Assembly: GCF_000515415.1 (NCBI RefSeq)
Contig: NZ_KI911783.1
Span: 1,230,392-1,294,391 of the forward strand
From: Bradyrhizobium sp. WSM1417
Lineage (GTDB): Bacteria; Pseudomonadota; Alphaproteobacteria; Rhizobiales; Xanthobacteraceae
Direction: 5' to 3'
DNA: 64,000 nt
Shown piece after piece: positions 1 through 64,000 of the stretch (its first letter is position 1; the number at the start of each line of letters is the position of its first letter). Both the position numbers and the translations under genes were made by a program. The notes under the pieces were generated by a model that searched no databases, was not told where the DNA came from, and worked only from the letters and a program-made list of their open reading frames with translations.

Positions 1-779
1 AGGCGGTCCCGCTCGGGCTCGTCACGCGCCTCGAAGAGCTGCCGGCCGACAAGATCGAGTTCTCGAACGGCCGCTACATGGTGCAGTACCGCGAGCAGCT
101 GATGCCGCTCGTCGCCATGGAGAGCGTCACCATCGCGAGCCAGGGCGCCCAGCCGATCCTGGTGTTCTCCGACGACGGCCGCTCCATGGGCCTCGTCGTC
201 GACGAGATCATCGACATCGTCGAGGAACGGCTCAACATCGAGGTCGGCGGATCCTCCTCCGGCATTCTCGGCTCGGCCGTGATCAAGGGCCAGGCCACCG
301 AAGTGATCGACGTCGGCCACTTCCTGCCGATGGCGTTCTCCGACTGGTTCACCCGCAAGGAGATGAAGCCGTCGCTGCATTCGCAATCGGTGCTGCTGGT
401 CGACGATTCGGCGTTCTTCCGCAACATGCTGGCCCCGGTGCTCAAGGCGGCCGGCTACCGCGTCCGTACCGCGCCGACCGCGCAGGAGGGCCTGGCTGCG
501 CTGCGCGCGCAGAGCTTCGACGTGGTCCTGACCGACATCGAGATGCCCGACATGAACGGGTTCGAGTTTGCCGAGACCATCCGCTCCGATAGCAATCTGG
601 GTGCGATGCCGATCATCGGGCTCTCCGCGCTGGTGTCGCCGGCGGCGATCGAGCGCGGCCGTCAAGCCGGCTTCCACGACTATGTCGCCAAGTTCGACCG
701 TCCCGGTCTGATCGCGGCGCTGAAGGAACAGACCGCGGGCGCCGCCGGTGCCTCCGAGCTGAGCCGCGCAGCCGCCTAA
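1..779 (+). CDS. cheA: CheA chemotaxis histidine kinase with C-terminal receiver (3' part)
   Basis: This is the C-terminal end of a gene that begins before the window; the reading frame is open from base 3. About 258 residues are present. The first ~110 form the CheW-like regulatory domain that docks CheW and receptors. A linker is followed by a complete receiver domain starting near SVLLVDDSAFF, with the phospho-acceptor Asp in LTDIEMPD (codon 534-536). CheA kinases phosphorylate CheY and CheB in response to receptors; a receiver fused to CheA is common in alphaproteobacteria and may act as a phosphate sink. cheW follows 30 bp downstream. The receiver lacks a clean KP motif, having VAKFD at the expected place. 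Identity is firm from domain order and the following cheW-cheY-cheR genes. Confidence 0.93.
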   Translation, partial: AVPLGLVTRLEELPADKIEFSNGRYMVQYREQLMPLVAMESVTIASQGAQPILVFSDDGRSMGLVVDEIIDIVEERLNIEVGGSSSGILGSAVIKGQATEVIDVGHFLPMAFSDWFTRKEMKPSLHSQSVLLVDDSAFFRNMLAPVLKAAGYRVRTAPTAQEGLAALRAQSFDVVLTDIEMPDMNGFEFAETIRSDSNLGAMPIIGLSALVSPAAIERGRQAGFHDYVAKFDRPGLIAALKEQTAGAAGASELSRAAA

Positions 780-809
780 ACCCAGCGGGATGGATCAGGA
801 GATACGCAC

Positions 810-1283
810 ATGACCAAGAAGACCCAGTCCGGCGAAGGCGCCATGGTCGAATACGTCACCGCGATGATCGGCGGCCAGCTGTTCGGTCTGCCGATCTCCC
901 GCGTCCAGGACGTGTTCATGCCCGAGCGCGTCACCCGCGTGCCGCTGTCCTCGCGCGAGATCGCGGGCGTGCTGAACCTGCGCGGCCGCATCGTCACCGT
1001 GGTCGACATGCGCGCCCGGCTCGGCCTGCCCAAGCCCGAGGACGGCAAGATCCCGATGGCGGTCGGCGTCGACCTGCGCGGTGAATCCTATGGCCTCCTG
1101 ATCGACCAGATCGGCGAAGTGCTGCGGCTTGCCGAGGACGGCATGGAAGAAAACCCCGTCAATCTCGACCCCCGCATGGCCAAGCTCGCCGGCGGTGTCC
1201 ACCGTCTCGACGGCCAGCTCATGGTCGTCCTCGATGTCGACCGCGTCCTCGAGCTCAAGACCGAAGTGCAATTGGCTGCGTGA
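810..1283 (+). CDS. cheW: CheW chemotaxis coupling protein
   Basis: A 157-residue protein made of one CheW-like domain. The stretch GQLFGLPISRVQDVF is the usual start of the fold, and LNLRGRIVTVVDMR is the diagnostic CheW motif in mid-domain. CheW links methyl-accepting receptors to CheA in the signalling array at the cell pole. The ATG has an AGGAG ribosome site 7-8 bases upstream. It lies between cheA and cheY on the same strand, with gaps near 30 bp, so it is almost certainly cotranscribed. Its length is normal for the family. Confidence 0.95.
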   Translation: MTKKTQSGEGAMVEYVTAMIGGQLFGLPISRVQDVFMPERVTRVPLSSREIAGVLNLRGRIVTVVDMRARLGLPKPEDGKIPMAVGVDLRGESYGLLIDQIGEVLRLAEDGMEENPVNLDPRMAKLAGGVHRLDGQLMVVLDVDRVLELKTEVQLAA

Positions 1284-1314
1284 GCCCCAAAAACATCGAA
1301 GCCGGAGAACCAAG

Positions 1315-1701
1315 ATGAAGACGTGTTTGGTGGTCGATGATTCCAGCGTCGTGCGCAAGATCGCACGCCGGATCCTAGAAGGCCTGGAATTCGAAGTCAC
1401 GGAGGCCGAGGACGGTTCCAAGGCGCTCGAGGTCTGTCAGCACAAGCTGCCCGACGCTGTGCTGCTGGACTGGAACATGCCGGTAATGGACGGCTTCGAG
1501 TTCATGGGCCACATGCGCCGCCTGCCGGGCGGCGACCAGCCCAAGGTCGTGTTCTGCACCACTGAAAACAACGTGGCTCATATCGCTCAGGCGCTCAGCG
1601 GCGGCGCCAACGAGTACATCATGAAGCCCTTCGACAAAGACATCATCGCCGACAAATTCGCTGAAGTCGGATTGATTCCGGTCGGACAAGCCATGGTCTG
1701 A
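1315..1701 (+). CDS. cheY: CheY single-domain response regulator
   Basis: A 128-residue receiver with no output domain. The acidic pair is in VVDDSS, the phospho-acceptor is Asp52 in LLDWNMP, the Thr is in FCTTE, and the Lys is in KPFDKD. CheY carries phosphate from CheA to the flagellar motor switch. I chose the ATG at 1315 because GGAG stands just upstream and the residues before it in the same open frame overlap cheW out of frame. The position inside the che cluster supports a chemotaxis role. Confidence 0.94.
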   Translation: MKTCLVVDDSSVVRKIARRILEGLEFEVTEAEDGSKALEVCQHKLPDAVLLDWNMPVMDGFEFMGHMRRLPGGDQPKVVFCTTENNVAHIAQALSGGANEYIMKPFDKDIIADKFAEVGLIPVGQAMV

Positions 1702-1760
1702 GTGTCTGGCGGAGTGTTCCGGCCAGAGTGTTCCCAGTACAGCTTCCGAGAGGCCTATCC

Positions 1761-2642
1761 GTGACCCCGACCGAGTATGAGTATCTGCGTAAGTTCCTGA
1801 GGGATCATTCCGGGCTCGATCTGTCCGCAGACAAGCAATATCTGATTGAAAGCCGGCTGTTGCCTTTGGCGCGCAAGGCCGGCATCTCCGGCATCGGCGA
1901 GCTCGTGCAGAAGCTGCAAGGCGCTGGCTCGGGCGCGCTCGTCACCAGCGTGGTCGAGGCGATGACCACCAACGAGACCTTCTTCTTTCGCGACAAGGTC
2001 CCGTTCGATCATTTCCGCGACACCATCATGCCGGAGATCATCAAGGCTCGCGCCGGCCGCCGCAGCGTGCGCATCTGGTGCGCCGCCGGCTCGACCGGGC
2101 AGGAGCCCTATTCGCTGGCGATGAGCCTGAAGGAGATGGGTGCGGCCCTGACCGGCTGGCGCGTCGAGATCATCGCGACCGACCTGTCGCAGGAGGTGCT
2201 CGAGAAGGCCAAGGCCGGCATCTACAGCCAGTTCGAAGTGCAGCGCGGCCTGCCGATCCAGATGCTGATGAAATATTTCAAGCAGACCGGCGAGACCTGG
2301 CAGATCAACCCCGAGCTCCGGGCGATGATCCAGCACCGGCAACTCAATCTGCTGCACGATTTCGCTCAGCTCGGCACCTTCGACGTCATCTTCTGCCGCA
2401 ACGTGTTGATCTATTTCGACCAGGACACCAAGATCAGCATCTTCAACCGGCTGGCTCGTCAGATCGAGGGAGACGGCTTCCTGGTGCTGGGCGCGGCCGA
2501 AACGGTGGTCGGGCTGACCGACACGTTCAGGCCGATTCCGGAGAAGCGCGGTCTCTACAAGCCGAACGACCCGCGCGCTGCGGCCGCCAAACCGGCTCTT
2601 GCCGGCGCAGCACCGCGCGTAGCGGTCATGGCGGGACGATAG
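1761..2642 (+). CDS. cheR: CheR protein-glutamate methyltransferase
   Basis: A 293-residue S-adenosylmethionine-dependent methyltransferase that methylates receptor glutamates for adaptation. The N-terminal helical CheR domain begins TPTEYEYLRKF. The SAM-binding region is RIWCAAGSTGQEPYSLAM, and the late motif FDVIFCRNVLIYFD is typical of CheR. I prefer the GTG at 1761, with GAGAGG upstream; an in-frame GTG at 1728 would add 11 residues. The usual partner cheB is not between cheY and cheR here, so it must lie upstream of the window or elsewhere. A short PilZ-like gene starts 2 bases after the stop. Confidence 0.94.
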   Translation: MTPTEYEYLRKFLRDHSGLDLSADKQYLIESRLLPLARKAGISGIGELVQKLQGAGSGALVTSVVEAMTTNETFFFRDKVPFDHFRDTIMPEIIKARAGRRSVRIWCAAGSTGQEPYSLAMSLKEMGAALTGWRVEIIATDLSQEVLEKAKAGIYSQFEVQRGLPIQMLMKYFKQTGETWQINPELRAMIQHRQLNLLHDFAQLGTFDVIFCRNVLIYFDQDTKISIFNRLARQIEGDGFLVLGAAETVVGLTDTFRPIPEKRGLYKPNDPRAAAAKPALAGAAPRVAVMAGR

Positions 2643-2644
2643 GC

Positions 2645-2959
2645 ATGGCCGAGGATGGCAAGGGCGCGGAACGCGTGACGTTCAGTCGCGGCTATGATGT
2701 CTGCATCATGGCCATCGACGGCACTTGGCGCCGCGACTGCAAGCTCAACGCGATCTCCGACACCGACGCCGTCCTGACGGTGGAAGGCTCGATTCAAGGC
2801 TTGAACCTGAAAGAGTTCTTCCTGCTGCTGTCGTCCACCGGCCTTGCCTACCGCCGCTGCGAACTGGTGCGCGTCAACGGCGTCGAAATGGACATCCAAT
2901 TCCTGCGTGGCAAGAACCGGAAGAAGCGGGCCGTCGGTGGCCGTGACGAGGCGGCGTGA
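2645..2959 (+). CDS. PilZ-like small protein in the chemotaxis operon
   Basis: A 104-residue protein that starts 2 bases after the cheR stop, so translation is probably coupled. The early RxxR-like region (WRRDC), the DTDAVLTV strand and the C-terminal arrangement resemble a PilZ c-di-GMP-binding fold. However, the classical D/NxSxxG is degenerate (ISDTDAVL), so ligand binding is uncertain. A PilZ protein beside che genes would be a plausible link between second-messenger level and motility; that role is inference. The C-terminus is basic (RGKNRKKR). It has no signal peptide and no membrane segment. Confidence 0.7.
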   Translation: MAEDGKGAERVTFSRGYDVCIMAIDGTWRRDCKLNAISDTDAVLTVEGSIQGLNLKEFFLLLSSTGLAYRRCELVRVNGVEMDIQFLRGKNRKKRAVGGRDEAA

Positions 2960-3099
2960 TCTTCACCTGGTCTCGTCGCCGTTTTCCGCGACGTTGGTTC
3001 ACATTTGCTGAAACAACCGACTGAATTTGCCGTCGCGGCTTTACGTCGCCTAAGCGCGAGCCGTGTATGCATTGCCGGTCTCAATCTCAGGATACCGCA

Positions 3100-3603
3100 A
3101 TGCCCAGAAGCTCTTTCTCACCTCTCCCGTCAAACCTGCCCGACGGCGCCGAGCGGCGCGCACTTCAGCTTCTGGTGGTCGACGACGACGCCACGCAGCG
3201 CAGCCTGATCACGGTCGCGGCCAAGCAGGCCGGCCACGAAGTCACCGTGGCGCCGTCCGTGGCCGAAGCGATCGAGAAACTCCGCACTGCGCGCTTCGAC
3301 TGCGTGACACTCGATCTCGTGCTGGAGGATGGCGACGGCATCGACGTGCTGGGTGAGATGGCGAAGGCGAAATTTGGCGGCGCCGTGATCGTCGTCAGCG
3401 GCATGGATGGCAAGCGCCGCAGCGCCGCCCGCAGCTTCGCCCGTTCCGTCGGAATCGAGCTCCAGAGCCTGCCCAAGCCGCTGGATCTCGCCGCGTTGCG
3501 CATCAGCCTCGCCAATCTCAGCAAGACCGCAATGGGCCTGCCGGCGATCCACACCTGGGGTGGTGTCGCCACCGACGCGATCGTGGAGCGACACCGCGCC
3601 TGA
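3100..3603 (+). CDS. Response regulator receiver protein
   Basis: A 167-residue protein. A short Ser/Pro-rich N-terminus is followed by one receiver domain: acidic residues in VVDDDAT, phospho-acceptor Asp in TLDLVLEDG, Ser in VVSGMD, and Lys in LPKPLD. The last ~35 residues carry no output domain I recognise. I chose the ATG at 3100 because AGGA lies just upstream; an earlier in-frame ATG at 3067 is less well placed. It follows the chemotaxis operon after a 140-bp gap, so it could be the last gene of that unit or stand alone. Its partner kinase is unknown. Confidence 0.86.
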   Translation: MPRSSFSPLPSNLPDGAERRALQLLVVDDDATQRSLITVAAKQAGHEVTVAPSVAEAIEKLRTARFDCVTLDLVLEDGDGIDVLGEMAKAKFGGAVIVVSGMDGKRRSAARSFARSVGIELQSLPKPLDLAALRISLANLSKTAMGLPAIHTWGGVATDAIVERHRA

Positions 3604-3657
3604 GCCGCGGGCCTGCCATGCAGTGAAATGCGGTCGTCGCGCCGCAGCAGCCGCGAT

Positions 3658-3951
3658 CTATACCGTGCTGCCGGTTTCCGACAGGCAATTAACGGCGTGG
3701 CCAAGAAGGCCCGCTCGGCAGGCGTCGAGAGCGGCGATCGCCATGGCATACCGGGGTGTGACGTCGTCGAGCACGAAAACGTCGGCGGAACCTTCCGGAT
3801 CGCTGCCGTGTTCTTGATCCATGGCTGTGGCGGTCCGGCGCGTGCTGGTCTCGATCTGCGAGATCAGCATGCGAAGGTCAGCCGCAATCAGCTCACGGCT
3901 CTCGACTTTGGGAATTGCGGCGAGAGGCGGCGTAGCGGCCCAATTTAGCAT
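3658..3951 (-). CDS. Small hypothetical protein
   Basis: A 97-residue soluble protein, divergent from the FixJ-like regulator gene. It begins MLNWAATPPLAAIPKVE, has a charged helical centre (AADLRMLISQIETSTRR) and ends with a second helical stretch (YAMAIAALDACRAGLLGHAVN). I do not recognise a family. It is called real because codon third positions are GC-rich in this frame and it fills an otherwise empty gap. The shared upstream region with the regulator gene holds a palindrome at 4013-4026, so the two may be co-regulated. Confidence 0.55.
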   Translation of the reverse strand: MLNWAATPPLAAIPKVESRELIAADLRMLISQIETSTRRTATAMDQEHGSDPEGSADVFVLDDVTPRYAMAIAALDACRAGLLGHAVNCLSETGSTV

Positions 3952-4012
3952 GGATATTCTCCGTCCTCTGCAATTAGGCGCCTTGCCGCTACTTGTGCGT
4001 TAAGTCCATGTC

Positions 4013-4026
4013 CCGTACTAATACGG
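4013..4026. promoter_or_regulatory. Candidate operator CCGTA-CTAA-TACGG
   Basis: A perfect 5-bp inverted repeat with a 4-bp centre lies between the divergent small gene (start 3951) and the FixJ-type regulator (start 4102). LuxR/FixJ-class regulators usually bind short palindromes of this size near their own promoters. That it is an operator is inference from position and symmetry. Confidence 0.35.
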
Positions 4027-4101
4027 TGGGCCGAATCCGCGCCGAACGCCATAACGGTTGGGGCGGACGCGAGTCCTTCATGCCAACCGGATGTGTGGCA
4101 C

Positions 4102-4737
4102 ATGGCCGAACAAAGCTCTCGCGGTGAAATCTTCGTGGTCGACGACGACGCTGCCGTTCGCGACACCTTGTCGATGGTGTTGAAGGCGGCGGGCTATGAG
4201 GTGATCTGTTTTGCGGACGGCGCAGCATTGCTCTCCGTCGCGCGAAGCCGCACACCTGCAGCGGTCCTGCTCGACGTGCACATTCCCGGCAAGTCGGGCC
4301 TCGACATTCTCAATGAGCTGCACGGGGAAGACTATCCGGCACCGATCTTCATGATCTCTGGACAGGGCGATATCGCGATGGCGGTGGGGGCCATCAAGAG
4401 CGGCGCGCTCGACTTCATCGAGAAGCCGTTCCGCGGCAGCGAGATCGTCGGCCGGCTCGACGAGGCGATCGGTGCCTATGCACGCAGGCAGTCGGAGAAC
4501 GCGGCGCCGAAGTTCGGCTCGCTGCACTTCCCCGGGCGCGAGCCGTTGACGCGCAGGGAGCGCGAGGTGCTCGAGCAGTTCGCCGCCGGCGCCTCCAACA
4601 AGGAGGCCGGCCGCACGCTCGGCATCAGCCCGCGCACCATCGAGGACCACCGCGCCAACATCATGAAGAAGCTCGGCGCGCGCAACGCCGCCGATTTGAT
4701 CCGCATCGTGATGACCGCGGCCCAGCGCGCGTCGTAA
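4102..4737 (+). CDS. FixJ/NarL-family response regulator with LuxR-type HTH
   Basis: A 211-residue two-domain regulator. The receiver has VVDDDAAV, phospho-acceptor Asp in LLDVHIPGKSG, Ser in ISGQGD and Lys in EKPF, all arranged as in FixJ. The C-terminal LuxR-type HTH begins LTRREREVLEQFAAG and contains NKEAGRTLGISPRTIEDHR. Phosphorylation by a partner kinase normally releases the HTH for DNA binding. I chose the ATG at 4102; an in-frame GTG lies 9 bases earlier. It converges with the hybrid kinase downstream, which may or may not be its partner. Its targets are not evident from the window. Confidence 0.92.
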   Translation: MAEQSSRGEIFVVDDDAAVRDTLSMVLKAAGYEVICFADGAALLSVARSRTPAAVLLDVHIPGKSGLDILNELHGEDYPAPIFMISGQGDIAMAVGAIKSGALDFIEKPFRGSEIVGRLDEAIGAYARRQSENAAPKFGSLHFPGREPLTRREREVLEQFAAGASNKEAGRTLGISPRTIEDHRANIMKKLGARNAADLIRIVMTAAQRAS

Positions 4738-4755
4738 ATTCCGTGGGTGACATTA

Positions 4756-4834
4756 CGTAGCCCGGACGAGCGAAGCGACATCCGGGACTTGGCTCGTAGT
4801 GTTCCCGGGTATCGCTTCGCTCACCCGGGCTACG
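4756..4834. repeat. Imperfect palindromic repeat between convergent genes
   Basis: The outer arms CGTAGCCCGG and CCCGGGCTACG pair, as do the inner copies of GCGAAGCGA/TCGCTTCGC. The element fills the gap between the convergent regulator and kinase genes. It has the look of the intergenic cgtagcccgg repeats common in bradyrhizobia and could fold in RNA from either direction, so it may act as a bidirectional terminator (inference). Confidence 0.7.
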
Positions 4835-4859
4835 GGTTCTCAACCGGCCCGACGCGCTA

Positions 4860-7800
4860 TCAACTGGCCAGTGCCTTGCGGATGGCCCGCGCCAGATCCG
4901 ATTTGCGATAGGGCTTCGCCAGCAGCAGAACGCCCGAATCCAGCCGGCCGTGATGGATGATTGCGTTCTCGGTATAGCCGGACGTGTAGAGCACCCTGAG
5001 ATCGGGGCGCGTTCTCTGCAGTTCGTCGGCGAGCTGACGTCCGTTCATCTTGCCGGGCATGATGACGTCGGTGAACAGGAGGTCGAACGGCTTTCCGGCG
5101 GCGACGATTGCGAGCGCCTCCGCGGCGTTCGCAGCCTGCAATGTGATGTAACCGAGCGAATGTAGCTGCGCCAGCACGTAGTCGCGCACCAGCCGGTCGT
5201 CCTCGACCACAAGGATCGTCTCGTGTCCGCCCTCAATGCTCGCCGGCGTCACGCTGTCGCCGACCAACGTCGGCGTCTTGCCGGGCGGCAGATACATCTT
5301 GATCGTGGTGCCGTGGTCTTCCTCGCTGTAGATCTTGATGTGGCCCGCGGACTGCTTGATGAAGCCGTAGACCATCGAAAGCCCGAGTCCGGTGCCCTTG
5401 CCCGGTCCCTTCGAGGTGAAGAAGGGGTCGAACACCCTGGCCAGCATGTTGGCGGGAATTCCGCTCCCGGTGTCGCTCACGGCGATCATCACGTAGTGGC
5501 CCGGCGGGACGTCGTTGACGCTGGCATAGACCTCGTCGAGATAGGCCGCACCCGTCTCCACGATCAGCTTGCCGCCACCGGGCATGGCATCGCGGGCATT
5601 GAGCGCGAGGTTGAGGATCGCGGTGGTGAGCTGGCTGGGATCGACGATCGCGACGCAGTTCTCGTCCTCGAACACCGATTCGATATGGATCTGCTCGCCC
5701 AACGTCGGCCGCAACAGTTTCGCGGTGTCGATGATCAGTGCGTTGACGTCGATCTCGCGCGGCTGCAGCGGCTGCTTGCGCGCAAACGCCAGCAGATGCT
5801 GCGTCAGCTCGGCGCCACGCCCGGCGGCCTCGTCGATCATCTTCGTGATCGCGGCGAGCTCCGGCTCATTGGCCACCGCGTCGGCCAGGATCTCGATCGT
5901 CCCGGTGATGACGGTGAGGATGTTGTTGAAGTCGTGCGCCACGCCGCCGGTGAGCTGGCCGACCGCCTCCATTTTCTCTGCCTGGCGGATGCGCTCGTCG
6001 GCCGCGATCTTGTCGGTCAAGTCGCGGTAGAACGAATTGAAGAGAACGCCTTCGCGTCTCCGGAGCGCCGTGACGCTGAGCTCGGCCCTGAATTCCTTGC
6101 CGTCGCGCCGCCGCACCAAAAGTTCGCGCCGTGGATTGGCTAGCGATTGTTGCTCGGATTCGAGAAAGAGCCTCAGTCTGGCCCTGACGCTTTCGCGCTC
6201 ACTGGGGGCGACGAAAAGCTCAATCGCATTCTTGCCGATTGCCTCCTCACGCGTCCATCCGAAGAGCTTCTCGGCCTGCGAGTTCCAGCTCAGGATGGCA
6301 CCGGTGTGGTCTGTCTGGGTGAAAGCGTCGAGCGAGGTCTCGATGATGTTGCGCGCAAGCTGCTCGCTCTCCCGCAAGGACTCCTGTGCAAGCCTCGCCT
6401 CCGTCATGTCGCGCCCGACGAAGAAGAAGCGCTTGGCCTGGGCGGACCAGCTGGCGAGCCAGGACAGCCAGACTTCGTGACCATTCTTGTGGAAGCAGCG
6501 GGTGTCGGCGAGCCTCGGACGTTCGCCGCGCCGCAGCGCGCGCATCTCGTCGCGCGACCGGTCGAGATGGTCCGGATGAATGAAATCGGCGCCGCTGCGG
6601 CCGATCATCTGCTCCGGCGGGTAGCCGAGAATGGCCTCGCTGCTCGGACTGATCTGCGCGATGTAGCCGCGCGCATCCATCACCATGATCAGATCCTGCG
6701 AGGTGTCGAAAAGTTGCCGCCGTTCCTCGAGCTGCTGCTGTAGCGCCCGCTCGTCCCGCCGCGCCTCGGTCAGGCTGCGCGCGGTGCCGGAGGCGCCGAT
6801 GATCTCGCCCGACGGGCCCTTGATCGGCGACAAGCTGAGTGAGATTTCGACCGGCGCGCCATCCTTGCGCAGGCGCACCGTCTCGAAGCGTTCGATCGCT
6901 TCACCTCGGGCGAGCCGCTGCAAATAGTCCTTGCCTTGCTCGCGTCGGTCGGGCGGGACGATGATCGAGGTGGATTTCCCGATCGCCTCATCCGCCGAAT
7001 AGCCGTAGAGGCGTTCGGCGGCGGCATTCCAGCCGGTGATGACGGCGTCGAGCGATTGCATCACGATCGCGTCGTCGGAGGATTCGACGGCGGCGCTGAA
7101 CAAGCGCTCGCGCGCTTCATGATGGCTTCGTGCGGCCTCGGTGCGGCGGTGCTCCTCGATCTCGCGTTCGAGAGCGGCCGTCTTCGCTCTCGTCTCCTCG
7201 ACCATTTGGGCGAATGCCCTCGCCAGCACGCCTGTCTCTCCGCTTGCATCGACGGGAATATCGGCGCGCCGTCCGCTGCCGATCGCCTCCACCGCCGCGG
7301 TCAAACGCCCGATCGGCCGCGTCAATGAGCGCGCCAGCAGCACCGCAAGCAAGGCTGCGGCAAGGACGGCAAGCAGCCCCACCAGCGAGGAGGTTTTTTG
7401 AATGGCCGCCGGAACGCGGCTGAACACGGATGCGGGGGCCGTCTCGATGATAGCCAACCACTCCTTGCCGGCCAGCAGTGCCGGTGCAATCGCCGCTCCG
7501 CTCGGCCGGCCAGACCGGTCGCTCGTAAGCTGCGTGGATCCTTGCGGCTGGCCGGCCCGGGCTGCAAAGAAAGGAAAGTCCCGGCGCCAATCGTTGGCGT
7601 TGCCATGCAACGTACCGAATTCCCGCGCGCGATCCGGATGGACCAGATAGTCGCCACGCGAATTCACGACATAGATGTCTCCTCCTGCGCTCGCGGTCGA
7701 ACGAACGCGGTCGAGCGCGGGACGCATGTCGATATTGGCGATGATGATGCCGAACGGCTTGCTATCAGGCGTGAACAGCGGCGTCGCGACGCGCAACGTC

Positions 7801-8456
7801 GGAATGTGAGGGTCCGTGGTTCCTCCCTGCCGGGTGGCGAGATCGATGGGCGAAACATAGATGTCGCCCGGCGCCAGTCGAATCGTCTCCTGGAAGTAGG
7901 TTCGTTCGCTCTTGCGCTCGAGTTCGCCGTTGGGAACAATCCGTGCTGCTCCGTTCGGGCCGGCGCGATCGACGCGGACCAGTTCGCGCTGGTCGTCGTC
8001 AAGGCCGATGATTCGAAATTGCCCGTAGCTCGGTTTTGCGTCGATCTCGGCTGCGAACCGCGTTGCGATACGCTCGCGCCAGGTTTGCTCCGAAACGCCG
8101 TCGACTGCATCGATGCCTCCACCGATATGGGCGCGGATCAGGCCATTGATGGCAGCGGCGGAGCGATAACCGAGCAGATCGCCACGGGCGCCGGCAACGT
8201 AGGATTCAAGATGGGTGGCCAGCAGGCTCGACTGGGCTTCAATCCGTTCCAGGACCCGCGGAATGACGGCCTGGGTGATATTGCGATAGCCGAGCCAGCC
8301 GACTGCGGCCACGGTGACCGCCACCAGCAGGATCATCGCGATTGCGAGCCGCGTAGCGAGTGTCATGGGGAAATGTGCACCGCTTCCTGAATGGCCGTGC
8401 CCGGGCTCGGTTGGAACAGAATGAAGGTTCTTGTCATCGGCGGCCGGTGCTGACAT
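4860..8456 (-). CDS. Hybrid sensor histidine kinase with Cache, HAMP, three PAS and receiver domains
   Basis: A 1198-residue membrane kinase. Order: first membrane segment about residues 32-52; a ~290-residue periplasmic Cache-type sensor; second membrane segment near 355-375 (LLAVLAAALLAVLLARSL); HAMP; three PAS domains (about 450-815); HisKA with the phospho-His in GGVAHDFNNIL; HATPase with G boxes DTGSGIP and GTGLGLSMVYG; C-terminal receiver with Asp in LFTDVIMPGKMNG. It should sense a small extracytoplasmic ligand and pass phosphate through its own receiver. Its start overlaps the end of the upstream receiver gene by 23 bp, which points to translational coupling and a shared pathway. The ligand is unknown. 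Confidence 0.92.
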   Translation of the reverse strand: MSAPAADDKNLHSVPTEPGHGHSGSGAHFPMTLATRLAIAMILLVAVTVAAVGWLGYRNITQAVIPRVLERIEAQSSLLATHLESYVAGARGDLLGYRSAAAINGLIRAHIGGGIDAVDGVSEQTWRERIATRFAAEIDAKPSYGQFRIIGLDDDQRELVRVDRAGPNGAARIVPNGELERKSERTYFQETIRLAPGDIYVSPIDLATRQGGTTDPHIPTLRVATPLFTPDSKPFGIIIANIDMRPALDRVRSTASAGGDIYVVNSRGDYLVHPDRAREFGTLHGNANDWRRDFPFFAARAGQPQGSTQLTSDRSGRPSGAAIAPALLAGKEWLAIIETAPASVFSRVPAAIQKTSSLVGLLAVLAAALLAVLLARSLTRPIGRLTAAVEAIGSGRRADIPVDASGETGVLARAFAQMVEETRAKTAALEREIEEHRRTEAARSHHEARERLFSAAVESSDDAIVMQSLDAVITGWNAAAERLYGYSADEAIGKSTSIIVPPDRREQGKDYLQRLARGEAIERFETVRLRKDGAPVEISLSLSPIKGPSGEIIGASGTARSLTEARRDERALQQQLEERRQLFDTSQDLIMVMDARGYIAQISPSSEAILGYPPEQMIGRSGADFIHPDHLDRSRDEMRALRRGERPRLADTRCFHKNGHEVWLSWLASWSAQAKRFFFVGRDMTEARLAQESLRESEQLARNIIETSLDAFTQTDHTGAILSWNSQAEKLFGWTREEAIGKNAIELFVAPSERESVRARLRLFLESEQQSLANPRRELLVRRRDGKEFRAELSVTALRRREGVLFNSFYRDLTDKIAADERIRQAEKMEAVGQLTGGVAHDFNNILTVITGTIEILADAVANEPELAAITKMIDEAAGRGAELTQHLLAFARKQPLQPREIDVNALIIDTAKLLRPTLGEQIHIESVFEDENCVAIVDPSQLTTAILNLALNARDAMPGGGKLIVETGAAYLDEVYASVNDVPPGHYVMIAVSDTGSGIPANMLARVFDPFFTSKGPGKGTGLGLSMVYGFIKQSAGHIKIYSEEDHGTTIKMYLPPGKTPTLVGDSVTPASIEGGHETILVVEDDRLVRDYVLAQLHSLGYITLQAANAAEALAIVAAGKPFDLLFTDVIMPGKMNGRQLADELQRTRPDLRVLYTSGYTENAIIHHGRLDSGVLLLAKPYRKSDLARAIRKALAS

Positions 8457-8862
8457 CCGGATTCCTCACCGATGCCGTCCGCGCCGCGTTCAGGCAGCCG
8501 GCGACCGCGGCGAGCAGCGCGTCGGCCCGGAACGGCTTCTGCAGGCTCGCCACCGCGCCGAGCTTGGTCGCCATCTTGAGGAAGTCCGGCTCCGCATGGG
8601 CGTCCGGCGTGAACGAACGGCCGGAAATGACGACGATCGGAATCGCCGGCTGCAGCGCCCGGATGTGGCGCATCGTCTCCAGGCCGTCCATGCCGGGCAT
8701 GAAGATGTCGAGAAACAGCAGGTCGAACTGGCTGGCCTCGAACAGCGCAAGTCCCTTGCGGCCGTCTCCGGCGACGGTGATGTGATGACCGGCCCTCTCC
8801 AGGAGCAGCCGGATTGTCATCTGCACGGCCGGGTCGTCATCCACGATCAGGATGTTGGCCAC
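8434..8862 (-). CDS. Single-domain response regulator coupled to the hybrid kinase
   Basis: A 142-residue receiver: acidic pair in IVDDDP, phospho-acceptor Asp in LFLDIFMPGMDG, Ser in VISGRS, Lys in LQKPFR. There is no output domain. I chose the GTG at 8862 because GGGAGG stands nine bases upstream; the longer open frame to 8907 has no comparable site. Its 3' end overlaps the start of the hybrid kinase gene by 23 bp, so the two form an operon with this gene first. It may take phosphate from that kinase, or relay to an unlinked phosphotransfer protein. Confidence 0.9.
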   Translation of the reverse strand: MANILIVDDDPAVQMTIRLLLERAGHHITVAGDGRKGLALFEASQFDLLFLDIFMPGMDGLETMRHIRALQPAIPIVVISGRSFTPDAHAEPDFLKMATKLGAVASLQKPFRADALLAAVAGCLNAARTASVRNPDVSTGRR

Positions 8863-9011
8863 GTCTGGTATCCTCCCGGGCCGGATGGGGTTTCCCAGCG
8901 ACCGCAAATCAAACCATCAACTCTGAAATTGTTGCGCGGATTGCATCCGGCCTGCAAGCACTTCGCCGTCGATCTGACGATTGCTCGCGAAAGGCGAATC
9001 GGCTGCGTCAA

Positions 9012-9035
9012 CTTATGCACGGTGACGTGCACAAG
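9012..9035. promoter_or_regulatory. Inverted repeat upstream of the receiver-kinase operon
   Basis: CTTATGCAC and GTGCACAAG form 9-bp arms with one mismatch around a 6-bp centre (GGTGAC). It lies 150 bp upstream of the receiver gene and just past the GntR gene end, both on the minus strand. A TTGACG hexamer adjoins it on the minus strand. It could be an operator or part of the GntR terminator; there is no T-run. Confidence 0.3.
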
Positions 9036-9062
9036 TGCTCGCGACGACCGCGCGCCATAGGC

Positions 9063-9779
9063 TTAGTCGGTCAAATATTCCGGATAGTGGCTCCGGATCG
9101 TATCGAGCTCGCTCAGCGTGCCCGACAGATGCTTGCGCAGATGCTGTTGCGCAGCATCGGCGTCGCCGGCTTCTATCGCGCGCGTGATCAGCTTGTGGTG
9201 GCGCACAATGTTCTGGGCCTTGCCGGGTGAGGGCAGATGCAGCCGACGCAGCCGGTCGATATGTCCGCTGCGGCTGCGCACCAGCGTCCAGAGTTCCTGC
9301 TTGCCGGCCGCGGCATAAAGCTGCGCGTGAAAATCATTGTCGCCGGCGATGAAGCTCTCGAAGTCTCCGGCCTTGGCGAATTGCTGCTGCAGCGCGATCG
9401 TATGGTCGAGGCGTATGACCAAAGCGTCGTCATGTTGCTCCGCGAGCAGCCGGACGATTTCGAGTTCCAGTGCCTGGCGCAGGAAATGGGCCTGCTCGGC
9501 CCGACCGACGTCGACCCGGCTGACGACGGTGGCGTGCTGCGGAAACACGTCGACCAGCCCTTCTTCCTCCAGCCGCATCAAGGCGTCGCGGATCGGCGTC
9601 GAGCTGACGCCGAATTGTGCGGCGAGATCCGTGCGCGACAGCGGCGAGCCCGGCGGCAGTTCGAGCGCGAGAATGGCGTTGCGCAGCCGCTCGAACACTT
9701 GCGGTGCGGCCTGCCGGGCCCGGTCGAGCCGCGCGCCGGGGCGGGCAGCCGCGCGGGGCGCGGGTTGGGCTGTTTCCAT
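9063..9779 (-). CDS. GntR-family (FCD domain) transcriptional regulator
   Basis: A 238-residue regulator. The N-terminal winged HTH has the GntR signature: LRNAILALELPPGSPLSRTD, then AAQFGVSSTPIRDALMRLEEEGLV. The C-terminal ~150 residues form the all-helical FCD domain, which in this family binds small carboxylic or sugar acids. It is divergent from the ABC transporter and dehydratase genes, with 94 bp between starts that contain a near-perfect palindrome (9807-9830). The likely role is repression of that operon, relieved by a substrate or intermediate; this is inferred from family and arrangement. Confidence 0.92.
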   Translation of the reverse strand: METAQPAPRAAARPGARLDRARQAAPQVFERLRNAILALELPPGSPLSRTDLAAQFGVSSTPIRDALMRLEEEGLVDVFPQHATVVSRVDVGRAEQAHFLRQALELEIVRLLAEQHDDALVIRLDHTIALQQQFAKAGDFESFIAGDNDFHAQLYAAAGKQELWTLVRSRSGHIDRLRRLHLPSPGKAQNIVRHHKLITRAIEAGDADAAQQHLRKHLSGTLSELDTIRSHYPEYLTD

Positions 9780-9806
9780 GCGAGGGCTCCGGCCGGCCTT
9801 GCCTTC

Positions 9807-9830
9807 GATACACTAATGCATTAGTGCATC
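9807..9830. promoter_or_regulatory. GntR operator candidate, 24-bp palindrome
   Basis: The core 9811-9826, CACTAATGCATTAGTG, is a perfect 16-bp palindrome. Extending it to 24 bp costs only one mismatched pair. It is centred between the divergent GntR gene and the transporter operon, where it could control both promoters. GntR-FCD regulators bind short palindromes in such intergenic spaces. The assignment is strong by position, unproven by experiment. Confidence 0.7.
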
Positions 9831-9873
9831 AGCGAGATCGCTCGTCAATGGCGGCCGGAGGAAACGAACAACA

Positions 9874-10893
9874 ATGATCAAGCAATTGCAGTGTGGCCTC
9901 ACGGCCGTCGCCCTGATCGTCGCCACGGCGCTGGCGGTGTCGCCCGCGAAGGCGCAGCAAAAATCCGAGATCTCGCTGTCGCGCCAGCCCGGCATTTTCT
10001 ACATGCCGAGCCACATCATGGAAAAGCGCAAGCTGATCGAAAAACACGCAGCTCAGCTCGGGGTCGCCGGTGTCACCACCAAATGGGTCACCTTCTCCGG
10101 CGGCGGTGCGCAGACCGATGCGCTGCTCGCGGGCGGCGTCGACATCCTCAACACCGGCACCGGCAATTTGCTGCTGCTGTGGGACCGCACCCGCGGCGGC
10201 GTCAAGGGCATCGTCGCGACCTCGGCGCAGCCGATGACGCTGATCAGCCGCGACGCCAACATCAAGTCGATCAGGGATTTCGGCCCCAGCGACAAGATCG
10301 CCGTGCCGACGGTGAGAGTTTCGACCCAGGCGATCGTGCTCCAGATCGCCGCCGCGGAGGCCTTTGGTGCCGACCAATGGTCGAAGCTGGACGTCAACAC
10401 GGTGCAGCTCGGCCATCCCGACGCCTATGCGGCGCTGTCCAATTCCAAGCACGAGGTGCACACCCATTTCTCGATCCCGCCGTTCACCTTCCTCGAGCTG
10501 AAGAACGTGCCGGGCGCGCATGTCGTGCTGTCGTCGCCTGACGTGATGGGCGGCCCGCTCAGCCAGGCGCAGTTCTTCACCACCACGAAGTTCGCCGACG
10601 CCAACCCGAAAATCATCCAGGCCGTGCGCGATGCGACCAAGGAAGCGCAGGATCTGATCCGCAGCGATACCAGACAGGCGGTCGAGATCTACAAGGAGAT
10701 CACCGGCGACAAGACCGCGGTGGAAGAGCTGCTCGACCTGCTCAAGGAGCCCGGCATGATGGAGTGGAATCTCGAACCGCAGGGCACGATGAAATTCGCC
10801 GCCCATCTGTTCAAGACCGGAACGCTGAAGACCCAGCCCAAGGCCTGGACCGATTACTATCTCCCCGTCGCCCACGACCTGAAGGGCAACTGA
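9874..10893 (+). CDS. ABC transporter substrate-binding protein (SsuA/NMT1-like)
   Basis: A 339-residue periplasmic protein. A signal peptide covers about residues 1-26 (hydrophobic core VALIVATALAV, cleavage near AKA-QQ). The mature part resembles nitrate/sulfonate/taurine-type binding proteins: a solute pocket region with ISLSRQPGIFYMP, then GGGAQTDALLAGGVDI. It delivers a solute to the permease encoded two genes on. GGAGG precedes the ATG by nine bases. The stop overlaps the ATPase start by one base (TGATG). Because sugar-acid enzymes follow in the same operon, the ligand is more likely an organic or sugar acid than a sulfonate; that is inference. Confidence 0.9.
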   Translation: MIKQLQCGLTAVALIVATALAVSPAKAQQKSEISLSRQPGIFYMPSHIMEKRKLIEKHAAQLGVAGVTTKWVTFSGGGAQTDALLAGGVDILNTGTGNLLLLWDRTRGGVKGIVATSAQPMTLISRDANIKSIRDFGPSDKIAVPTVRVSTQAIVLQIAAAEAFGADQWSKLDVNTVQLGHPDAYAALSNSKHEVHTHFSIPPFTFLELKNVPGAHVVLSSPDVMGGPLSQAQFFTTTKFADANPKIIQAVRDATKEAQDLIRSDTRQAVEIYKEITGDKTAVEELLDLLKEPGMMEWNLEPQGTMKFAAHLFKTGTLKTQPKAWTDYYLPVAHDLKGN

Positions 10894-11654
10894 TGGCGCT
10901 GCTCGACGTCAGCTCCGTGACGCTGCGTTACAAGACCTCCAGCGCCGTCGTCACCGCCACGGAAAGGGTCAGCTTCACCGTCGACAGGTCCGATCGCTTC
11001 GTGCTGCTCGGGCCGTCCGGCTGCGGCAAGTCGACCCTGCTCAAGGCCGTCGGCGGCTACATGGCGCCGAGCGAGGGCCGCATGACCATCAACGACCGCG
11101 AGATCCACGGTCCCGGCGCCGATCGCATGATGATCTTCCAGGAGTTCGACCAGCTGCTGCCCTGGAAGAGCGTGCTGGCCAACGTGATGTTTCCGCTGCT
11201 GACCGCCCGAAAATTGTCGCGCAAGGACGCCGAAGCGCGGGCGCGGGCCTATATCGAGAAGGTCGGCCTCACCCGCGTCGTCGATGCCTATCCGCACACG
11301 CTCTCCGGCGGCATGAAGCAGCGCGTCGCGATCGCGCGCGGCATGGCGATGGAGCCGGACATCCTGCTGATGGACGAGCCGTTCGCCGCGCTCGACGCGC
11401 TGACGCGCCGGACCTGCCAGGACGAGCTGCTCCAGCTCTGGAGCGAGACCAAATTCACCGTGCTGTTCGTGACCCACTCGATTGCGGAAGCGATCCGCAT
11501 CGGCAATCGCATCCTGCTGCTGTCGCCGCATCCCGGTCGCGTCAAGGCCGAGGTGGTCGACGTCGACAAGGTCTCCAGTGACGATGGCAGTGCCGGCCGG
11601 CTGGAGAAGGAGATTCACAATCTCCTGTTCGCCGCCGAAGCAACGGCGCATTGA
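10893..11654 (+). CDS. ABC transporter ATP-binding protein
   Basis: A 253-residue ATPase of the nitrate/sulfonate importer class. Walker A is GPSGCGKSTLL, the Q-loop is in FQEFDQLLPW, the signature is LSGGMKQRVAIARG, Walker B is ILLMDEPFAALD, and the switch His is in FVTHSIAEA. It powers import through the adjacent permease. Its start codon overlaps the stop of the binding-protein gene, so translation is coupled. I rejected the longer open frame that reaches back to 10764 because it overlaps the upstream gene. Confidence 0.94.
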   Translation: MALLDVSSVTLRYKTSSAVVTATERVSFTVDRSDRFVLLGPSGCGKSTLLKAVGGYMAPSEGRMTINDREIHGPGADRMMIFQEFDQLLPWKSVLANVMFPLLTARKLSRKDAEARARAYIEKVGLTRVVDAYPHTLSGGMKQRVAIARGMAMEPDILLMDEPFAALDALTRRTCQDELLQLWSETKFTVLFVTHSIAEAIRIGNRILLLSPHPGRVKAEVVDVDKVSSDDGSAGRLEKEIHNLLFAAEATAH

Positions 11655-11665
11655 GGGAGCCTTAC

Positions 11666-12523
11666 ATGGGCGAAGCCAGAATCCTGCTACGTGAGGCGCC
11701 GGTCGCCGGCAGCGCAGCCGAAGTCGAGCGCAAGCTGAGCGTGCTCGAGCTGTTGTGGAACGATGGGTTCGTCCGCAAGACCGTCATCATCCTGTTCCTT
11801 GCGGCGGTCTGGGAGGCCTACGGTCTCACCCTCGACAATCCCCTGCTGTTTCCGACGCTGCACGACACGATCCTCACGCTCTACGATCGCGTCAAGGACG
11901 GCACGATTCCCATGCGTGCCTGGGCTTCGCTAAAAGTGCTGTTCATGGGCTATTCGGCCGGCATTGCGCTCGCCGCGATCTTCACCGTGCTCGCGATCTC
12001 GACCCGCATCGGCACCGATTTCCTCGAGACTGTCACGGCGATGTTCAATCCGCTGCCGGCGATCGCGCTGTTGCCGCTCGCTTTGATCTGGTTCGGTCTC
12101 GGTAACGGCAGTCTGGTGTTTGTGCTGATCCACTCGGTGCTGTGGCCGGTCGCGCTCAACACCCATTCCGGCTTCAAGAGCGTGTCAAACACGCTGCGCA
12201 TGGTCGGCCGCAATTACGGCCTGCGGGGATTGCCGTACGTAGCGAAAATCCTCATCCCCGCCGCGTTCGGCTCGATCCTGACCGGCCTCAAGATCGGTTG
12301 GGCCTTCGCTTGGCGCACGCTGATCGCCGCCGAGCTGGTGTTTGGCGTTTCGTCCGGGCAGGGTGGGCTCGGCTGGTTCATCTTCGAAAACCGCAACCTG
12401 CTCGACATACCTGCGGTCTTCGCCGGCCTCTTGACGGTGATCATCATCGGGCTTTTTGTCGAGAACCTGATCTTCCGCGCCATCGAGCGGAACACCGTGC
12501 AGAAATGGGGCACCCAATCATGA
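11666..12523 (+). CDS. ABC transporter permease (BPD family)
   Basis: A 285-residue inner-membrane permease with about six hydrophobic helices, starting with VIILFLAAVWEAYGL. The coupling-loop motif region (SVSNTLRMVGRNYGLRG, then LPYVAKILIPAAFGSILTGL) matches the EAA-loop of binding-protein-dependent permeases. I chose the ATG at 11666, with GAGGGAG upstream, rather than the TTG at 11651. The stop overlaps the dehydratase start (ATGA). This completes a one-permease importer, which would dimerise. Confidence 0.92.
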   Translation: MGEARILLREAPVAGSAAEVERKLSVLELLWNDGFVRKTVIILFLAAVWEAYGLTLDNPLLFPTLHDTILTLYDRVKDGTIPMRAWASLKVLFMGYSAGIALAAIFTVLAISTRIGTDFLETVTAMFNPLPAIALLPLALIWFGLGNGSLVFVLIHSVLWPVALNTHSGFKSVSNTLRMVGRNYGLRGLPYVAKILIPAAFGSILTGLKIGWAFAWRTLIAAELVFGVSSGQGGLGWFIFENRNLLDIPAVFAGLLTVIIIGLFVENLIFRAIERNTVQKWGTQS

Positions 12524-14259
12524 CCAAGAAGAAACTAACGCCCGACCAGCTCCGCAGCGCGCGCTGGTTCGCACCCGACGATCTCCGCTCGTTCGGCCAC
12601 CGCTCCCGCACCATGCAGATGGGCTACGCGCCGGAGGAGTGGAAGGACCGCCCGATGATCGCGATCCTCAACACCTGGTCGGACGCGCAGCCCTGCCACA
12701 TGCACTTCAAGTCGCGCGTCGACGACGTCAAGCGCGGCATCCTGATGGCCGGCGGTCTGCCGCTGGAGCTGCCGGCGCTGTCGCTGTCGGAATCGCTGCT
12801 CAAGCCGACCACGATGCTCTATCGCAATCTGCTGGCGATGGACGCCGAGGAGCTGCTGCGCAGCCATCCCGTCGACGGCGTGGTGCTGATGGGCGGTTGC
12901 GACAAGACCACGCCGGCGCTGCTGCTGGGCGCGACCTCGATGAACATTCCGGCGATCTATCTGCCGGCAGGCCCGATGCTGCGCGGCAATTGGAAGGGCA
13001 AGACGCTCGGCTCGGGCTCGGACGGCTGGAAATACTGGGACGAGCGCCGCGCCGGAAAAATCTCCGACAAGGACTGGCTCGACATCGAAGCCGGCATTGC
13101 GCGCAGCTACGGCACCTGCATGACCATGGGTACGGCTTCCACCATGACCGCGATCGCGGAGGCGATCGGCATGACGCTGCCGGGCGCCTCCTCGATTCCC
13201 GCGGCAGACGCTAACCACATCCGCATGGCCTCCGAATGCGGCCGCCGCATCGTCGAGATGGTCTGGGAAGATCTGACGCCGAAGGCGATCCAGACCCGCA
13301 AGGCGTTCGAGAACGCGATCGCAGTGGCGATGGCGATGGGCTGCTCGACCAACGCGATCATCCATCTGATCGCGCAGGCCCGCCGCGCCGGCCTCGACGT
13401 TGGCCTCGACGATTTCGAGATTGCGAGCCGCAAGGTGCCCGTCATCGCCAACGTGCGGCCGAGCGGGGATGCCTACCTGATGGAGGATTTCTTCTATGCC
13501 GGCGGGCTGCCGGCGCTGATGAGTCAGATCAAGCCGCATCTGCATCTCGACTGCATCACCGTCACCGGCAAGACCGTGGGCGAGAACATCGATGGCGCCG
13601 AGGTTCACAACGACGACGTGATCCGCTCGATCCACAATCCCATCTACAAGGAAGGCGCGCTCGCCGTGCTCAAGGGCAATCTCGCGCCCGACGGCTGCGT
13701 CATAAAACCCTCCGCCTGCGCGCCGCGCTTCCTCAAGCATACCGGGCCTGCGCTGGTGTTCGACGATTATCCGTCGATGAAGAAGGCGGTCGATGATCCC
13801 GATCTCGACGTCACCGAAGACCACATTCTCATCTTGCGCAATGCGGGGCCGCAGGGCGGACCGGGCATGCCGGAATGGGGCATGCTGCCGATCCCGACCA
13901 AGCTCGTGAAGCAGGGCGTCCGCGATATGGTGCGGATCTCCGATGCGCGCATGAGCGGCACCAGCTACGGCGCCTGCATTCTGCACGTCGCCCCCGAATC
14001 CTATGTCGGCGGGCCGCTGGCGCTGGTGCGGAACGGCGACCGCATCACGCTCGATGTCGCCGCCCGCACCATCAATCTCGATGTGTCGGAGGCGGAGCTC
14101 GACAAGCGCCGTGGCGCCTGGAAGCAGCCCGAGCGCCGCTTCGAGCGTGGCTATGGCTGGATGTTCACCAAGCACATCAAGCAGGCCAATGACGGCTGCG
14201 ACTTCGACTTCCTCGAGACCGATTTCGGCGCGCCGATCGGCGAGCCCTCGATTTACTAG
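12520..14259 (+). CDS. IlvD/Edd-family sugar-acid dehydratase
   Basis: A 579-residue iron-sulfur dehydratase. The three cluster cysteines are Cys59 (SDAQPCHMHF), Cys127 (MGGCDKTTP) and Cys200 (YGTCMTMGTAS), the spacing seen in the [2Fe-2S] L-arabinonate/xylonate dehydratase branch rather than classical IlvD. The conserved Ser lies in RMSGTSYGACILH. Such enzymes remove water from aldonic acids to give 2-keto-3-deoxy acids. It is translationally coupled to the permease gene, so imported substrate is probably processed at once. The exact sugar acid cannot be read from sequence. A role as dihydroxy-acid dehydratase in branched-chain synthesis is unlikely given the operon. Confidence 0.9.
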   Translation: MTKKKLTPDQLRSARWFAPDDLRSFGHRSRTMQMGYAPEEWKDRPMIAILNTWSDAQPCHMHFKSRVDDVKRGILMAGGLPLELPALSLSESLLKPTTMLYRNLLAMDAEELLRSHPVDGVVLMGGCDKTTPALLLGATSMNIPAIYLPAGPMLRGNWKGKTLGSGSDGWKYWDERRAGKISDKDWLDIEAGIARSYGTCMTMGTASTMTAIAEAIGMTLPGASSIPAADANHIRMASECGRRIVEMVWEDLTPKAIQTRKAFENAIAVAMAMGCSTNAIIHLIAQARRAGLDVGLDDFEIASRKVPVIANVRPSGDAYLMEDFFYAGGLPALMSQIKPHLHLDCITVTGKTVGENIDGAEVHNDDVIRSIHNPIYKEGALAVLKGNLAPDGCVIKPSACAPRFLKHTGPALVFDDYPSMKKAVDDPDLDVTEDHILILRNAGPQGGPGMPEWGMLPIPTKLVKQGVRDMVRISDARMSGTSYGACILHVAPESYVGGPLALVRNGDRITLDVAARTINLDVSEAELDKRRGAWKQPERRFERGYGWMFTKHIKQANDGCDFDFLETDFGAPIGEPSIY

Positions 14260-14269
14260 AGAGCGTGAC

Positions 14270-14989
14270 ATGACCAAACTCACCGAAGCCACCCGCACCA
14301 AGCTCAAATCCGTCTCCACCGCCACCGTCGCAACCGCGTTGTTCAAGCGCGGCCTGCGCATCCAGATGATCCAGGATGTGCACCCGCTCAGTGCCAACCA
14401 GCCGACCATGGTCGGCGAGGCCTTCACGCTGCGTTACATGCCGGCGCGCGAGGATCTCAACACCATCGAGGTCTTCAAGGACCGTTCCCATCCGCAGCGC
14501 AAGGCAGTCGAGGATTGCCCGCCAGGCAGCGTGCTGGTGATGGACAGCCGCAAGGACGCACGGGCCGCTTCCGCCGGTGCGATCCTGGTCACGCGCTTGA
14601 TGAAGCGGGGCGTCGCCGGGGTCGTCACCGACGGCGGTTTTCGCGACTCGGCCGAGATCGCCAAGCTGGGTATCCCCGCCTACCACCACCGCCCGAGCGC
14701 GCCGACCAATCTGACGCTGCATCACGCCATCGAGATCAACGTTCCCATTGGCTGCGGTGATGCGCCGGTGTTTCCCGGCGACGTCATTCTCGGCGACAGC
14801 GACGGCGTGATCGTAATTCCCGCGCATCTCGCCGAGGAGATCGCCAACGAGACCTTCGAGATGACCGCGTTCGAGGACTTCGTCACCGAGGAAGTCAACA
14901 AGGGCCGCGGCATCTTCGGTCTCTATCCGGCGACGGACCCGCAGACGCTCACCGACTTCGCCGCATGGCGGAAGGCGAACGGCCGCTAA
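14270..14989 (+). CDS. RraA-family protein, possible 4-hydroxy-2-oxo-acid aldolase
   Basis: A 239-residue protein of the RraA/HMG-aldolase fold. The hallmark GGFRD motif (Arg125-Asp126) within VTDGGFRDSAEIAKLGIP is present, as are the phosphate-loop-like DSRKDARAASAGAI and the later GVIVIP strand. Members with the RD pair include class II aldolases that split 4-hydroxy-2-oxo acids into pyruvate and an aldehyde or keto acid. A 2-keto-3-deoxy-aldonate from the dehydratase 10 bp upstream would be such a compound, so an aldolase role is attractive but inferred. The alternative is an RraA-like protein of unknown function. Confidence 0.85.
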   Translation: MTKLTEATRTKLKSVSTATVATALFKRGLRIQMIQDVHPLSANQPTMVGEAFTLRYMPAREDLNTIEVFKDRSHPQRKAVEDCPPGSVLVMDSRKDARAASAGAILVTRLMKRGVAGVVTDGGFRDSAEIAKLGIPAYHHRPSAPTNLTLHHAIEINVPIGCGDAPVFPGDVILGDSDGVIVIPAHLAEEIANETFEMTAFEDFVTEEVNKGRGIFGLYPATDPQTLTDFAAWRKANGR

Positions 14990-15024
14990 GCCCGCGCGCC
15001 GGCAGCAAATCTTACCAAGAAAAC

Positions 15025-15050
15025 AGGCCGGCCGCAGCAAGCGCCGGCCT
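15025..15050 (+). terminator. Intercistronic hairpin before the SMP-30 gene
   Basis: AGGCCGGC (15025-15032) and GCCGGCCT (15043-15050) form a perfect 8-bp stem around a 10-base loop, followed by TAAAT. It stands between the RraA-like and SMP-30 genes. It may reduce read-through or protect the upstream transcript; the lack of a long T-run argues against a strong terminator. Confidence 0.5.
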
Positions 15051-15072
15051 TAAATCACCCGGGGAGGATTCC

Positions 15073-16164
15073 ATGAATTTCACACGACGCAATCTCTTGG
15101 CTGGCGCTGGCGCGGCGGCGGCTTCCACGTGTCTCGCCCGCGTCGCCGGTGCCCAGTCGTTTCCGTTCACGCCGAACCAGCGCTATCCCGATCCCGCCAT
15201 CCAGATCCTCGATCCCGGTTTTGGAAAATACCGACTCTATTCCTCGACGCTTGAGCAGGTCGCAACCGGCATGCGCTGGGCCGAAGGCCCCGCCTATTTC
15301 CCGGAAGGCGGCTACCTGCTGTTCTCGGACATTCCCAACAACCGGATCATGAAGTTCGACGAGAAGACCGGGCAGACCAGCGTGTTCCGTGCCAACGCCA
15401 ACTACGCCAACGGCAATGCGCGCGACCGCCAGGGCCGCCTCGTTAGCTGCGAGCACTCGGTCACCCGTCGCATCACCCGCACCGAGAAGGACGGCAAGAT
15501 CACCGTGCTCGCCGACAAGTTCGAGGGCAAGCGGCTGAATTCGCCGAACGACATCGTGGTGAAATCCGACGACAGCATCTGGTTCACCGACCCGCTGTTC
15601 GGCATCAACGGCGAGTGGGAGGGCAAAAAGGAGAAGGCCGAGCAGGCCACCACCAACGTCTACCGCATCGCCAAGGACGGCAAGCTCACCGCTGTGCTGA
15701 CCGACCTCTTCAATCCGAACGGCCTCGCCTTCTCGCCGGACGAGAAGAAGCTCTACGTCGTCGAATGGAAGGGGACGCCCAACCGCAGCATCTGGAGCTA
15801 CAATGTCGGTGACGACGGTTCGCTCAGCGGCAAGACCAAGCTGATCGACGCCGCCGACCAGGCCTCGCTGGACGGCTTTCGCGTCGACCGCGACGGCAAT
15901 CTCTGGTGCGGCTGGGGCTCCAACGGTGCGCTGCAATCCGAGCCGACCGAAATCGCCGGCCGCAAGGTGTATCAGCTCAAGGGCAAGTCGGAAGATCTCG
16001 ACGGCGTCATGGTGTTCAGCCCCGAGGGCAAGCCGCTCGCCTTCATCAAGCTGCCCGAACGCTGCGCCAATCTCTGCTTCGGCGGCCCGAAGAACAATCG
16101 CTTGTATATGGCCAGCAGCCACTCGGTGTATGCGCTGTATGTGGAAGCGCACGGGGCGGTGTGA
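15073..16164 (+). CDS. SMP-30/gluconolactonase-like protein with Tat-type signal
   Basis: A 363-residue six-bladed beta-propeller of the SMP-30/LRE family. The N-terminus MNFTRRNLLAGAGAAAAS has a twin-arginine signal, so the folded enzyme is probably exported. Likely metal ligands are the Glu in AEGPAYFP, the Asn in NSPNDIVV and the Asp near DGFRVDRDGN. Family members hydrolyse aldonolactones to aldonic acids. That fits as the first, periplasmic step of the locus: lactone to acid, then import and dehydration. GGGGAGG lies upstream of the ATG. The substrate is unknown. Confidence 0.9.
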   Translation: MNFTRRNLLAGAGAAAASTCLARVAGAQSFPFTPNQRYPDPAIQILDPGFGKYRLYSSTLEQVATGMRWAEGPAYFPEGGYLLFSDIPNNRIMKFDEKTGQTSVFRANANYANGNARDRQGRLVSCEHSVTRRITRTEKDGKITVLADKFEGKRLNSPNDIVVKSDDSIWFTDPLFGINGEWEGKKEKAEQATTNVYRIAKDGKLTAVLTDLFNPNGLAFSPDEKKLYVVEWKGTPNRSIWSYNVGDDGSLSGKTKLIDAADQASLDGFRVDRDGNLWCGWGSNGALQSEPTEIAGRKVYQLKGKSEDLDGVMVFSPEGKPLAFIKLPERCANLCFGGPKNNRLYMASSHSVYALYVEAHGAV

Positions 16165-16166
16165 GG

Positions 16167-16200
16167 GAGATTGTGGGACGGTAACTCGTCCCACAATCTC
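16167..16200 (+). terminator. Strong stem-loop after the SMP-30 gene
   Basis: GAGATTGTGGGACG and its exact complement form a perfect 14-bp stem around a 6-base loop (GTAACT), starting two bases after the stop codon. Position and strength suggest transcription termination or 3' end protection, although no T-run follows. Confidence 0.7.
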
Positions 16201-16350
16201 CGTCGTCGTCCTGGCGAATGCCAGGACCCATTACCCCAGGGAGGAGTTTGGCGAAGACTCGGAGTCGTCGTGTTTTCGCGCGGTACTGACACCGATCTCT
16301 ATCGGATAGATCACGCGGTATGGGTCCTGGCTTTCGCCAGGACGACGATG
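16201..16350. repeat. 150-bp palindromic intergenic repeat, family A copy 1
   Basis: The outer arms CGTCGTCCTGGC.. and ..GCCAGGACGACGA pair over ~28 bases. The interior shares ACCCCAGGGAGGAGTTTGG and ATCACGCGGTATGGGTC with the copy at 21360-21509. The element sits between the convergent SMP-30 and S9 peptidase genes and shows no coding potential. It looks like a dispersed non-autonomous element. Confidence 0.85.
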
Positions 16351-16367
16351 GGGAGGCATATGAGCGC

Positions 16368-18473
16368 CTACACCCCGGCCTCCGCCATCCCCGCTGCCCA
16401 CAGCGCGAACGCATAGACGATCGCGACTTCATCCAGCCGGTTGAAGCGTCCCGAGGCGCCGCCATGGCCGGCTCCCATGTTGGTGCGGAGCAGGACCGGG
16501 CCGCCGCCGCTCATCGTCGCGCGCAGGCGCGCGATCCATTTGGCGGGCTCCCAATAGGTGACCCGCGGATCGGTCAAGCCGCCCATCGCCAGGATCGCCG
16601 GATAGTCCTTCGCCGCGACATTGTCGTAGGGCGAATAGGACAGGATGGTGCGGAAATCCTTCTCGCTCTCGATCGGGTTGCCCCATTCCGGCCATTCCGG
16701 CGGGGTCAGCGGCAGGGTGTCGTCGAGCATGGTGTTGAGCACGTCGACGAACGGCACTTCGGCGACGATGCCGGCGAACAATTCGCCGGCGCGGTTCGCC
16801 ACCGCGCCCATCAGCATGCCGCCGGCCGAGCCGCCATGGCCGACGATGCGCTTTGCGCTGGTGTACTTCGTATCTATCAGTGCGCGGGCGCTGGCTGAGA
16901 AATCGTCGAACGAGTTCGTCTTCTTCTCGCGCTTGCCGTCGAGATACCAGCCCCAGCCCTTGTCGGCGCCGCCGCGGATATGGGCGATGGCGTAGACGAA
17001 GCCGCGATCGACCAGCGACAGCCGGTTGGCGCTGAACGAAGCCGGCATCGCCATGCCGTAGGAGCCGTAGCCGTAGAGCAGCAGCGGCGCTGCGCCATCG
17101 AGCGTGAGCCCGCGGCGATGCAGGATCGAGACCGGCACCTCGGCGCCGTCATGTGCCTTCGCCATGATCCGCGTGGTGACGTAATCGGCCGCATTGTGGC
17201 CGGATGGAATCTCCTGCCGCTTGCGCAGGGTGCGCGTGCGCTTGACCATGTCGTAATCATAGACTTCCGACGGCGTCGTCATCGACGAATAGGAAAAGCG
17301 CAAATTCGTCGTCTCGAACTCGTAGGAGCCCATCGTATCCAGCGAATAGGCCGCCTCGTCGAACGCGATGGCGTGCTCCTCGTTCGAGGCGAGATCGCGG
17401 ATCACGACCGACGGCAACGCATTGGCGCGCTCCAGCCGCACCATATGGCCGGCATAGAGATCGAGGTCGATGATGTAGATGCTCGGGCGATACGGGATCA
17501 GATCGCGCCAGTTCTTGCGCTCGGGTGAGGCGAGCGGCGCGGTGACGATCTTGAAGTCGATGGCGTCGTCGGCGTTGGTGAGGATGAACAGTTCGTCGCC
17601 ACGGTCGGCGAGCGAATATTGCACGCCTTCCTCGCGTGCCGCGACCAGGCGCGGCGGTGCCTCGGGGTTTGCGAGGTCGATCAGCCGCTGCTCGGAGGTT
17701 TCGTGGTCGCCGCCAGCGATCACGCAGAAGCGGCCGCTGGTGCTCTCGTGCAGATGGGTGAACCAGCCGGAATCCTGCTCTTCGTAGACCAGCGTGTCGT
17801 CGGCCTGCTTCGTGCCGAGCTTGTGCCGCCATACCTGCATGGGGCGATGATTGTCGTCGAGCTTCACATAGAAGAACGATGTCGCGTCGCTGCTCCAGAC
17901 CACGCCGCCGTCGGTCTCCTCGACGACATCGTCGAGGTCCTTTCCGATCGCCCAGTCGCGCACGCGGATGGAGAAATATTCCGAGCCCTTGGTGTCGGCG
18001 CTCCAGGCCTGCAGCCTGTGGTCGTTCGAGTGCCGGCTGCCGCCGAATTTGAAATAGGTGTGGTCCTTGGCGAGCGCATCGCCGTCGAGCACGATGTGGC
18101 CCTCGCCGCCATCGCGCGGCATGCGGCCGAACAGCTCGTGCTGGCCGCCTTCGCGGAACTTGCGGAAATAGGCGAAGGGACCATCCGGCGACGGCACGCT
18201 GGAATCGTCCTCCTTGATCCGCCCCCGCATCTCGCGCACCAGCGTCTTCTGGAGGGCTGCGGTATGGCCGAGCAGGCTCTCGGTATAGCTATTTTCTGCG
18301 TCGAGATATTTGCGGATGTCGGGATCGAGCACCGCGGGGTCGCGCAGCACCTCCTGCCATTTCTCGTCCTTCAGCCAGGCATAGTCGTCGGTCACGGTGA
18401 TCCCGTGCCGCGTGAAGGAATGCGGCCGGCGCGGCGCGACGGGGGGCTGGGAAGGTGTTTTGGCCTGTGTCAC
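16368..18473 (-). CDS. S9 family serine peptidase (oligopeptidase B-like)
   Basis: A 701-residue cytoplasmic peptidase. The N-terminal ~400 residues form the seven-bladed propeller; the C-terminal alpha/beta-hydrolase carries the nucleophile Ser in GHGGSAGGMLMG, the Asp after MGGLTDPRVTYWEPAKW, and the His in GAGHGGASGRF. No signal peptide is seen. Oligopeptidase B enzymes cut short peptides after basic residues; the fold and length fit, but the S1 pocket cannot be judged here. The start is GTG at 18473 with GAGGA six bases upstream. It is a single gene with no operon partner. Confidence 0.92.
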   Translation of the reverse strand: MTQAKTPSQPPVAPRRPHSFTRHGITVTDDYAWLKDEKWQEVLRDPAVLDPDIRKYLDAENSYTESLLGHTAALQKTLVREMRGRIKEDDSSVPSPDGPFAYFRKFREGGQHELFGRMPRDGGEGHIVLDGDALAKDHTYFKFGGSRHSNDHRLQAWSADTKGSEYFSIRVRDWAIGKDLDDVVEETDGGVVWSSDATSFFYVKLDDNHRPMQVWRHKLGTKQADDTLVYEEQDSGWFTHLHESTSGRFCVIAGGDHETSEQRLIDLANPEAPPRLVAAREEGVQYSLADRGDELFILTNADDAIDFKIVTAPLASPERKNWRDLIPYRPSIYIIDLDLYAGHMVRLERANALPSVVIRDLASNEEHAIAFDEAAYSLDTMGSYEFETTNLRFSYSSMTTPSEVYDYDMVKRTRTLRKRQEIPSGHNAADYVTTRIMAKAHDGAEVPVSILHRRGLTLDGAAPLLLYGYGSYGMAMPASFSANRLSLVDRGFVYAIAHIRGGADKGWGWYLDGKREKKTNSFDDFSASARALIDTKYTSAKRIVGHGGSAGGMLMGAVANRAGELFAGIVAEVPFVDVLNTMLDDTLPLTPPEWPEWGNPIESEKDFRTILSYSPYDNVAAKDYPAILAMGGLTDPRVTYWEPAKWIARLRATMSGGGPVLLRTNMGAGHGGASGRFNRLDEVAIVYAFALWAAGMAEAGV

Positions 18474-18510
18474 TCGATCCTCATCATGTCACGTTCGCGC
18501 AGCGCTCTTT

Positions 18511-18657
18511 CTTCACCTCGCCCCGCTTGCGGGGAGAGGTCGAATTCGATCGCAGATCGAATTCGGGTGAGGGGATACAGGTCCCTCGACAGATCTCATC
18601 CGCGGAGAGAGCCCCTCACCCCGACCCTCTCCCCGTAAGAACGGGGAGAGGGAGAAG
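18511..18657. repeat. Palindromic intergenic repeat, family B copy 1
   Basis: The sequence runs CCTCGCCCCGCTTGCGGGG.. to ..CCTCTCCCCGTAAGAACGGGG, with internal GGGTGAGGGG and CCCCTCACCC pairing. A nested perfect palindrome GAATTCGATC..GATCGAATTC lies within it. It occupies most of the 305-bp gap between the peptidase and acyltransferase genes. A related copy is at 62577-62733. Confidence 0.8.
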
Positions 18658-18778
18658 CTGCACCGCCTTATATCGTCCCGATTTCATGAATTGCCAGCGC
18701 GACTGCGCCATTCGCCGGGTTGTTGATCGGTCCCTTCTATGCTTTAGGCTTCCTAATCCCCGCCGCCGGTCCAGCCTG

Positions 18779-20215
18779 ATGCTGTTCAATTCCTACCCGT
18801 TCATCCTGCTGTTCCTGCCGGCCGCGCTCGCGGGGTATTTCTGGCTCGGGCGGCGCAGCAATCTGGCCCCGGTGATCTGGCTGGCGGCGGCCTCGCTCAC
18901 CTTCTATGCCATCGGCAACTGGCAGTTCGTGGCCCTGTTGCTGATATCGATCGCCTTCAACTACGGCATAGGCCATCTCCTCATCGTGGCGAAGCTTGCT
19001 CCGTCGCAGCGAAAGGCCGCACTTGCCCTCGGCGTCGCCGGCGACCTTCTCGTGCTTGGCATCTTCAAATATGCCGGCTTCGTCACCGAGAACATCAATG
19101 CACTGGCCGGCACGCATTTCGCAGTCCACATCCTGCTGCCGGTCGGCATCTCCTTCTACACGTTCACCCAGATCGCGTTCCTGGTCGATGCCTGGCGCGG
19201 ACAGGTCGCAGCCTACGCGTTGCCGCACTATGCGCTATTCGTGACATACTTTCCGCATCTGATCGCGGGACCGATCCTTCATCACAAGGACATGATCCCG
19301 CAATTCGAACGGGAGGAAACGAAGCATCCGCATGCGCATCTGATTCTGTGCGGCCTCATCATCTTCGCAATCGGCCTGTTCAAGAAGACGTGCCTCGCCG
19401 ACGGCATCCAGCCGCTGGTCGCGCTCGCCTTCGATGCGCGCGCGCCGAGCTTCGACCAGGCCTGGCTCGGTGCACTCGCCTACACCTTCCAGCTCTATTT
19501 CGACTTCTCCGGCTATTCCGACATGGCGATCGGGATATCGCTGATGTTCGGCATCTTCCTGCCGGTCAATTTCAACTCGCCCTACAAGGCCACTAGCATC
19601 GTCGAGTTCTGGCGGCGCTGGCACATGACGCTGTCGCACTTCCTGCGCGACTATCTCTACATCCCGCTCGGGGGCAACAGGCGCGGCCGCGTGCTCCGTT
19701 ACGTCAATCTGCTGATCACGATGCTGCTCGGCGGGCTCTGGCATGGCGCGGCCTGGACCTTTGTCATTTGGGGCGCGCTGCATGGCGCCTATCTCTGCGT
19801 CAATCACGCTTTCAATGCGCTGGTGCCGAATGTTCCGAAGTTGCTTGCGCGCCCAACGCGCGTCGCGGGGGCCGTGCTGACATTCCTCGCCGTCGTTATC
19901 GCCTGGGTATTCTTCCGCGCCGAACGGGTCGATTGGGCCATGCGGATTCTGAATGCGATGGCCGATCCCGGGAACATCGTGTTCGGGCGCGAGGAGATTG
20001 GGGCGTCGGTGATGGTCGCAATTTATGCCGCGCTGGTCTGGCTCGCGCCGAACACGCAAGTAATCATGGGATACGACCACGCCAATCGCAGGGTCGGCGA
20101 CGGCCTGATGGCCGGACGGATGCGGCCGCTGGTCCTCTATGGTGCGTCGCTGGTGCTTGCGTTCGGGATTTTGGGTATCCAGAGCCACAGCGAATTTATC
20201 TATTTCCGGTTCTGA
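18779..20215 (+). CDS. MBOAT-family O-acyltransferase
   Basis: A 478-residue polytopic membrane enzyme, AlgI/DltB-like. Around ten hydrophobic helices are visible. The catalytic His lies in GLWHGAAWTFVIWGALHG, and conserved FNSPYKATSIVEFWRRWHMTLS with DYLYIPLGGNRRG are hallmarks of the family. Such enzymes carry acetyl or other acyl groups across the inner membrane to modify polysaccharides. The start is ATG at 18779, the first Met before MLFNSYPFILLFLP. The downstream gene overlaps by one base (TGATG) and is probably its periplasmic partner. The polymer modified is not known. Confidence 0.92.
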   Translation: MLFNSYPFILLFLPAALAGYFWLGRRSNLAPVIWLAAASLTFYAIGNWQFVALLLISIAFNYGIGHLLIVAKLAPSQRKAALALGVAGDLLVLGIFKYAGFVTENINALAGTHFAVHILLPVGISFYTFTQIAFLVDAWRGQVAAYALPHYALFVTYFPHLIAGPILHHKDMIPQFEREETKHPHAHLILCGLIIFAIGLFKKTCLADGIQPLVALAFDARAPSFDQAWLGALAYTFQLYFDFSGYSDMAIGISLMFGIFLPVNFNSPYKATSIVEFWRRWHMTLSHFLRDYLYIPLGGNRRGRVLRYVNLLITMLLGGLWHGAAWTFVIWGALHGAYLCVNHAFNALVPNVPKLLARPTRVAGAVLTFLAVVIAWVFFRAERVDWAMRILNAMADPGNIVFGREEIGASVMVAIYAALVWLAPNTQVIMGYDHANRRVGDGLMAGRMRPLVLYGASLVLAFGILGIQSHSEFIYFRF

Positions 20216-21321
20216 TGCGCGGCGCGTTCACACATCCAGGGCGTCTTCTCCTTGCGAGCATCGCGTGCGTGCTAGGCGCGGCTGCGCTCACCTATGTCAT
20301 CGATCCCCTGCAACTGTTCCGGCCCTCGCGCCTCGTCGCGCCGTTCTATTCCGAGGACACGCGCGTGCAGAATGCTGGGCTGATCCGCAGCCAGCCGTTC
20401 GACACCGCCTTCATGGGCACCTCGCTCGCGATCCATTTCCGTCAGAGCGACATCGACCATGCGCTTGGCGTGCACTCGCTCAAGCTGGCGATGACCGGCT
20501 CCAATTCGCGCCAGCAGGGCTTTGTACTCGAGCAGGCCATCGACCGCGGCGCAAAGCGCGTGATCTGGGCGATGGACGATTTCATCTTTGTCGATGCGGC
20601 CGACATCGAGACCGATCCTTATCTCTCCGCCGATCTCTATCGCGGGACGGCAAAGGGCATCGCGTCCTACCTGTTCAGCGCGGCAATGGCGAAGGAATCC
20701 CTGTTCGCATTGCTGCGGTCGGTTCCGCCGCTGCGGCAGCCGCTGACCCGGGCTGCGCCTTTTCTGCCCGTCAAGTTTGCGCTTGACGACGTCGACGACA
20801 TCTATGCGCTGCCGCGCGATATCGACGTCGCGCGCGCCTACAATGCGAAAAGGACGCTCGCGGCCTTCACCTATATCACCGATCCCGTACGCAGCCGTTT
20901 TCTCGGCGAAGGCTATCGTTACGACGCGATGGTCCGGCATTTCGAGCGTGACGCCGTCGACCTGATCGCGCGCCATCCGGACGTGACCTTCGACATCTAC
21001 TTCCCGCCTTATTCGATCCTGCAATTCGTCGCGATGCGCGACGCGTCGCCTGCGACGCTGAAGATCGTCACCGATCTCACCGCCGTCATGGCGCAGCGCC
21101 TGACGCAGCTTCCCAATGTGCGCCTGTACGATTTCCGGGCGATCAAGGACGTGACGCATAACCTCGACAATTACGGCGACGTCATCCACCATTCGCCGGT
21201 CGTCGATGCGAAGGTGCTGTCGTGGCTGGCGCACGGGGAACATCGGGTCGATCCGAAGGCGCCGCTTGCGTCATTGGACGAGTTGAAGGCGCAGGTTGAA
21301 GCGTATCGCGTGCCGCGGTGA
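20215..21321 (+). CDS. Periplasmic partner of the MBOAT acyltransferase (SGNH/AlgJ-like, tentative)
   Basis: A 368-residue protein with an N-terminal membrane anchor (LLLASIACVLGAAALTYVI). After it comes FDTAFMGTSLAIHF, like the GTS block of acetyltransferase partners, and near the C-terminus NLDNYGDVIHHSP, which resembles the NYxDxxHY block of proteins that accompany MBOAT enzymes. The start overlaps the MBOAT stop by one base, so the two are coupled. It may receive or transfer the acyl group in the periplasm. The fold assignment is by motif only; it may be a structural partner without catalysis. Confidence 0.75.
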   Translation: MRGAFTHPGRLLLASIACVLGAAALTYVIDPLQLFRPSRLVAPFYSEDTRVQNAGLIRSQPFDTAFMGTSLAIHFRQSDIDHALGVHSLKLAMTGSNSRQQGFVLEQAIDRGAKRVIWAMDDFIFVDAADIETDPYLSADLYRGTAKGIASYLFSAAMAKESLFALLRSVPPLRQPLTRAAPFLPVKFALDDVDDIYALPRDIDVARAYNAKRTLAAFTYITDPVRSRFLGEGYRYDAMVRHFERDAVDLIARHPDVTFDIYFPPYSILQFVAMRDASPATLKIVTDLTAVMAQRLTQLPNVRLYDFRAIKDVTHNLDNYGDVIHHSPVVDAKVLSWLAHGEHRVDPKAPLASLDELKAQVEAYRVPR

Positions 21322-21359
21322 AGCTTGGGCGGCTGCGAGGCTCGGAGTGACCACAAACT

Positions 21360-21509
21360 CCGCTGTCGTCCCGGCGAAGGCCGGGACCCATAACCCCAGG
21401 GAGGAGTTTGGCGAAGATTCGCAGTTAAAGCTCTTTCCGCGGTACGGACACCGTGCGTCACGGATGGATCACGCGGTATGGGTCCCGGCCTTCGCCGGGA
21501 CGACAGCGG
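21360..21509. repeat. 150-bp palindromic intergenic repeat, family A copy 2
   Basis: CCGCTGTCGTCCCGG.. pairs with ..CCGGGACGACAGCGG at the ends. The interior shares ACCCCAGGGAGGAGTTTGG with copy 1 (16201-16350), and both end in ATCACGCGGTATGGGTC followed by the closing arm. It lies between convergent genes. Confidence 0.85.
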
Positions 21510-21529
21510 AGCGGGTTACACAGGCTGAC

Positions 21530-22717
21530 TTACACCGCCACCTCTTCGCCGAGATACGCGACCGCCGCTTCGAGCCCGCCTTTGCCGTGCGGGATCTTCA
21601 GCGCGTTCAGTCCGACCTCGATCACGCCCAACGTGCCGAGCAGCATCGGGGCGTTGACGTGGCCCATATGGGCGATGCGGAAGGCTTGTCCCGAGAGATC
21701 GCCGATGCCGGTGCCGAGCACCACGCCGCACTTCTCCTTGCAATAGCGTTGCAGGATTGCCGGATCGTGGCCGTTGCTCATGGTCACCGTGGTCACGGTG
21801 TTGGAGCGTTCGCTGGCTTCCGCGACGTTGAAGCCGAGCACCTGGCCTTCGGACCACGCGCCGACCGCGCGGCGTGCGGCTTCGCCGAGCAGGCTGTGGC
21901 GGCGGAAGGCGTTCTCCAGGCCTTCCTCGTGCAGCAGGTCGATCGCCTGGCGCAGCGCGAACAGCAGATGGACCGGCGCGGTGCCGGCATATTTGCGATA
22001 GTGCTCGCTGCCCTCGCGCTCGCTCCAGCTCCAATAGGGCGTGCTCATATTGGCCGTCTTCTGGACCTCGAGCGCACGCGCGTTGGCCGCGACGAAGCCG
22101 AGGCCGGGCGGCGTCATCAAGCCTTTTTGTGAGCCCGACATCGCAACGTCGATGCCCCATTTGTCCATCTCGAACGGCATGCAGCCGAGCGAGGCGACAG
22201 TGTCGACCATGTACAGCGCCGGATGGCCGCTCGCCTTGATCGCCTTGCCGATCGCCTCGATGTCGTTCTGCACGCCAGACGCCGTGTCGACCTGGACGAC
22301 GACGACCGCCTTGATGGTGTGCTCCTTGTCGCGGCGCAGGCGCTCCTCGACCTCGTGCGGCCGCACCGCGCGGCGCCAGTCGCCCTTGAGCACCTCGACC
22401 TCAGCACCCATCAGGGACGCGGCATTGCCCCAGCCGATCGCGAACCGTCCGCTTTCGAGCACCAGCACCTTGTCGCCGCGCGACAGCACGTTGCTCAGCG
22501 CCGCTTCCCAGGCGCCATGTCCGTTGGCGATGTAGATGTAGGACTTGCCCTTGGTGGCAAACAGTTTCGAGATGTCACTGAGCAGGCTCTCGGTCAGATC
22601 GGTCATCTGTTTGGAGTAGATGTCGATCGCCGGACGATGCATCGCCCGCAGCACCTCGTCGGGCATATTGGTGGGCCCGGGGATGGCCAGAAATTCCCGG
22701 CCCGCGCGAACGGTCAT
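21530..22717 (-). CDS. Class V aminotransferase (alanine/serine-glyoxylate type)
   Basis: A 395-residue PLP enzyme. The N-terminus FLAIPGPTNMPDEVLRAM is characteristic of the alanine-glyoxylate and serine-glyoxylate group. The PLP-binding Lys lies in SGSQKGLMTPPG, and the upstream Asp is in YMVDTVASLG. Such enzymes transfer the amino group from serine or alanine to glyoxylate, giving glycine, and act in photorespiration-like or one-carbon routes. The ATG has AAGGAC upstream. The neighbours give no pathway context. Serine-glyoxylate transaminase is the likeliest activity, but the donor is not certain. Confidence 0.88.
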   Translation of the reverse strand: MTVRAGREFLAIPGPTNMPDEVLRAMHRPAIDIYSKQMTDLTESLLSDISKLFATKGKSYIYIANGHGAWEAALSNVLSRGDKVLVLESGRFAIGWGNAASLMGAEVEVLKGDWRRAVRPHEVEERLRRDKEHTIKAVVVVQVDTASGVQNDIEAIGKAIKASGHPALYMVDTVASLGCMPFEMDKWGIDVAMSGSQKGLMTPPGLGFVAANARALEVQKTANMSTPYWSWSEREGSEHYRKYAGTAPVHLLFALRQAIDLLHEEGLENAFRRHSLLGEAARRAVGAWSEGQVLGFNVAEASERSNTVTTVTMSNGHDPAILQRYCKEKCGVVLGTGIGDLSGQAFRIAHMGHVNAPMLLGTLGVIEVGLNALKIPHGKGGLEAAVAYLGEEVAV

Positions 22718-22824
22718 TGCTGTTGGTCCTTGTTGCCTGAGAACAGGATGGTGGGTCGCTGATTCACACTTTTACGCGGCGCTGCGGTGCAAGAAAAGGC
22801 CGGAAAACGCAGGTCTGACGTGGG

Positions 22825-23565
22825 TTATCTCTTAGTCTCGCGGCAGCCCGCATCTTCGGCTTCCTCCACCGAGCAGAACCAGCGCGTGCCCTTGCTGATC
22901 TTCATCTTGATCTGCGCATACCAGCGGCTGGTCGGCCGGTGATAGATGCATTCGCCGGCGGAGTTGACGTTGCCCTTGATGGTGCAGTCCGGCGAGGGCG
23001 CGACCGGGCCCGAGGCCGAAGCGAGCAGGATCGCATGCGCACCGTCGGGCGGCTTGGTGGCGCCGAGGATGATGGTCTTCTTGTTGCGCACGCGCCAGTC
23101 CCAGGGCGCGATGAAGGCGCCCTGCCACATGCCGGCCTTGGCCTCCCGCGCGGCCTTCTCGTCCGGCTCATAGTCGTGCGACATGCGGGTGTAGGCCAGC
23201 GCCCAGCCTGTGCGCACCAGCCATTTCTGGATGTCCTCGCCGCCGACATCGCAGCGCGCCACGGTGCGGCCGCGCCGGTCGATCGATCTGGCATGGCAGA
23301 CCCAGCTCTTGCCGTCGGCGTATTTGGCGAGCTCGTCGCGGGCCGCGATGCCGCAGGTCCAGCGCTCGCCCTTGTTGTTGAGGCAGAGCTGGTCCACCGC
23401 GGGCGCGTCGATGCCGCCGAGCCTGATCCGCGTGTTGCCGATCATCACGGCGTCGCCGGCGCGAACCTTTGTGGTGCCGGTGATGTCGGCAGCCTCAGCC
23501 GGCGACGGCAAGCCGGTCAAGGAGAAGCCAAGCAATGACAGCGCAATCAGGAATTTTCGCAACAT
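22825..23565 (-). CDS. Exported thermonuclease-like (SNase fold) protein
   Basis: A 246-residue protein with a signal peptide (MLRKFLIALSLLGFSLTG, cleavage near AEA-AD). The SNase-like domain shows RLGGIDAPAVDQ, CGIAARDELA and DRRGRTVARC, with later GWALAYTR. The position that often carries a catalytic Glu in staphylococcal nuclease (GxEA) reads GIAA, so nuclease activity is doubtful. A C-terminal domain of ~70 residues with Cys residues (SPDCTIKGN, GECIYH, RWFCSVEEAEDAGC) is extra and may bind something. I chose ATG 23565; the longer frame to 23604 adds residues before the signal peptide. Confidence 0.8.
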   Translation of the reverse strand: MLRKFLIALSLLGFSLTGLPSPAEAADITGTTKVRAGDAVMIGNTRIRLGGIDAPAVDQLCLNNKGERWTCGIAARDELAKYADGKSWVCHARSIDRRGRTVARCDVGGEDIQKWLVRTGWALAYTRMSHDYEPDEKAAREAKAGMWQGAFIAPWDWRVRNKKTIILGATKPPDGAHAILLASASGPVAPSPDCTIKGNVNSAGECIYHRPTSRWYAQIKMKISKGTRWFCSVEEAEDAGCRETKR

Positions 23566-23696
23566 GCCGGTCCGCGTGTGATGAAATTGCGATAGACCTC
23601 GCAATTGTGGTCGGCTTTTGTCCGCCCTGCCAGCATATGCCTGCCAGTTGGGCTTTCAACTTACTGTCATCTTTCGTCTCCACGGCGGCAGAAATG

Positions 23697-23727
23697 GTGG
23701 GTTACGCTTCGCTAACCTGCCCTACGA
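23697..23727. repeat. Short degenerate palindrome
   Basis: GTGGGTTACGCTTCGCTAACC with GCCCTAC resembles a degraded form of the perfect hairpin at 26751-26784 (both built on wGGGTkrrTTACGCTTCGCTAA). It lies just past the end of the 575-aa gene. Confidence 0.45.
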
Positions 23728-23730
23728 AAC

Positions 23731-25458
23731 CTATCCCCGCGCCATCGCCCGCTTGGCCACCGCCAACCCCATCAGCACGAACGCCGACGTGACCTCCGGA
23801 CCGCCGACCAAAATCCGCGTCGGCGTCTTCATCTTGTTCCATTCATAGGCGCGGAACGGGCCGCGGCGGCCGCCTTCGCCGAGGCTCGCGACGATCACGT
23901 TCAGCGCCGGCGCAAAGGCGCGCGGGTCGGCGCCGAGATGGCCAAGCGCCATCAGGGCGAGCGCTGCGTCGAACACGTTCATCTCGGCGGCCATCAGCTC
24001 GCCCTTGACGTAGGAGAGCACGCGGTGGCGGATGAAATCGAAATCGCCGTCGGGATCGATGATCGCCTGCGCCGCCAGCGGCAGCGCCAGGAAGGCGGCG
24101 TAGCAGCGGCCGAAATAGGCGCTGTAGAGCTCCGGCAAATAGTAGATGTGCGAGCGCGGATTGGCGAAGGCGCCGCTCGCCGCCAGCCGCTTCTGGAAGC
24201 CGATGATGCGATGGACGGTGGCAAGCCGCGCCGGCGTCTCCAATACTTTCCAGCGGGTGAGGTTGCGGAAGCTGACCTCGAGAATATCGAGATTGAGGGT
24301 CGGATCGAGATCGTTGCCATAGGGCCGCTCGCCCTTGAGGTTGTCGATCCAGGTCGCAACCCCGCCCTCGTAGTCGATATTGTCGTTGATCGGCACGGTC
24401 ACGCGCGGCTCGTTGATGCCGGCGCGCACCTGATAGCATGCGTAGAAATCCAGCAGCGGCTGGTCGAGGATCGGATCGGTGCAGCCGGCTTGCATCGCCG
24501 CGGAGACCGAGCACGCCGTGGTGTCGCAATCCGGCACGTAGACGCCGAAACCGAGGTCCTGCTTGATCTGGGCGAAGTAGCGCGAGAAGCGCGGATGCGG
24601 CGCCGGCGCGAGCGCGGTGATGACGTTGAACCGCGCGCCGTCGATGCCCTCGACCTCTTCGCGGCTGATGTTGACGCAGAAATCGACCATGTCGGCAATT
24701 GCGCGCTCCGCCGCCGTCTTGTCGGCGAGCGAGGCCAGCCCGGTCTCGACGTAGCTCAACAGCGCCTCGATGAAGAACGCGTCGTAATAGGCCGAGCGGT
24801 GGCGGATCTGCACCGGCTCCCACATCGGTTCGGCAATCCCTCGCCAGGGCGGATTGACGACGGCGCGCGCCGGTGATCGCGCGATGAAGACACGGGCGAG
24901 GTTGAACAGCAGCGACGAGTTCTTGTAGCCGCGCGCGTTGAGACCCGTGAGCGCCATGGTCAGCTCGCGGCCGCGGAAATCGGGATCGCCGATCAGGTTG
25001 AACGCGGCGTAGGTCGGCAGAAAACCATTTTTGCGGTACGAGCCCAGCAGATGCTGCGCGCAGTCGCGGATCACGCCGTCGATCTGCGATTGTTGCGGCA
25101 TCGCGCCGGTGAACGTGGCCGGCGGCGGCCTGGGATGGTCCAGCGCGATGCTGTCGACGAGATCGGCGACAGGCTGGCCGACCGCCGCCCAATCGGGCTC
25201 GGCCTCGTCGCGGGCGCGCACCAGCGCCTGGCGCAGCCGGGCCAGTTTCCCCTCGTCGCGCAGCTCGGGCAGTCCGGCCCGGCGCAGCAGCACCCGCAAC
25301 GCGGGATTGCCGAGCGCGGTCTTGTAGAACTTGGCCAGATGCGGATCGCCGCTGGCCGCAACAGACAGTACGGGATCGCAGACGTCGTAAAGCGAGGGGC
25401 CGTCCTTCCGCGCCGTCAGCGCCCGGCAGGCGGCGCCCGCAAAATATTGAAAGCTCAT
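23731..25458 (-). CDS. Unrecognised 575-aa protein with a DxDTTA motif
   Basis: A 575-residue soluble-looking protein rich in helices, with no signal peptide after the chosen ATG at 25458 (MSFQYFAGAACRALTARK). It contains VPDCDTTACSVSAAMQAG (Asp310-Ala315), which resembles the DxDDTA acid motif of class II terpene cyclases with the fourth Asp replaced by Thr. Other blocks such as DYEGGVATWIDN and HIYYLPELYSAYFGR would suit an alpha-alpha toroid fold. I do not assign a function. The open frame extends to 25653, but that part is low quality and contains a CRP-like site (25573-25588) that I take to be regulatory. It is a single gene. Confidence 0.7.
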   Translation of the reverse strand: MSFQYFAGAACRALTARKDGPSLYDVCDPVLSVAASGDPHLAKFYKTALGNPALRVLLRRAGLPELRDEGKLARLRQALVRARDEAEPDWAAVGQPVADLVDSIALDHPRPPPATFTGAMPQQSQIDGVIRDCAQHLLGSYRKNGFLPTYAAFNLIGDPDFRGRELTMALTGLNARGYKNSSLLFNLARVFIARSPARAVVNPPWRGIAEPMWEPVQIRHRSAYYDAFFIEALLSYVETGLASLADKTAAERAIADMVDFCVNISREEVEGIDGARFNVITALAPAPHPRFSRYFAQIKQDLGFGVYVPDCDTTACSVSAAMQAGCTDPILDQPLLDFYACYQVRAGINEPRVTVPINDNIDYEGGVATWIDNLKGERPYGNDLDPTLNLDILEVSFRNLTRWKVLETPARLATVHRIIGFQKRLAASGAFANPRSHIYYLPELYSAYFGRCYAAFLALPLAAQAIIDPDGDFDFIRHRVLSYVKGELMAAEMNVFDAALALMALGHLGADPRAFAPALNVIVASLGEGGRRGPFRAYEWNKMKTPTRILVGGPEVTSAFVLMGLAVAKRAMARG

Positions 25459-25886
25459 GAAATACCTGGTCGCGGGAATTTGGCCGGGGGCGCCGGCCGG
25501 CACGCTCCCAGCCGCGCGCCACCCCCCCTGCAAGTCGTTGAAAAAGCTACCCGGATTCGCAGGAAATACAAATGTGATGACGGTCACAGAAAAAGCCGGC
25601 ACGAAGCCTGCATAATCAGCCTCCGGAAGGCTACGGGGACGCAAAAAAATCACACATTGGGCGGCCCAAATTAATTCATGTCTTCAGAGACTTAGCTCAA
25701 ATTTTCGGCGATCTATTGCGGGGGAGGCGATATCCGGTTAAGGGTTTGTTTGGTGCGGCGCCGCAAATTGCGCGCAATTCGGGGGCACACCCCCGGCCAA
25801 TCCCTCAAACCCAAAGACGCTATCGCGCTACTCAAACAGTGTGCGCGTGCTTGGCTGGTCTTTGGCACTGACAGGAATGACGCGAG
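25459..25886. other. Intergenic region, 428 bp
   Basis: This is the divergent space between the 575-aa gene (minus) and the first caspase-like gene (plus). It is AT-richer than the rest of the window, especially 25560-25720, with runs such as CAAAAAAATCACACATT. It contains a perfect TGTGA-N6-TCACA site. Apart from that I see no gene or repeat. It probably holds both promoters. Confidence 0.6.
25573..25588. promoter_or_regulatory. CRP-type binding site TGTGA-N6-TCACA
   Basis: TGTGATGACGGTCACA has both half-sites identical to the classical CRP consensus with 6-bp spacing. It lies 115 bp upstream of the 575-aa gene and about 300 bp upstream of the first caspase-like gene. A Crp-like regulator with a CRP-type recognition helix is encoded at 49075-49749. 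Confidence 0.6.
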
Positions 25887-26735
25887 ATGAATGTAACGCA
25901 GCTCGACATTTCCCGACGCACGATCGCGGTGGCCGCAGCCCTCATCGGCACGGTCTCGCTCGTGATCGGCGCCCATGCTGCCCTCAACATGCGGGCGCTC
26001 GATGCCGCCAAGGCCGTTTCGACCGACCAGGTCACCGGCTCGATCGGCCAGGCCTCGCGTCTTGCCCTCGTCATCGGCAATGGACATTACCCCGACGCCA
26101 GCGCGCCGCTGACGCAGTCGATCAACGACGCCCGCGCGCTGTCCTCGTCGCTGCGCAAGAACGGTTTTGACGTCGACATGGTGGAAGACGCGACCAAGGA
26201 CGACATGGTCCGTGCCGTCAATCGCCTGAAGTCCCGGATCAAGCGCGACACCGTCGTCATGCTGTTCTTCGGCGGCTACGGCGTGCAGGCCGGCCGCGAG
26301 AGCTACATGCTGCCGGTCGATGCCGTGATCTGGAAGGAAAGCGATGTCCGCCGTCACGGCGTCTCCATCGAGGGCGTGCTCGACATGATGAAGGAGCAGG
26401 GCGCCAAGGCCAAGCTCGTCGTGGTCGACGCCTCCCGCCGCAATCCCTATGAGCGCCGCTTCCGCTCCTACAGCCACGGCCTCGCGCCGATCAGCGCGAC
26501 CGACAATGCGCTGATCCTCTCCTCGGCTTCGCCCGGCAAGGTCGTCGACGACGGCAAGGGCGAGCACAGCGTGCTGGTCAGCGAGTTCCTCAACAACCTC
26601 AATGCGCAGGGCAGCGCCGAAAGCGTCTTCAACAAGACCCGCCTTGCCATCTCCCGCGCCAGCGAAGGCGATCAGGTCCCGACCGTCTCCTCCTCGCTGC
26701 TCGAGGACGTCCATTTCGGCGAAGCCGGCGGCTAG
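25887..26735 (+). CDS. Caspase-like protein lacking both catalytic residues
   Basis: A 282-residue protein with an N-terminal membrane anchor (TIAVAAALIGTVSLVIGAHAAL) and a peptidase C14-type caspase fold. The fold markers are clear: RLALVIGNGHYPDASAPL, NDARALSSSLRKNGFDV, LPVDAVIW. In active caspases the dyad is His in SGHG and Cys in DACR. Here the blocks read FFGGYGVQ (Tyr131) and VVDASRRNP (Ser183), so both catalytic positions are replaced. It is therefore probably a binding or scaffold pseudoenzyme. A paralogue with the same pattern is at 55017-56522. It converges with an RND-type adaptor gene whose own paralogue is also near that second copy. Confidence 0.85.
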   Translation: MNVTQLDISRRTIAVAAALIGTVSLVIGAHAALNMRALDAAKAVSTDQVTGSIGQASRLALVIGNGHYPDASAPLTQSINDARALSSSLRKNGFDVDMVEDATKDDMVRAVNRLKSRIKRDTVVMLFFGGYGVQAGRESYMLPVDAVIWKESDVRRHGVSIEGVLDMMKEQGAKAKLVVVDASRRNPYERRFRSYSHGLAPISATDNALILSSASPGKVVDDGKGEHSVLVSEFLNNLNAQGSAESVFNKTRLAISRASEGDQVPTVSSSLLEDVHFGEAGG

Positions 26736-26750
26736 TTTTTCCTAGCGCTG

Positions 26751-26784
26751 GTAGGGTGGATTAGCGAAGCGTAATCCACCCTAC
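26751..26784. terminator. Perfect 13-bp hairpin between convergent genes
   Basis: GTAGGGTGGATTA and TAATCCACCCTAC pair perfectly around an 8-base loop (GCGAAGCG). It lies 15 bp after the caspase-like stop codon, between convergent genes, as expected for a bidirectional terminator. The sequence belongs to a repeat type seen elsewhere in this window (23697). Confidence 0.7.
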
Positions 26785-26818
26785 GATCTACGTGCTCAGC
26801 GCACATCTGCCTCTCCAC

Positions 26819-26904
26819 CGTCATTGCGAGCGCAGCGAAGCAATCCAGAATCTTGCCGCTGAAAGATTCTGGATTGCTTCGTCGCTTTGCTCCTCGCAAT
26901 GACG
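26819..26904. repeat. 86-bp palindromic intergenic repeat
   Basis: CGTCATTGCGAGCGCAGCG.. pairs with ..CTCCTCGCAATGACG, and the inner AAGCAATCCAGAATC pairs with GATTCTGGATTGCTT around a short loop. It lies immediately next to the hairpin at 26751-26784 and runs up to the end of the adaptor gene. Confidence 0.85.
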
Positions 26905-26914
26905 ATCGTGGCGA

Positions 26915-27802
26915 TTACTTTGCCGCTTCCGTAGCCATCACCGTGCGCACCGGATCGCCTTCGCGCAGAAGCGCGCCGGCGCGGGCGACGACGATATCGC
27001 CTTCGTTGAGGCCGTCGCGGATCTCGATATTGCCGCCCGACATCAGTCCGACCTCGACCCGCTTGGTCTCGACGCGGTTGCGGCGGATCACCTGCACGAC
27101 GGTGCCGGCGGAGGAATACTGCACCGATGTCAGCGGCACCGCGACGTTGCAGCTCTGCCCGGACTTGATCAGCGCGCGGCCGCTCGCATTCAGCAACAGC
27201 CGCTTCTGCGAGGAGATGCCGATATAGACCATGCCCTGCTGGATGTTCGGCTCGACCGTCGGGCCGATGCGGCGCACCTTGCCGTCGATGTCGCCGGCGC
27301 CGGCGATGCGCACCGTCGCGACCTGGTTGACCGCGAGCTTGCGCATATCGCTGGTCGCGACCAGGGCGACGAGATCGTACTCGCTGCGCGCCACGATCGT
27401 GAACAGCGCCTCGCCCTTGGCGGAGGCGAGATTACCGATCTGCGCTGTCGACGTTGCGATCACGCCTGCGACGGGGGCGGTGACCTGAAGCGTGCCGCCC
27501 TCGGGCAGTGCGAGCCGCGCCAGCACCTGGCCGGCGGTGGTGGTGTCGCCGGCTTCCGCCAGCACCTCCGTCACCTTCAGGCCGGGCCGCTCCGGCCGCA
27601 CCGAGCTTGCCTCGCGCGCAAGGATGGTGCCGGTGCCCTCGACGATGTCGGAGAAACAGGATTTTGCGACCTTCAGCACCGTGACCGCCGGCCCCTTGGG
27701 CGCGTCGTCATCGGCGGCGGCAGCGGGCTGTGCGGACAGCAACAGCAGTCCGGCGAGCGCAACGAGATGTCTGGAAACAGAACGCGCAGGCAATGAACGC
27801 AT
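26915..27802 (-). CDS. Orphan RND/HlyD-type periplasmic adaptor
   Basis: A 295-residue exported protein with signal peptide (LVALAGLLLLSAQPAAAA). The lipoyl/barrel-sandwich halves are LKVTEVLAEAGDTTTAGQVLARL and LQVTAPVAGVIATS, followed by a beta-barrel domain and a membrane-proximal domain (IEIRDGLNEGDIVVARAGALL). Adaptors bridge RND pumps to outer-membrane channels, but no pump or channel gene is adjacent. Its only cysteines are Cys49 (SCFSD) and Cys218 (QSCNVAVP), matched in the adaptor at 53103-54032. It may serve a pump encoded elsewhere, perhaps that at 49954. It lacks the long coiled-coil hairpin of typical adaptors. Confidence 0.85.
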   Translation of the reverse strand: MRSLPARSVSRHLVALAGLLLLSAQPAAAADDDAPKGPAVTVLKVAKSCFSDIVEGTGTILAREASSVRPERPGLKVTEVLAEAGDTTTAGQVLARLALPEGGTLQVTAPVAGVIATSTAQIGNLASAKGEALFTIVARSEYDLVALVATSDMRKLAVNQVATVRIAGAGDIDGKVRRIGPTVEPNIQQGMVYIGISSQKRLLLNASGRALIKSGQSCNVAVPLTSVQYSSAGTVVQVIRRNRVETKRVEVGLMSGGNIEIRDGLNEGDIVVARAGALLREGDPVRTVMATEAAK

Positions 27803-27983
27803 GGGTCATTCCGGTTGGGGCCTTGACGGCCTCATCGTTAGCAGAAGCGATCGCTGCGAGCCAATGGCACATCAGGGCCGGCCGGATGGGAATGCCGCCG
27901 CAGCACGGGCGGCGCGATGCCGCCCGTTGATTTAGTCTTCGGGACCGGCGCCAAGGTTCGCTGTCTTCCACCGTCCCCGGCGG

Positions 27984-28094
27984 CCATCCTTCGAGACGCC
28001 CGCCTGCGGCGCGCCCTCAGGATGAGGTCAGGCTTGGCAGCGCGATATCAGACCCTCATGGTGAGGAGCCCGCCAAAGCGGGCGTCTCGAACCA
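27984..28094. repeat. Palindromic intergenic repeat, family C copy 1
   Basis: CCATCCTTCGAGACGCCCGC.. pairs with ..GCGGGCGTCTCGAACC; inner CTCAGGATGAGG faces CCTCATGGTGAGG. It fills much of the 332-bp gap between the adaptor and lactonase genes, where I see nothing else. The related copy is at 42374-42506. Confidence 0.85.
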
Positions 28095-28134
28095 TGCAGG
28101 CCGAACTCATCCCGCAGTCTCCAAAGGAGCCCCC

Positions 28135-29259
28135 TCACGGCAGGCTCAAGAACTCCACCCAGTTCGGCTTCTTGCCGGTGGCGTAGGATTTCAGCTTGGC
28201 GAGTGCGCCGCTGCTCTGGTCAATGGCATAGACCGTCATGCTGTCGGAGAGCTCGCCCACTGCGGCAAGGTAGCGGCCGCCGGGATCGATGTGGAAGCCG
28301 CGCGGCTGCTTCTCGGTCGGCACGCTGCCGATCGTCGTCAGCTTGCCACTTGTCGCATCGACCTTGTAGGCGGTGAGCGTGCTGGTGGTGCGCTCGCAGG
28401 CGTAAAGGAAACGGCCGTCGGGGGTGACGTGGATGTCGGCGGCCCAGGGCTTTTCGGTAAATCCTTCTGGCAAGGCGCTGGTGCGCTGGATCTCGTCCCA
28501 TGCGCCCCCCTTGGCCTCATAGGCGAACGCCGCGACGTCGCCGTTCAGCTCGTGGAGGAGATAGACGAACTTGCCGTTGGGGTGGAACACGAAATGCCGC
28601 GGCCCCGATTTCTCCGGCACCTTGTGAGCCGCCGGATCGCTCGGCGTGAGCGTGCCGGTCGTGGCATCGAACGCGAAGGCCAGGATCTGGTCGGAGCCGA
28701 GATTGGTTGCGAACGCGAAGCGGTTGTCGGGCGAGGGCAGGAAAGCATGCGCGTTCAGCCCGGTCGGGATCACCTGCTTCGGCTCGCCCACGACGCCGTT
28801 GGCGAGCAGCGGATTCAGCGCGACCTTGTTGCCGCCATAGGAGGCGCTGAACAGGAATTTGCCGCTACGGTCGATGGCGATATTGGCCATGCTGTCGGCG
28901 AGCGGGCCGTTGCCGAGATGGCTGAGCTGGCCCGTCTTGGGATCGATCGCAAAGCTCACCGCGAGAAACGGCTGCGAGCGGACACCGGCGATCAGCACGC
29001 GATGATCGGGCGTGATCGCGAGCGGCGTCGAGGAGCCGGGCTTTTCGACGCCGGTGAAGGCGGCCGTCTGCACGGGCGTCATCTCGCCGTTCTCGGCCAT
29101 CTTGAACACGCTGATGTCGTTGCTGTCGGCGTTGCCGACATAAGCGAAGGTCTCGGCCATGCCGGCGCGGACTCCAGAAATGAGGATGAGGAAAGCGAGC
29201 GTGGTGGTAATCGCGGCGCGGGGTATGCCGGATCTGATGCGTCGGGTCGGTCTCAGCAT
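28135..29259 (-). CDS. Exported lactonase-family seven-bladed propeller
   Basis: A 374-residue protein of the 6-phosphogluconolactonase (YbhE-like) propeller family. The N-terminus has a signal or anchor (ITTTLAFLILISGVRAGMAE) and the blades repeat patterns such as FAYVGNADSNDISVFKM and FVYLLHELNGDVAAF. GPRHFVFHPNGK is a typical block. Family members hydrolyse lactones, but many exported versions have unknown substrates. I chose ATG 29259 because AGGAGG stands six bases upstream; the longer frame to 29340 has none. The neighbours give no clear pathway. Confidence 0.85.
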   Translation of the reverse strand: MLRPTRRIRSGIPRAAITTTLAFLILISGVRAGMAETFAYVGNADSNDISVFKMAENGEMTPVQTAAFTGVEKPGSSTPLAITPDHRVLIAGVRSQPFLAVSFAIDPKTGQLSHLGNGPLADSMANIAIDRSGKFLFSASYGGNKVALNPLLANGVVGEPKQVIPTGLNAHAFLPSPDNRFAFATNLGSDQILAFAFDATTGTLTPSDPAAHKVPEKSGPRHFVFHPNGKFVYLLHELNGDVAAFAYEAKGGAWDEIQRTSALPEGFTEKPWAADIHVTPDGRFLYACERTTSTLTAYKVDATSGKLTTIGSVPTEKQPRGFHIDPGGRYLAAVGELSDSMTVYAIDQSSGALAKLKSYATGKKPNWVEFLSLP

Positions 29260-29379
29260 GGGGTCCTCCTGGATGCCTGTGCGGCATTTGCCGTTTTGCC
29301 GGGAGGATAGCGGCAGCCGCCCCGCCGCACCAAACTCCAATTGGGATCGATCGATGCCGAGATGGTATCGGTCGGAGAC

Positions 29380-29532
29380 CTACCGTATCGCCGCTGTGCG
29401 GGAGGGCAGATGGCGCCCGGGCGGGGTGTGGGGCGGCCCGAGCACGGTCCACACGGTGACCGCGAGCAGCGCGCAGGTCAGGATCGTCCAGGCGACGAGT
29501 GGCTTCCGCATCAGGCCGTATCCGTCAGTCAT
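29380..29532 (-). CDS. Small single-pass membrane protein (tentative)
   Basis: A 50-residue open frame with one membrane helix (PLVAWTILTCALLAVTVWTVL) and a Pro/Arg-rich tail. The start could be 29532 or the Met eight codons later. A weak GGGAG lies upstream. It occupies a gap that is otherwise empty. No family is recognised, and it may be spurious. Confidence 0.35.
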   Translation of the reverse strand: MTDGYGLMRKPLVAWTILTCALLAVTVWTVLGPPHTPPGRHLPSRTAAIR

Positions 29533-29649
29533 ATGAATGAGAATGCTCCCGGGGGCGGGCCTGGCGATCGTGCACTGCAAATCGCGGCGATCCTATGAAC
29601 TCGTTCACAGCCGAACCGAACCAATGCCGCGCGAGCGCATTGAACCGGC

Positions 29650-29826
29650 ATGCCCCGTGAAAACGATCTCGAAGGTAAGCCCGACATGGGCGGCAAGCAT
29701 GGCGGTCAGGCCGGCCAGCCCAAGCTGCCGCCGCGCCCGCGTCAGGGCGAGCGCGACGAGGACGTCGTGGCAAAGCGCCACACCGGCCAAACCGATCCCA
29801 ACTCCGCGCCGACCAAACCAAAATAG
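29650..29826 (+). CDS. Small hydrophilic protein
   Basis: A 58-residue, strongly charged and Gly/Pro/Lys-rich protein: it begins MPRENDLEGKPDMGGKHGG and ends NSAPTKPK. The composition suggests a disordered cytoplasmic protein. Codon third positions are GC-rich in this frame, and the amino-acid pattern is not like antisense translation. The ribosome site is weak (GAACCGG). I do not recognise a family. Confidence 0.5.
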   Translation: MPRENDLEGKPDMGGKHGGQAGQPKLPPRPRQGERDEDVVAKRHTGQTDPNSAPTKPK

Positions 29827-29922
29827 CACCTCGCCCGCGCCGCCCGCGCGCTGGGAACGGCAGCCTCGCCTTGCCGTTACCCTGATGCCGCGGGAGGAGC
29901 AGATCGAAACGGAGGCTGGCAC

Positions 29923-30045
29923 GTGTTTTGGATTTATTGGGACACCGCCTGGTCGCTCATCATCAGCGGCATCATGTTCGCCACCATCGTCGCCCATCCC
30001 GACTCCGAGTTCGTCGAGATCCACGCGGCCAAGCAGGTCAAGTGA
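29923..30045 (+). CDS. Small membrane peptide of 40 residues
   Basis: GTG start with a strong GGAGG seven bases upstream. The product begins MFWIYWDTAWSLIISGIMF, one membrane helix, and ends VEIHAAKQVK, a short polar tail. The ribosome site and a hydrophobic-then-polar layout are the main support. It follows the 58-residue gene by 97 bp on the same strand. Function unknown. Confidence 0.5.
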   Translation: MFWIYWDTAWSLIISGIMFATIVAHPDSEFVEIHAAKQVK

Positions 30046-30116
30046 GCCCGCGCCGGCAAGGTTCGACGGCGCATGTTGGATGCTGCGCCGCGCCCGGGAC
30101 ATCAGAATTCAAAATC

Positions 30117-30476
30117 TCACGTCATGCTGCCCGGAATGAAGCAGCGGATCTTGGCGCGGCCGTTGACGTAATACGGCCAGACCATGGTGCGGCCGGCGCG
30201 GTTCGGCTCGGTGATCACGGTGTCGTCGGGCACCTCGATCCAGTCGCCCAGGAGTCTGACGCGATAGTGTCCGTTGCTCGTGTCCCAGTCGACATCGTCC
30301 AGCGCCGTGCCATCGGCGTCGGCACAGCAGGGACCGCCGCCCTTGCTGTGCAGGCTCTCGAACCAGCCCTTGAGGGGCGAGTTCGCGTAGCGACCGTCGT
30401 CGCGGGCCTGCACGGATGGGCCGATTAGGACAGCAACCGCTACGAGAGTGATCATCCTGAATGCCGCGATCGCCAT
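30117..30476 (-). CDS. Exported hypothetical protein with CC motif
   Basis: A 119-residue protein. A signal peptide covers the first ~23 residues (MITLVAVAVLIGPSVQA). The mature part has WFESLHSKGGGPCCADADG and ends YYVNGRAKIRCFIPGS, giving three cysteines. This CC-containing exported family is frequent in bradyrhizobia; its function is unknown to me. I chose the ATG at 30476 with GAGG upstream; the frame stays open to 30623 but that part is Arg-rich and lacks a ribosome site. Confidence 0.65.
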   Translation of the reverse strand: MAIAAFRMITLVAVAVLIGPSVQARDDGRYANSPLKGWFESLHSKGGGPCCADADGTALDDVDWDTSNGHYRVRLLGDWIEVPDDTVITEPNRAGRTMVWPYYVNGRAKIRCFIPGSMT

Positions 30477-30684
30477 GTCGCCTCGCTCGATCTCGCGCGC
30501 GCACGAGCGCAGACGAGGAGCCACCTGCGCTGCACGTGACGCAATGCTGGCTGGCGCCCGCTGATCGGGTTCCAGCCGTCTCGCAGGGCAACCGCGAGGG
30601 TCGATGTTTGATCCTATTTTCAAGGGCGCGGACTCATCGATGCCACCAGTCCGCGCCCTGCTTCGGCTCTAGCCCGGCAAGCGG

Positions 30685-31602
30685 TCAGTAGTCCCAGAAC
30701 ACCGGCACCCAACGGAAGGCGTCGCCGTCGGCTGCCACCCGGCCCACGGACGGGAACGGCAGGTGGGTCGCCACCAGCATTTCGCCGGTCTCGGCAAGCT
30801 GTCGCAACAGACGGACGCGAACGCGCGCGGCCTCCTCGGGGTCGTGTTCGAAACCGTTGTGCCAGTCGGGTTGCTCGAACCCGACGGCAAACACGGCATC
30901 GCCGGCGAATGTCAGCGCGTCGTCGTCGGCCGCCATGCGAACCACGCTGTGTCCGGGGGTGTGACCGCCGGTGCGACGGGCGACGACGCCTGGCGCAATC
31001 TCTTGGTCGTCATCGAACAGCCGCAACTGACTGCCGTACTCCTTCAGGAACTGCTTGGCGGTCGATCGCAGCGCGTCCGGAAACCCTTCCGGCATGGCGG
31101 TGCGGGAGAAATCAGGCGCTTCCCAGAACTTGACCTCGGCGGCCGCAACGTGGATCCGCAGGTCCTTGCGCAGCTGCTGCTTCACGCCGTCGACCAGCAG
31201 GCCGCCAATATGGTCCATGTGCAGATGGGTCAGCACCAGATCGGTCACCGCCGAAAGATCGATGCCGGCGGCCGCCAGGCGCCTGATCAACTGCCCGGCG
31301 CGCGGCAAGTTCAGGTTCGGGTCCGAGCCCAGTCCGGCGTCGATGAGGATGGTCTTGCCGCCGCTGCGGACCATGACGGCGTTCAGCGCCCAGTCGAAAG
31401 CATCCTGCGGCAGGAACATGTCGTGCAGCCAGGTCGCCCGCACCGCCGGGTCGGCGTTGTGCGCGAGCATCTTGGTCGGCAGCGGCAGCACGCCGTCGCT
31501 GACCACCAGCACGTCGATCTCGCCGATCTTCAGCGCGTAGCGCGACGGAACGAGCTCTTCGGGTCCCGATGACACGGGATACGAGGTGTTGTGCAGATTC
31601 AT
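30685..31602 (-). CDS. MBL-fold metallo-hydrolase
   Basis: A 305-residue metallo-beta-lactamase-fold protein. The zinc motif is intact: LTHLHMDHIGG, then GGHTPGHS, an Asp in FAGDAVF, and a late His in VATHLPFPS. No signal peptide is evident. GGAG precedes the ATG. It is the last gene of the ketone-body type operon, 127 bp after the dehydrogenase gene. Possible roles include hydrolysis of a lactone or thioester linked to hydroxybutyrate metabolism; the substrate is unknown. Confidence 0.88.
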   Translation of the reverse strand: MNLHNTSYPVSSGPEELVPSRYALKIGEIDVLVVSDGVLPLPTKMLAHNADPAVRATWLHDMFLPQDAFDWALNAVMVRSGGKTILIDAGLGSDPNLNLPRAGQLIRRLAAAGIDLSAVTDLVLTHLHMDHIGGLLVDGVKQQLRKDLRIHVAAAEVKFWEAPDFSRTAMPEGFPDALRSTAKQFLKEYGSQLRLFDDDQEIAPGVVARRTGGHTPGHSVVRMAADDDALTFAGDAVFAVGFEQPDWHNGFEHDPEEAARVRVRLLRQLAETGEMLVATHLPFPSVGRVAADGDAFRWVPVFWDY

Positions 31603-31729
31603 GTTGGTCTCCTGTTCAAGGGCTAGGCGCTTGGTTGGTGTTGACTCTGGCTGGTCCTGGTTGAGCAGGCCGCACCGCCAGGGAGAGCGCGGCCGTCATC
31701 GCTTGGTGGGTTAGAGGCTCGTCACGCGC

Positions 31730-32512
31730 TCATTGCGCGGTCCAACCGCCATCGACGGAGATCGTCGTCCCGGTGATCTGGTCGGCCGCGGCCGAGCACA
31801 AGAAGGCGACGGTGCCACCGATCTGCTGCGGGGAGGCGAAGTCCAGCGACGGCTGTTTTTCGGCGAGGAGCTCTTCGGCCGCTTGCTTCTGGCTGATGCC
31901 TTTCTCCGCCGCGATGTCGCTAATCTGTTTCTCCACGAGCGGCGTGCGCACCCAGCCGGGACAGACCGCGTTGCAAGTGACGCCGCTGCCGGCGGTTTCA
32001 AGGCCTACCACCTTGGTAAGGCCGACGAGGCCATGCTTGGCCGCGACATAGGCTGCCTTGTGGGTGGATGCGACGAGACCATGCGTGGAGGCGATGTTGA
32101 CGATGCGGCCCCATCGCTGCTTTTTCATCGGGGGCACGGCTGACGCGATGCCGTGAAATGCGGCCGACAGATTGATGTCGAGAATGGCCTTCCACTTGGC
32201 GGGCGGAAACTCCTCGACCGGTGCGGTGAACTGGATGCCAGCATTATTGACGAGGATGTCGAGCCGTCCGAATTTTTTGATGGTCGCCTCGATCATTCCG
32301 CGCACGGCCTCACCATCCGACATGTCGGCGCCGTCATACGCGACGCGGACGCCGTCCTCGCGTTCGATGCCGCTGCGGATCTTCTCGATCTCCCCCGGAT
32401 CGCCAAAACCGTTCAGGACGATATCGGCGCCGAGCCTCGCCAGCTCTCTTGCGATCCCGAGGCCAATGCCGCTGGTCGATCCGGTGACGATCGCTACCTT
32501 GCCTTTCAACAT
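31730..32512 (-). CDS. bdhA: 3-hydroxybutyrate dehydrogenase
   Basis: A 260-residue short-chain dehydrogenase. The NAD-binding TGSTSGIGLGIA, NNAGIQ, the catalytic Ser in NIASTHGLVAS and the Tyr-Lys pair in YVAAKHGLVGLTKVV match 3-hydroxybutyrate dehydrogenases closely, as does the length. It interconverts D-3-hydroxybutyrate and acetoacetate with NAD, a step in breakdown of the storage polymer PHB. I chose ATG 32512 with AAGGAG upstream. It follows a patatin gene by 34 bp and an acetoacetate decarboxylase gene lies further up, so its product has an enzyme waiting in the same operon. Confidence 0.93.
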   Translation of the reverse strand: MLKGKVAIVTGSTSGIGLGIARELARLGADIVLNGFGDPGEIEKIRSGIEREDGVRVAYDGADMSDGEAVRGMIEATIKKFGRLDILVNNAGIQFTAPVEEFPPAKWKAILDINLSAAFHGIASAVPPMKKQRWGRIVNIASTHGLVASTHKAAYVAAKHGLVGLTKVVGLETAGSGVTCNAVCPGWVRTPLVEKQISDIAAEKGISQKQAAEELLAEKQPSLDFASPQQIGGTVAFLCSAAADQITGTTISVDGGWTAQ

Positions 32513-32546
32513 GAAGAACTCCTTTCGATGATGGTTGCCGGCGACG

Positions 32547-33719
32547 TCAATCGCGGCGGTGAATGTCGTGGGTGACGATGCCGAGTTCGGAAGGCGGCCG
32601 CTCGAGGCGCCGTCCGTCGGCCAACGTGCGGCGGATGTCGTCCCGTCCACTTTGCCAGTGCGCGCGCATCGCCTTCGGTCCGAACTCGTAGTCCTTGGAG
32701 TGACCTTCGTGGAGCCTGGACTGGTAGATCAGGTGGATGATGTTGTGGGAGCGGTGACGGGCGAGCTCGGCGATGGCGCGTATTTCGGGATCGTTTCTTG
32801 CGGCCTCCGGCAATCTGTCGATCGTCTGCTGCAGCGCCTGACGCATCTCCTGCATCCGCAGCGCCTGGTCGGTCACGGCGCGGGTGCGACTGGAATACTG
32901 GATGTCCTTCTGCCGGCTCGAAACCTCCATCATGTCGTGCGGCACGCGGCCCCGCGCCGACCATAGATCGATCTGGAACGTCAGCGTGTCTTTCGCATCG
33001 CCCGACAGCACGCGGGAGAGAGGCGTGTTGGAGACCACGCCGCCATCCCAGTAATGCTCGGAGTCGATCTCGACGGCGGGAAATCCGGGCGGCAGCGCGC
33101 CCGAAGCCATGAAGTGTTTCGGACCGAGCCGCCGCTCGGCTGTGTCGAAATACGTGAGATTGCCCGTGCGGACGTTGACCGCGCCGACGCTGACGCGCAC
33201 TTCGCCCGAGTTCAGCCGGTCGAAATCGACGAGCTGTTCCAGCGTCCGCTGCAATGGCGCCGTGTCATAGAAGCTGGTCGCGGCGTCGCCCGAGAAGGGC
33301 GACCACAAGGGCGAGGGGAAGCGCGGCCTGAAGAAGCCGGGCTGGCCCTGGAACAGCGCGCGCATCGCGGCAAGCGTGTTGTGCACGGAGTTGAAGTCGA
33401 ACGCGAAGGGTAGCGCACTGGCCAGTCCCTCGCCGGCAGGCCATTCCACCGGCGTTGCGCAGATCGTCTCCCAGAACTCGCGCAGCCGCGCCACGCGCTC
33501 GTTCTCCGGGGAGCCCGCGATGATCGCGGCGTTGAGCGCGCCGATCGAGATGCCCGCCAGCCAGTTCGGCCGGATGCCGGCCTCGTGCAAGCCTTCGTAG
33601 ACGCCTGCCTGGTAGGCCCCGAGCGCGCCGCCGCCCTGCAGCACCAGCGCAACGACATCGTAAGGCAGCGGATTGATCGGTCGTGCAGAATCGATTTGTT
33701 CGCGTGTCACGTTGAACAT
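32547..33719 (-). CDS. Patatin-like phospholipase
   Basis: A 390-residue protein. The patatin fold is shown by the oxyanion block VLQGGGALGAYQAGVYEGL, the nucleophile in GISIGALNAA and the catalytic Asp in DGGVVSNTP. The C-terminal ~110 residues, starting FQIDLWSARGRVP, form an extra helical domain typical of the patatin subgroup linked to bdh genes. It likely hydrolyses lipids or possibly PHB-related esters. AAGGAG lies seven bases before ATG 33719. It has no signal peptide. A patatin gene cotranscribed with bdhA is also known from Legionella, which supports a functional link. Confidence 0.9.
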   Translation of the reverse strand: MFNVTREQIDSARPINPLPYDVVALVLQGGGALGAYQAGVYEGLHEAGIRPNWLAGISIGALNAAIIAGSPENERVARLREFWETICATPVEWPAGEGLASALPFAFDFNSVHNTLAAMRALFQGQPGFFRPRFPSPLWSPFSGDAATSFYDTAPLQRTLEQLVDFDRLNSGEVRVSVGAVNVRTGNLTYFDTAERRLGPKHFMASGALPPGFPAVEIDSEHYWDGGVVSNTPLSRVLSGDAKDTLTFQIDLWSARGRVPHDMMEVSSRQKDIQYSSRTRAVTDQALRMQEMRQALQQTIDRLPEAARNDPEIRAIAELARHRSHNIIHLIYQSRLHEGHSKDYEFGPKAMRAHWQSGRDDIRRTLADGRRLERPPSELGIVTHDIHRRD

Positions 33720-33751
33720 GGCGACTACTCCTTGCAATGCGACCTGGTCGG

Positions 33752-34549
33752 TCAGCCCGCGTGTGTTTCGGTCAGGATTTCAGATCCGGCTCCACGCGAT
33801 CGCGCCGCCGCGGGCCGCTCCAGATAGTCGTGCACCACGGTGCCTAATCCGAGCGTCAGGTCGGCAACGATATGCTTGGCCGAGAGCACCTGAAGAACCG
33901 GCAGCTCGGCGACCGGCGCGAGCGCGTGGGAGAAGAGATCGAGCGCGGCGGGGCCCGTCCATGCGCCTTTCACCGTCACGTCTTCGAGATGGAAGCGCAC
34001 CAGCTCGCAGATGCGCGCGGTGCCGTCGACGTGCGGGATGATCTTCAGCAGGAAATTGGGCGCGATGAGCTTCCGTGCTTCGGTGGAAAGATCGAGGGCG
34101 CGATGCTTGTAGCCCATGGTGCCGGTGGCGATGCGTACCGAGCCGTAGTCCAGCGTGCCGACCAGCGTATCGGTCTCGACGGCCAGCTTCGGCTGGGCCA
34201 GCTTCTTGGGAAAGCCCCACAGCTCGCGGCCGCCGGCGATCGGCGGATGATCGTTGAGGAACATCTGGTGGACGAAGCTGCCGGTCTGGCCGCGGAAGGA
34301 CACCGGGATGATCTGGCCGCTTTCCGTGTAGTCGCCAAAGCCGGTGGAATCGGGCATGCGAATGAATTCGTAATTCACCACAGGCTCGGTCAGCTCCAGC
34401 GGCTCCGGCACAATCCGGCGCAACGCCTCCGGGTCGGTCCGGTACTGGATGATGAAATATTCGCGGTTGATGAAGCGATACGGGCCGGGCGGGAAAGCCG
34501 GGTTCGTCAGCGGCATCGCGAACGCGAGGTTGCGGATCTGCTGGTTCAT
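33752..34549 (-). CDS. adc: Acetoacetate decarboxylase
   Basis: A 265-residue enzyme that converts acetoacetate to acetone and carbon dioxide. The Schiff-base Lys115 and its neighbour Lys116 lie in [12 protein letters not shown], at the same position as in the clostridial enzyme. The conserved [13 protein letters not shown] start and [15 protein letters not shown] block (NYEFIRMPD) also fit. GGAG precedes the ATG. It stands between the NADH dehydrogenase-like gene and the patatin gene in one operon, providing an outlet for acetoacetate made by BdhA. Confidence 0.93.
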
Positions 34550-34628
34550 GCTGTGGGCTCCTGAATGATCGGTCTGCAGTGGATGGCCGCGCCCCCCGCG
34601 GGAGCGCGGCCATCATCCCGTGGGGCGT

Positions 34629-35834
34629 CTAGACTTCGGTCACGCGTTCCGGATCGGCCGACGCGAGCGCCAGGGCGCGCTCCGCCTTCGGCGGATAGAT
34701 CCAGACGGTGTTGATCTCACGCTTGGTCTTCTTGGCGACGTCGCCGACCAGCTCGACCTTGCGCTCCCATCCGCGTGTGAACAGCGCGCCGGCTTCGCCG
34801 AGGTCGAGGCAGGTGACGTAGGCCTTCTGGTGGTAGGGCTTGGTCGGAACGCCGAGCAATTCGGCCGCGGCATTGTTGCCGGCAAAGGCGCCCATCCGCG
34901 TGGCGTGCTGGCACGACATCAGTGCGTAATTGCCCTCGTCGTCGCAGGCGGCGCGTGCTGCGTCGCCGGCCGCGAAGACACCCTGAACGCCTGACACCTG
35001 CAAGCAGCGATCGACCAGCAACCGTCCGAAATTGTCGCGCTCGGCGGGAATCTGCCCGGTCAGCGGCGCTGCACGCATGCCCGCCGCCCAGATCACCGTC
35101 TCGGTTTCGATGTGTTCACCGCTGGACAAGGTGACACCGGTCTCGTCGAGCGCGGCGACGCCGGCACCGAGCCGTGTCTCGACGCCAACCTTCCGCAAGG
35201 CTTCCTCGATGACGGGGCGGGCGCCTGCACCCATGTCGGGTGCGATCGCAGTGTTGCGATCGACGATGACGACGCGAGTCCTGGCATTGGGGCCCAGGAT
35301 TTCGCGCAGCCGCGTCGGTATTTCGGTGGCCGCTTCGATCCCGGTGAAGCCGCCGCCGGCGATGACGACGGTGTCGCGTCCGTTCACGGCAGGCCGCTCC
35401 GCGAGGCCATGCAGATGCTTGTCGAGCGCAACGGCATCGTCGAGCGAATCGACGCTGAAGCCGTGCTCGGCGAGGCCCGGAATGTTCGGACGGAATAGCC
35501 GGCTGCCGGTGGTCACGACCAGGCGGTCGTAGGACAGCGTCTTTCGCGAGCCCTTCGCGGGCGTGATCTGCACCGTTCGGGCCTCGGTGTTGATCGTCTC
35601 GGCGCTGCCCTGGATGTAGTCGACGTCGATCGCCTCGAGGAGCTCGAGCAGCGGGGCCGTCAGGGTTTCCGGCTTGGGCTCGTAGAGCCGCGGACGGACC
35701 ACCAGCGTCGGCTCCGGTGAGACGACCGCGATCTGCAGATCTTGCGGCGAGACGCCCCGGATGTCGCGCAGTCGCGCTGCGGAAAGGGCGGCGTACATGC
35801 CGGCGAAGCCGGCGCCGATGATGACGAGTCGCAT
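34629..35834 (-). CDS. Type II NADH dehydrogenase-like FAD oxidoreductase
   Basis: A 401-residue flavoprotein. The FAD-binding dinucleotide fold starts RLVIIGAGFAGMYAALSAAR, the NAD(P)-binding one is VVIAGGGFTGIEAATEI, and the second FAD contact is GVFAAGDAARA. It resembles NDH-2 enzymes and related quinone reductases. It has no obvious C-terminal membrane helix. In this operon it could reoxidise NADH made by 3-hydroxybutyrate oxidation (inference). GGAG is upstream of the ATG. A carotenoid- or rubredoxin-reductase-like function cannot be excluded. Confidence 0.88.
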   Translation of the reverse strand: MRLVIIGAGFAGMYAALSAARLRDIRGVSPQDLQIAVVSPEPTLVVRPRLYEPKPETLTAPLLELLEAIDVDYIQGSAETINTEARTVQITPAKGSRKTLSYDRLVVTTGSRLFRPNIPGLAEHGFSVDSLDDAVALDKHLHGLAERPAVNGRDTVVIAGGGFTGIEAATEIPTRLREILGPNARTRVVIVDRNTAIAPDMGAGARPVIEEALRKVGVETRLGAGVAALDETGVTLSSGEHIETETVIWAAGMRAAPLTGQIPAERDNFGRLLVDRCLQVSGVQGVFAAGDAARAACDDEGNYALMSCQHATRMGAFAGNNAAAELLGVPTKPYHQKAYVTCLDLGEAGALFTRGWERKVELVGDVAKKTKREINTVWIYPPKAERALALASADPERVTEV

Positions 35835-35935
35835 GGATTTTCTCCTTGGTTGCTGTTCGAAAACCGCGCGCGAGCGCGCTGCTGCGTTGAGGGCAGCGTC
35901 CGGCGTCGGCGCGTGGGGTGGGTTGGATCGCTGGC

Positions 35936-36226
35936 TTAGGGCGCGATGCAGCGTGCCATCACCGATCTCGGCGGCTGGCCGTAGCCCAAGACGACGGGCT
36001 GAAGCTCATTTCGACTCCAGTCCTGATAGGGAAGCCCGGCGCCATTTCGGATCATGACGGAAACGGGCGGCCGTGCCGGGTGCAGGGTGTAGGCCGGAAT
36101 TTCCACTTCCTCGCCCGTCGCCGACGTGAAGCGAACGGCCAGCGAGAGTCCGTACAAGGTCGCGGTCGCGAGGCTCCGGCGGCGTGATGAGATCAACCGT
36201 CGGCTGACGAAGTTTTTCCAGGTCAT
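35936..36226 (-). CDS. Small hypothetical protein of the AraC-controlled operon
   Basis: A 96-residue protein with a basic N-terminus (RRLISSRRR), then LATATLYGLSLAVRF, and a mostly beta-like C-terminal half. I chose ATG 36226 with GGGAG upstream; the upstream part of the open frame is unlikely to be coding. I do not recognise the family. It lies between the AraC regulator and the oxidoreductase gene with ~100-bp gaps on both sides and is probably cotranscribed. Confidence 0.6.
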   Translation of the reverse strand: MTWKNFVSRRLISSRRRSLATATLYGLSLAVRFTSATGEEVEIPAYTLHPARPPVSVMIRNGAGLPYQDWSRNELQPVVLGYGQPPRSVMARCIAP

Positions 36227-36324
36227 CTTTGGTCTCCCTCGATTGGTCTGGACATGGAGATGATGTAGCCGACCCGATTTGCCGTTGCCCCAGCGCGATT
36301 GCCGTCGCTGTCGAGAGATTGCTG

Positions 36325-37284
36325 CTAACGCATGCGCCTGCGCCAATCGCTCGGCGTCTCGCCCGTCAGCTTCTTGAATGCCGCGGCGAAGGCGGTCTGC
36401 GAGGAGTAACCAAGCGCCGCGGCGACCGAGACGATCGATTCGTCGCTTTCCCGCAGCATGTTCATGGCCTGCTCGAGCCGGTGCTGGCGTAACCAGGCAT
36501 GCGGCGATAGCCCGGTGCTCTCCTTGAAAGACCGGCAGAAATGGAAGCGCGATAGCCCGGCATCGGACGCCAGCGCATCGAGCGAGACGTCCGCTTCGCT
36601 ATCGGAGCGCAATCGTTCGATTGCACGGAGCAGGACCTTCGGCGCCAGCCCGCCCATGGTCGGCTGGAACGTGGTTGGCGATCCCGCATGCGCAGCCAAA
36701 AGGCGCGTGGCCAGAAGATCCGTGAGCTGATGCCGGAACAGCGCATCAAGGGCGCCATGGCCCTCCAGCGAATCCGCCGCGCTCAGGAGCAGTCGGGACG
36801 TGATCGTGTCGGGATGCGCCGTTCGCTCAATCAATTCGGCGGGCCCGGCGGTCCCGGCCTCGCCGGCGACGCGCTGCAGCGTTGCGTCGGGAAGGTAAAG
36901 CTGCACGACGTCGACGGGCTTCGGAATGTCCCATCGGGAGCTCGACCCTTCCGGAACGATGTTCACGACCCCCGGACGAAACGTGCCGATTGCGATCGAT
37001 TTTCCCGAGCGCCGCTCCATGCGCTGCATCACGCCTTTATGCGCCATGATCACGTGGTGGCGCATGGGCTCGACGACGTCGTGCAGCGGATCGTGCTTCC
37101 AGTGCGCGATACCGGCACCGGAGGAGTCCAGCGCCATGCGAAGCGGCTCGGTCCCGAGCACGCGCGCCATCTCCGCGTCGGCGGCGCGCCGCTCGGACGT
37201 CGAGCGGTCGCCGGGCTGTGCGTCGGGTGCGGGCGGCAAGCCCTTGTGCGAGGGAGTGCGCATGAGTGCAGTGTTCCCGGTCAT
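36325..37284 (-). CDS. AraC-family transcriptional regulator
   Basis: A 319-residue regulator. The C-terminal double HTH contains VSLDALASDAGLSRFHFCRSFKESTG and ESIVSVAAALGYSSQTAFAAAFKKLTG, the standard AraC/XylS pattern. The N-terminal ~200 residues would bind an effector or mediate dimerisation. AGGAG precedes ATG 37284. It is the first gene of a same-strand run that includes the acetoacetate decarboxylase, patatin and bdhA genes, so it likely activates that operon in response to a related metabolite (inference). Confidence 0.9.
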   Translation of the reverse strand: MTGNTALMRTPSHKGLPPAPDAQPGDRSTSERRAADAEMARVLGTEPLRMALDSSGAGIAHWKHDPLHDVVEPMRHHVIMAHKGVMQRMERRSGKSIAIGTFRPGVVNIVPEGSSSRWDIPKPVDVVQLYLPDATLQRVAGEAGTAGPAELIERTAHPDTITSRLLLSAADSLEGHGALDALFRHQLTDLLATRLLAAHAGSPTTFQPTMGGLAPKVLLRAIERLRSDSEADVSLDALASDAGLSRFHFCRSFKESTGLSPHAWLRQHRLEQAMNMLRESDESIVSVAAALGYSSQTAFAAAFKKLTGETPSDWRRRMR

Positions 37285-37617
37285 GGTGTGGCTCCTGCTG
37301 ATCAGCTCGGGCTTTCGATCAGGCGTCCGTATTTGTACGGAATGGCACGTGTTCTATGCGCCGCGGTTGCGGTGCGTATTTCCTGAACCCGCCACGCTTT
37401 GTCCGATCCTGCTCCAAGCCGGCCCGCGCTTTCGCGAACGCACGGCGGGCGGACGGGGAGGAGAAGTGCTTCTGAGAAAAGGGGGCAGGCCGCCACACCG
37501 CCGCCACATCGGTGTCGCGATCGGGCACGCTCGTGGCGCGGGACGGCCGAAAATCGAAGTGGACAAGCCTGGTCCGGAAATCCTCCAAAGGGAGGGACCG
37601 GGACGACCGGGGCGCCG
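37285..37617. other. Intergenic region, 333 bp
   Basis: This lies upstream of the AraC gene and after the end of the GGDEF-EAL gene, which is on the same strand. It should contain the promoter of the AraC operon. A short inverted repeat, CCGTATTTGTACGG, is at 37327-37340. I see no gene or long repeat. Confidence 0.4.
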
Positions 37618-40281
37618 CTAGGCCGCGGCCGCCTGTGCCGACAACAGCAGCTTCAACTTCGCCGCCGGCACGGCCGGGCTGAACAGCCAGCCCTGCATCT
37701 GGCTGCATCCGAGCTGGAGCAGCACCGCGCGCTGCGCTTCGGTCTCGACGCCTTCCGCGGTCGTCGCCATGTGACGGGCGGCGGCCATGTGCACCACCGC
37801 CTGCACGATCGGCGAGGAATCTTCCGACTGACCGATGTCGCTGATGAAGCTGCGGTCGATCTTGATCTTGTCGAACGGGAAACGATGCAAATAGCTCAGA
37901 GACGAATAGCCGGTGCCGAAATCGTCGAGCGCGATGCGCACGCCGAGCTCGCGCAGCTGTTGCAGGATCGTCAGCGCCTCCTGGTCGTCGCGGATCAGGA
38001 CAGTCTCGGTGATCTCGAGCTCGAGCCGTCCGGGGGCGAGACCCGACTCGGCGAGCGCGGCTGCGACCTTCAGCGCCAACGTCCGCGAGCGGAACTGCAC
38101 CGGTGAGACGTTGACCGCGATGTGGATGTCGCCGGGCCAGGAGGCGGCCTCGGTGCAGGCCTGCCTCAGCACCCATTCACCGATCTCGCCGATCAATCCG
38201 GTCTCTTCCGCAACCGGGATGAAATCGGCGGGCGAGACCATGCCGCGCTCCGGATGGTGCCAGCGCAGCAGCGCTTCGCAGCCGGTGACGACGTTGGCCG
38301 CAAGATCGACCAGCGGCTGATAGTGCACCTCGAACTCGCCACGGGCCAGCGCCTGCCGTAGATCGAACTCGAGCTGGCGGCGCAGCCGCGCCTTGGCGTC
38401 GTATTCGGGCGCGAAGACGCGGAAGGTGCGGCGGCCCTCGGATTTCGCCGCATACATCGCGAGATCGGCGCGCTTGAGCAAATCGTCGAGATTGTCGCCG
38501 TGGTCGGGCGCGATCGCGATGCCGATGCTGGCATCGGTCGGGATTTCCTGGCCATTGTAGTTTACGGGCGCGCGCAGCGCCTTCAGGATCTGCTCGGCCA
38601 GCGCCGTCAGCTCGGCCTCGTCGCGGGTGCCGGCCTTGACGATTGCGAATTCGTCGCCGCCCAACCGCGCCACCATGTCGTTGCCGCTGATGCAGGCGCG
38701 CAGGCGGTTCGCGACCTGGCGCAGCAGCTCGTCGCCGACCTCGTGCCCAAGCGAATCGTTGACGCCCTTGAACTCGTCGACGTCGATATAGAGGATCGCG
38801 AACGGCTTGCCCTGGGCAAGCTCCGCGACGCGCCGCTCCAGATGGCCGCGCATCAGCACGCGGTTGGGTAGGTCGGTCAGCGCGTCGTAATGCGCCATAT
38901 GCGCGATGCGCTCGTCGGCGCGGATGCGCTCGGTGACGTCGTCATGGGTCGCGAGCCAACCGCCGGCGGCACCGGGCTGGTTCTTGATCTCGATCAGGCG
39001 GCCATCGGAGGTCTCGACGATCGTGCTCTGCGTCTGCCCGGCATTGCCCAAAATGCCGTCGCAATAGGAATCGACGTCGCCGTGGAACGAACCCGTGTCG
39101 TGGCGATGCTGGATCACGTCGCGGAAATACGCGCCGGGCTTCACCACGTCCGCCGACAGTCCGTACATCTCGATGTAGCGCCGGTTGCAGACGATCAGCC
39201 GTTCGTCCTGGTCGAACATCAGGAGGCCCTGCGTCATCGTGTTCATCGCGGTGTCGAGCTGGTGCTTCTCCACGGCGAGCCGACGGGTCATCTGGCGGAA
39301 GATGAGATAGAGCGTGAGCACGAGCAGGCCGATCGACATCACGGCTACGGCCACGAAGAATTTGGTTTGCGTGTGCCATGTCGCCAGCGTCGCATCCAGC
39401 GACCTGGTTGCAACCACGACCAGCGGCTCGCCGGTCAGGAGGCGTGCGGCGACGAGGCGATCCTTGCCGTCGATCGGACTTGCGAGCTGGGTCGTGACGA
39501 AGGTGCGCTCGAACACCGCCACCTGCTCGGGCGTGCCGTTGCGGAAATTCTGCCCGATCATCGCGTCCACATGCGGAACGCGCGCGAGCAACTGGCCGTT
39601 CTGGTGGTGCATCGCGATCGAGGAGTCCTCGCCGAGCCCGCTCGAGGCGAAGAAGGATTCGAGCTGGTCCGGCGCGATTGCACGCGAGACCAGCCCAAGG
39701 AATTCGCCGTGGGGGCCGGAGACGCGGCGCGCGAACACGATCGCCGGCCCGCTGCCCAACCGTCCGGGCACCACCTCGACCTCCTCCTGCGAAGCTGGAT
39801 CGTTCTTGAGGCGATTGAAATAGCCGCGGTCGGCGACCGAAACATCGGCGACCGGCCAGCGCCGCGACGAGTTGATCAGCACGCCCTTGGCGTCGAATAA
39901 ATTGGCGCCGGCGACGTCCGACCAGCCGCTGGCTCTGGCGCGCAGCACTTCGTGCACGGCAAGCGTGCCCATCTCGCTGCGGAAGACATCGGCGGATTCG
40001 ATGCCATGGCTTTCGAGCTCGGCGATGATGCTCTTCTGCAGCACCGCGAAGTCCTCGAACTCGCGGTCGAAATGGCGGGCGAGCAACCGGACCGCGCTCT
40101 CCAGGCTGTCGCGGCCGCTTTCGATCGCATTCTGCCGGAAGCGGTCGACGGTGAGCGCGGTGCCCACAGCCATTGCGGCCATCAGCACGAAGCCGCCTGC
40201 GATCAGCCATGTCAGCGGCGCGCCGCGCCAACGGCGCAGCAACGCGCGCATGCGCGCGCTCCATCGGATCGATGTGCCCAT
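37618..40281 (-). CDS. GGDEF-EAL protein with Cache and PAS domains
   Basis: An 887-residue inner-membrane protein. Membrane helices near residues 19-40 and 303-325 frame a periplasmic Cache-type sensor. A PAS domain follows, then GGDEF (motif intact: VARLGGDEFAIV) and EAL (motif intact: CEALLRWHHP). It could make or break c-di-GMP, or switch. The RxxD product-inhibition site is not conserved (SGND before MVARLGGDEF). The ATG has GGGAGGG upstream. It is a single gene. Which activity dominates cannot be read from sequence, since both catalytic motifs look complete. Confidence 0.93.
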   Translation of the reverse strand: MGTSIRWSARMRALLRRWRGAPLTWLIAGGFVLMAAMAVGTALTVDRFRQNAIESGRDSLESAVRLLARHFDREFEDFAVLQKSIIAELESHGIESADVFRSEMGTLAVHEVLRARASGWSDVAGANLFDAKGVLINSSRRWPVADVSVADRGYFNRLKNDPASQEEVEVVPGRLGSGPAIVFARRVSGPHGEFLGLVSRAIAPDQLESFFASSGLGEDSSIAMHHQNGQLLARVPHVDAMIGQNFRNGTPEQVAVFERTFVTTQLASPIDGKDRLVAARLLTGEPLVVVATRSLDATLATWHTQTKFFVAVAVMSIGLLVLTLYLIFRQMTRRLAVEKHQLDTAMNTMTQGLLMFDQDERLIVCNRRYIEMYGLSADVVKPGAYFRDVIQHRHDTGSFHGDVDSYCDGILGNAGQTQSTIVETSDGRLIEIKNQPGAAGGWLATHDDVTERIRADERIAHMAHYDALTDLPNRVLMRGHLERRVAELAQGKPFAILYIDVDEFKGVNDSLGHEVGDELLRQVANRLRACISGNDMVARLGGDEFAIVKAGTRDEAELTALAEQILKALRAPVNYNGQEIPTDASIGIAIAPDHGDNLDDLLKRADLAMYAAKSEGRRTFRVFAPEYDAKARLRRQLEFDLRQALARGEFEVHYQPLVDLAANVVTGCEALLRWHHPERGMVSPADFIPVAEETGLIGEIGEWVLRQACTEAASWPGDIHIAVNVSPVQFRSRTLALKVAAALAESGLAPGRLELEITETVLIRDDQEALTILQQLRELGVRIALDDFGTGYSSLSYLHRFPFDKIKIDRSFISDIGQSEDSSPIVQAVVHMAAARHMATTAEGVETEAQRAVLLQLGCSQMQGWLFSPAVPAAKLKLLLSAQAAAA

Positions 40282-40420
40282 GCAGCCCTCCCGTGGGATG
40301 CAAGATGCGGCAAAACCGACAAGACCACGTTACCAGTAAGGGTTAGGAAAACATGAATCGGAATGGAATCAGAGGGTTGGTTCCATCGCTTGTCTGAAGG
40401 CGCGGTGGACCATGGTTCCC

Positions 40421-41125
40421 TCAGCGTCGGATTTCCCATCTCAACGCTTCCGCATTGGTCTTGGCGAACATCGCCGGCACGTCGAAGGTCCCGGTCTTGA
40501 GATCATAGCGGCAGCGCCAGTCGGCCAGCCCCTTCACGGCGACGTTCTTCGGATGTTTGTCCATTTCACCCGATAGCGAGATCACGAGGTAACGGTTGTC
40601 CGGCCAGTGCACGCCGAGCCCGCGATAGGCTTCTTCGGTGCCTTTCACGAGATTGGCCGAGATGTGGTAGTCGAGCTTCATCTTTCCGGTGTCCGGGCGG
40701 CTGTGGAAATAGGCCCAGGCCAAGTCGCTGAGCGAGGTCTTCGTCGCGCTGACGAAGGCGCCTTTCTCGAGACGGTAGAGATACAGGTCCTGCTCGCCGG
40801 AGCCGGTCTTCTGCATCCGCACCAGCCATTGCGAGTCGGGCGTGAAGCGGAAGCCGGCCGGATAGCCCTGCTCCGGCGTCAGCTCGGTCATCGCTTCGCC
40901 GTTCCGCGCCCAGACCTGCCATTTGATGTCGAAATCCCCGTCGTCCTTCTTGTACTGCTCGAGCCGGGTGGCTTTGTCGGGCGAGGTGAAGGCGAGTTCG
41001 GCATCGTCGGTGAGAGCGAAGCCAGGCGGCGGGCCGGACGCGGCGCGCGCCGGAGTTGCGGCCAGGATGAGGGCAAGCACCAGCCCAAGTACCGGCAATT
41101 GTGCGGGACGGCAAAATGCGTTCAC
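40421..41125 (-). CDS. Exported hypothetical protein
   Basis: A 234-residue protein with a signal peptide (LPVLGLVLALILAATPARA). The mature part has ELAFTSPDKATRLEQYKKDD and a WD-like block FRFTPDSQWLVRMQKTGSGEQDLYLYRLEKG, suggesting a small beta-sheet protein. The start is GTG 41125 with GAGGAA upstream. I do not recognise a named family. It is divergent from the LysM protein gene, with 184 bp between them. Confidence 0.7.
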   Translation of the reverse strand: MNAFCRPAQLPVLGLVLALILAATPARAASGPPPGFALTDDAELAFTSPDKATRLEQYKKDDGDFDIKWQVWARNGEAMTELTPEQGYPAGFRFTPDSQWLVRMQKTGSGEQDLYLYRLEKGAFVSATKTSLSDLAWAYFHSRPDTGKMKLDYHISANLVKGTEEAYRGLGVHWPDNRYLVISLSGEMDKHPKNVAVKGLADWRCRYDLKTGTFDVPAMFAKTNAEALRWEIRR

Positions 41126-41309
41126 GGGGAAATTCCTCGAGAAAAATGCCGCGGTGCGGCCTCGAGCATTTGACGCTGGCGGGGGTGCGCTGGTTCATCC
41201 CCGACGCCGGCGCATCATCCCATCGACCGTCTTGCTGCCGTGGCCAAAACGGCGCAACTTGCCGCCTCGATTGATTTGCCAGGTTCTTCCTGATCAAGGT
41301 TCGTTTCCG

Positions 41310-42347
41310 ATGGTGACCGCGACCAAGGCCTTCATTGCATTCTGTCTGCTCGCGGTGGGCGGCACCGTGCTCGTGATCGGCCCCACCGAGCTGCGCCGCC
41401 TGCTGCCGATGGGGGCGAAGACCGACACCGTGGTCGCCGCCAAGCCGGAGGCTAAGGTCGAACAGAAGGTCGAACCCAAGCCGGAACTCAAGCCGGAAGA
41501 GCCAAAACTCGCCGCGGCCGCGCCGCCGGCACCAGCTGCATCTCCGGCGCCGGCCCCCGAGCCGAAGGCGGGTGCATTGGCTGAAACCCAGAAGCAGGTC
41601 ACGGCCGCGCTTGCCGATCTTGCACCGGTCAAGCCGCCGCCGGCGGTTGCCGATAGCGGCCCCCGTTTCGACGTCGCACGCGTCGACGATCACGGCGAGG
41701 CAGCGGTGATCGCGGGCCAGGCGACGCCGGGCGCCAAGGTCGAGCTGCTGCGCGACGGCAAGCCGCTCGACAGTGTGGTGGCGGATGCCTCGGGCCAATT
41801 CGTGATGACGCCGCCGCAGCTTCCCGCCGGTTCCTACGAGCTGACCCTGCGGGCGAAATCGCCTGACGGCACCGTCACGCAATCCGGCCGCAGCATGCCG
41901 GTGGTGATCGCCGAAGCCGCGCCGCCGCCCGCGCGCCCTGCACCGGTCGCGAGGCAAGAGGTTAGACAAGAGACGAAGCAGGAAGCGAAGGCCGAGAAGC
42001 CCGACGACAAGTCGGATGTGGTGGCATCGGTCTCGGACCGGCCCGCGGCCCGGCCGAGATTGATGGGCGCACCGAAACCAAAGGGCGGGTCGGGGGTCAT
42101 GGCGCGGACGCCCGCGGCCACGACCGTTGCATCGGCCTCACCGGCGGACGTCGTCGGCGGTGCACCGGCGGAAACAGGCGGCAGCCGGGTGATCTCCCGC
42201 GGCGACAGCCTGTGGGCACTGAGCCGGCTCGCTTACGGCGACGGCGCCCGCTTTGCCGTGATCTACAACGCCAACCGCGCCAAGATCCACAATCCCAATC
42301 TGATCTATCCCGGCCAGACCTTCGTGGTGCCGCAAAAGGCGGAGTGA
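41310..42347 (+). CDS. Membrane-anchored LysM-domain protein
   Basis: A 345-residue protein. One N-terminal membrane segment (AFIAFCLLAVGGTVLVI) is followed by a Lys/Pro/Glu/Ala-rich spacer, a bacterial Ig-like domain (GQATPGAKVELLRDGKPLDS region), a second disordered stretch and a C-terminal LysM domain with ISRGDSLWALSRLAYGDG and NPNLIYPGQTFVVP. LysM binds peptidoglycan, so the protein probably spans from inner membrane to cell wall. The layout matches a common alphaproteobacterial LysM protein of unknown detailed role. Confidence 0.9.
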   Translation: MVTATKAFIAFCLLAVGGTVLVIGPTELRRLLPMGAKTDTVVAAKPEAKVEQKVEPKPELKPEEPKLAAAAPPAPAASPAPAPEPKAGALAETQKQVTAALADLAPVKPPPAVADSGPRFDVARVDDHGEAAVIAGQATPGAKVELLRDGKPLDSVVADASGQFVMTPPQLPAGSYELTLRAKSPDGTVTQSGRSMPVVIAEAAPPPARPAPVARQEVRQETKQEAKAEKPDDKSDVVASVSDRPAARPRLMGAPKPKGGSGVMARTPAATTVASASPADVVGGAPAETGGSRVISRGDSLWALSRLAYGDGARFAVIYNANRAKIHNPNLIYPGQTFVVPQKAE

Positions 42348-42373
42348 GGAGAGCGCTTCGCCGCGCGCCTGCG

Positions 42374-42506
42374 GCCATCCTTCGAGACGCCCGCCTGCGG
42401 CGGGCCCTCAGGATGAGGGATGAGTCTGCGGCGGCATTTCAACGCAGGCGGATGTGCTGCCAAGCCTCATCCTGAGGAGGCCGCGAAGCGCTCGTCTCGA
42501 AGGACG
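42374..42506. repeat. Palindromic intergenic repeat, family C copy 2
   Basis: CCATCCTTCGAGACGCCCGC.. opens the element, inner CTCAGGATGAGG faces CCTCATCCTGAGG, and ..GCTCGTCTCGAAGGA closes it. The first 20 bases are identical with the copy at 27984. It fills about half of the 298-bp gap after the LysM gene. Confidence 0.85.
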
Positions 42507-42645
42507 AGGCGCTCGCTCGGGCGCAGCCGAGACGTCCTGAGCAAATACCACGACGCTTTGCCATGTGCGCTTCCGGAACATTTGGTTCCCTCGCGCGTCA
42601 TTGTGATGCGACGCGATGCGCGCTTGGCGCCGGAGGAGGGCCAAG

Positions 42646-43941
42646 GTGGACAGGTCAGTGGTCATGTCGAGATCACGCTTGCGACCCAGGCTGGGGCTCG
42701 CGCTAACAGGCGTCGTGATTCTGGCGGTGCTGTTGCCAGGTCGCGCCGAGGCGCAGTTCGGCTTCCGCGGCGGCCCGCTCGGTGTTGCGCGCTTTGCCGT
42801 CGGCCACATGATCGGCATGTCGCGCTTGCGCCATGCCCGCATGGCGGTGCGGGGCAGCCGATACCGCTCCGCAGCACTGAGGTCGCAAGATCCTCGCGGC
42901 GCAGAGCGCGGACAAACTGCCAATCCTTACGTCCTCCGGGCCGCGATGACGGCGCAAGCCGCGCTGGCGGGCTGGCACGGCGGCCGCCGTCCGCAGGGCT
43001 GGTGGCGCCATCCCGACGGCAGCTACGGCTGGGTCGGCCCGGTGTTCTGGCCGTTCGCGCATGACGATCTCACCACTGCAATCATCCTCGGCGATACGAC
43101 CAGCCTCTCGCTCTACGGCTATGGCGACATCTATGCCGCGATCTTCGCACCCTATGCGGCCACCGAGCTTGCTGCCTACACCGCGCCGCATGGCCGGCGC
43201 GGACGGCGAGTCCCGACCGCGGAGACGGTCTGCGATGCCAGCGACACCGGCGGCCTGCCGGTTGATCGCATCGCCGCTATCGTGCAGCCGAATGAATTGC
43301 AGCGCACAGCGCTCGACGAGCTCGCGACCGCGTGGGCATCCGCGCGCGACACCATCCGCGCCGCGTGTCCAACGCAGGTCCCCGCGACGGCCATGGAGCG
43401 CCTCGGCCTGATGCGCGAGCGCATCGAGGCCATGATCAAGGCGACGGACGCGGTCGCGCCCGCGCTGACAAAGTTCGTCGATCTCCTCGACGACGAGCAG
43501 AGAGCCAAGCTCGATAGCCTGGCCAAGGACCGCCGCGCCGCGCTTGCAGCGCTCCAGCAAAAGAATCCCCAGGCGGCATCGGCCTGCCAGGCGGACAGCG
43601 ATCCCCGCTACGACGAGAAGCTGCAGCGCCAATACGAGCAGCTCGTGCAGCAGCAATGGCCCGCGGCCGAGATCGCCTCCACGCTCAAGCTCGACGACAC
43701 CGCCCGCGCCCGCCTCGACGTGCTCCAGGACACCTCGCTGCGCACCATGGAAACGCTGAGCGCCTGTCCGTCACAACCAGCAGCGACACCGCAGGCACGC
43801 CTCACTGCCGTGAAGGCGCGGCTGGAGACGATGCTGCAGGCGGTGAACGGCGTCACTGACGCGCTCGACGATTTCGAGGCGGACCTGAGCGACGAGCAGA
43901 AGGCGGGGCTCGAGGCGATGGGGCCGAAGCGCGGGGCGTGA
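42646..43941 (+). CDS. Exported protein with two LTXXQ (Spy-like) domains
   Basis: A 431-residue protein with a signal peptide (LALTGVVILAVLLPGRAEA). The C-terminal half holds two LTXXQ-type helical modules, ending in LLDDEQRAKLDSL and DLSDEQKAGLEAM. The family includes the periplasmic chaperone Spy. A middle region, HGGRRPQGWWRHPDGSYGWV, is Gly/Trp-rich. I prefer the GTG at 42646 with GGAGGAGGG just upstream; ATG 42664 is possible. A role in envelope stress is inferred only from the domain. Confidence 0.82.
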   Translation: MDRSVVMSRSRLRPRLGLALTGVVILAVLLPGRAEAQFGFRGGPLGVARFAVGHMIGMSRLRHARMAVRGSRYRSAALRSQDPRGAERGQTANPYVLRAAMTAQAALAGWHGGRRPQGWWRHPDGSYGWVGPVFWPFAHDDLTTAIILGDTTSLSLYGYGDIYAAIFAPYAATELAAYTAPHGRRGRRVPTAETVCDASDTGGLPVDRIAAIVQPNELQRTALDELATAWASARDTIRAACPTQVPATAMERLGLMRERIEAMIKATDAVAPALTKFVDLLDDEQRAKLDSLAKDRRAALAALQQKNPQAASACQADSDPRYDEKLQRQYEQLVQQQWPAAEIASTLKLDDTARARLDVLQDTSLRTMETLSACPSQPAATPQARLTAVKARLETMLQAVNGVTDALDDFEADLSDEQKAGLEAMGPKRGA

Positions 43942-44043
43942 TCACCCGCACCGCCTCCAACCAATTCCGTACCCGCGTAAGTCATTGATCTTGCAGGCCC
44001 CGGCTACTGTGCATGGGGTTGTTTTCGCACTTTTTTGTTTGGA

Positions 44044-46491
44044 CTACCCTCTTCGCCTTGCCGCGGCGGCATCCACCACGTTCTCCACCTCCTCGCGCCA
44101 CGACAGGATCTCCATCGCGAGCACGGGGTGGTTGAAGCCCTTGAGCACGAGATCGTCGAGCGCGCGGGCTTCGACCCAGGGCTCGACCATGCCGTAGACG
44201 CGGCGGCTGACGACGACCTGGCCGGCCTTGGCTTCGTCGCAGAGGCGGGAGGAAAGATTGGTGACGCTGCCGATCGCGGCATATTCGAGCCGCTGCTCGA
44301 AGCCGATCTGGCCGAGCGTGGCGTAGCCCATGGCGACGCCGACACCGAAGCCGAGCGAGTGGCCGCGGTTCTTCCACTTCTCGGTCAATTGGCCAATCAC
44401 ATCGCGCATCTCGACCGCCATCTTCACCGCGCGCTTGGTGTGGTCGGCAAATTGAATCGGCGCGTTGAACAGGATCATCACGCCATCGCCGGCAAAGCGA
44501 TCGAGCGTGCCTTCATAGCGGTGGATCAGCTCGCCGAGCGCGGCGTGATATTCGCGCAGCACATTCATTGCCTCTTCAGGCTCGGTCGCCTCCGTAAACG
44601 AGGTGAAGCCGCGCAAATCGCAGAACACGACGGTGACCTCGCGGCGATGGCTGTCGAGCAGCGCGTCGTGGCCGTCGGACGAGGCGATCAGCTGCGCCAC
44701 TTGCGGCGCGAGGAAACGTTCGAGCCGCTTGATGCGGCCGATCTCGCCGAGTTGTTTCTCGACGCGCTCTTCAAGCGAGCGATTCCAGTTGCGCAGCTGT
44801 TCGGTCTGCTCCTGGAGCTTGGCGGCCTGCTGCTGCACGGTTTGGTGCGCAGCCGCGAGCTCGCGGCCCTTGTGGTCGACCTCGGTGAACAGCCGCGCAT
44901 TGCGCATCGCCAGCACGGCCTGGTTGGCAAAGGTGCGCATCAGGCCGATGATGCTGGCGGCGAACTCGCCGCTGGCGCGGCGCAGCACGACCAGCGAGCC
45001 GAGCGTGCCCTGCTGGTCCACCAGCGGCACCACCAGCACCGAATGGAAGCCGGCCTCGATCGCGACATCGCGCAGCGGCTGCTCGGAAGCCTGGTCGAGA
45101 TCGGCAATCGCGATCGGCTCGCCGCTCCCGGCCGCATCGCTCAGGATATCCTGGCCTTCGTCGATCGTGACATGGGCGCCGTCGGCGGATTTGTCGATCC
45201 CGTTGGCCTCGACCAGATTGAAGCGGCGCACCTGCGCGTCATAGCCGTAGATCAGCACGGCGTCGGCATGGGTGATCTCGATCGCGCGCGCGGCGATCGT
45301 TGGCAGCACGGCGTTGAGATCGAGCGAGGCTGCGACCGCGCGGCCGACCTCTTCCAGCACCTTGAGCTCGTTGATCGACTGCGCGAGATCGCGGGTGCGC
45401 TCCTCGACCTTGGTCTCCAGGTCCGAATAGGTCTCCTGGATCTGGTCGGCCATGCGGTTGAACTGGCCGGCGAGATCTTCCAGCTCGTCGGCGGTGTGCA
45501 CCTCGATGCGATGGCTGAAATCGCCCTCGCCGAGCTTGTGCGCGCCGTCGCGTAGCGCCGTGATCGGGATGATCATGCGGCGCGCCAGAAGCGTGCCGGC
45601 GAGGATCGCGACCAGCAGGCCCATGCCGATCAAAAGCGCAATGCGCACCAGCTGGTCGCGGATCGGCATCAGGGCCTGCGTGGTCGGCTGCTCGAACATC
45701 ACGCTCCAGCCGAGCTTCGGCACAATGCTGGCGGCGCTCATCACTGCATGGCCGTTGAAGTCGGTGCCCGAACTGTCGGGCTCGTGGCCCGGCGCGACCG
45801 CAGCCGCGACCTGCGGCAGCTTCGACAAATCCTTGCCGACCTCGGGGCCCTTCGACGACGTCGCCAGCACGCGGCCGCGCGGATCGACCACATAGGCGAA
45901 GGCAGCCTTGCCGACCTGGGCGTCGGAGAGGTACTCGGAGAGAAAGCTGAGGTCGAGTTCGGCCACTGTGACGCCGGCGTTGAAACCGGAATGCGCCACC
46001 GAGATCGACATGAACGGCGTTCGGTCGGAGAACCAGGCCGGCGCATAGCTGACGCCGCGGGCGACGGTGTCGGTGAAGCGCATGTCGCGGGAGAGGTCGG
46101 CGTTGCTGCCGGTCGTGGTCGACTGGCGCGAGACGCGCAGCACCTCGCGGCCGTCGCCGTTGAGCTGAAACAGCTGAGTGACGACCGCGACCTGGTGCAG
46201 CAGCTGGGCGTAGTCGGCGCGGCGCTTCTCGAGCGTGTCCTGGCTCGCCCGCGTCACCCAGCTGATCTGGCGTTCGAGCTCGGAGATCGACTGCTCGATC
46301 CGCCGCGCGGCAGCCTGCGCCTTGTCCTCGAGACCGTCGGTCAGCTGTGTCTTGGTGGCGCGGTAGGAGATCCAGCTCTCCATCGCGCCGTTGACGGCGA
46401 GCACGAACACGACGAGGCCGACGAGAGAGACGACGTATTTGGCGAACAGACCCTCGCGCAGAAACCGTGTCTTGTCGTTCGCTCCTGCCAT
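44044..46491 (-). CDS. Class III adenylate/guanylate cyclase with Cache, HAMP and GAF domains
   Basis: An 815-residue membrane enzyme. Helix one is near residues 19-37; a periplasmic Cache-like sensor follows; helix two (LIGMGLLVAILAGTLLARR) leads into HAMP, a coiled segment, GAF, a second coiled segment, then the cyclase domain. Catalytic metal Asp residues are in VVFCDLRGFTSF and FAGDGVMI, and NLSSRL has the transition-state Arg. It converts ATP (or GTP) to the cyclic nucleotide on sensing an outside signal. A Crp-like regulator is encoded 2.6 kb away. The GAF domain may bind a small ligand. Confidence 0.92.
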   Translation of the reverse strand: MAGANDKTRFLREGLFAKYVVSLVGLVVFVLAVNGAMESWISYRATKTQLTDGLEDKAQAAARRIEQSISELERQISWVTRASQDTLEKRRADYAQLLHQVAVVTQLFQLNGDGREVLRVSRQSTTTGSNADLSRDMRFTDTVARGVSYAPAWFSDRTPFMSISVAHSGFNAGVTVAELDLSFLSEYLSDAQVGKAAFAYVVDPRGRVLATSSKGPEVGKDLSKLPQVAAAVAPGHEPDSSGTDFNGHAVMSAASIVPKLGWSVMFEQPTTQALMPIRDQLVRIALLIGMGLLVAILAGTLLARRMIIPITALRDGAHKLGEGDFSHRIEVHTADELEDLAGQFNRMADQIQETYSDLETKVEERTRDLAQSINELKVLEEVGRAVAASLDLNAVLPTIAARAIEITHADAVLIYGYDAQVRRFNLVEANGIDKSADGAHVTIDEGQDILSDAAGSGEPIAIADLDQASEQPLRDVAIEAGFHSVLVVPLVDQQGTLGSLVVLRRASGEFAASIIGLMRTFANQAVLAMRNARLFTEVDHKGRELAAAHQTVQQQAAKLQEQTEQLRNWNRSLEERVEKQLGEIGRIKRLERFLAPQVAQLIASSDGHDALLDSHRREVTVVFCDLRGFTSFTEATEPEEAMNVLREYHAALGELIHRYEGTLDRFAGDGVMILFNAPIQFADHTKRAVKMAVEMRDVIGQLTEKWKNRGHSLGFGVGVAMGYATLGQIGFEQRLEYAAIGSVTNLSSRLCDEAKAGQVVVSRRVYGMVEPWVEARALDDLVLKGFNHPVLAMEILSWREEVENVVDAAAARRRG

Positions 46492-46760
46492 CCCGATCCT
46501 CTCGCGCCGCCATCGGCGCCGGCGCTACGGGCCTGACGGACCCTGCGAGCCTTCTAGCACAATTTAGTCCAACGGACTGTGAAGGGGCTGGTCGGGCCGC
46601 CTGACCGGCCGGTGTGGTTACCCGCCTGGACGCTGGGCAGGCGGAAGCATGGTGAATTGTCGCAGTCTCATCCCTTTGGAGGAAGCCGCCGCCGGGCCAG
46701 CCGATGTAAGGGGATGGCTTGGCAAGGGAGGGCTGGGAGTCCAGCGCTTTGGTCCTGCAA

Positions 46761-48839
46761 TCATCGATTAAAGAGCTGCCGCAGCACGTCGTTCATCGGC
46801 TGGCTGTCCTGCTGCGCCGCCGGCGGGTCCTCCAGGCCGGGGGACGCCGGCGAAGCTTGCGGCATCAGTGTGGATGGCGCTGCAGGCAGGCTGCGGCTGC
46901 GGCCGGTGGCTGTGCCTGTGCCGGTGGCAGTCCCAGTGCCGTTTCCCGCGCCACCGGAAAGTCCCTGCTGGATCAGATTGCCGATCGCCTCGCCCAAGGG
47001 GCCGCCGAGCGGGTTGTTCTGTCCGGGCTGCTGGGTTTGCGGATTGGCATTGCCGGTCGCATTGCCGCCACCCGGCGCGGCGGTCCCTCCGAGACCAAGG
47101 CTACCCAGAATATTGCCGAGCCCGGCCCCATCAGCGCCGAACAGCCCCTTGCCCATCTCGCGCAGCTTGGCATAGGCGGCGTCCGGATTGTCCAGCATGC
47201 CGGCCATGTCAGGATAGATCCGCGGCTGCGACCAGGTACCCTGGATCATCACGGGGATGCCGAAGCCGACCGGCTCGGCGGCGCGGCCCTGGCCTTCGGT
47301 CGTCATCACCAGCTTCGGCTCGACGCGAAAGCCCATCATCTTGGTGTCGAGTGCGATCGTGCCGGCGCCGGTCACGCGGACCAGCGGTCCGGTCAGGTTG
47401 AGATCGGTCGTCACCGCCTGGCCCTTGTCGATCCGGAACGACGCCGAGAGCTGCGACAAATCCGTGCTCTGCTCCCGACCGTTGTCCTGGTTTGCCTGCC
47501 AGCCCGACAGCGTGCCCGATGTCAGCGAGCGGATCATCTGTGCGACGTTGATGCCGCGAATGGCGCCGTCCTGGAAATTGACGAAGGCCGTGCCCTGCAT
47601 GTTCGCCATCAATGCGCGCTGGCTGGTGCCGGCGCTGCGCAGCGCAAGCTTGGCCTGCAGCTTGCCGTCGATCCGGTCGAATTCGGCGAGGCCTTGGAGC
47701 AGCGGCAGCGCGCGCACGCCGGCGAGGTCGGAATGCATCGCAAAGCTCGGCGCGCCGCTGGTCGCATCCAGGATCAATTCGCCCGAGACCTGGCCGCCAT
47801 AGGCGCCGAGATTGGCGGTGCCGGCCTTCAGCACGCCGCCGGCGAGTTTTGCATCGACCGCCAGCGGCGCGAGACGCGCATCGCCGATCACCGCCTCGTG
47901 CGCGGAGATCCTGATTTGCGCATCGACATAGTTGAGCGCGGACACGTCGATCGGCGCATCGCTCCAGGGTTGCCCGGACGCGCCTTCCGGCGATTTCGCC
48001 AGCGGAATCGCGAGCCGCTGGAAGTCGAGATCGACCTTGACCAGAGGCTTGCTCGCGATATCGACCGAGGCCCAGCCGTTGAACGCGCCATCGCCGAGCG
48101 TGCCGCTCACGCCGTTGATCATCACGACATCGCCGCTCAGCCGCATCTCGGCATGACCCGCGAGCCGGGACTTCAACACGTCCGGCATGTCGATGGCGAA
48201 ATCCACCGGAATGGTCGGTCGGTCGGCCGGCGGCGCCGGCGTGGTCGCCTTGATGTCGAACTTGGTCGGATGCTCGCCGACCCGTGCGGTGCCGGTGATG
48301 CTGATCTTGCGGTCGCGGCTGACGATCGCATCGGCATTGACGGCGCTGATGCGGCTCTCGACTCGATCGCGCACGCGCGCGAATGCGATCTCGCCATCGG
48401 TGACCTTGATGCGGTCGATGGCGGCGCCATCGGTATCGAGCGCGACCGGCTTCGACGTGCCGCCGGCATTCGGCAGTCGCTCACGCAGCAGCGGCTGGTA
48501 GAGCACGGGATGGGTGACGACGAGCTCGCTGATCTTCGGACGGCCCGACCAGACGCTCGAGAGCGACATGTCGGCCTGCACGCTGTCGATGGTCAGGCGC
48601 GTGATGCCGCTGCGGTCCTTGGGGTCGGCAAGCGTGAGGTCGTTCAGCGTCACGTTCAGCGTCGGCCACAGGCTGATTCTGATGGTGCCGTCGATCGACA
48701 AGCGATAGCCGGTCGCGCTCTCGACCCGCGAGGCAATCGTCGACGTCAGGAAGCCCGAGGGGATCCCGACCACCAGCAGGAGTGCGATCACGATGACGAT
48801 TGCGGCCACCGCCGCGCCGGCGAATTTCACGGCTCTCAT
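46761..48839 (-). CDS. AsmA-family envelope protein
   Basis: A 692-residue protein with one N-terminal membrane helix (VAAIVIVIALLLVVGIP) and a long periplasmic part of the AsmA/TamB-related type, recognisable by repeated short beta blocks such as IRISLWPTLNVTLNDLTLAD near the start. The last ~100 residues are low complexity, rich in Gly, Asn, Thr and Pro. AsmA proteins take part in lipid transport or outer-membrane assembly. I chose ATG 48839 with GGAAAG upstream; a GTG 42 bases earlier would lengthen it by 14 residues. Confidence 0.85.
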   Translation of the reverse strand: MRAVKFAGAAVAAIVIVIALLLVVGIPSGFLTSTIASRVESATGYRLSIDGTIRISLWPTLNVTLNDLTLADPKDRSGITRLTIDSVQADMSLSSVWSGRPKISELVVTHPVLYQPLLRERLPNAGGTSKPVALDTDGAAIDRIKVTDGEIAFARVRDRVESRISAVNADAIVSRDRKISITGTARVGEHPTKFDIKATTPAPPADRPTIPVDFAIDMPDVLKSRLAGHAEMRLSGDVVMINGVSGTLGDGAFNGWASVDIASKPLVKVDLDFQRLAIPLAKSPEGASGQPWSDAPIDVSALNYVDAQIRISAHEAVIGDARLAPLAVDAKLAGGVLKAGTANLGAYGGQVSGELILDATSGAPSFAMHSDLAGVRALPLLQGLAEFDRIDGKLQAKLALRSAGTSQRALMANMQGTAFVNFQDGAIRGINVAQMIRSLTSGTLSGWQANQDNGREQSTDLSQLSASFRIDKGQAVTTDLNLTGPLVRVTGAGTIALDTKMMGFRVEPKLVMTTEGQGRAAEPVGFGIPVMIQGTWSQPRIYPDMAGMLDNPDAAYAKLREMGKGLFGADGAGLGNILGSLGLGGTAAPGGGNATGNANPQTQQPGQNNPLGGPLGEAIGNLIQQGLSGGAGNGTGTATGTGTATGRSRSLPAAPSTLMPQASPASPGLEDPPAAQQDSQPMNDVLRQLFNR

Positions 48840-48979
48840 GTCGACTTTCCAGCGGCGAGCGATGGGCGTCGAATCCGGCACATGACCGTCATTTCCACCC
48901 GTCCTTTGCGCCTGAGTTTATCCCGGGACGGGAAGCGGCTCCAAGCACGTAAAAATAGTCTGGGGGTGCTGCAAAGTTA

Positions 48980-48995
48980 TGTGACTTATGGCACA
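48980..48995. promoter_or_regulatory. CRP-type site in front of the Crp-like gene
   Basis: TGTGACTTATGGCACA differs from TGTGA-N6-TCACA by one base in the second half-site. It is 80 bp upstream of the Crp-like start codon at 49075, which is a usual position for autoregulation. The assignment relies on symmetry and position. Confidence 0.45.
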
Positions 48996-49074
48996 CTTCC
49001 CCGGCGCGGTTTTACGCGATCCTGATGTTGATGGTTCCAAGCGATTTGCCAACGAAATTCACAAGGACATTGAA

Positions 49075-49749
49075 ATGAGCAAGCAGGCCGAATTTGCGGT
49101 CATCCTCAAGATGAATGCGATGTTCGCCGATCTCGGCGCAGACGAGCTCCAGCGGCTGGCGAATCTCTGCCACACCCAGCATCTGGGCAACGGCGAGGTG
49201 CTGTTCCAGAAGGGCGACGCGGGCGATGCGCTGTTCGGCGTCCGCCGAGGCCAGGTCCGTATCGAGACCGGCGCCTCCGACGGCAGCCGCCTGACGCTGA
49301 ACTTCATGGGGCCGGGCGACCTGTTCGGCGAGGTTGCGGTGCTGGACGGCCAGAGCCGCACTGCGGACGCCACCGCGGGCGAAGCCAGCGAGCTGTTCGT
49401 CTTGCGGCGCGAAGACTTTCTCGCCTTCCTCGAACGCGAGCCGAAGGTCGGGATCAAGATCATCGCGCTGCTGTGCCAGCGCATCCGCTGGCAGAGCGAG
49501 CGCATGGAAGAGTCCATGCTCCAGCCGCTGCCGGTTCGCCTCGCGCGGCGCCTTTGCGCGCTCGCCGCCGATTTCGGTTCGGAGGTGCACATCTCGCAGG
49601 AGCAGCTCGGCGTCTTCGTCGGCGCCGCTCGCGAGAGCGTCAACCGCCAGCTTCAGGCCTGGCGCAAGGAAGCCATCCTCGATCTCCAGCGCGGCCGCAT
49701 CCTGCTGCGGAACATGACTAAGCTGACGGCGATCGCGCGGAACGAGTAG
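49075..49749 (+). CDS. Crp/Fnr-family transcriptional regulator with CRP-type recognition helix
   Basis: A 224-residue regulator. The cyclic-nucleotide-binding fold has the phosphate cassette FGEVAVLDGQSRTADA, with Gly-Glu and Arg-Thr-Ala in the places used to hold cAMP. The C-terminal winged HTH has GAARESVNRQLQAW, giving RExVxR, the same key residues as E. coli CRP (Arg180, Glu181, Arg185) rather than the ExxSR of FNR. No FNR-type iron-sulfur cysteine cluster is seen. I chose ATG 49075 (AAGGA upstream); the frame is open back to 48988. Predicted targets carry TGTGA-N6-TCACA, and three such sites occur in this window. Confidence 0.9.
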   Translation: MSKQAEFAVILKMNAMFADLGADELQRLANLCHTQHLGNGEVLFQKGDAGDALFGVRRGQVRIETGASDGSRLTLNFMGPGDLFGEVAVLDGQSRTADATAGEASELFVLRREDFLAFLEREPKVGIKIIALLCQRIRWQSERMEESMLQPLPVRLARRLCALAADFGSEVHISQEQLGVFVGAARESVNRQLQAWRKEAILDLQRGRILLRNMTKLTAIARNE

Positions 49750-49756
49750 GGGGCCG

Positions 49757-49951
49757 TTAGGCTGGGTCGCTACAATCGGGGCGAAGGAGTTCGTCAGAAG
49801 AGTCCCAACTCGCGACCCACGCTTTAACGGCCTCGATCGGCACAGCACGACCGGTACGTCTGAATGCTTGGTAGCGAAGACGATCCTCCGCTATGTCGGG
49901 TTCGCGGATGGCGCTCGCTGGACTGCCTTGTGTACTTGACGCTTGTGCCAT
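49757..49951 (-). CDS. Small protein with antitoxin-like C-terminus (tentative)
   Basis: A 64-residue protein that starts two bases past the RND pump stop codon on the same strand. The block RTGRAVPIEAVKAWVASWDSSDELLRP resembles the conserved tail of small RelB-like antitoxins, but no toxin gene lies next to it and the N-terminal DNA-binding part is not evident. It may be translated with the pump operon. I do not assign a function. Confidence 0.45.
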   Translation of the reverse strand: MAQASSTQGSPASAIREPDIAEDRLRYQAFRRTGRAVPIEAVKAWVASWDSSDELLRPDCSDPA

Positions 49952-49953
49952 AG

Positions 49954-52900
49954 CTACTCCGCCGCCGGGTGCACGATGCTCCTCGGCGCTGGTGCCGCTC
50001 CCGCCGGCGCAGCTTCGTGGTGACCGGCGCCCTCGGCATCTTCGCTGTGCACGACCAGCCGCTTGGCGAAGCGCCAGATCAGGGCGCCGAGATCGTCCAT
50101 CACCATGAACATCGCGGGCACGAACACCAGCGACAGGATGGTCGAGAAGATCAGGCCGCCGATCACCGCGAGTGCCATCGGCGAGCGGAACTCGCCACCC
50201 GCGCCGACCGCGAGCGCGCTTGGCATCATGCCCGCGGCCATCGCGATCGTGGTCATCACGATCGGGCGCGCGCGTTTCATGCCTGCGTCGATCATGGCTT
50301 CCTCGCGCGGTGTGCCGGCGTGAATGGACTCGATGGCGAATTCCACCAGCATGATCGCGTTCTTGGTGACGATGCCCATCAGCATCAGGATGCCGATCCA
50401 CACCGGCGTCGTGAGCTGCTTGCCGGTGACCAGCAGGGCCGCGATCGCGCCGCCGATCGAGAGCGGCAACGAGAACAGAATGGTGATCGGCTGCAGGAAG
50501 GTGCCGAACAGCAGCACCAGCACGGCGTAGACCATCATCAGGCCCGCCGTGATCGCGGTAGCAAAGCCTTCGGACAGTTCGTTCAGGCTTTCGGCATCGC
50601 CGGAGGGTGAGACCTTCACGCCCTTCGGCCGGCTCTTCATGACCGGCAGGTCGTAGATCTTCTTGGTGGCGTCGCCGAGCGCGGCGGAGCCGACAAGATC
50701 GGCCGCGACGGTCGCCTGTCGCTCGCGATCGTAACGGTTGATGCTGGTCGGACCTTGGTCGAGCTTGACGTCGGCGATGACGGAGAGCGGCACGCCGCCC
50801 TTCTCGCCGTGCTCGCCGAGCGGCACGCGCAACTGTTCGAGTGTCTTCAGATTGCCACGCGCGGCATCCTCGAGCTGCACGCGGATCGGCACCAGACGGT
50901 CGCCGACGTCGAACTTGGCGAGCGCGGGGCCGACGTCGCCGATGGTGGCGACGCGGATGGTCTGCGACAGGCTTTCGGTCGACACGCCGAGCCGTGCGGC
51001 GAGATCGGCGCGCGGTTCGACGCGCAGCTCGGGCCGCTCCAGCGTGGTTTCCGAGATCACGTTGGAGATGGTGGGAATCCGCTTCATCTGCGTCGCGAGC
51101 TCGCTGGCGACGTTGTTGACGATGTTGGCGTCTGCGCCGGTCACGACCAGCGAGATGGCGCGCAGGCCGTTCTCGTCGAGGAACCAGAAGCGGATGTCCG
51201 GGATGTTCTCCAGCTCCTGGCTGATCGAGAATTCGAGCTCGCGCTGGGTGATGTCGCGGCTGTCCTTTGGCGTGTAGTTGATGATCAAAGCGGCGCGCCG
51301 GACTTCCTGGGTCCCCGGTGGAACGCGGCCGCCGTCGACGAAGATGCTCTTCACCTCGGGCCGCTTGCGCAGGCGCGCAACGATGTCTTCGGTGACCTTT
51401 TCGGTGTAGGCGAGCTGGGTGCCCGGCGGCAGCTCGAGGGCAACCAGCGAGCGCGAGCTGTCCTGCGCCGGCAGGAAACCCTGCGGCAGCAGCGTGATGC
51501 TCCAGATCGAAGCGGCGAAGACGCCGAAGCCGGCCAGCACCGTGATGAAATAGTGCTTCACCGACCAGGCCACGAGCCTGTGATAGGACCGCAGCACGCG
51601 GCCGGGCGGTGGCTCCTGGTGATTGCCATGTTTGAGGAAGTAGGCGGCGAGCACCGGCGTGACGAAGCGCGCAGCGAGCAACGAAAAGAACACCTGCACC
51701 GAGACGGTGATGCCGAACTGCTTGAAGAACTGTCCGGCGATGCCCGACATGAAGCTCGCGGGTGCGAAGATCGCGATGATCGTCAGCGAGATGGCGATCA
51801 CCGCGAGGCCGATCTCGTCGGCGGCTTCCAGGGCGGCACGATAGGGCGACTTGCCCATGTTCATGTGCCTGACGATGTTCTCGATCTCGACGATGGCGTC
51901 GTCGACCAGAATACCTGTCGACAGCGTGATGGCGAGGAAACTGACGAGGTTGAGCGAGAAGCCGAGCAGGTCCATCGCCCAGAACGCCGGGAAGATCGAC
52001 AACGGCAGCGAGATCGCGGCGATGATGGTGGCGCGCAGGTCGCGCAGGAACAACAGCACGATGACGACGGCGAGGATGGCGCCTTCGAACAGGGTCGAGA
52101 TTGCCGCGTGGTAATTGCCGTTGGTATATTCGACCGAGGTGTCGATCACCTTCAGGTCTACGTCGGGATAGGTAGCCTTGAGCGTGTCGATGCGCTTCTG
52201 CACGGCCTCGGCGACCTTCACGTCGCTGGCACCCTTTGAGCGCTTGATGCCGAGCGCGACGATCGGCTCGCCGTTGAAGCGGGCGAAGGTGCGGCGGTCG
52301 GCGATGGTGTCGGTCACGGTGCCGAGATCGTCGAGCCGGACCTCGCCGCCGCCGAACAGCGGAATCATGGTGCCGGCAAGGTCACTCAGCGTCTTGGCGC
52401 CAGCGAGGGTGCGGATCGCCTGGTCGTTCTTGCCGATCTCGGCGCGGCCGCCGGCAACATCGACATTGGTGCCGCGCAGGCTCTGGCTGACATTGACGGC
52501 CGTCAGCCCCATCGACTGCAGGCGGTCGGGATCGAGCGAGACCAGGATCTCGCGCTCGACACCGCCGATGCGCTCGACCTGGGCGACGCCGCGCACGCCC
52601 TGCAGCGCCCGCTTGACCACGTCGTCGACGAAATAGGAGAGCTGCTCCGGCGTCTTGCCGGGCGAGATCGCGGCGTAGGTGACGATCGGCAGGCCGATGA
52701 CGTCGACGCGCTGGATCAGGGGCTCGGTGACGTTCTGCGGCAGGTTGGAGCGCACGCGCGTCACCGCGTCCTTGACGTCGTTGAGCGCGCGGTCGGTGTT
52801 GGTTTCCAGCGCGAACTGGATCGTCGTCACCGACAGGCCGTCGGTGATCTGCGAGGTGATGTGCCTGACGCCTTCGACACCGGAGACGGCGTCTTCAACC

Positions 52901-53103
52901 GTCTTGGTGACCTGGGATTCGAGCTCGGCGGGTGCCGCGCCGAACTGCGACACCGCGACCGAGATCACGGGAATGTCGGCCGAGGGTAGCCGCGTCACCG
53001 CGAGCTTGGTGAAGGACACCCAGCCGAGGATCAGGAGGATGATGGAAAAAACGACCGACGGCAGCGGATTGCGAATCGACCATGCCGAGATATTGAGAGC
53101 CAT
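49954..53103 (-). CDS. RND-family efflux pump permease
   Basis: A 1049-residue inner-membrane transporter with the two-fold HAE1/AcrB layout: helix one (LPSVVFSIILLILGWVSF), a large porter loop, six helices, a second loop and the final helices. The proton-relay Asp pair is in GILVDDAIVEIENI, and MGIVTKNAIMLVEFAIES is the second conserved block. It exports hydrophobic compounds or metals by proton antiport. The adaptor gene directly upstream overlaps its start (ATGA). No outer-membrane channel gene is nearby, so a TolC-like channel is probably shared. The substrate is unknown. Confidence 0.94.
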   Translation of the reverse strand: MALNISAWSIRNPLPSVVFSIILLILGWVSFTKLAVTRLPSADIPVISVAVSQFGAAPAELESQVTKTVEDAVSGVEGVRHITSQITDGLSVTTIQFALETNTDRALNDVKDAVTRVRSNLPQNVTEPLIQRVDVIGLPIVTYAAISPGKTPEQLSYFVDDVVKRALQGVRGVAQVERIGGVEREILVSLDPDRLQSMGLTAVNVSQSLRGTNVDVAGGRAEIGKNDQAIRTLAGAKTLSDLAGTMIPLFGGGEVRLDDLGTVTDTIADRRTFARFNGEPIVALGIKRSKGASDVKVAEAVQKRIDTLKATYPDVDLKVIDTSVEYTNGNYHAAISTLFEGAILAVVIVLLFLRDLRATIIAAISLPLSIFPAFWAMDLLGFSLNLVSFLAITLSTGILVDDAIVEIENIVRHMNMGKSPYRAALEAADEIGLAVIAISLTIIAIFAPASFMSGIAGQFFKQFGITVSVQVFFSLLAARFVTPVLAAYFLKHGNHQEPPPGRVLRSYHRLVAWSVKHYFITVLAGFGVFAASIWSITLLPQGFLPAQDSSRSLVALELPPGTQLAYTEKVTEDIVARLRKRPEVKSIFVDGGRVPPGTQEVRRAALIINYTPKDSRDITQRELEFSISQELENIPDIRFWFLDENGLRAISLVVTGADANIVNNVASELATQMKRIPTISNVISETTLERPELRVEPRADLAARLGVSTESLSQTIRVATIGDVGPALAKFDVGDRLVPIRVQLEDAARGNLKTLEQLRVPLGEHGEKGGVPLSVIADVKLDQGPTSINRYDRERQATVAADLVGSAALGDATKKIYDLPVMKSRPKGVKVSPSGDAESLNELSEGFATAITAGLMMVYAVLVLLFGTFLQPITILFSLPLSIGGAIAALLVTGKQLTTPVWIGILMLMGIVTKNAIMLVEFAIESIHAGTPREEAMIDAGMKRARPIVMTTIAMAAGMMPSALAVGAGGEFRSPMALAVIGGLIFSTILSLVFVPAMFMVMDDLGALIWRFAKRLVVHSEDAEGAGHHEAAPAGAAPAPRSIVHPAAE

Positions 53104-54032
53104 CAGCGTACCCGCGTGCGATCGAGTTCATCGGCGAACATGGTCTTGATCTGGTCGCCGTCATGCAGCGAAGAGCCGGCGTCGGCGACGACGATTTCGC
53201 CGACGTTGAGGCCTTCCAGGATTTCCGTCGCGCTGTCCGACGACAGCCCGACCCGTACCTTGCGCGTCTCGACAATGTTGCCCTTGACGACCTGCACGGT
53301 GAGATGGTCGATCGCGGTCTTGGGAACCGCGACGCCGCAGCTTCGCTTGGCGTCGATCGAGGCGCGGGCGAACACGCCGACTTTCAGCGAGGGATTGTTG
53401 GTGACACTGATGCGCACGCGGCCGAGCTGGGTGGCGCGATCGATTTCGGGCGCGACCAGCCTGACCCGGCCGATCAGATCGGGCGCGTCGTCGCGGCTGA
53501 TGCGAACGGTCGCGCCGGAGCTGAGCTTGGCCATGTGCACTGCGGGCACCTGCGCGTCCAGCTCGATCTCGTTGTTGACGGCGATACGGAACATCGGGCC
53601 AGCCTGCGGCGAGGCCGGCGCGCCGACGATGGTGCGGACCTCGGTGACGAGCCCCGGCGCAGAGGCCTTCAGCGAAACCGGACCTTGCGGGCCGGGCCGC
53701 TGCGGCTGGCCCGGGATCTGGGGCGGTGCGGTCAGGCGCGCCAACTCCTGATTGTCGGTGACGAGGGTGCCCTCGGTGACGAAGAGGTCGGTGACCCTGG
53801 ATCCCTCTTGGTCAGCGACGACCACGGCTTCGCGGCGCGGCACGAAGAAGCCGGTCACCCGGACCAGGTCGGAGAAGCAGGCGTTGGTCGACTTGGTCAC
53901 GATGACCAGCGCCTCGCTCGGCGTTTCCTTGGGCTCGGCGCGATGCCGGTGCTCGAATAGATAATAGCCGACGCCGAGCGCGACGACGAAGACCACCGTT
54001 CCGGCCGGCTTGAGATATTGGGAGAGGTTCAT
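53103..54032 (-). CDS. RND efflux periplasmic adaptor
   Basis: A 309-residue membrane-anchored adaptor (helix GTVVFVVALGVGYYLF). Lipoyl-type blocks and the distal IEILEGLNVGE-like region (TEILEGLNVGEIVVADAGSSL) are clear. Its stop overlaps the start of the pump gene, so it is the pump's partner. Its two cysteines, Cys52 (ACFSDLV) and Cys232 (RSCGVAVP), match those of the orphan adaptor at 26915-27802; a disulfide is possible. A Pro/Gly-rich insert (IPGQPQRPGPQGP) replaces the usual coiled coil. I chose ATG 54032, not the longer frame to 54116. Confidence 0.9.
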   Translation of the reverse strand: MNLSQYLKPAGTVVFVVALGVGYYLFEHRHRAEPKETPSEALVIVTKSTNACFSDLVRVTGFFVPRREAVVVADQEGSRVTDLFVTEGTLVTDNQELARLTAPPQIPGQPQRPGPQGPVSLKASAPGLVTEVRTIVGAPASPQAGPMFRIAVNNEIELDAQVPAVHMAKLSSGATVRISRDDAPDLIGRVRLVAPEIDRATQLGRVRISVTNNPSLKVGVFARASIDAKRSCGVAVPKTAIDHLTVQVVKGNIVETRKVRVGLSSDSATEILEGLNVGEIVVADAGSSLHDGDQIKTMFADELDRTRVR

Positions 54033-54190
54033 TGCCGGATCGTCCTGGCCTGGCTCACGGCCATCCGCGCGCGGCCCATGGAGAGCGTTTTCCTGAAATA
54101 AAGCAGCGTCCCGCAAGCCTGCGGGACGCGCGGTGGAAGCGAGACTTTACACCACATCACGACTTGTCACTTCAAAGGATTACGTCGTGC

Positions 54191-54862
54191 TCACTTCGAT
54201 GCGGTGGTCTTGTTTTCCATGTTGACGACCTGCACGCGACGGTTGACCTCTGCCATCGGCTGGGCGGGGTCCTTCAGCTTGCTCTTGCCGTAGCCGACCG
54301 TGACGAGGTCGGTCGCGGAGATGCTGTATTTGTCGACCAAATAGCGCTTGATCGAATCCGCGCGGCGCTCCGACAGATCCTGATTATAGCTCTCGCCGCC
54401 GGCGGCGTCAGTGTGGCCGGCGACCACGAAGGTCGAGCCCTTCAGGTCGGGGCTGGTCAGCGCACGGCCGAGCGCCTGGACCGAGGCAAGCGATTTGGCG
54501 CTGATATTGGCCGAGTTGTAGTCGAACGTGATTTCCAGATCGATGTTCGGCTTGTCCTTGGCCGCCGACGCGATTTCTTCACGTTCGGTCGACGACAGCG
54601 AGCGTGTCGAGCGGCCGCGCACGGACTGGATCAGCTTGGTCTCCGTCGCACTCGGTGCGGGATCGGCCTGCGGAGCGATCGAGAGGCCGCGGGTCAGCGG
54701 CTTCTTCGGCGGCGGCGCCAGCGCGCGGACGATCTCGTCCTCGGTGACGTTCTTGCTGTTGCCGTCGTCGCCGGCGAATGCCAGCGGGATCGTCAGCGAC
54801 AGTGCGGCGCCGACGGTGATGATGGACAGGATTGCGGTAAGTCCCTTTGCAGCCAATCTCAT
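54191..54862 (-). CDS. OmpA-family peptidoglycan-binding protein
   Basis: A 223-residue exported protein. The signal or anchor is AILSIITVGAALSLTIPLAFA. A disordered, Pro-rich middle leads to an OmpA C-terminal domain with VVAGHTDAAGG, NQDLSERRADSIKRYLV and YGKSKL, which binds peptidoglycan. GGAGGG is upstream of the ATG. It lies between the pump adaptor gene and the caspase-like gene, on the same strand with gaps of 154-158 bp, so it may belong with either. Confidence 0.9.
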   Translation of the reverse strand: MRLAAKGLTAILSIITVGAALSLTIPLAFAGDDGNSKNVTEDEIVRALAPPPKKPLTRGLSIAPQADPAPSATETKLIQSVRGRSTRSLSSTEREEIASAAKDKPNIDLEITFDYNSANISAKSLASVQALGRALTSPDLKGSTFVVAGHTDAAGGESYNQDLSERRADSIKRYLVDKYSISATDLVTVGYGKSKLKDPAQPMAEVNRRVQVVNMENKTTASK

Positions 54863-55016
54863 AGCCAGTCCCTCCTGCGCAGCCAGCTCGCGTAGTTCCA
54901 AAATCCTGCAGTAAGCCGCCCCGAAAAGGCGGGCGCGGCATCCGTTCAATTAGTCAATTAGTCTTCGCCGGGCCGCCGCGGGTTCGAGGCACATCGGCCC
55001 CGATCCAAAAAAAATA

Positions 55017-56522
55017 TCAACGCACTCCGTAGCTTGCGAATTCCTGAACAATGTTCGGGTCCATCGCCTTGGCATTGGCGATGTCGAGCGCGCCTTCCTG
55101 GGCCGAGCCGTTGCGCTGCTTGGCGATCCCGCGTCCGAACAGCGAGGAGGTCAGGCGCGGATTGATCCTCAGGGCGGCCTCGAAATCGGCGATGGCGTTC
55201 TTGACCGCCCCCGATTTCAGATTGACCAACCCCCGGCTGTCCAGCGCGTCGACGAAGTTCGGCCGCAGCCGCAGGGCCTCGTTGCAGTCCTTCAGCGCGC
55301 CCTGGAGGTCGCCGACCACGGTGCGGGTCCAGCAGCGGTTGTTCAGAGCCTCGACGTCCTTGGGGTTGATCCGAAGCGTCTCGTCAAAATCCTTGATGGC
55401 CAAGCTGTAGGCGCCCTTGCTGGCATAGACCTGACCGCGCCGGTAAAGCGCGTTCACGTCATCCGGATTAGCCGCGATCTTGGCGGTCAGCCCCTTGATG
55501 GTGGGGTCCTCGGCGAGGGCGGCCGCACTCGGCCCGCTCTCCATGCTCGGAGCGGTCGCGGGATCGGCCGGAATCACAGGCGGAGGCGGCGGCGGTGCGG
55601 GCGGCAAGGCAGCCTCGACCTGCGGCTTCGGTGACGGAGCGGGCGCGGCCACCGTGTCGGCCGGTTTCGGCGGCGGAGGCGGTGAAGGTGCGGGCGGAGC
55701 CGGCGGCGGGTTGTTGGCGACGACCGGCGGCGGCGCGGGTGGCGGGGTCGTTGTCGGGCGCGACCCGCCGGCCCCTGGAATGAACGAGAAATCCTCGGCC
55801 AGTGAAGAGGATATCCACGGCACCTGCTCGCCCCGGGAGGCACGGGTGACGCCCATCTTGGTGCGGTTCAGCGTCTCCTCGGCCATCAGGTCGGGGACGC
55901 GGATTTCCTTGAGGAGTTCCTGGACGAACAGGCTGTGCTCGCCGCCGGCGTCCGAAACTACCGAGGCCAACGCCGCCGAATACATCACCAGCGTGCCGTT
56001 CGGCGCGATGACGGGGGTGAGGCCGGCCGAGAAGCTGCGGAACCGGCGCTCGAACGGATTGCGCCTGGAGGCGTCGACCAGCGCGATCTTGACGCCGGCG
56101 CCGCGGGTGTTGAGCTCGCCGAGCACGGTTTCGAGGCTGATTCCGTCGCGGCGCACGTCGGATTCGGTCCAGATCTGCGCATCGATGGGCAGCAAATAGC
56201 TCTGCCGCGCGGACTGGATGCCGAAGCCGCTGAAGAACACCAGTGCCACCGACCCCGGCTTGATCTTGCCGTAGAGCTTGTCGAAGGCGCGGCGCATGCC
56301 GTCGCCAGTCAGGTTCTCACCGGTTTCCACGGAAAAGCCGTCGCGCTTGAGCTCGTCGGCGACGTCGCGCGCGTCGTTGAGCGGTTCCTTCAGGGGAGCG
56401 TCGGCGTCCGGATATTTGGCGTTGCCGATCACAAGCGCAAAGCGATCGCCGGCCGCAATCGACGGAGCGGTCGGGATGAGCGACACGAGCAAGGACAGAA
56501 CGAAAAGCAGGCGAATTTTCAT
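55017..56522 (-). CDS. Exported caspase-like pseudoenzyme fused to TPR repeats
   Basis: A 501-residue protein: signal peptide (LLFVLSLLVSLIPTAPSIAA), caspase fold (about 25-240), a long Pro/Ala linker (about 250-335), then TPR repeats to the end (AALYRR-like NALYRRGQVYASKGAY, VEALNNRCWTRTVVGD). The fold shows RFALVIGNAKYPDADAPL and LPIDAQIW. The catalytic blocks read FFSGFGIQ (Phe100 for His) and LVDASRRNP (Ser152 for Cys), so proteolysis is very unlikely. It probably binds a partner through the TPRs. Both it and the copy at 25887 share the ERRFRS-x-S block after the second site. Confidence 0.9.
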   Translation of the reverse strand: MKIRLLFVLSLLVSLIPTAPSIAAGDRFALVIGNAKYPDADAPLKEPLNDARDVADELKRDGFSVETGENLTGDGMRRAFDKLYGKIKPGSVALVFFSGFGIQSARQSYLLPIDAQIWTESDVRRDGISLETVLGELNTRGAGVKIALVDASRRNPFERRFRSFSAGLTPVIAPNGTLVMYSAALASVVSDAGGEHSLFVQELLKEIRVPDLMAEETLNRTKMGVTRASRGEQVPWISSSLAEDFSFIPGAGGSRPTTTPPPAPPPVVANNPPPAPPAPSPPPPPKPADTVAAPAPSPKPQVEAALPPAPPPPPPVIPADPATAPSMESGPSAAALAEDPTIKGLTAKIAANPDDVNALYRRGQVYASKGAYSLAIKDFDETLRINPKDVEALNNRCWTRTVVGDLQGALKDCNEALRLRPNFVDALDSRGLVNLKSGAVKNAIADFEAALRINPRLTSSLFGRGIAKQRNGSAQEGALDIANAKAMDPNIVQEFASYGVR

Positions 56523-56894
56523 AATTAGCGCGATCCAGCCAAAAAGGCGCCGTTTCCAGCTTGCGCCGCGGCGACCTTAACTTACGCAATGTGCATTATC
56601 AAACCGGGGAAGGGGGGCGTCAACCGCTTGCGGATTCGGCGCGATCGCGACAATTGACCGCGACGCATGGGCATGTTGCGGGGGAATAAACGGGCGGTCA
56701 CGATTGCACGCGATGCATTCTGGTTGTCATTGCGGCTGCACGTTAGGGCAGCCATGGCGACAACAATGTGATTGGTCTCACATTGCGGACGGGCCTCCTT
56801 CGCAACCTCAGGTGTTTGACCTTTGCGGTGGACGATGGCTTGTTGCGATCAATCGCCCCTGAAGGTGCATCCACAAAAGAGCAAGATCAAAATC
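56523..56894. other. Intergenic region, 372 bp
   Basis: The divergent space between the caspase-TPR gene and the lactonase-like gene. It contains a perfect CRP-type palindrome (56765-56786), which is 109 bp from the lactonase start and 243 bp from the caspase-TPR start. I see no gene or repeat otherwise. Confidence 0.6.
56765..56786. promoter_or_regulatory. Perfect CRP-type binding site
   Basis: CAATGTGA and TCACATTG are exact complements around the 6-base centre TTGGTC, so the 16-base core is TGTGA-N6-TCACA with three extra paired bases on each side. It is closer to consensus than the other two sites in the window. It could control the divergent lactonase-like and caspase-TPR genes. Confidence 0.7.
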
Positions 56895-57701
56895 ATGGGA
56901 AACGCCTACGAAATCTACGCCCTGCGCTATGCGACGATGTCACCGCGCACCCCCAACATGAACTTTCTCGCGCCCGACCCGCATGACAGCGCGGCGCAGG
57001 ACCTCGACTATTTCGTCTGGCTGATTCGCGGCAACGGCCGCGACATCCTGGTCGATACCGGCTTCAATGCCGAGGAAGCGTCCGCGCGGGCCCGCAAGCT
57101 GACGCTCAATCCGGTCGACGCGCTGGAGCGCTTTGGTGTCGCGGCAGCGGGCATTCGCGATATCATCGTGACGCATCTGCATTACGACCACGCCGGCAAC
57201 CTGGACCGCTTCCCGAACGCGCGCTTCCATCTCCAGGAGCGGGAGATGGCCTACGCGACGGGGCGCTGCATGTGCAACGGACTGCTGCGACATCCGTTCT
57301 CGGTCGAGCACGTCACGCAGATGGTCCGCCATGTCTATGGCGAGCGCGTCAATTTCTATTCCGGCGACGGCGAGGTCGCGCCCGGCGTCACCGTGCACCG
57401 CGTCGGCGGCCATTCGGATGGCTTGCAGGTGGTGAGGGTCGAGACCGCCCGCGGACCGGTGGTGCTCGCGTCCGATGCCGCGCATTATTACGCCAATCTC
57501 CAGCGCAGAAGCCCATTCCCGATCGTCTACAATGTCGGCGACATGGCGGTTGGCTGGGAGACGATCGAGCGTCTCGCCGGCCATCCTGACCGGTTCATTC
57601 CCGGCCACGATCCGATCGTGACCGAGATCTATCCGCGCGCCAGCGACGACGGCGATGTCTGGGCCCTGCATTTGCCGCCGTCGCGATCGTTTGCGAAGTG
57701 A
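56895..57701 (+). CDS. N-acyl homoserine lactonase-like MBL-fold protein
   Basis: A 268-residue metallo-hydrolase. The zinc motif THLHYDHAGN is intact, with a later His in VGGHSDG, an Asp in VLASDAAHYY and a final His in FIPGHDP. The spacing resembles AHL lactonases (AiiA type), which open the lactone of quorum signals; other lactones are possible. No signal peptide is evident. I chose ATG 56895; a weak ribosome site precedes it. The stop abuts the stop of the convergent MarR gene with no base between. Confidence 0.85.
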   Translation: MGNAYEIYALRYATMSPRTPNMNFLAPDPHDSAAQDLDYFVWLIRGNGRDILVDTGFNAEEASARARKLTLNPVDALERFGVAAAGIRDIIVTHLHYDHAGNLDRFPNARFHLQEREMAYATGRCMCNGLLRHPFSVEHVTQMVRHVYGERVNFYSGDGEVAPGVTVHRVGGHSDGLQVVRVETARGPVVLASDAAHYYANLQRRSPFPIVYNVGDMAVGWETIERLAGHPDRFIPGHDPIVTEIYPRASDDGDVWALHLPPSRSFAK

Positions 57702-58244
57702 TCAATACGCCTGCTTGGCGTCGGCCTCTTCACTGGTCTGGATCAGGTCGAGGCTCTGTTCGATCTTGCCGAGCAGCGTCGATAGCTGTTTGCGCTCCTG
57801 CGCAGAGAGGCAGGCGAGGATCTCGTCTTCCCGCCGCAGCAATTGCGGAAACAGCTCCTCGTAGAGCGTGCGGCCTTTCCTCGTCAGTCGCAGGCGGAAT
57901 TCGCGGCGGTCGGCTTCGTTCTCGACGCGCTCGATCAAACTCTGGTGCAGCAACATGGTCACCGCGCGGCTGATGGTGGATTTGTGCGTGCGGGTGCATT
58001 GCGCGACGTACTGCGCGCTGCAGGCATCGTTGCGGAAGCCGAGCGTCGCGATCACGCGCCAGGCCGGGATGTCGAGGCCGTGACGTTCCTGATATTCGAC
58101 CGAAAGCGCGGCGCTGACCTCCGCCGCGAGCCGGTTGAGGCGGAACGGCACGAACCTGAACAGGTCCAGCCGTGTTTTGGGCCGCGCTGAGGCCTCATCG
58201 GCCTCGTGTGTCTTCAGCGCGATGTCGCTGGATGTCCTCGCCAA
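57702..58244 (-). CDS. MarR-family transcriptional regulator
   Basis: A 180-residue winged-HTH regulator. The DNA-binding part is ACSAQYVAQCTRTHKSTISRAV with the wing ENEADRREFRLRLTRKG, matching MarR/HpaR regulators. The N-terminal ~50 residues extend the dimer helices. No good ATG is present; I propose TTG at 58244 with GGAG upstream, which is a somewhat uncertain call. It is divergent from the flavin hydroxylase and homogentisate genes, with an 18-bp palindrome between. It likely represses them until an aromatic acid binds (inference). Confidence 0.85.
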   Translation of the reverse strand: MARTSSDIALKTHEADEASARPKTRLDLFRFVPFRLNRLAAEVSAALSVEYQERHGLDIPAWRVIATLGFRNDACSAQYVAQCTRTHKSTISRAVTMLLHQSLIERVENEADRREFRLRLTRKGRTLYEELFPQLLRREDEILACLSAQERKQLSTLLGKIEQSLDLIQTSEEADAKQAY

Positions 58245-58265
58245 GGAGAGCGCTCCGAATTCCAG

Positions 58266-58311
58266 TTGACGGCCGGCCGGCTCCGGTCCAAAATAGTTGC
58301 ACGTGAGACTA
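58266..58311 (+). promoter_or_regulatory. Promoter and MarR operator candidate
   Basis: The element 58294-58311, TAGTTGCACGTGAGACTA, is a palindrome with arms TAGT-NN-CACGTG-NN-ACTA; all positions pair except the two NN pairs. A TTGACG at 58266-58271 is followed after 17 bases by CAAAAT (58289-58294), a weak -10, so the palindrome would cover the start of transcription. A repressor bound there would block the hydroxylase operon. Confidence 0.55.
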
Positions 58312-58354
58312 TCTAGCAGATCAGGCCTCTCCTGACCAGAGCCGAGGTTAGCGC

Positions 58355-59983
58355 ATGGCGCAGGCCAATACGCATCAGGCCAAAACCCAGTTCGGCTATC
58401 GCCGCCACCCCGATCAGGATCGTCCCGGGCAGGGCGCGGCCGAGCATCCCGTGGTGATCGTCGGCGCGGGCCCGGTCGGGCTATCACTGGCGATCGACCT
58501 TGCCCAGCGCGGCCAGCACGTCGTCCTTCTGGATGATGCCGACCGCATCGGCGAGGGCTCCCGCGCAATCTGCTTCTCGAAACGGTCGCTGGAATATTGG
58601 GACCGGCTCGGCGTCGGCGACCGCATGGTCGACAAGGGCGTGGTCTGGAGCGTCGGCCGCATCTTCCACGGCGAGCAGCAGCTCTACCAGTTCAATCTGC
58701 TGCCGGAGGACGGTCACAAGCGGCCGGCCTTCGTCAACCTCCAGCAATATTACGCCGAAGCCTATCTGGTCGACCGCATCAGCGAGCTGTCCGAAATCAA
58801 TCTGCGCTGGCGCAACAAGGTGACGGCGCTGGAGCGCCGCAACGATTCCGTCGCGCTGACGATCGAGACGCCGGAGGGCGCCTATCGCCTGCACGCGCAA
58901 TATGTCGTCGCCTGCGACGGCGCGCGCTCGTCGCTGCGGCAGATGGTCGGCGCCGACTTCGCCGGACAGGTGTTCGAAGACCAGTTCCTGATCGCCGACG
59001 TCAAGATGACCGCGGAATTCCCGACCGAGCGCTGGTTCTGGTTCGATCCGCCGTTTCATGCGGGACGTTCGGCGCTGTTGCACCGACAGCCTGACGATGT
59101 CTGGCGCATCGACCTTCAGCTCAATCGCTATGCCGACCCGATCGTCGAGAAGAAGCCGGAGAACGTGCGGCCGCGGATTGTGCGCATGCTCGGCCACGAC
59201 AAGTTCGAATTCGAGTGGATCTCGCTCTACAAATTCCAGTGCCGGCGGATGGACCGCTTCGTCCATGGCCGCGTGATTTTTGCAGGCGATTCCGCGCACC
59301 AGGTCTCGCCGTTCGGCGCGCGCGGCGCCAATTCGGGACTCGAGGACGCCGAAAATCTCTCCTGGAAGCTCGACCGCGTCCTGCGCGGCGCCTCACCCGC
59401 GAGCCTGCTCGAGAGCTATCATGTCGAGCGCAGCGGGGCAGCCGACGAGAATATCCGCGAATCCACCCGCTCGACCGATTTCATGGCGCCGAATTCGCAT
59501 CAGGAGGCGCGGCTGCGCAAGGCGGTGCTGTCGCTGGCCAAGGAAACGGAGTTCGGCAAGCGCATGGTCAATGGCGGGCGGCTCTCGGTGCCCTGTAGCT
59601 ATGACTCGCCGCTGTCATCGCCCGATGCAGATGCGTGGCGCGGTGGACCGCTGCCGGGTTGTTCGATGCTCGATGCCCCCGTTGCGACACGCGCGGGCGA
59701 GCAAGCCTATTTGACCGATGCGTTCCGCAAGGGTGGAACGGATTTCACCTTGCTGTCGTTCAGCAACGGCGCGGCGATTGAGGCGCCTGAAGGCGTGAAG
59801 GATATTCGTATCGGCAGTGAGGATGGCCTCGCAGATCCGGCGGGGCTCACCGCAAAGCGCTATGATGCGGAACCAGGCTCAGCCTACCTGCTCAGGCCGG
59901 ACGGCTACGTTGCGGCGCGCTTCCGCCACCCCACGCGCGCTGGCGTTGCGGCAGCGCTGTCGCGCGCGCAGGGCTTGAATTGA
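58355..59983 (+). CDS. FAD-dependent aromatic hydroxylase (MhaA/MhpA-like)
   Basis: A 542-residue flavoprotein monooxygenase of the PheA/MhpA class. FAD motifs: VVIVGAGPVGLSLAIDLAQRG near residue 33, the DG box ACDGARSSLRQ, and the GD box FAGDSAHQVSPFGARGANSG. The C-terminal domain (from ~400) is the thioredoxin-like dimerisation region. It adds OH to an aromatic ring, using NAD(P)H and oxygen. Because homogentisate dioxygenase and fumarylacetoacetase follow, a plausible substrate is 3-hydroxyphenylacetate, giving homogentisate, as in the MhaAB system of Pseudomonas putida; this is inference. GAGG precedes the ATG. Two downstream genes may be its partners. Confidence 0.88.
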   Translation: MAQANTHQAKTQFGYRRHPDQDRPGQGAAEHPVVIVGAGPVGLSLAIDLAQRGQHVVLLDDADRIGEGSRAICFSKRSLEYWDRLGVGDRMVDKGVVWSVGRIFHGEQQLYQFNLLPEDGHKRPAFVNLQQYYAEAYLVDRISELSEINLRWRNKVTALERRNDSVALTIETPEGAYRLHAQYVVACDGARSSLRQMVGADFAGQVFEDQFLIADVKMTAEFPTERWFWFDPPFHAGRSALLHRQPDDVWRIDLQLNRYADPIVEKKPENVRPRIVRMLGHDKFEFEWISLYKFQCRRMDRFVHGRVIFAGDSAHQVSPFGARGANSGLEDAENLSWKLDRVLRGASPASLLESYHVERSGAADENIRESTRSTDFMAPNSHQEARLRKAVLSLAKETEFGKRMVNGGRLSVPCSYDSPLSSPDADAWRGGPLPGCSMLDAPVATRAGEQAYLTDAFRKGGTDFTLLSFSNGAAIEAPEGVKDIRIGSEDGLADPAGLTAKRYDAEPGSAYLLRPDGYVAARFRHPTRAGVAAALSRAQGLN

Positions 59984-60022
59984 GGATTGGCTTGAATTGA
60001 GGATTGGCTTGAATTGAGGATT
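59972..60022 (+). repeat. 17-bp tandem repeat, three copies, in the gene junction
   Basis: GGCTTGAATTGAGGATT occurs three times without spacer (59972-59988, 59989-60005, 60006-60022). The first copy holds the hydroxylase stop codon and the last provides the TGAGGA ribosome site of the next gene. Copy number could vary by slippage. The unit length of 17 is not a multiple of three. Confidence 0.9.
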
Positions 60023-60025
60023 CGC

Positions 60026-60247
60026 ATGCCGCTCTCGACCAGCTCCAACTTCGCGCGGCCCGACGATGCCTTTCGCGCCATCGTGGAGGCGCATCGTGGC
60101 TTCACCGACGAGCAAAGCGCCGACTTTGACGCGGCGCTGGTGCTGATTCTCGCCAACCATATCGGCGATATCGACGTGCTGCGGGAGGCCATCCTGCTCG
60201 CCAAGCGGCGCATGATCGACGGCCAGCAACAGCAACAGCAACAATAA
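60026..60247 (+). CDS. DUF2783-type small protein, possible hydroxylase partner
   Basis: A 73-residue helical protein with a Gln-rich tail (seven Gln encoded by CAGCAA units). The block DEQSADFDAALVLILANHIGD and VLREAILLAKRR resembles DUF2783, small proteins that accompany flavin hydroxylases. In Pseudomonas putida U, 3-hydroxyphenylacetate hydroxylase needs a small second component (MhaB); this could be its counterpart, which is hypothesis. ATG 60026 has TGAGGA six bases upstream, within the tandem repeat. Confidence 0.8.
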   Translation: MPLSTSSNFARPDDAFRAIVEAHRGFTDEQSADFDAALVLILANHIGDIDVLREAILLAKRRMIDGQQQQQQQ

Positions 60248-60266
60248 TGTCCAAAGGAACGAACTG

Positions 60267-61229
60267 ATGGCGAAGAACTTCGCATCCACCGGCGACCTCT
60301 CGGAGAAGAAGATCACCTTCTCGGAGATCGGCACCGATCTCTACGCCTTCACCGCGGAGGGCGATCCGAACACCGCGATCATCGTCGGCGACGACGGTTG
60401 CCTGGTGTTCGACGCGCAGTCGACGCCGGCGATGGCCAACAAGGTGATCGAGCGCGTCCGCACCGTCACCGACAAGCCGATCAAATATGTCGTGCTGTCG
60501 CATTATCACGCCGTGCGCGTGCTCGGTGCCTCCGCCTACAAGGCGCAGGGCATCGTCGCCTCGCAGGAGACCTATCGCCTGATCGAGGAGCGTGGCCAGC
60601 AGGATTGGGATTCCGAGTATGGCCGCTTTCCGCGCCTTTTTCAGGACGCATCGAGCATTCCCGGCCTGACCTGGCCGACGCTGACCTTCGAAGGCGAGAT
60701 GTCGATCTATCTCGGCAAGCGCGAGGTGCGCCTGATGCAGCTCGGTGCCGGCCACACCTCCGGCGACATCGTCGCCTGGGTGCCCGATGCCGAGGTGATG
60801 TTCTCCGGCGACCTGATCGAATACCACTCGGCCTGCTATTGCGGCGACGCGCATTTGCGCGAATGGCCGCTGACGCTGAACGAGATCCGCAACTTCAATC
60901 CAAAGGCGATCGCGCCGGGCCGCGGCGATGCGTTGAAGGGTGTCGCCACGGTGCGCGAAGCCATCGCGATGACGCGCGACTTCGTCACCTCGCTCTATGG
61001 CGCCGCTGAAATCTCGGTCGCCAGGGGCCGCACGCTGAAGGAATCGATGGCCGCGACGCGCGAGGTCATGGATCCGAAATTTTCGAGCTTCGCCATCTAC
61101 GAGCACTGTCTGCCGTTCAACGTGTCGCGTGCCTACGACGAGGCGTCGGGAATCGACGACCCCGTGATCTGGACCGACAAGCGCGACCAGGAGATGTGGG
61201 CCGCCCTGCAAGGAGGAGGATCATCATGA
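60267..61229 (+). CDS. MBL-fold protein with altered zinc motif
   Basis: A 320-residue protein with the metallo-beta-lactamase fold. The place of HxHxDH reads [10 protein letters not shown] (His79, His81, then Val83, Arg84), so the Asp and third His are lost; later GHTSGD and [10 protein letters not shown] are kept. Only one metal site, or none, is expected. The family is usually found with flavin hydroxylases. Its stop overlaps the hmgA start (ATGA), so it is translationally coupled to the homogentisate pathway. A substrate-channelling or ring-product hydrolysis role is speculative. Confidence 0.87.
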
Positions 61230-62572
61230 ACATCAATACCTCGCCCGATCAGATCATTCGCAGCACAGCCCAGGTCACACCGGGCTACATGTCCGGCTTC
61301 GGCAACAGCTTTGAGACCGAGGCGCTGCCCGGCGCGCTGCCGATCGGACGCAACTCGCCGCAGCGCTGTGCCTACGGGCTCTATGCCGAGCAGCTCTCCG
61401 GCTCGCCCTTCACGGCGCCGCGCGGCAGCAATGAGCGCTCATGGCTCTATCGCATTCGCCCGTCGGTGAAGCATTCGGGACGCTTTATCCAGGCCGATGC
61501 CCGGCTGTGGCGCACTGCGCCGTGCCATGAGCAGGAGATCATGATCGAGCAGCTGCGCTGGGATCCGGCGCCGATCCCAAAGGAGGACATGACGTTCCTT
61601 CAGGGCGTGCAGACCATGACGACCGCCGGCGACGTCAACACCCAGGCCGGCATGGCCGCCCATGTCTATCTCATCACCAAGTCGATGGTGGACCAGCACT
61701 TCTACAATGCCGACGGCGAGCTGATGTTCGTGCTGCAGCAGGGCAATCTTCGCCTCGTCACCGAGTTCGGTCGCATCGATGCCGAGCCCGGCGAGATCGC
61801 GGTCATCCCGCGCGGCGTCAAGTTCCGGGTGGAGATTCCGAACGGGCCGGCGCGCGGCTATCTCTGCGAAAACTACGGCGGCGCCTTCACGCTGCCGGAG
61901 CGCGGGCCGATCGGCGCCAATTGCCTTGCCAATGCCCGCGACTTCCTGACGCCCGTCGCTCACTACGAGGACAAGGACACCCCGACCGAGCTGTTCGTGA
62001 AATGGGGCGGATCGTTGTTCAAGACGCAGTTGCCGCACTCGCCGATCGACGTCGTCGCCTGGCACGGCAATTATGCGCCGTACAAATATGATCTGCGCAG
62101 CTTCTCGCCGGTCGGCGCGATCGGCTTCGATCATCCCGATCCCTCGATCTTCACCGTGCTGACCTCGCCGTCGGAGACGGCAGGCACGGCGAATATCGAT
62201 TTCGTGATCTTCCCCGAGCGCTGGATGGTCGCCGACAACACCTTCCGCCCGCCGTGGTATCACATGAACATAATGAGCGAGTTCATGGGCCTGATCTACG
62301 GCGTCTATGACGCCAAGCCGCAAGGTTTCGTGCCGGGCGGCATCAGCCTGCACAATTGCATGCTGCCGCACGGGCCCGATCGCGACGCCTTCGAGCACGC
62401 CAGCAATGGCGAGCTGAAGCCGGTCAAGCTGACCGGCACCATGGCCTTCATGTTCGAGACCCGCTACGCGCAGCGCGTCACCGCACACGCCGCGAATTCC
62501 GCGACGTTGCAGGACGATTACGCGGATTGCTGGAAGGGCCTGGAAAAGCGGTTCGATCCGAGCAAGCCGTGA
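61226..62572 (+). CDS. hmgA: Homogentisate 1,2-dioxygenase
   Basis: A 448-residue iron dioxygenase that opens homogentisate to maleylacetoacetate in tyrosine and phenylacetate breakdown. [21 protein letters not shown] near the N-terminus and the iron-ligand region [14 protein letters not shown] (His and Glu) are diagnostic, with PHGPD and the C-terminal MFETRY. AGGAGGAGG lies just before ATG 61226, which overlaps the stop of the preceding gene. Length is normal. It is followed by a family B repeat and fumarylacetoacetase. Confidence 0.96.
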
Positions 62573-62576
62573 CGTT

Positions 62577-62733
62577 CTTCCCCTCTCCCCCTTGCGGGAG
62601 AGGGTGGATCGCCGCATTGCGGCGAGACGGGTGAGGGGTCTGTCTCCGCACATGAGCCTCTCGCAGTATCAATTGTCGATGCAACCCCTCATCCGGCGCT
62701 TCGCGCCACCTTCTCCCACAAGGGGAGAAGGAA
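62577..62733. repeat. Palindromic intergenic repeat, family B copy 2
   Basis: CTCTCCCCCTTGCGGGAGAGGG opens the element and CTTCTCCCACAAGGGGAGAAGG closes it, with GGTGAGGGG facing CCCCTCAT between. It resembles the copy at 18511-18657. It sits inside what should be the hmgA-fahA operon and its end lies next to the fahA start. Confidence 0.8.
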
Positions 62734-62749
62734 AAAGGACTGGCGAAAA

Positions 62750-64000
62750 GTGACAACCCACCCCAACGACCCCAGCCTCCGCTCCTTCATCGACGTCGAT
62801 CCCGCCTCCGACTTCTCGATCCAGAACCTGCCTTACGGCGTGTTCTCGACCGCGGCCAATCCGACGCCGCGCGTCGGCGTGGCGATCGGCAGCTACGTGC
62901 TCGATCTCTGGGAGATCGAGCAGGATTCGCGGCTCGACGTCGGCCCGCTCGGCGTGTTCTCGACGCCGTCGCTCAATGCTTTCATGGCGCTGGGGCCAAA
63001 GGTCTGGGCGAAGACGCGGGCGCGGATCAGCGAGCTGCTGCGCCACGATCATCCAGAACTGCGCGACAACGAGGAGCTGCGCAAGCAGGCTCTGGTACCG
63101 ATGCGCGATGCGAAACTGCATCTGCCGTTCGCGGTCTCAGGCTACACCGATTTCTATTCGTCGAAGGAGCACGCCACCAATGTCGGCGTGATGTTCCGTG
63201 GCAAGGACAACGCGCTGCAGCCGAACTGGCTTCATATGCCGATCGCCTACAACGGCCGTGCCTCGACCGTCGTGGTCTCCGGCACCAAGGTGAAGCGGCC
63301 GCGCGGGCAGCTCAAGCCGCCGAATGTGGAGGCGCCGAGCTTCGGACCGTGCAAACGGCTCGATTTCGAGCTGGAGATGGGCGTCGTGGTCGGCCAGCCC
63401 TCAGCCATGGGCGGCATGCTCACGGAGCAGCAAGCCGAGGAGATGATCTTCGGTTTTGTGCTGCTCAACGACTGGAGCGCGCGCGACATCCAGCAATGGG
63501 AATATGTGCCGCTTGGCCCGTTCCTCGCCAAGGCGTTCGCGACCTCGATCAGCCCGTGGGTGGTGACGCGCGAGGCGCTGGAGCCGTTTCGCCTGAGCGG
63601 GCCGGCGCAGGAGCCGGTGCCGCTCGACTACCTCAAGCAGGGCAAGCCGCAGAACTACGATCTCGAGCTCGACGTCTCCTTGCGTGCCGCCGGAGCCAAC
63701 GCGCCAGCCGGTATCAGCCGTACCAATTTCAAGTATATGTACTGGTCGTCGGTGCAGCAGCTGATGCACCACGCCTCCTCCGGCTGCGCCATGAATGTCG
63801 GAGATCTCCTGGGCAGCGGTACGATCTCCGGCCCAGAGAAGAACCAGCGCGGCAGCCTGCTGGAGATCAGCTGGAACGGCACTGAGCCGGTCGAATTGCC
63901 CGGCGGCATCAAGCGGTCATTCCTGGAAGACGGCGACAGCCTCGTCATGCGCGGCTGGTGCCAGGGCCAGGGCTATCGCGTCGGTTTTGGTGAGGTCGAG
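62750..64000 (+). CDS. fahA: Fumarylacetoacetase (3' end cut by window)
   Basis: 417 codons are present with no stop before the window edge; the family is ~420-430 residues, so little is missing. The start is GTG 62750. The metal and catalytic block YTDFYSSKEHATNVG is present, as are LNDWSARDIQQWEYVPLG and FELEMGVVVG. It splits fumarylacetoacetate into fumarate and acetoacetate, finishing homogentisate breakdown. The acetoacetate could feed the decarboxylase or dehydrogenase encoded at 31.7-34.5 kb. Ribosome site: AAAAGGAC upstream of the GTG. Confidence 0.95.
   Translation, partial: MTTHPNDPSLRSFIDVDPASDFSIQNLPYGVFSTAANPTPRVGVAIGSYVLDLWEIEQDSRLDVGPLGVFSTPSLNAFMALGPKVWAKTRARISELLRHDHPELRDNEELRKQALVPMRDAKLHLPFAVSGYTDFYSSKEHATNVGVMFRGKDNALQPNWLHMPIAYNGRASTVVVSGTKVKRPRGQLKPPNVEAPSFGPCKRLDFELEMGVVVGQPSAMGGMLTEQQAEEMIFGFVLLNDWSARDIQQWEYVPLGPFLAKAFATSISPWVVTREALEPFRLSGPAQEPVPLDYLKQGKPQNYDLELDVSLRAAGANAPAGISRTNFKYMYWSSVQQLMHHASSGCAMNVGDLLGSGTISGPEKNQRGSLLEISWNGTEPVELPGGIKRSFLEDGDSLVMRGWCQGQGYRVGFGEVE

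Follow-up and report, generated by a model that had tools for sequence, protein, structure and literature searches.

What could a caspase-fold protein do once both residues of its catalytic dyad have been replaced? The question was raised by a gene near the end of the window, the whole stretch of 64,000 nucleotides from Bradyrhizobium sp. WSM1417 that was analysed here (Table 1). Pfam detected in its product a single Peptidase_C14 stretch (residues 27–245, E = 3.8e-35), a caspase p20-type domain, followed by TPR families whose best stretches lay from residue 357 onward (TPR_1, E = 6.7e-20). A preliminary description had read the motifs FFSGFG and DASRRNP, a Pro/Ala linker and TPRs from the sequence, and the ORF, Pfam and alignment confirmed all of them. 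With Phe100 and Ser152 substituting the His-Cys dyad the protein is a pseudo-orthocaspase, and the C-terminal TPRs place it in the FS type. The FS pair in place of His/Cys suggests that it is non-proteolytic; the MALT1 paracaspase differs in having a His/Cys dyad and in cutting. The signal-like N-terminus points to a protein of the exported type. Its sole cysteines, C397 and C413, were both within the TPR region, and each was kept in 50 of 54 alignment rows (three of the other four were gaps). A periplasmic scaffold, as proposed in the preliminary description, is a plausible suggestion in view of the signal-like N-terminus, the envelope-type neighbours and the two conserved TPR cysteines.

Table 1. 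Features of the pseudocaspase locus and of the sister locus in the window.
Feature	Position	Strand	Basis
TPR-fused pseudo-orthocaspase, 501 aa	55017..56522	-	ORF with ATG start; Pfam; fold; clade
Signal-peptide-like N-terminus, residues ~1–24, ending ...PSIAA	56451..56522	-	read from sequence; median dN/dS 0.335, residues 1–25
Caspase-fold domain, residues 22–250	55773..56459	-	
Phe100 codon, former catalytic His position	56223..56225	-	motif FFSGFG
Ser152 codon, former catalytic Cys position	56067..56069	-	motif DASRRNP
Pro/Ala-rich linker, residues ~251–339, predicted disordered	55506..55772	-	pLDDT mostly <50 over 251–330
TPR region, residues ~340–501	55020..55505	-	Pfam; structure
OmpA-like protein, likely start at internal ATG near 54865	54191..54949	-	PF00691, E = 7.1e-21
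Terminator-like hairpin between OmpA-like and adaptor genes	54106..54129	-	scan; kept in Bradyrhizobium loci
RND periplasmic adaptor (MFP), likely start near 54032	53103..54116	-	HlyD_D23; RND_mfp; phyletic match
RND permease	49954..53103	-	ACR_tran, 760.8 bits; VDDAI and TKNAI motifs; linkage
Crp-type regulator	48988..49749	+	Pfam
AsmA-family protein	46761..48881	-	Pfam
Cache/HAMP/GAF/cyclase protein	44044..46491	-	Pfam
Second RND adaptor (MFP), adjoining sister gene	26915..27802	-	RND_mfp, E = 9.3e-30, above cut-off; conserved neighbour
Sister pseudo-orthocaspase without TPRs, 282 aa, Tyr131/Ser183	25887..26735	+	Pfam; alignment; trees
640-aa protein of unknown family, divergent neighbour of sister gene	23731..25653	-	conserved neighbour

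The sister protein (Peptidase_C14, E = 9.6e-38) was 48% identical to the TPR-fused protein over 240 residues and 50% over the domain, and the two were mutual best matches in a comparison of 21 caspase homologues from the host genome (next best 36 and 32%). Its Tyr131 and Ser183 occupied the same two alignment columns as Phe100 and Ser152. The same two positions were thus altered in both genes, as had been claimed, but the residue at the first was Phe in one and Tyr in the other. The predicted structure of the sister protein had a mean pLDDT of 46.9 and was left unused. The 640-aa protein, which had no match in Pfam, NCBIfam or, up to E = 10, the PDB sequences, was beside the sister gene in many loci and near YA relatives in three (L079–L081); here and below the two letters give the residues at the former His and Cys positions. 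The host genome contained 26 Peptidase_C14 matches, some of which were fragments of a single gene. By motif, 18 of 21 compared domains kept HC, the exceptions being the TPR-fused gene (FS), the sister gene (YS) and the YA homologue L010 (G000:C1:5197167-5197829). L010 is unlikely to be a third member of the clade described below: it grouped with HC proteins in three trees (99/89, 94/95, and 97/95) and probably lost the dyad separately, but the AU test did not reject its grouping with the pseudo clade (p = 0.18). Another caspase homologue of this genome (L021, G000:C1:705500-709800) looked broken, with motifs in different frames and an internal stop.

Profile or protein searches for relatives covered the family (149 genomes), a second family (60), the order (297), and the class (289). 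Three trees (48, 38, and 36 rows) were computed on the caspase domain after removal of both dyad columns. Near copies (the rows of L056, L066, L077 and one of L064) were left out of the 48-row tree and L010 and L006 were added to it; further rows were thinned for the two smaller trees. All sampled FS, YS, YA, FA, VS, and HA relatives of both genes formed one clade on a long stem with support of 100/100, and among the rows sampled no HC sequence fell inside it. As read from these trees, this indicated a single loss of the catalytic Cys, on the stem of the clade, and an independent Cys loss in the two paralogues was ruled out. Two relatives retained His but had Ala in place of the Cys, so that more than one loss of His is possible; across 36 pseudo rows the His position held Tyr in 18, Phe in 14, His in 2 and Val in 2, and in the 38-row tree it required 12 changes within the clade. 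Thus, the independent origin of the two substitutions, which the preliminary description had set against an ancient family, did not apply to the Cys and perhaps did to the His. The HC relatives from the class search that stood closest to the clade partly shared the NPFERRFR stretch.

Four partial matches were left out of the dyad alignment, and the matches of the 149-genome search were read for the dyad in part: 29 loci among L025–L054 gave 25 FS and 4 YS. Complete domains were obtained from 73 of 80 named Bradyrhizobium loci (72 FS and 1 YS; L187, L188, and L204, missed by the motif pattern, were read separately). In an alignment of 54 rows (49 TPR relatives, the window protein, three short relatives and one tandem relative), position 100 was Phe in 42 and Tyr in 12, and position 152 was Ser in all 54, so the substitution of the two residues is not a matter of chance. 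In L055–L074, the TPR orthologues were FS (10) or YS (7); their short counterparts, whose length leaves no room for TPRs after the caspase domain, were YS (10) or FS (6). From these alignments, each paralogue group has members with Phe and members with Tyr at the drifting His position, and this residue does not mark the paralogue. In contrast, the FS dyad was tied to TPRs when the class with this dyad and TPRs was published from Rhizobiales/Hyphomicrobiales (Klemencic et al., 2019; PMC6426788, available text). That class shares its caspase p20-type domain, Phe-Ser dyad, C-terminal TPRs and order with the protein studied here, and as judged from the orthologues its FS-with-TPR rule fails when taken strictly.

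Selection was estimated for the window gene against up to 78 orthologues, mostly from Bradyrhizobium. The median dN/dS was 0.058 in the caspase domain and 0.067 in the TPRs, compared with 0.165 in the linker (residues 249–340) and 0.335 at the N-terminus (residues 1–25). Decay or a recent pseudogene was ruled out by the caspase-domain value over 78 comparisons. The preliminary description had argued for an ancient, maintained non-proteolytic family rather than decay and had named missing conservation in close relatives as evidence to the contrary; the fully supported clade, free of HC among the rows sampled, the strong purifying selection and the retention in relatives supported this view. Over 57 Bradyrhizobium loci, the whole-gene medians were 0.095 for the pseudocaspase, 0.091 for the adaptor, 0.082 for the pump, and 0.188 for the OmpA-like gene.

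Around the former active site, Asp50 was present in 35 of 36 pseudo rows and Asp150 in 34, the remaining two being Glu. Trp118 and Arg154 were present in all 36 rows and each in 53 of the 54 rows of the larger alignment; at position 154 the 34 HC rows had Asn (26) or Asp (8), and Trp was outside the three commonest HC residues at position 118. The residues Asp95 and Asp211 of TbMC2 take basic residues and are stated to be conserved in pseudo-orthocaspases (PMC6426788, available text). In our reading of the alignment, Asp50 and Asp150 are the likely counterparts of these two, and the pattern is consistent with a putative binding site that was retained and reshaped without cutting.

The OmpA-like, adaptor and permease genes were located downstream of the pseudocaspase on the same strand. 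This neighbourhood was missed by the preliminary description, as was the HC caspase nearby in other genera. The adaptor scored 51 bits with HlyD_D23 (cut-off 30) and 83.9 bits with RND_mfp, under the cut-off of 94.9 (E = 1e-23), and is the periplasmic adaptor of an RND efflux system. The permease, whose closest PDB match was MdtB (E = 2.7e-115), carried VDDAI at 400–404 and TKNAI at 913–917, motifs of the proton-relay type expected of such a permease; we take their residues to be proton-relay residues by their roles in AcrB. A Pfam scan of 19 proteins of the window revealed no outer-membrane channel. HAE-type RND systems (MdtB, MexB, and AcrB) likewise have an adaptor gene directly before the permease gene; unlike in these systems, the pseudocaspase and OmpA-like genes stood alongside in the window.

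The strand and order of the four genes were kept in 57/57 Bradyrhizobium and 12/16 other loci. All 57 fully flanked Bradyrhizobium loci had an RND pump, as did the 16 other loci of TPR type that were counted; the pump was present in 5 of the 20 further pseudo loci (some on short contigs) and in none of 32 control loci. The 16 loci were chosen for their TPR-type gene; L068 and L069, with this gene at the end of the stretch and both showing the pump, were left out, as were L071 and L073, where a short gene alone was found with no pump beside it and far from the TPR gene. The controls comprised 18 host-genome stretches (one of them around L010, another around a gene that looked broken) plus 14 stretches from the order, among them L238, unread for the dyad; L092, among the 20 further loci, gave no complete domain. 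In the second family, the clade was carried by 3 of 60 genomes, plus G338 found in the order search, and the pump was present in 4/4 loci (L205, L206, L260, and L261). Some genera had two pseudocaspases flanking one compact cluster of ~7.4 kb start to start (L055–L057). In the window ~22 kb of other genes separated the two cluster halves, and the genes of 44044..49749 were often between the halves in relatives. Counted by eye, 27 of 41 genomes with both types had them on the same contig within 32 kb, whereas in the other 14 they were distant from each other or on separate contigs.

The clade was carried by 55 of the 149 family genomes at E of 1e-50 or better. A matching adaptor (E of 1e-30 or better) and pump (at least 62% identity, a line set after the table was seen) occurred in 53/55 carriers and 0/94 non-carriers, as counted from genome lists hand-copied from the search tables; a Fisher p for this co-occurrence overstates independence because the genomes share ancestry. 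More distant RND relatives, at most 57% identical, were found in 27 non-carriers. The two carriers without matching adaptor or pump were G072 and G085 (L082, L091, and L092). In G085, a VS relative adjoined an HC caspase and an OmpA-like gene. Genome G074, a carrier through its short gene, kept the adaptor and pump, and its TPR gene was a remnant beside the adaptor, which indicated that the pump can persist without the TPR gene. In the g9 genomes, the YA relative was away from the pump (L079–L081; pump at L263).

The computations showed the fold, the loss of the dyad, membership in one clade, selection, linkage of the genes and co-occurrence with adaptor and pump. From these we tentatively propose that the pseudocaspase is a periplasmic, non-proteolytic, peptide-binding adaptor of the neighbouring RND pump, the likeliest reading in our view, though at somewhat less than an even chance. 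The linkage, the co-occurrence, the kept pocket residues and whole-gene dN/dS values similar to those of adaptor and pump counted for it; that linkage is not interaction counted against it. The protein would be exported and would act in the periplasm on the pump. The acidic pocket of the caspase domain (Asp50 and Asp150) would accept a basic side chain without cutting, the TPRs would serve to hold a partner, and the OmpA-like protein would tether the pseudocaspase to peptidoglycan, with contacts to the OmpA-like protein, the adaptor or the pump and an effect on transport as the expected outcome. More speculatively, and with rather low confidence, a caspase-fold protein without cutting power may be a dedicated accessory of the RND machine, a gate or substrate receptor at the peptidoglycan, which would have arisen from a periplasmic system of active caspase and OmpA-like protein. 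If the pump link is right, the caspase fold would serve as the binding part of an envelope machine; we know of no caspase-fold pump subunit.

The pseudocaspase could instead be an envelope gene that merely shares its locus with the pump and makes no physical contact, which we consider unlikely, although it deserves real weight. At the position of the terminator-like hairpin, a stem of at least 8 with a T-rich tail was found in 49/57 Bradyrhizobium loci; the scan yielded 5 such sites in the region vs. 5.1 expected by chance. The kept hairpin argues against a simple operon, so that the cluster probably comprises two units, pseudocaspase-OmpA and adaptor-pump, and pseudocaspase and pump are perhaps on separate transcripts. 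A wide synteny block including regulators and the AsmA protein, the cases of a missing or distant pump (genomes G072 and G085, loci L071 and L073, the g9 YA relatives, and most of the further pseudo loci) and the pump without an intact TPR gene in G074 point the same way. However, the middle genes were variable, yet pump and adaptor stayed beside the pseudocaspase even in the second family.

A role as regulator of an active caspase homologue, in which the pseudocaspase would pair with, inhibit or activate a periplasmic HC caspase, is a serious rival too, although we consider it unlikely. Such pairing of a pseudoenzyme with an active one is exemplified by cFLIP-L with caspase-8 (PMC6426788, available text). 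Of the 32 pseudo loci examined, 11 had an HC caspase in the stretch that was fetched, a count that omitted L068, L071, L073, L075–L077, L086, L089, and L091–L094 (in L082 and L090 the loose pattern printed QC where the alignment read HC). Some of these neighbours had signal-like N-termini (L060, L064, L065, and L070), and one metagenome protein, P0002, carried an FS and an HC domain in one chain. That fusion was a single sequence, however, those HC neighbours that were placed in the trees were split between two different HC groups, and none of the 73 complete domains in the 80 Bradyrhizobium loci was HC.

A changed enzyme using Ser152 is very improbable, since the Cys position was Ser in 28 of the 36 pseudo rows but Ala in the other 8, and position 100 had no conserved His. 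A part in photosynthesis, a possible tie that is the only role offered for Rhizobiales pseudocaspases in the available text of PMC6426788, is hardly credible here: the family occurred in 15/21 genomes with a Photo_RC match vs. 40/128 without (Fisher p = 0.001, kinship uncorrected), but 40 of the 55 carriers, including the genome of the window, were without such a match. The conserved pump link assigns Rhizobiales pseudocaspases a location and partners that experiments can address, whether or not the genome has reaction-centre genes.

Rhizobiales account for 561 of 582 alphaproteobacterial pseudocaspases (PMC6426788, available text), and the main text of this paper contained none of the terms "operon," "neighbor," "efflux," "OmpA," "synten," and "genomic context." OmpA domains were reported in 14 of 217 predicted operons holding a caspase homologue (Asplund-Samuelsson et al., 2012; PMC3501461); in the available part of that paper on metacaspase-OmpA operons, "efflux" and "HlyD" were absent and pseudo-variants beside an RND pump were unmentioned. 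Among open-licence PMC papers, a search on metacaspase and OmpA operons returned one paper, and none was found, as judged by title or opening of the abstract, on caspase homologues with RND efflux, periplasmic adaptors or Rhizobiales clusters. The single-clade analysis with its drifting His position and the pump link are new here. In Synechocystis, deletion of SyOC led to higher oxidative-stress tolerance (PMC7889975, available text); it is likewise a pseudo-orthocaspase with a knock-out phenotype, but a cyanobacterial one, and is likened here by description only. From the accessible portions of two further papers, a "caspase family protein," bll3611 of B. diazoefficiens, is listed in work on the NnrR regulon (PMC6710368), and B. 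japonicum has an RND pump named ExsFGH (PMC10760861).

Two proteins contained two caspase domains, P0001 in an FS-FS and P0002 in an FS-HC arrangement. The YA relative at L085:5472-7133 had a C-terminus that was non-TPR in the alignment and which, we presume, resembles FGE-sulfatase.
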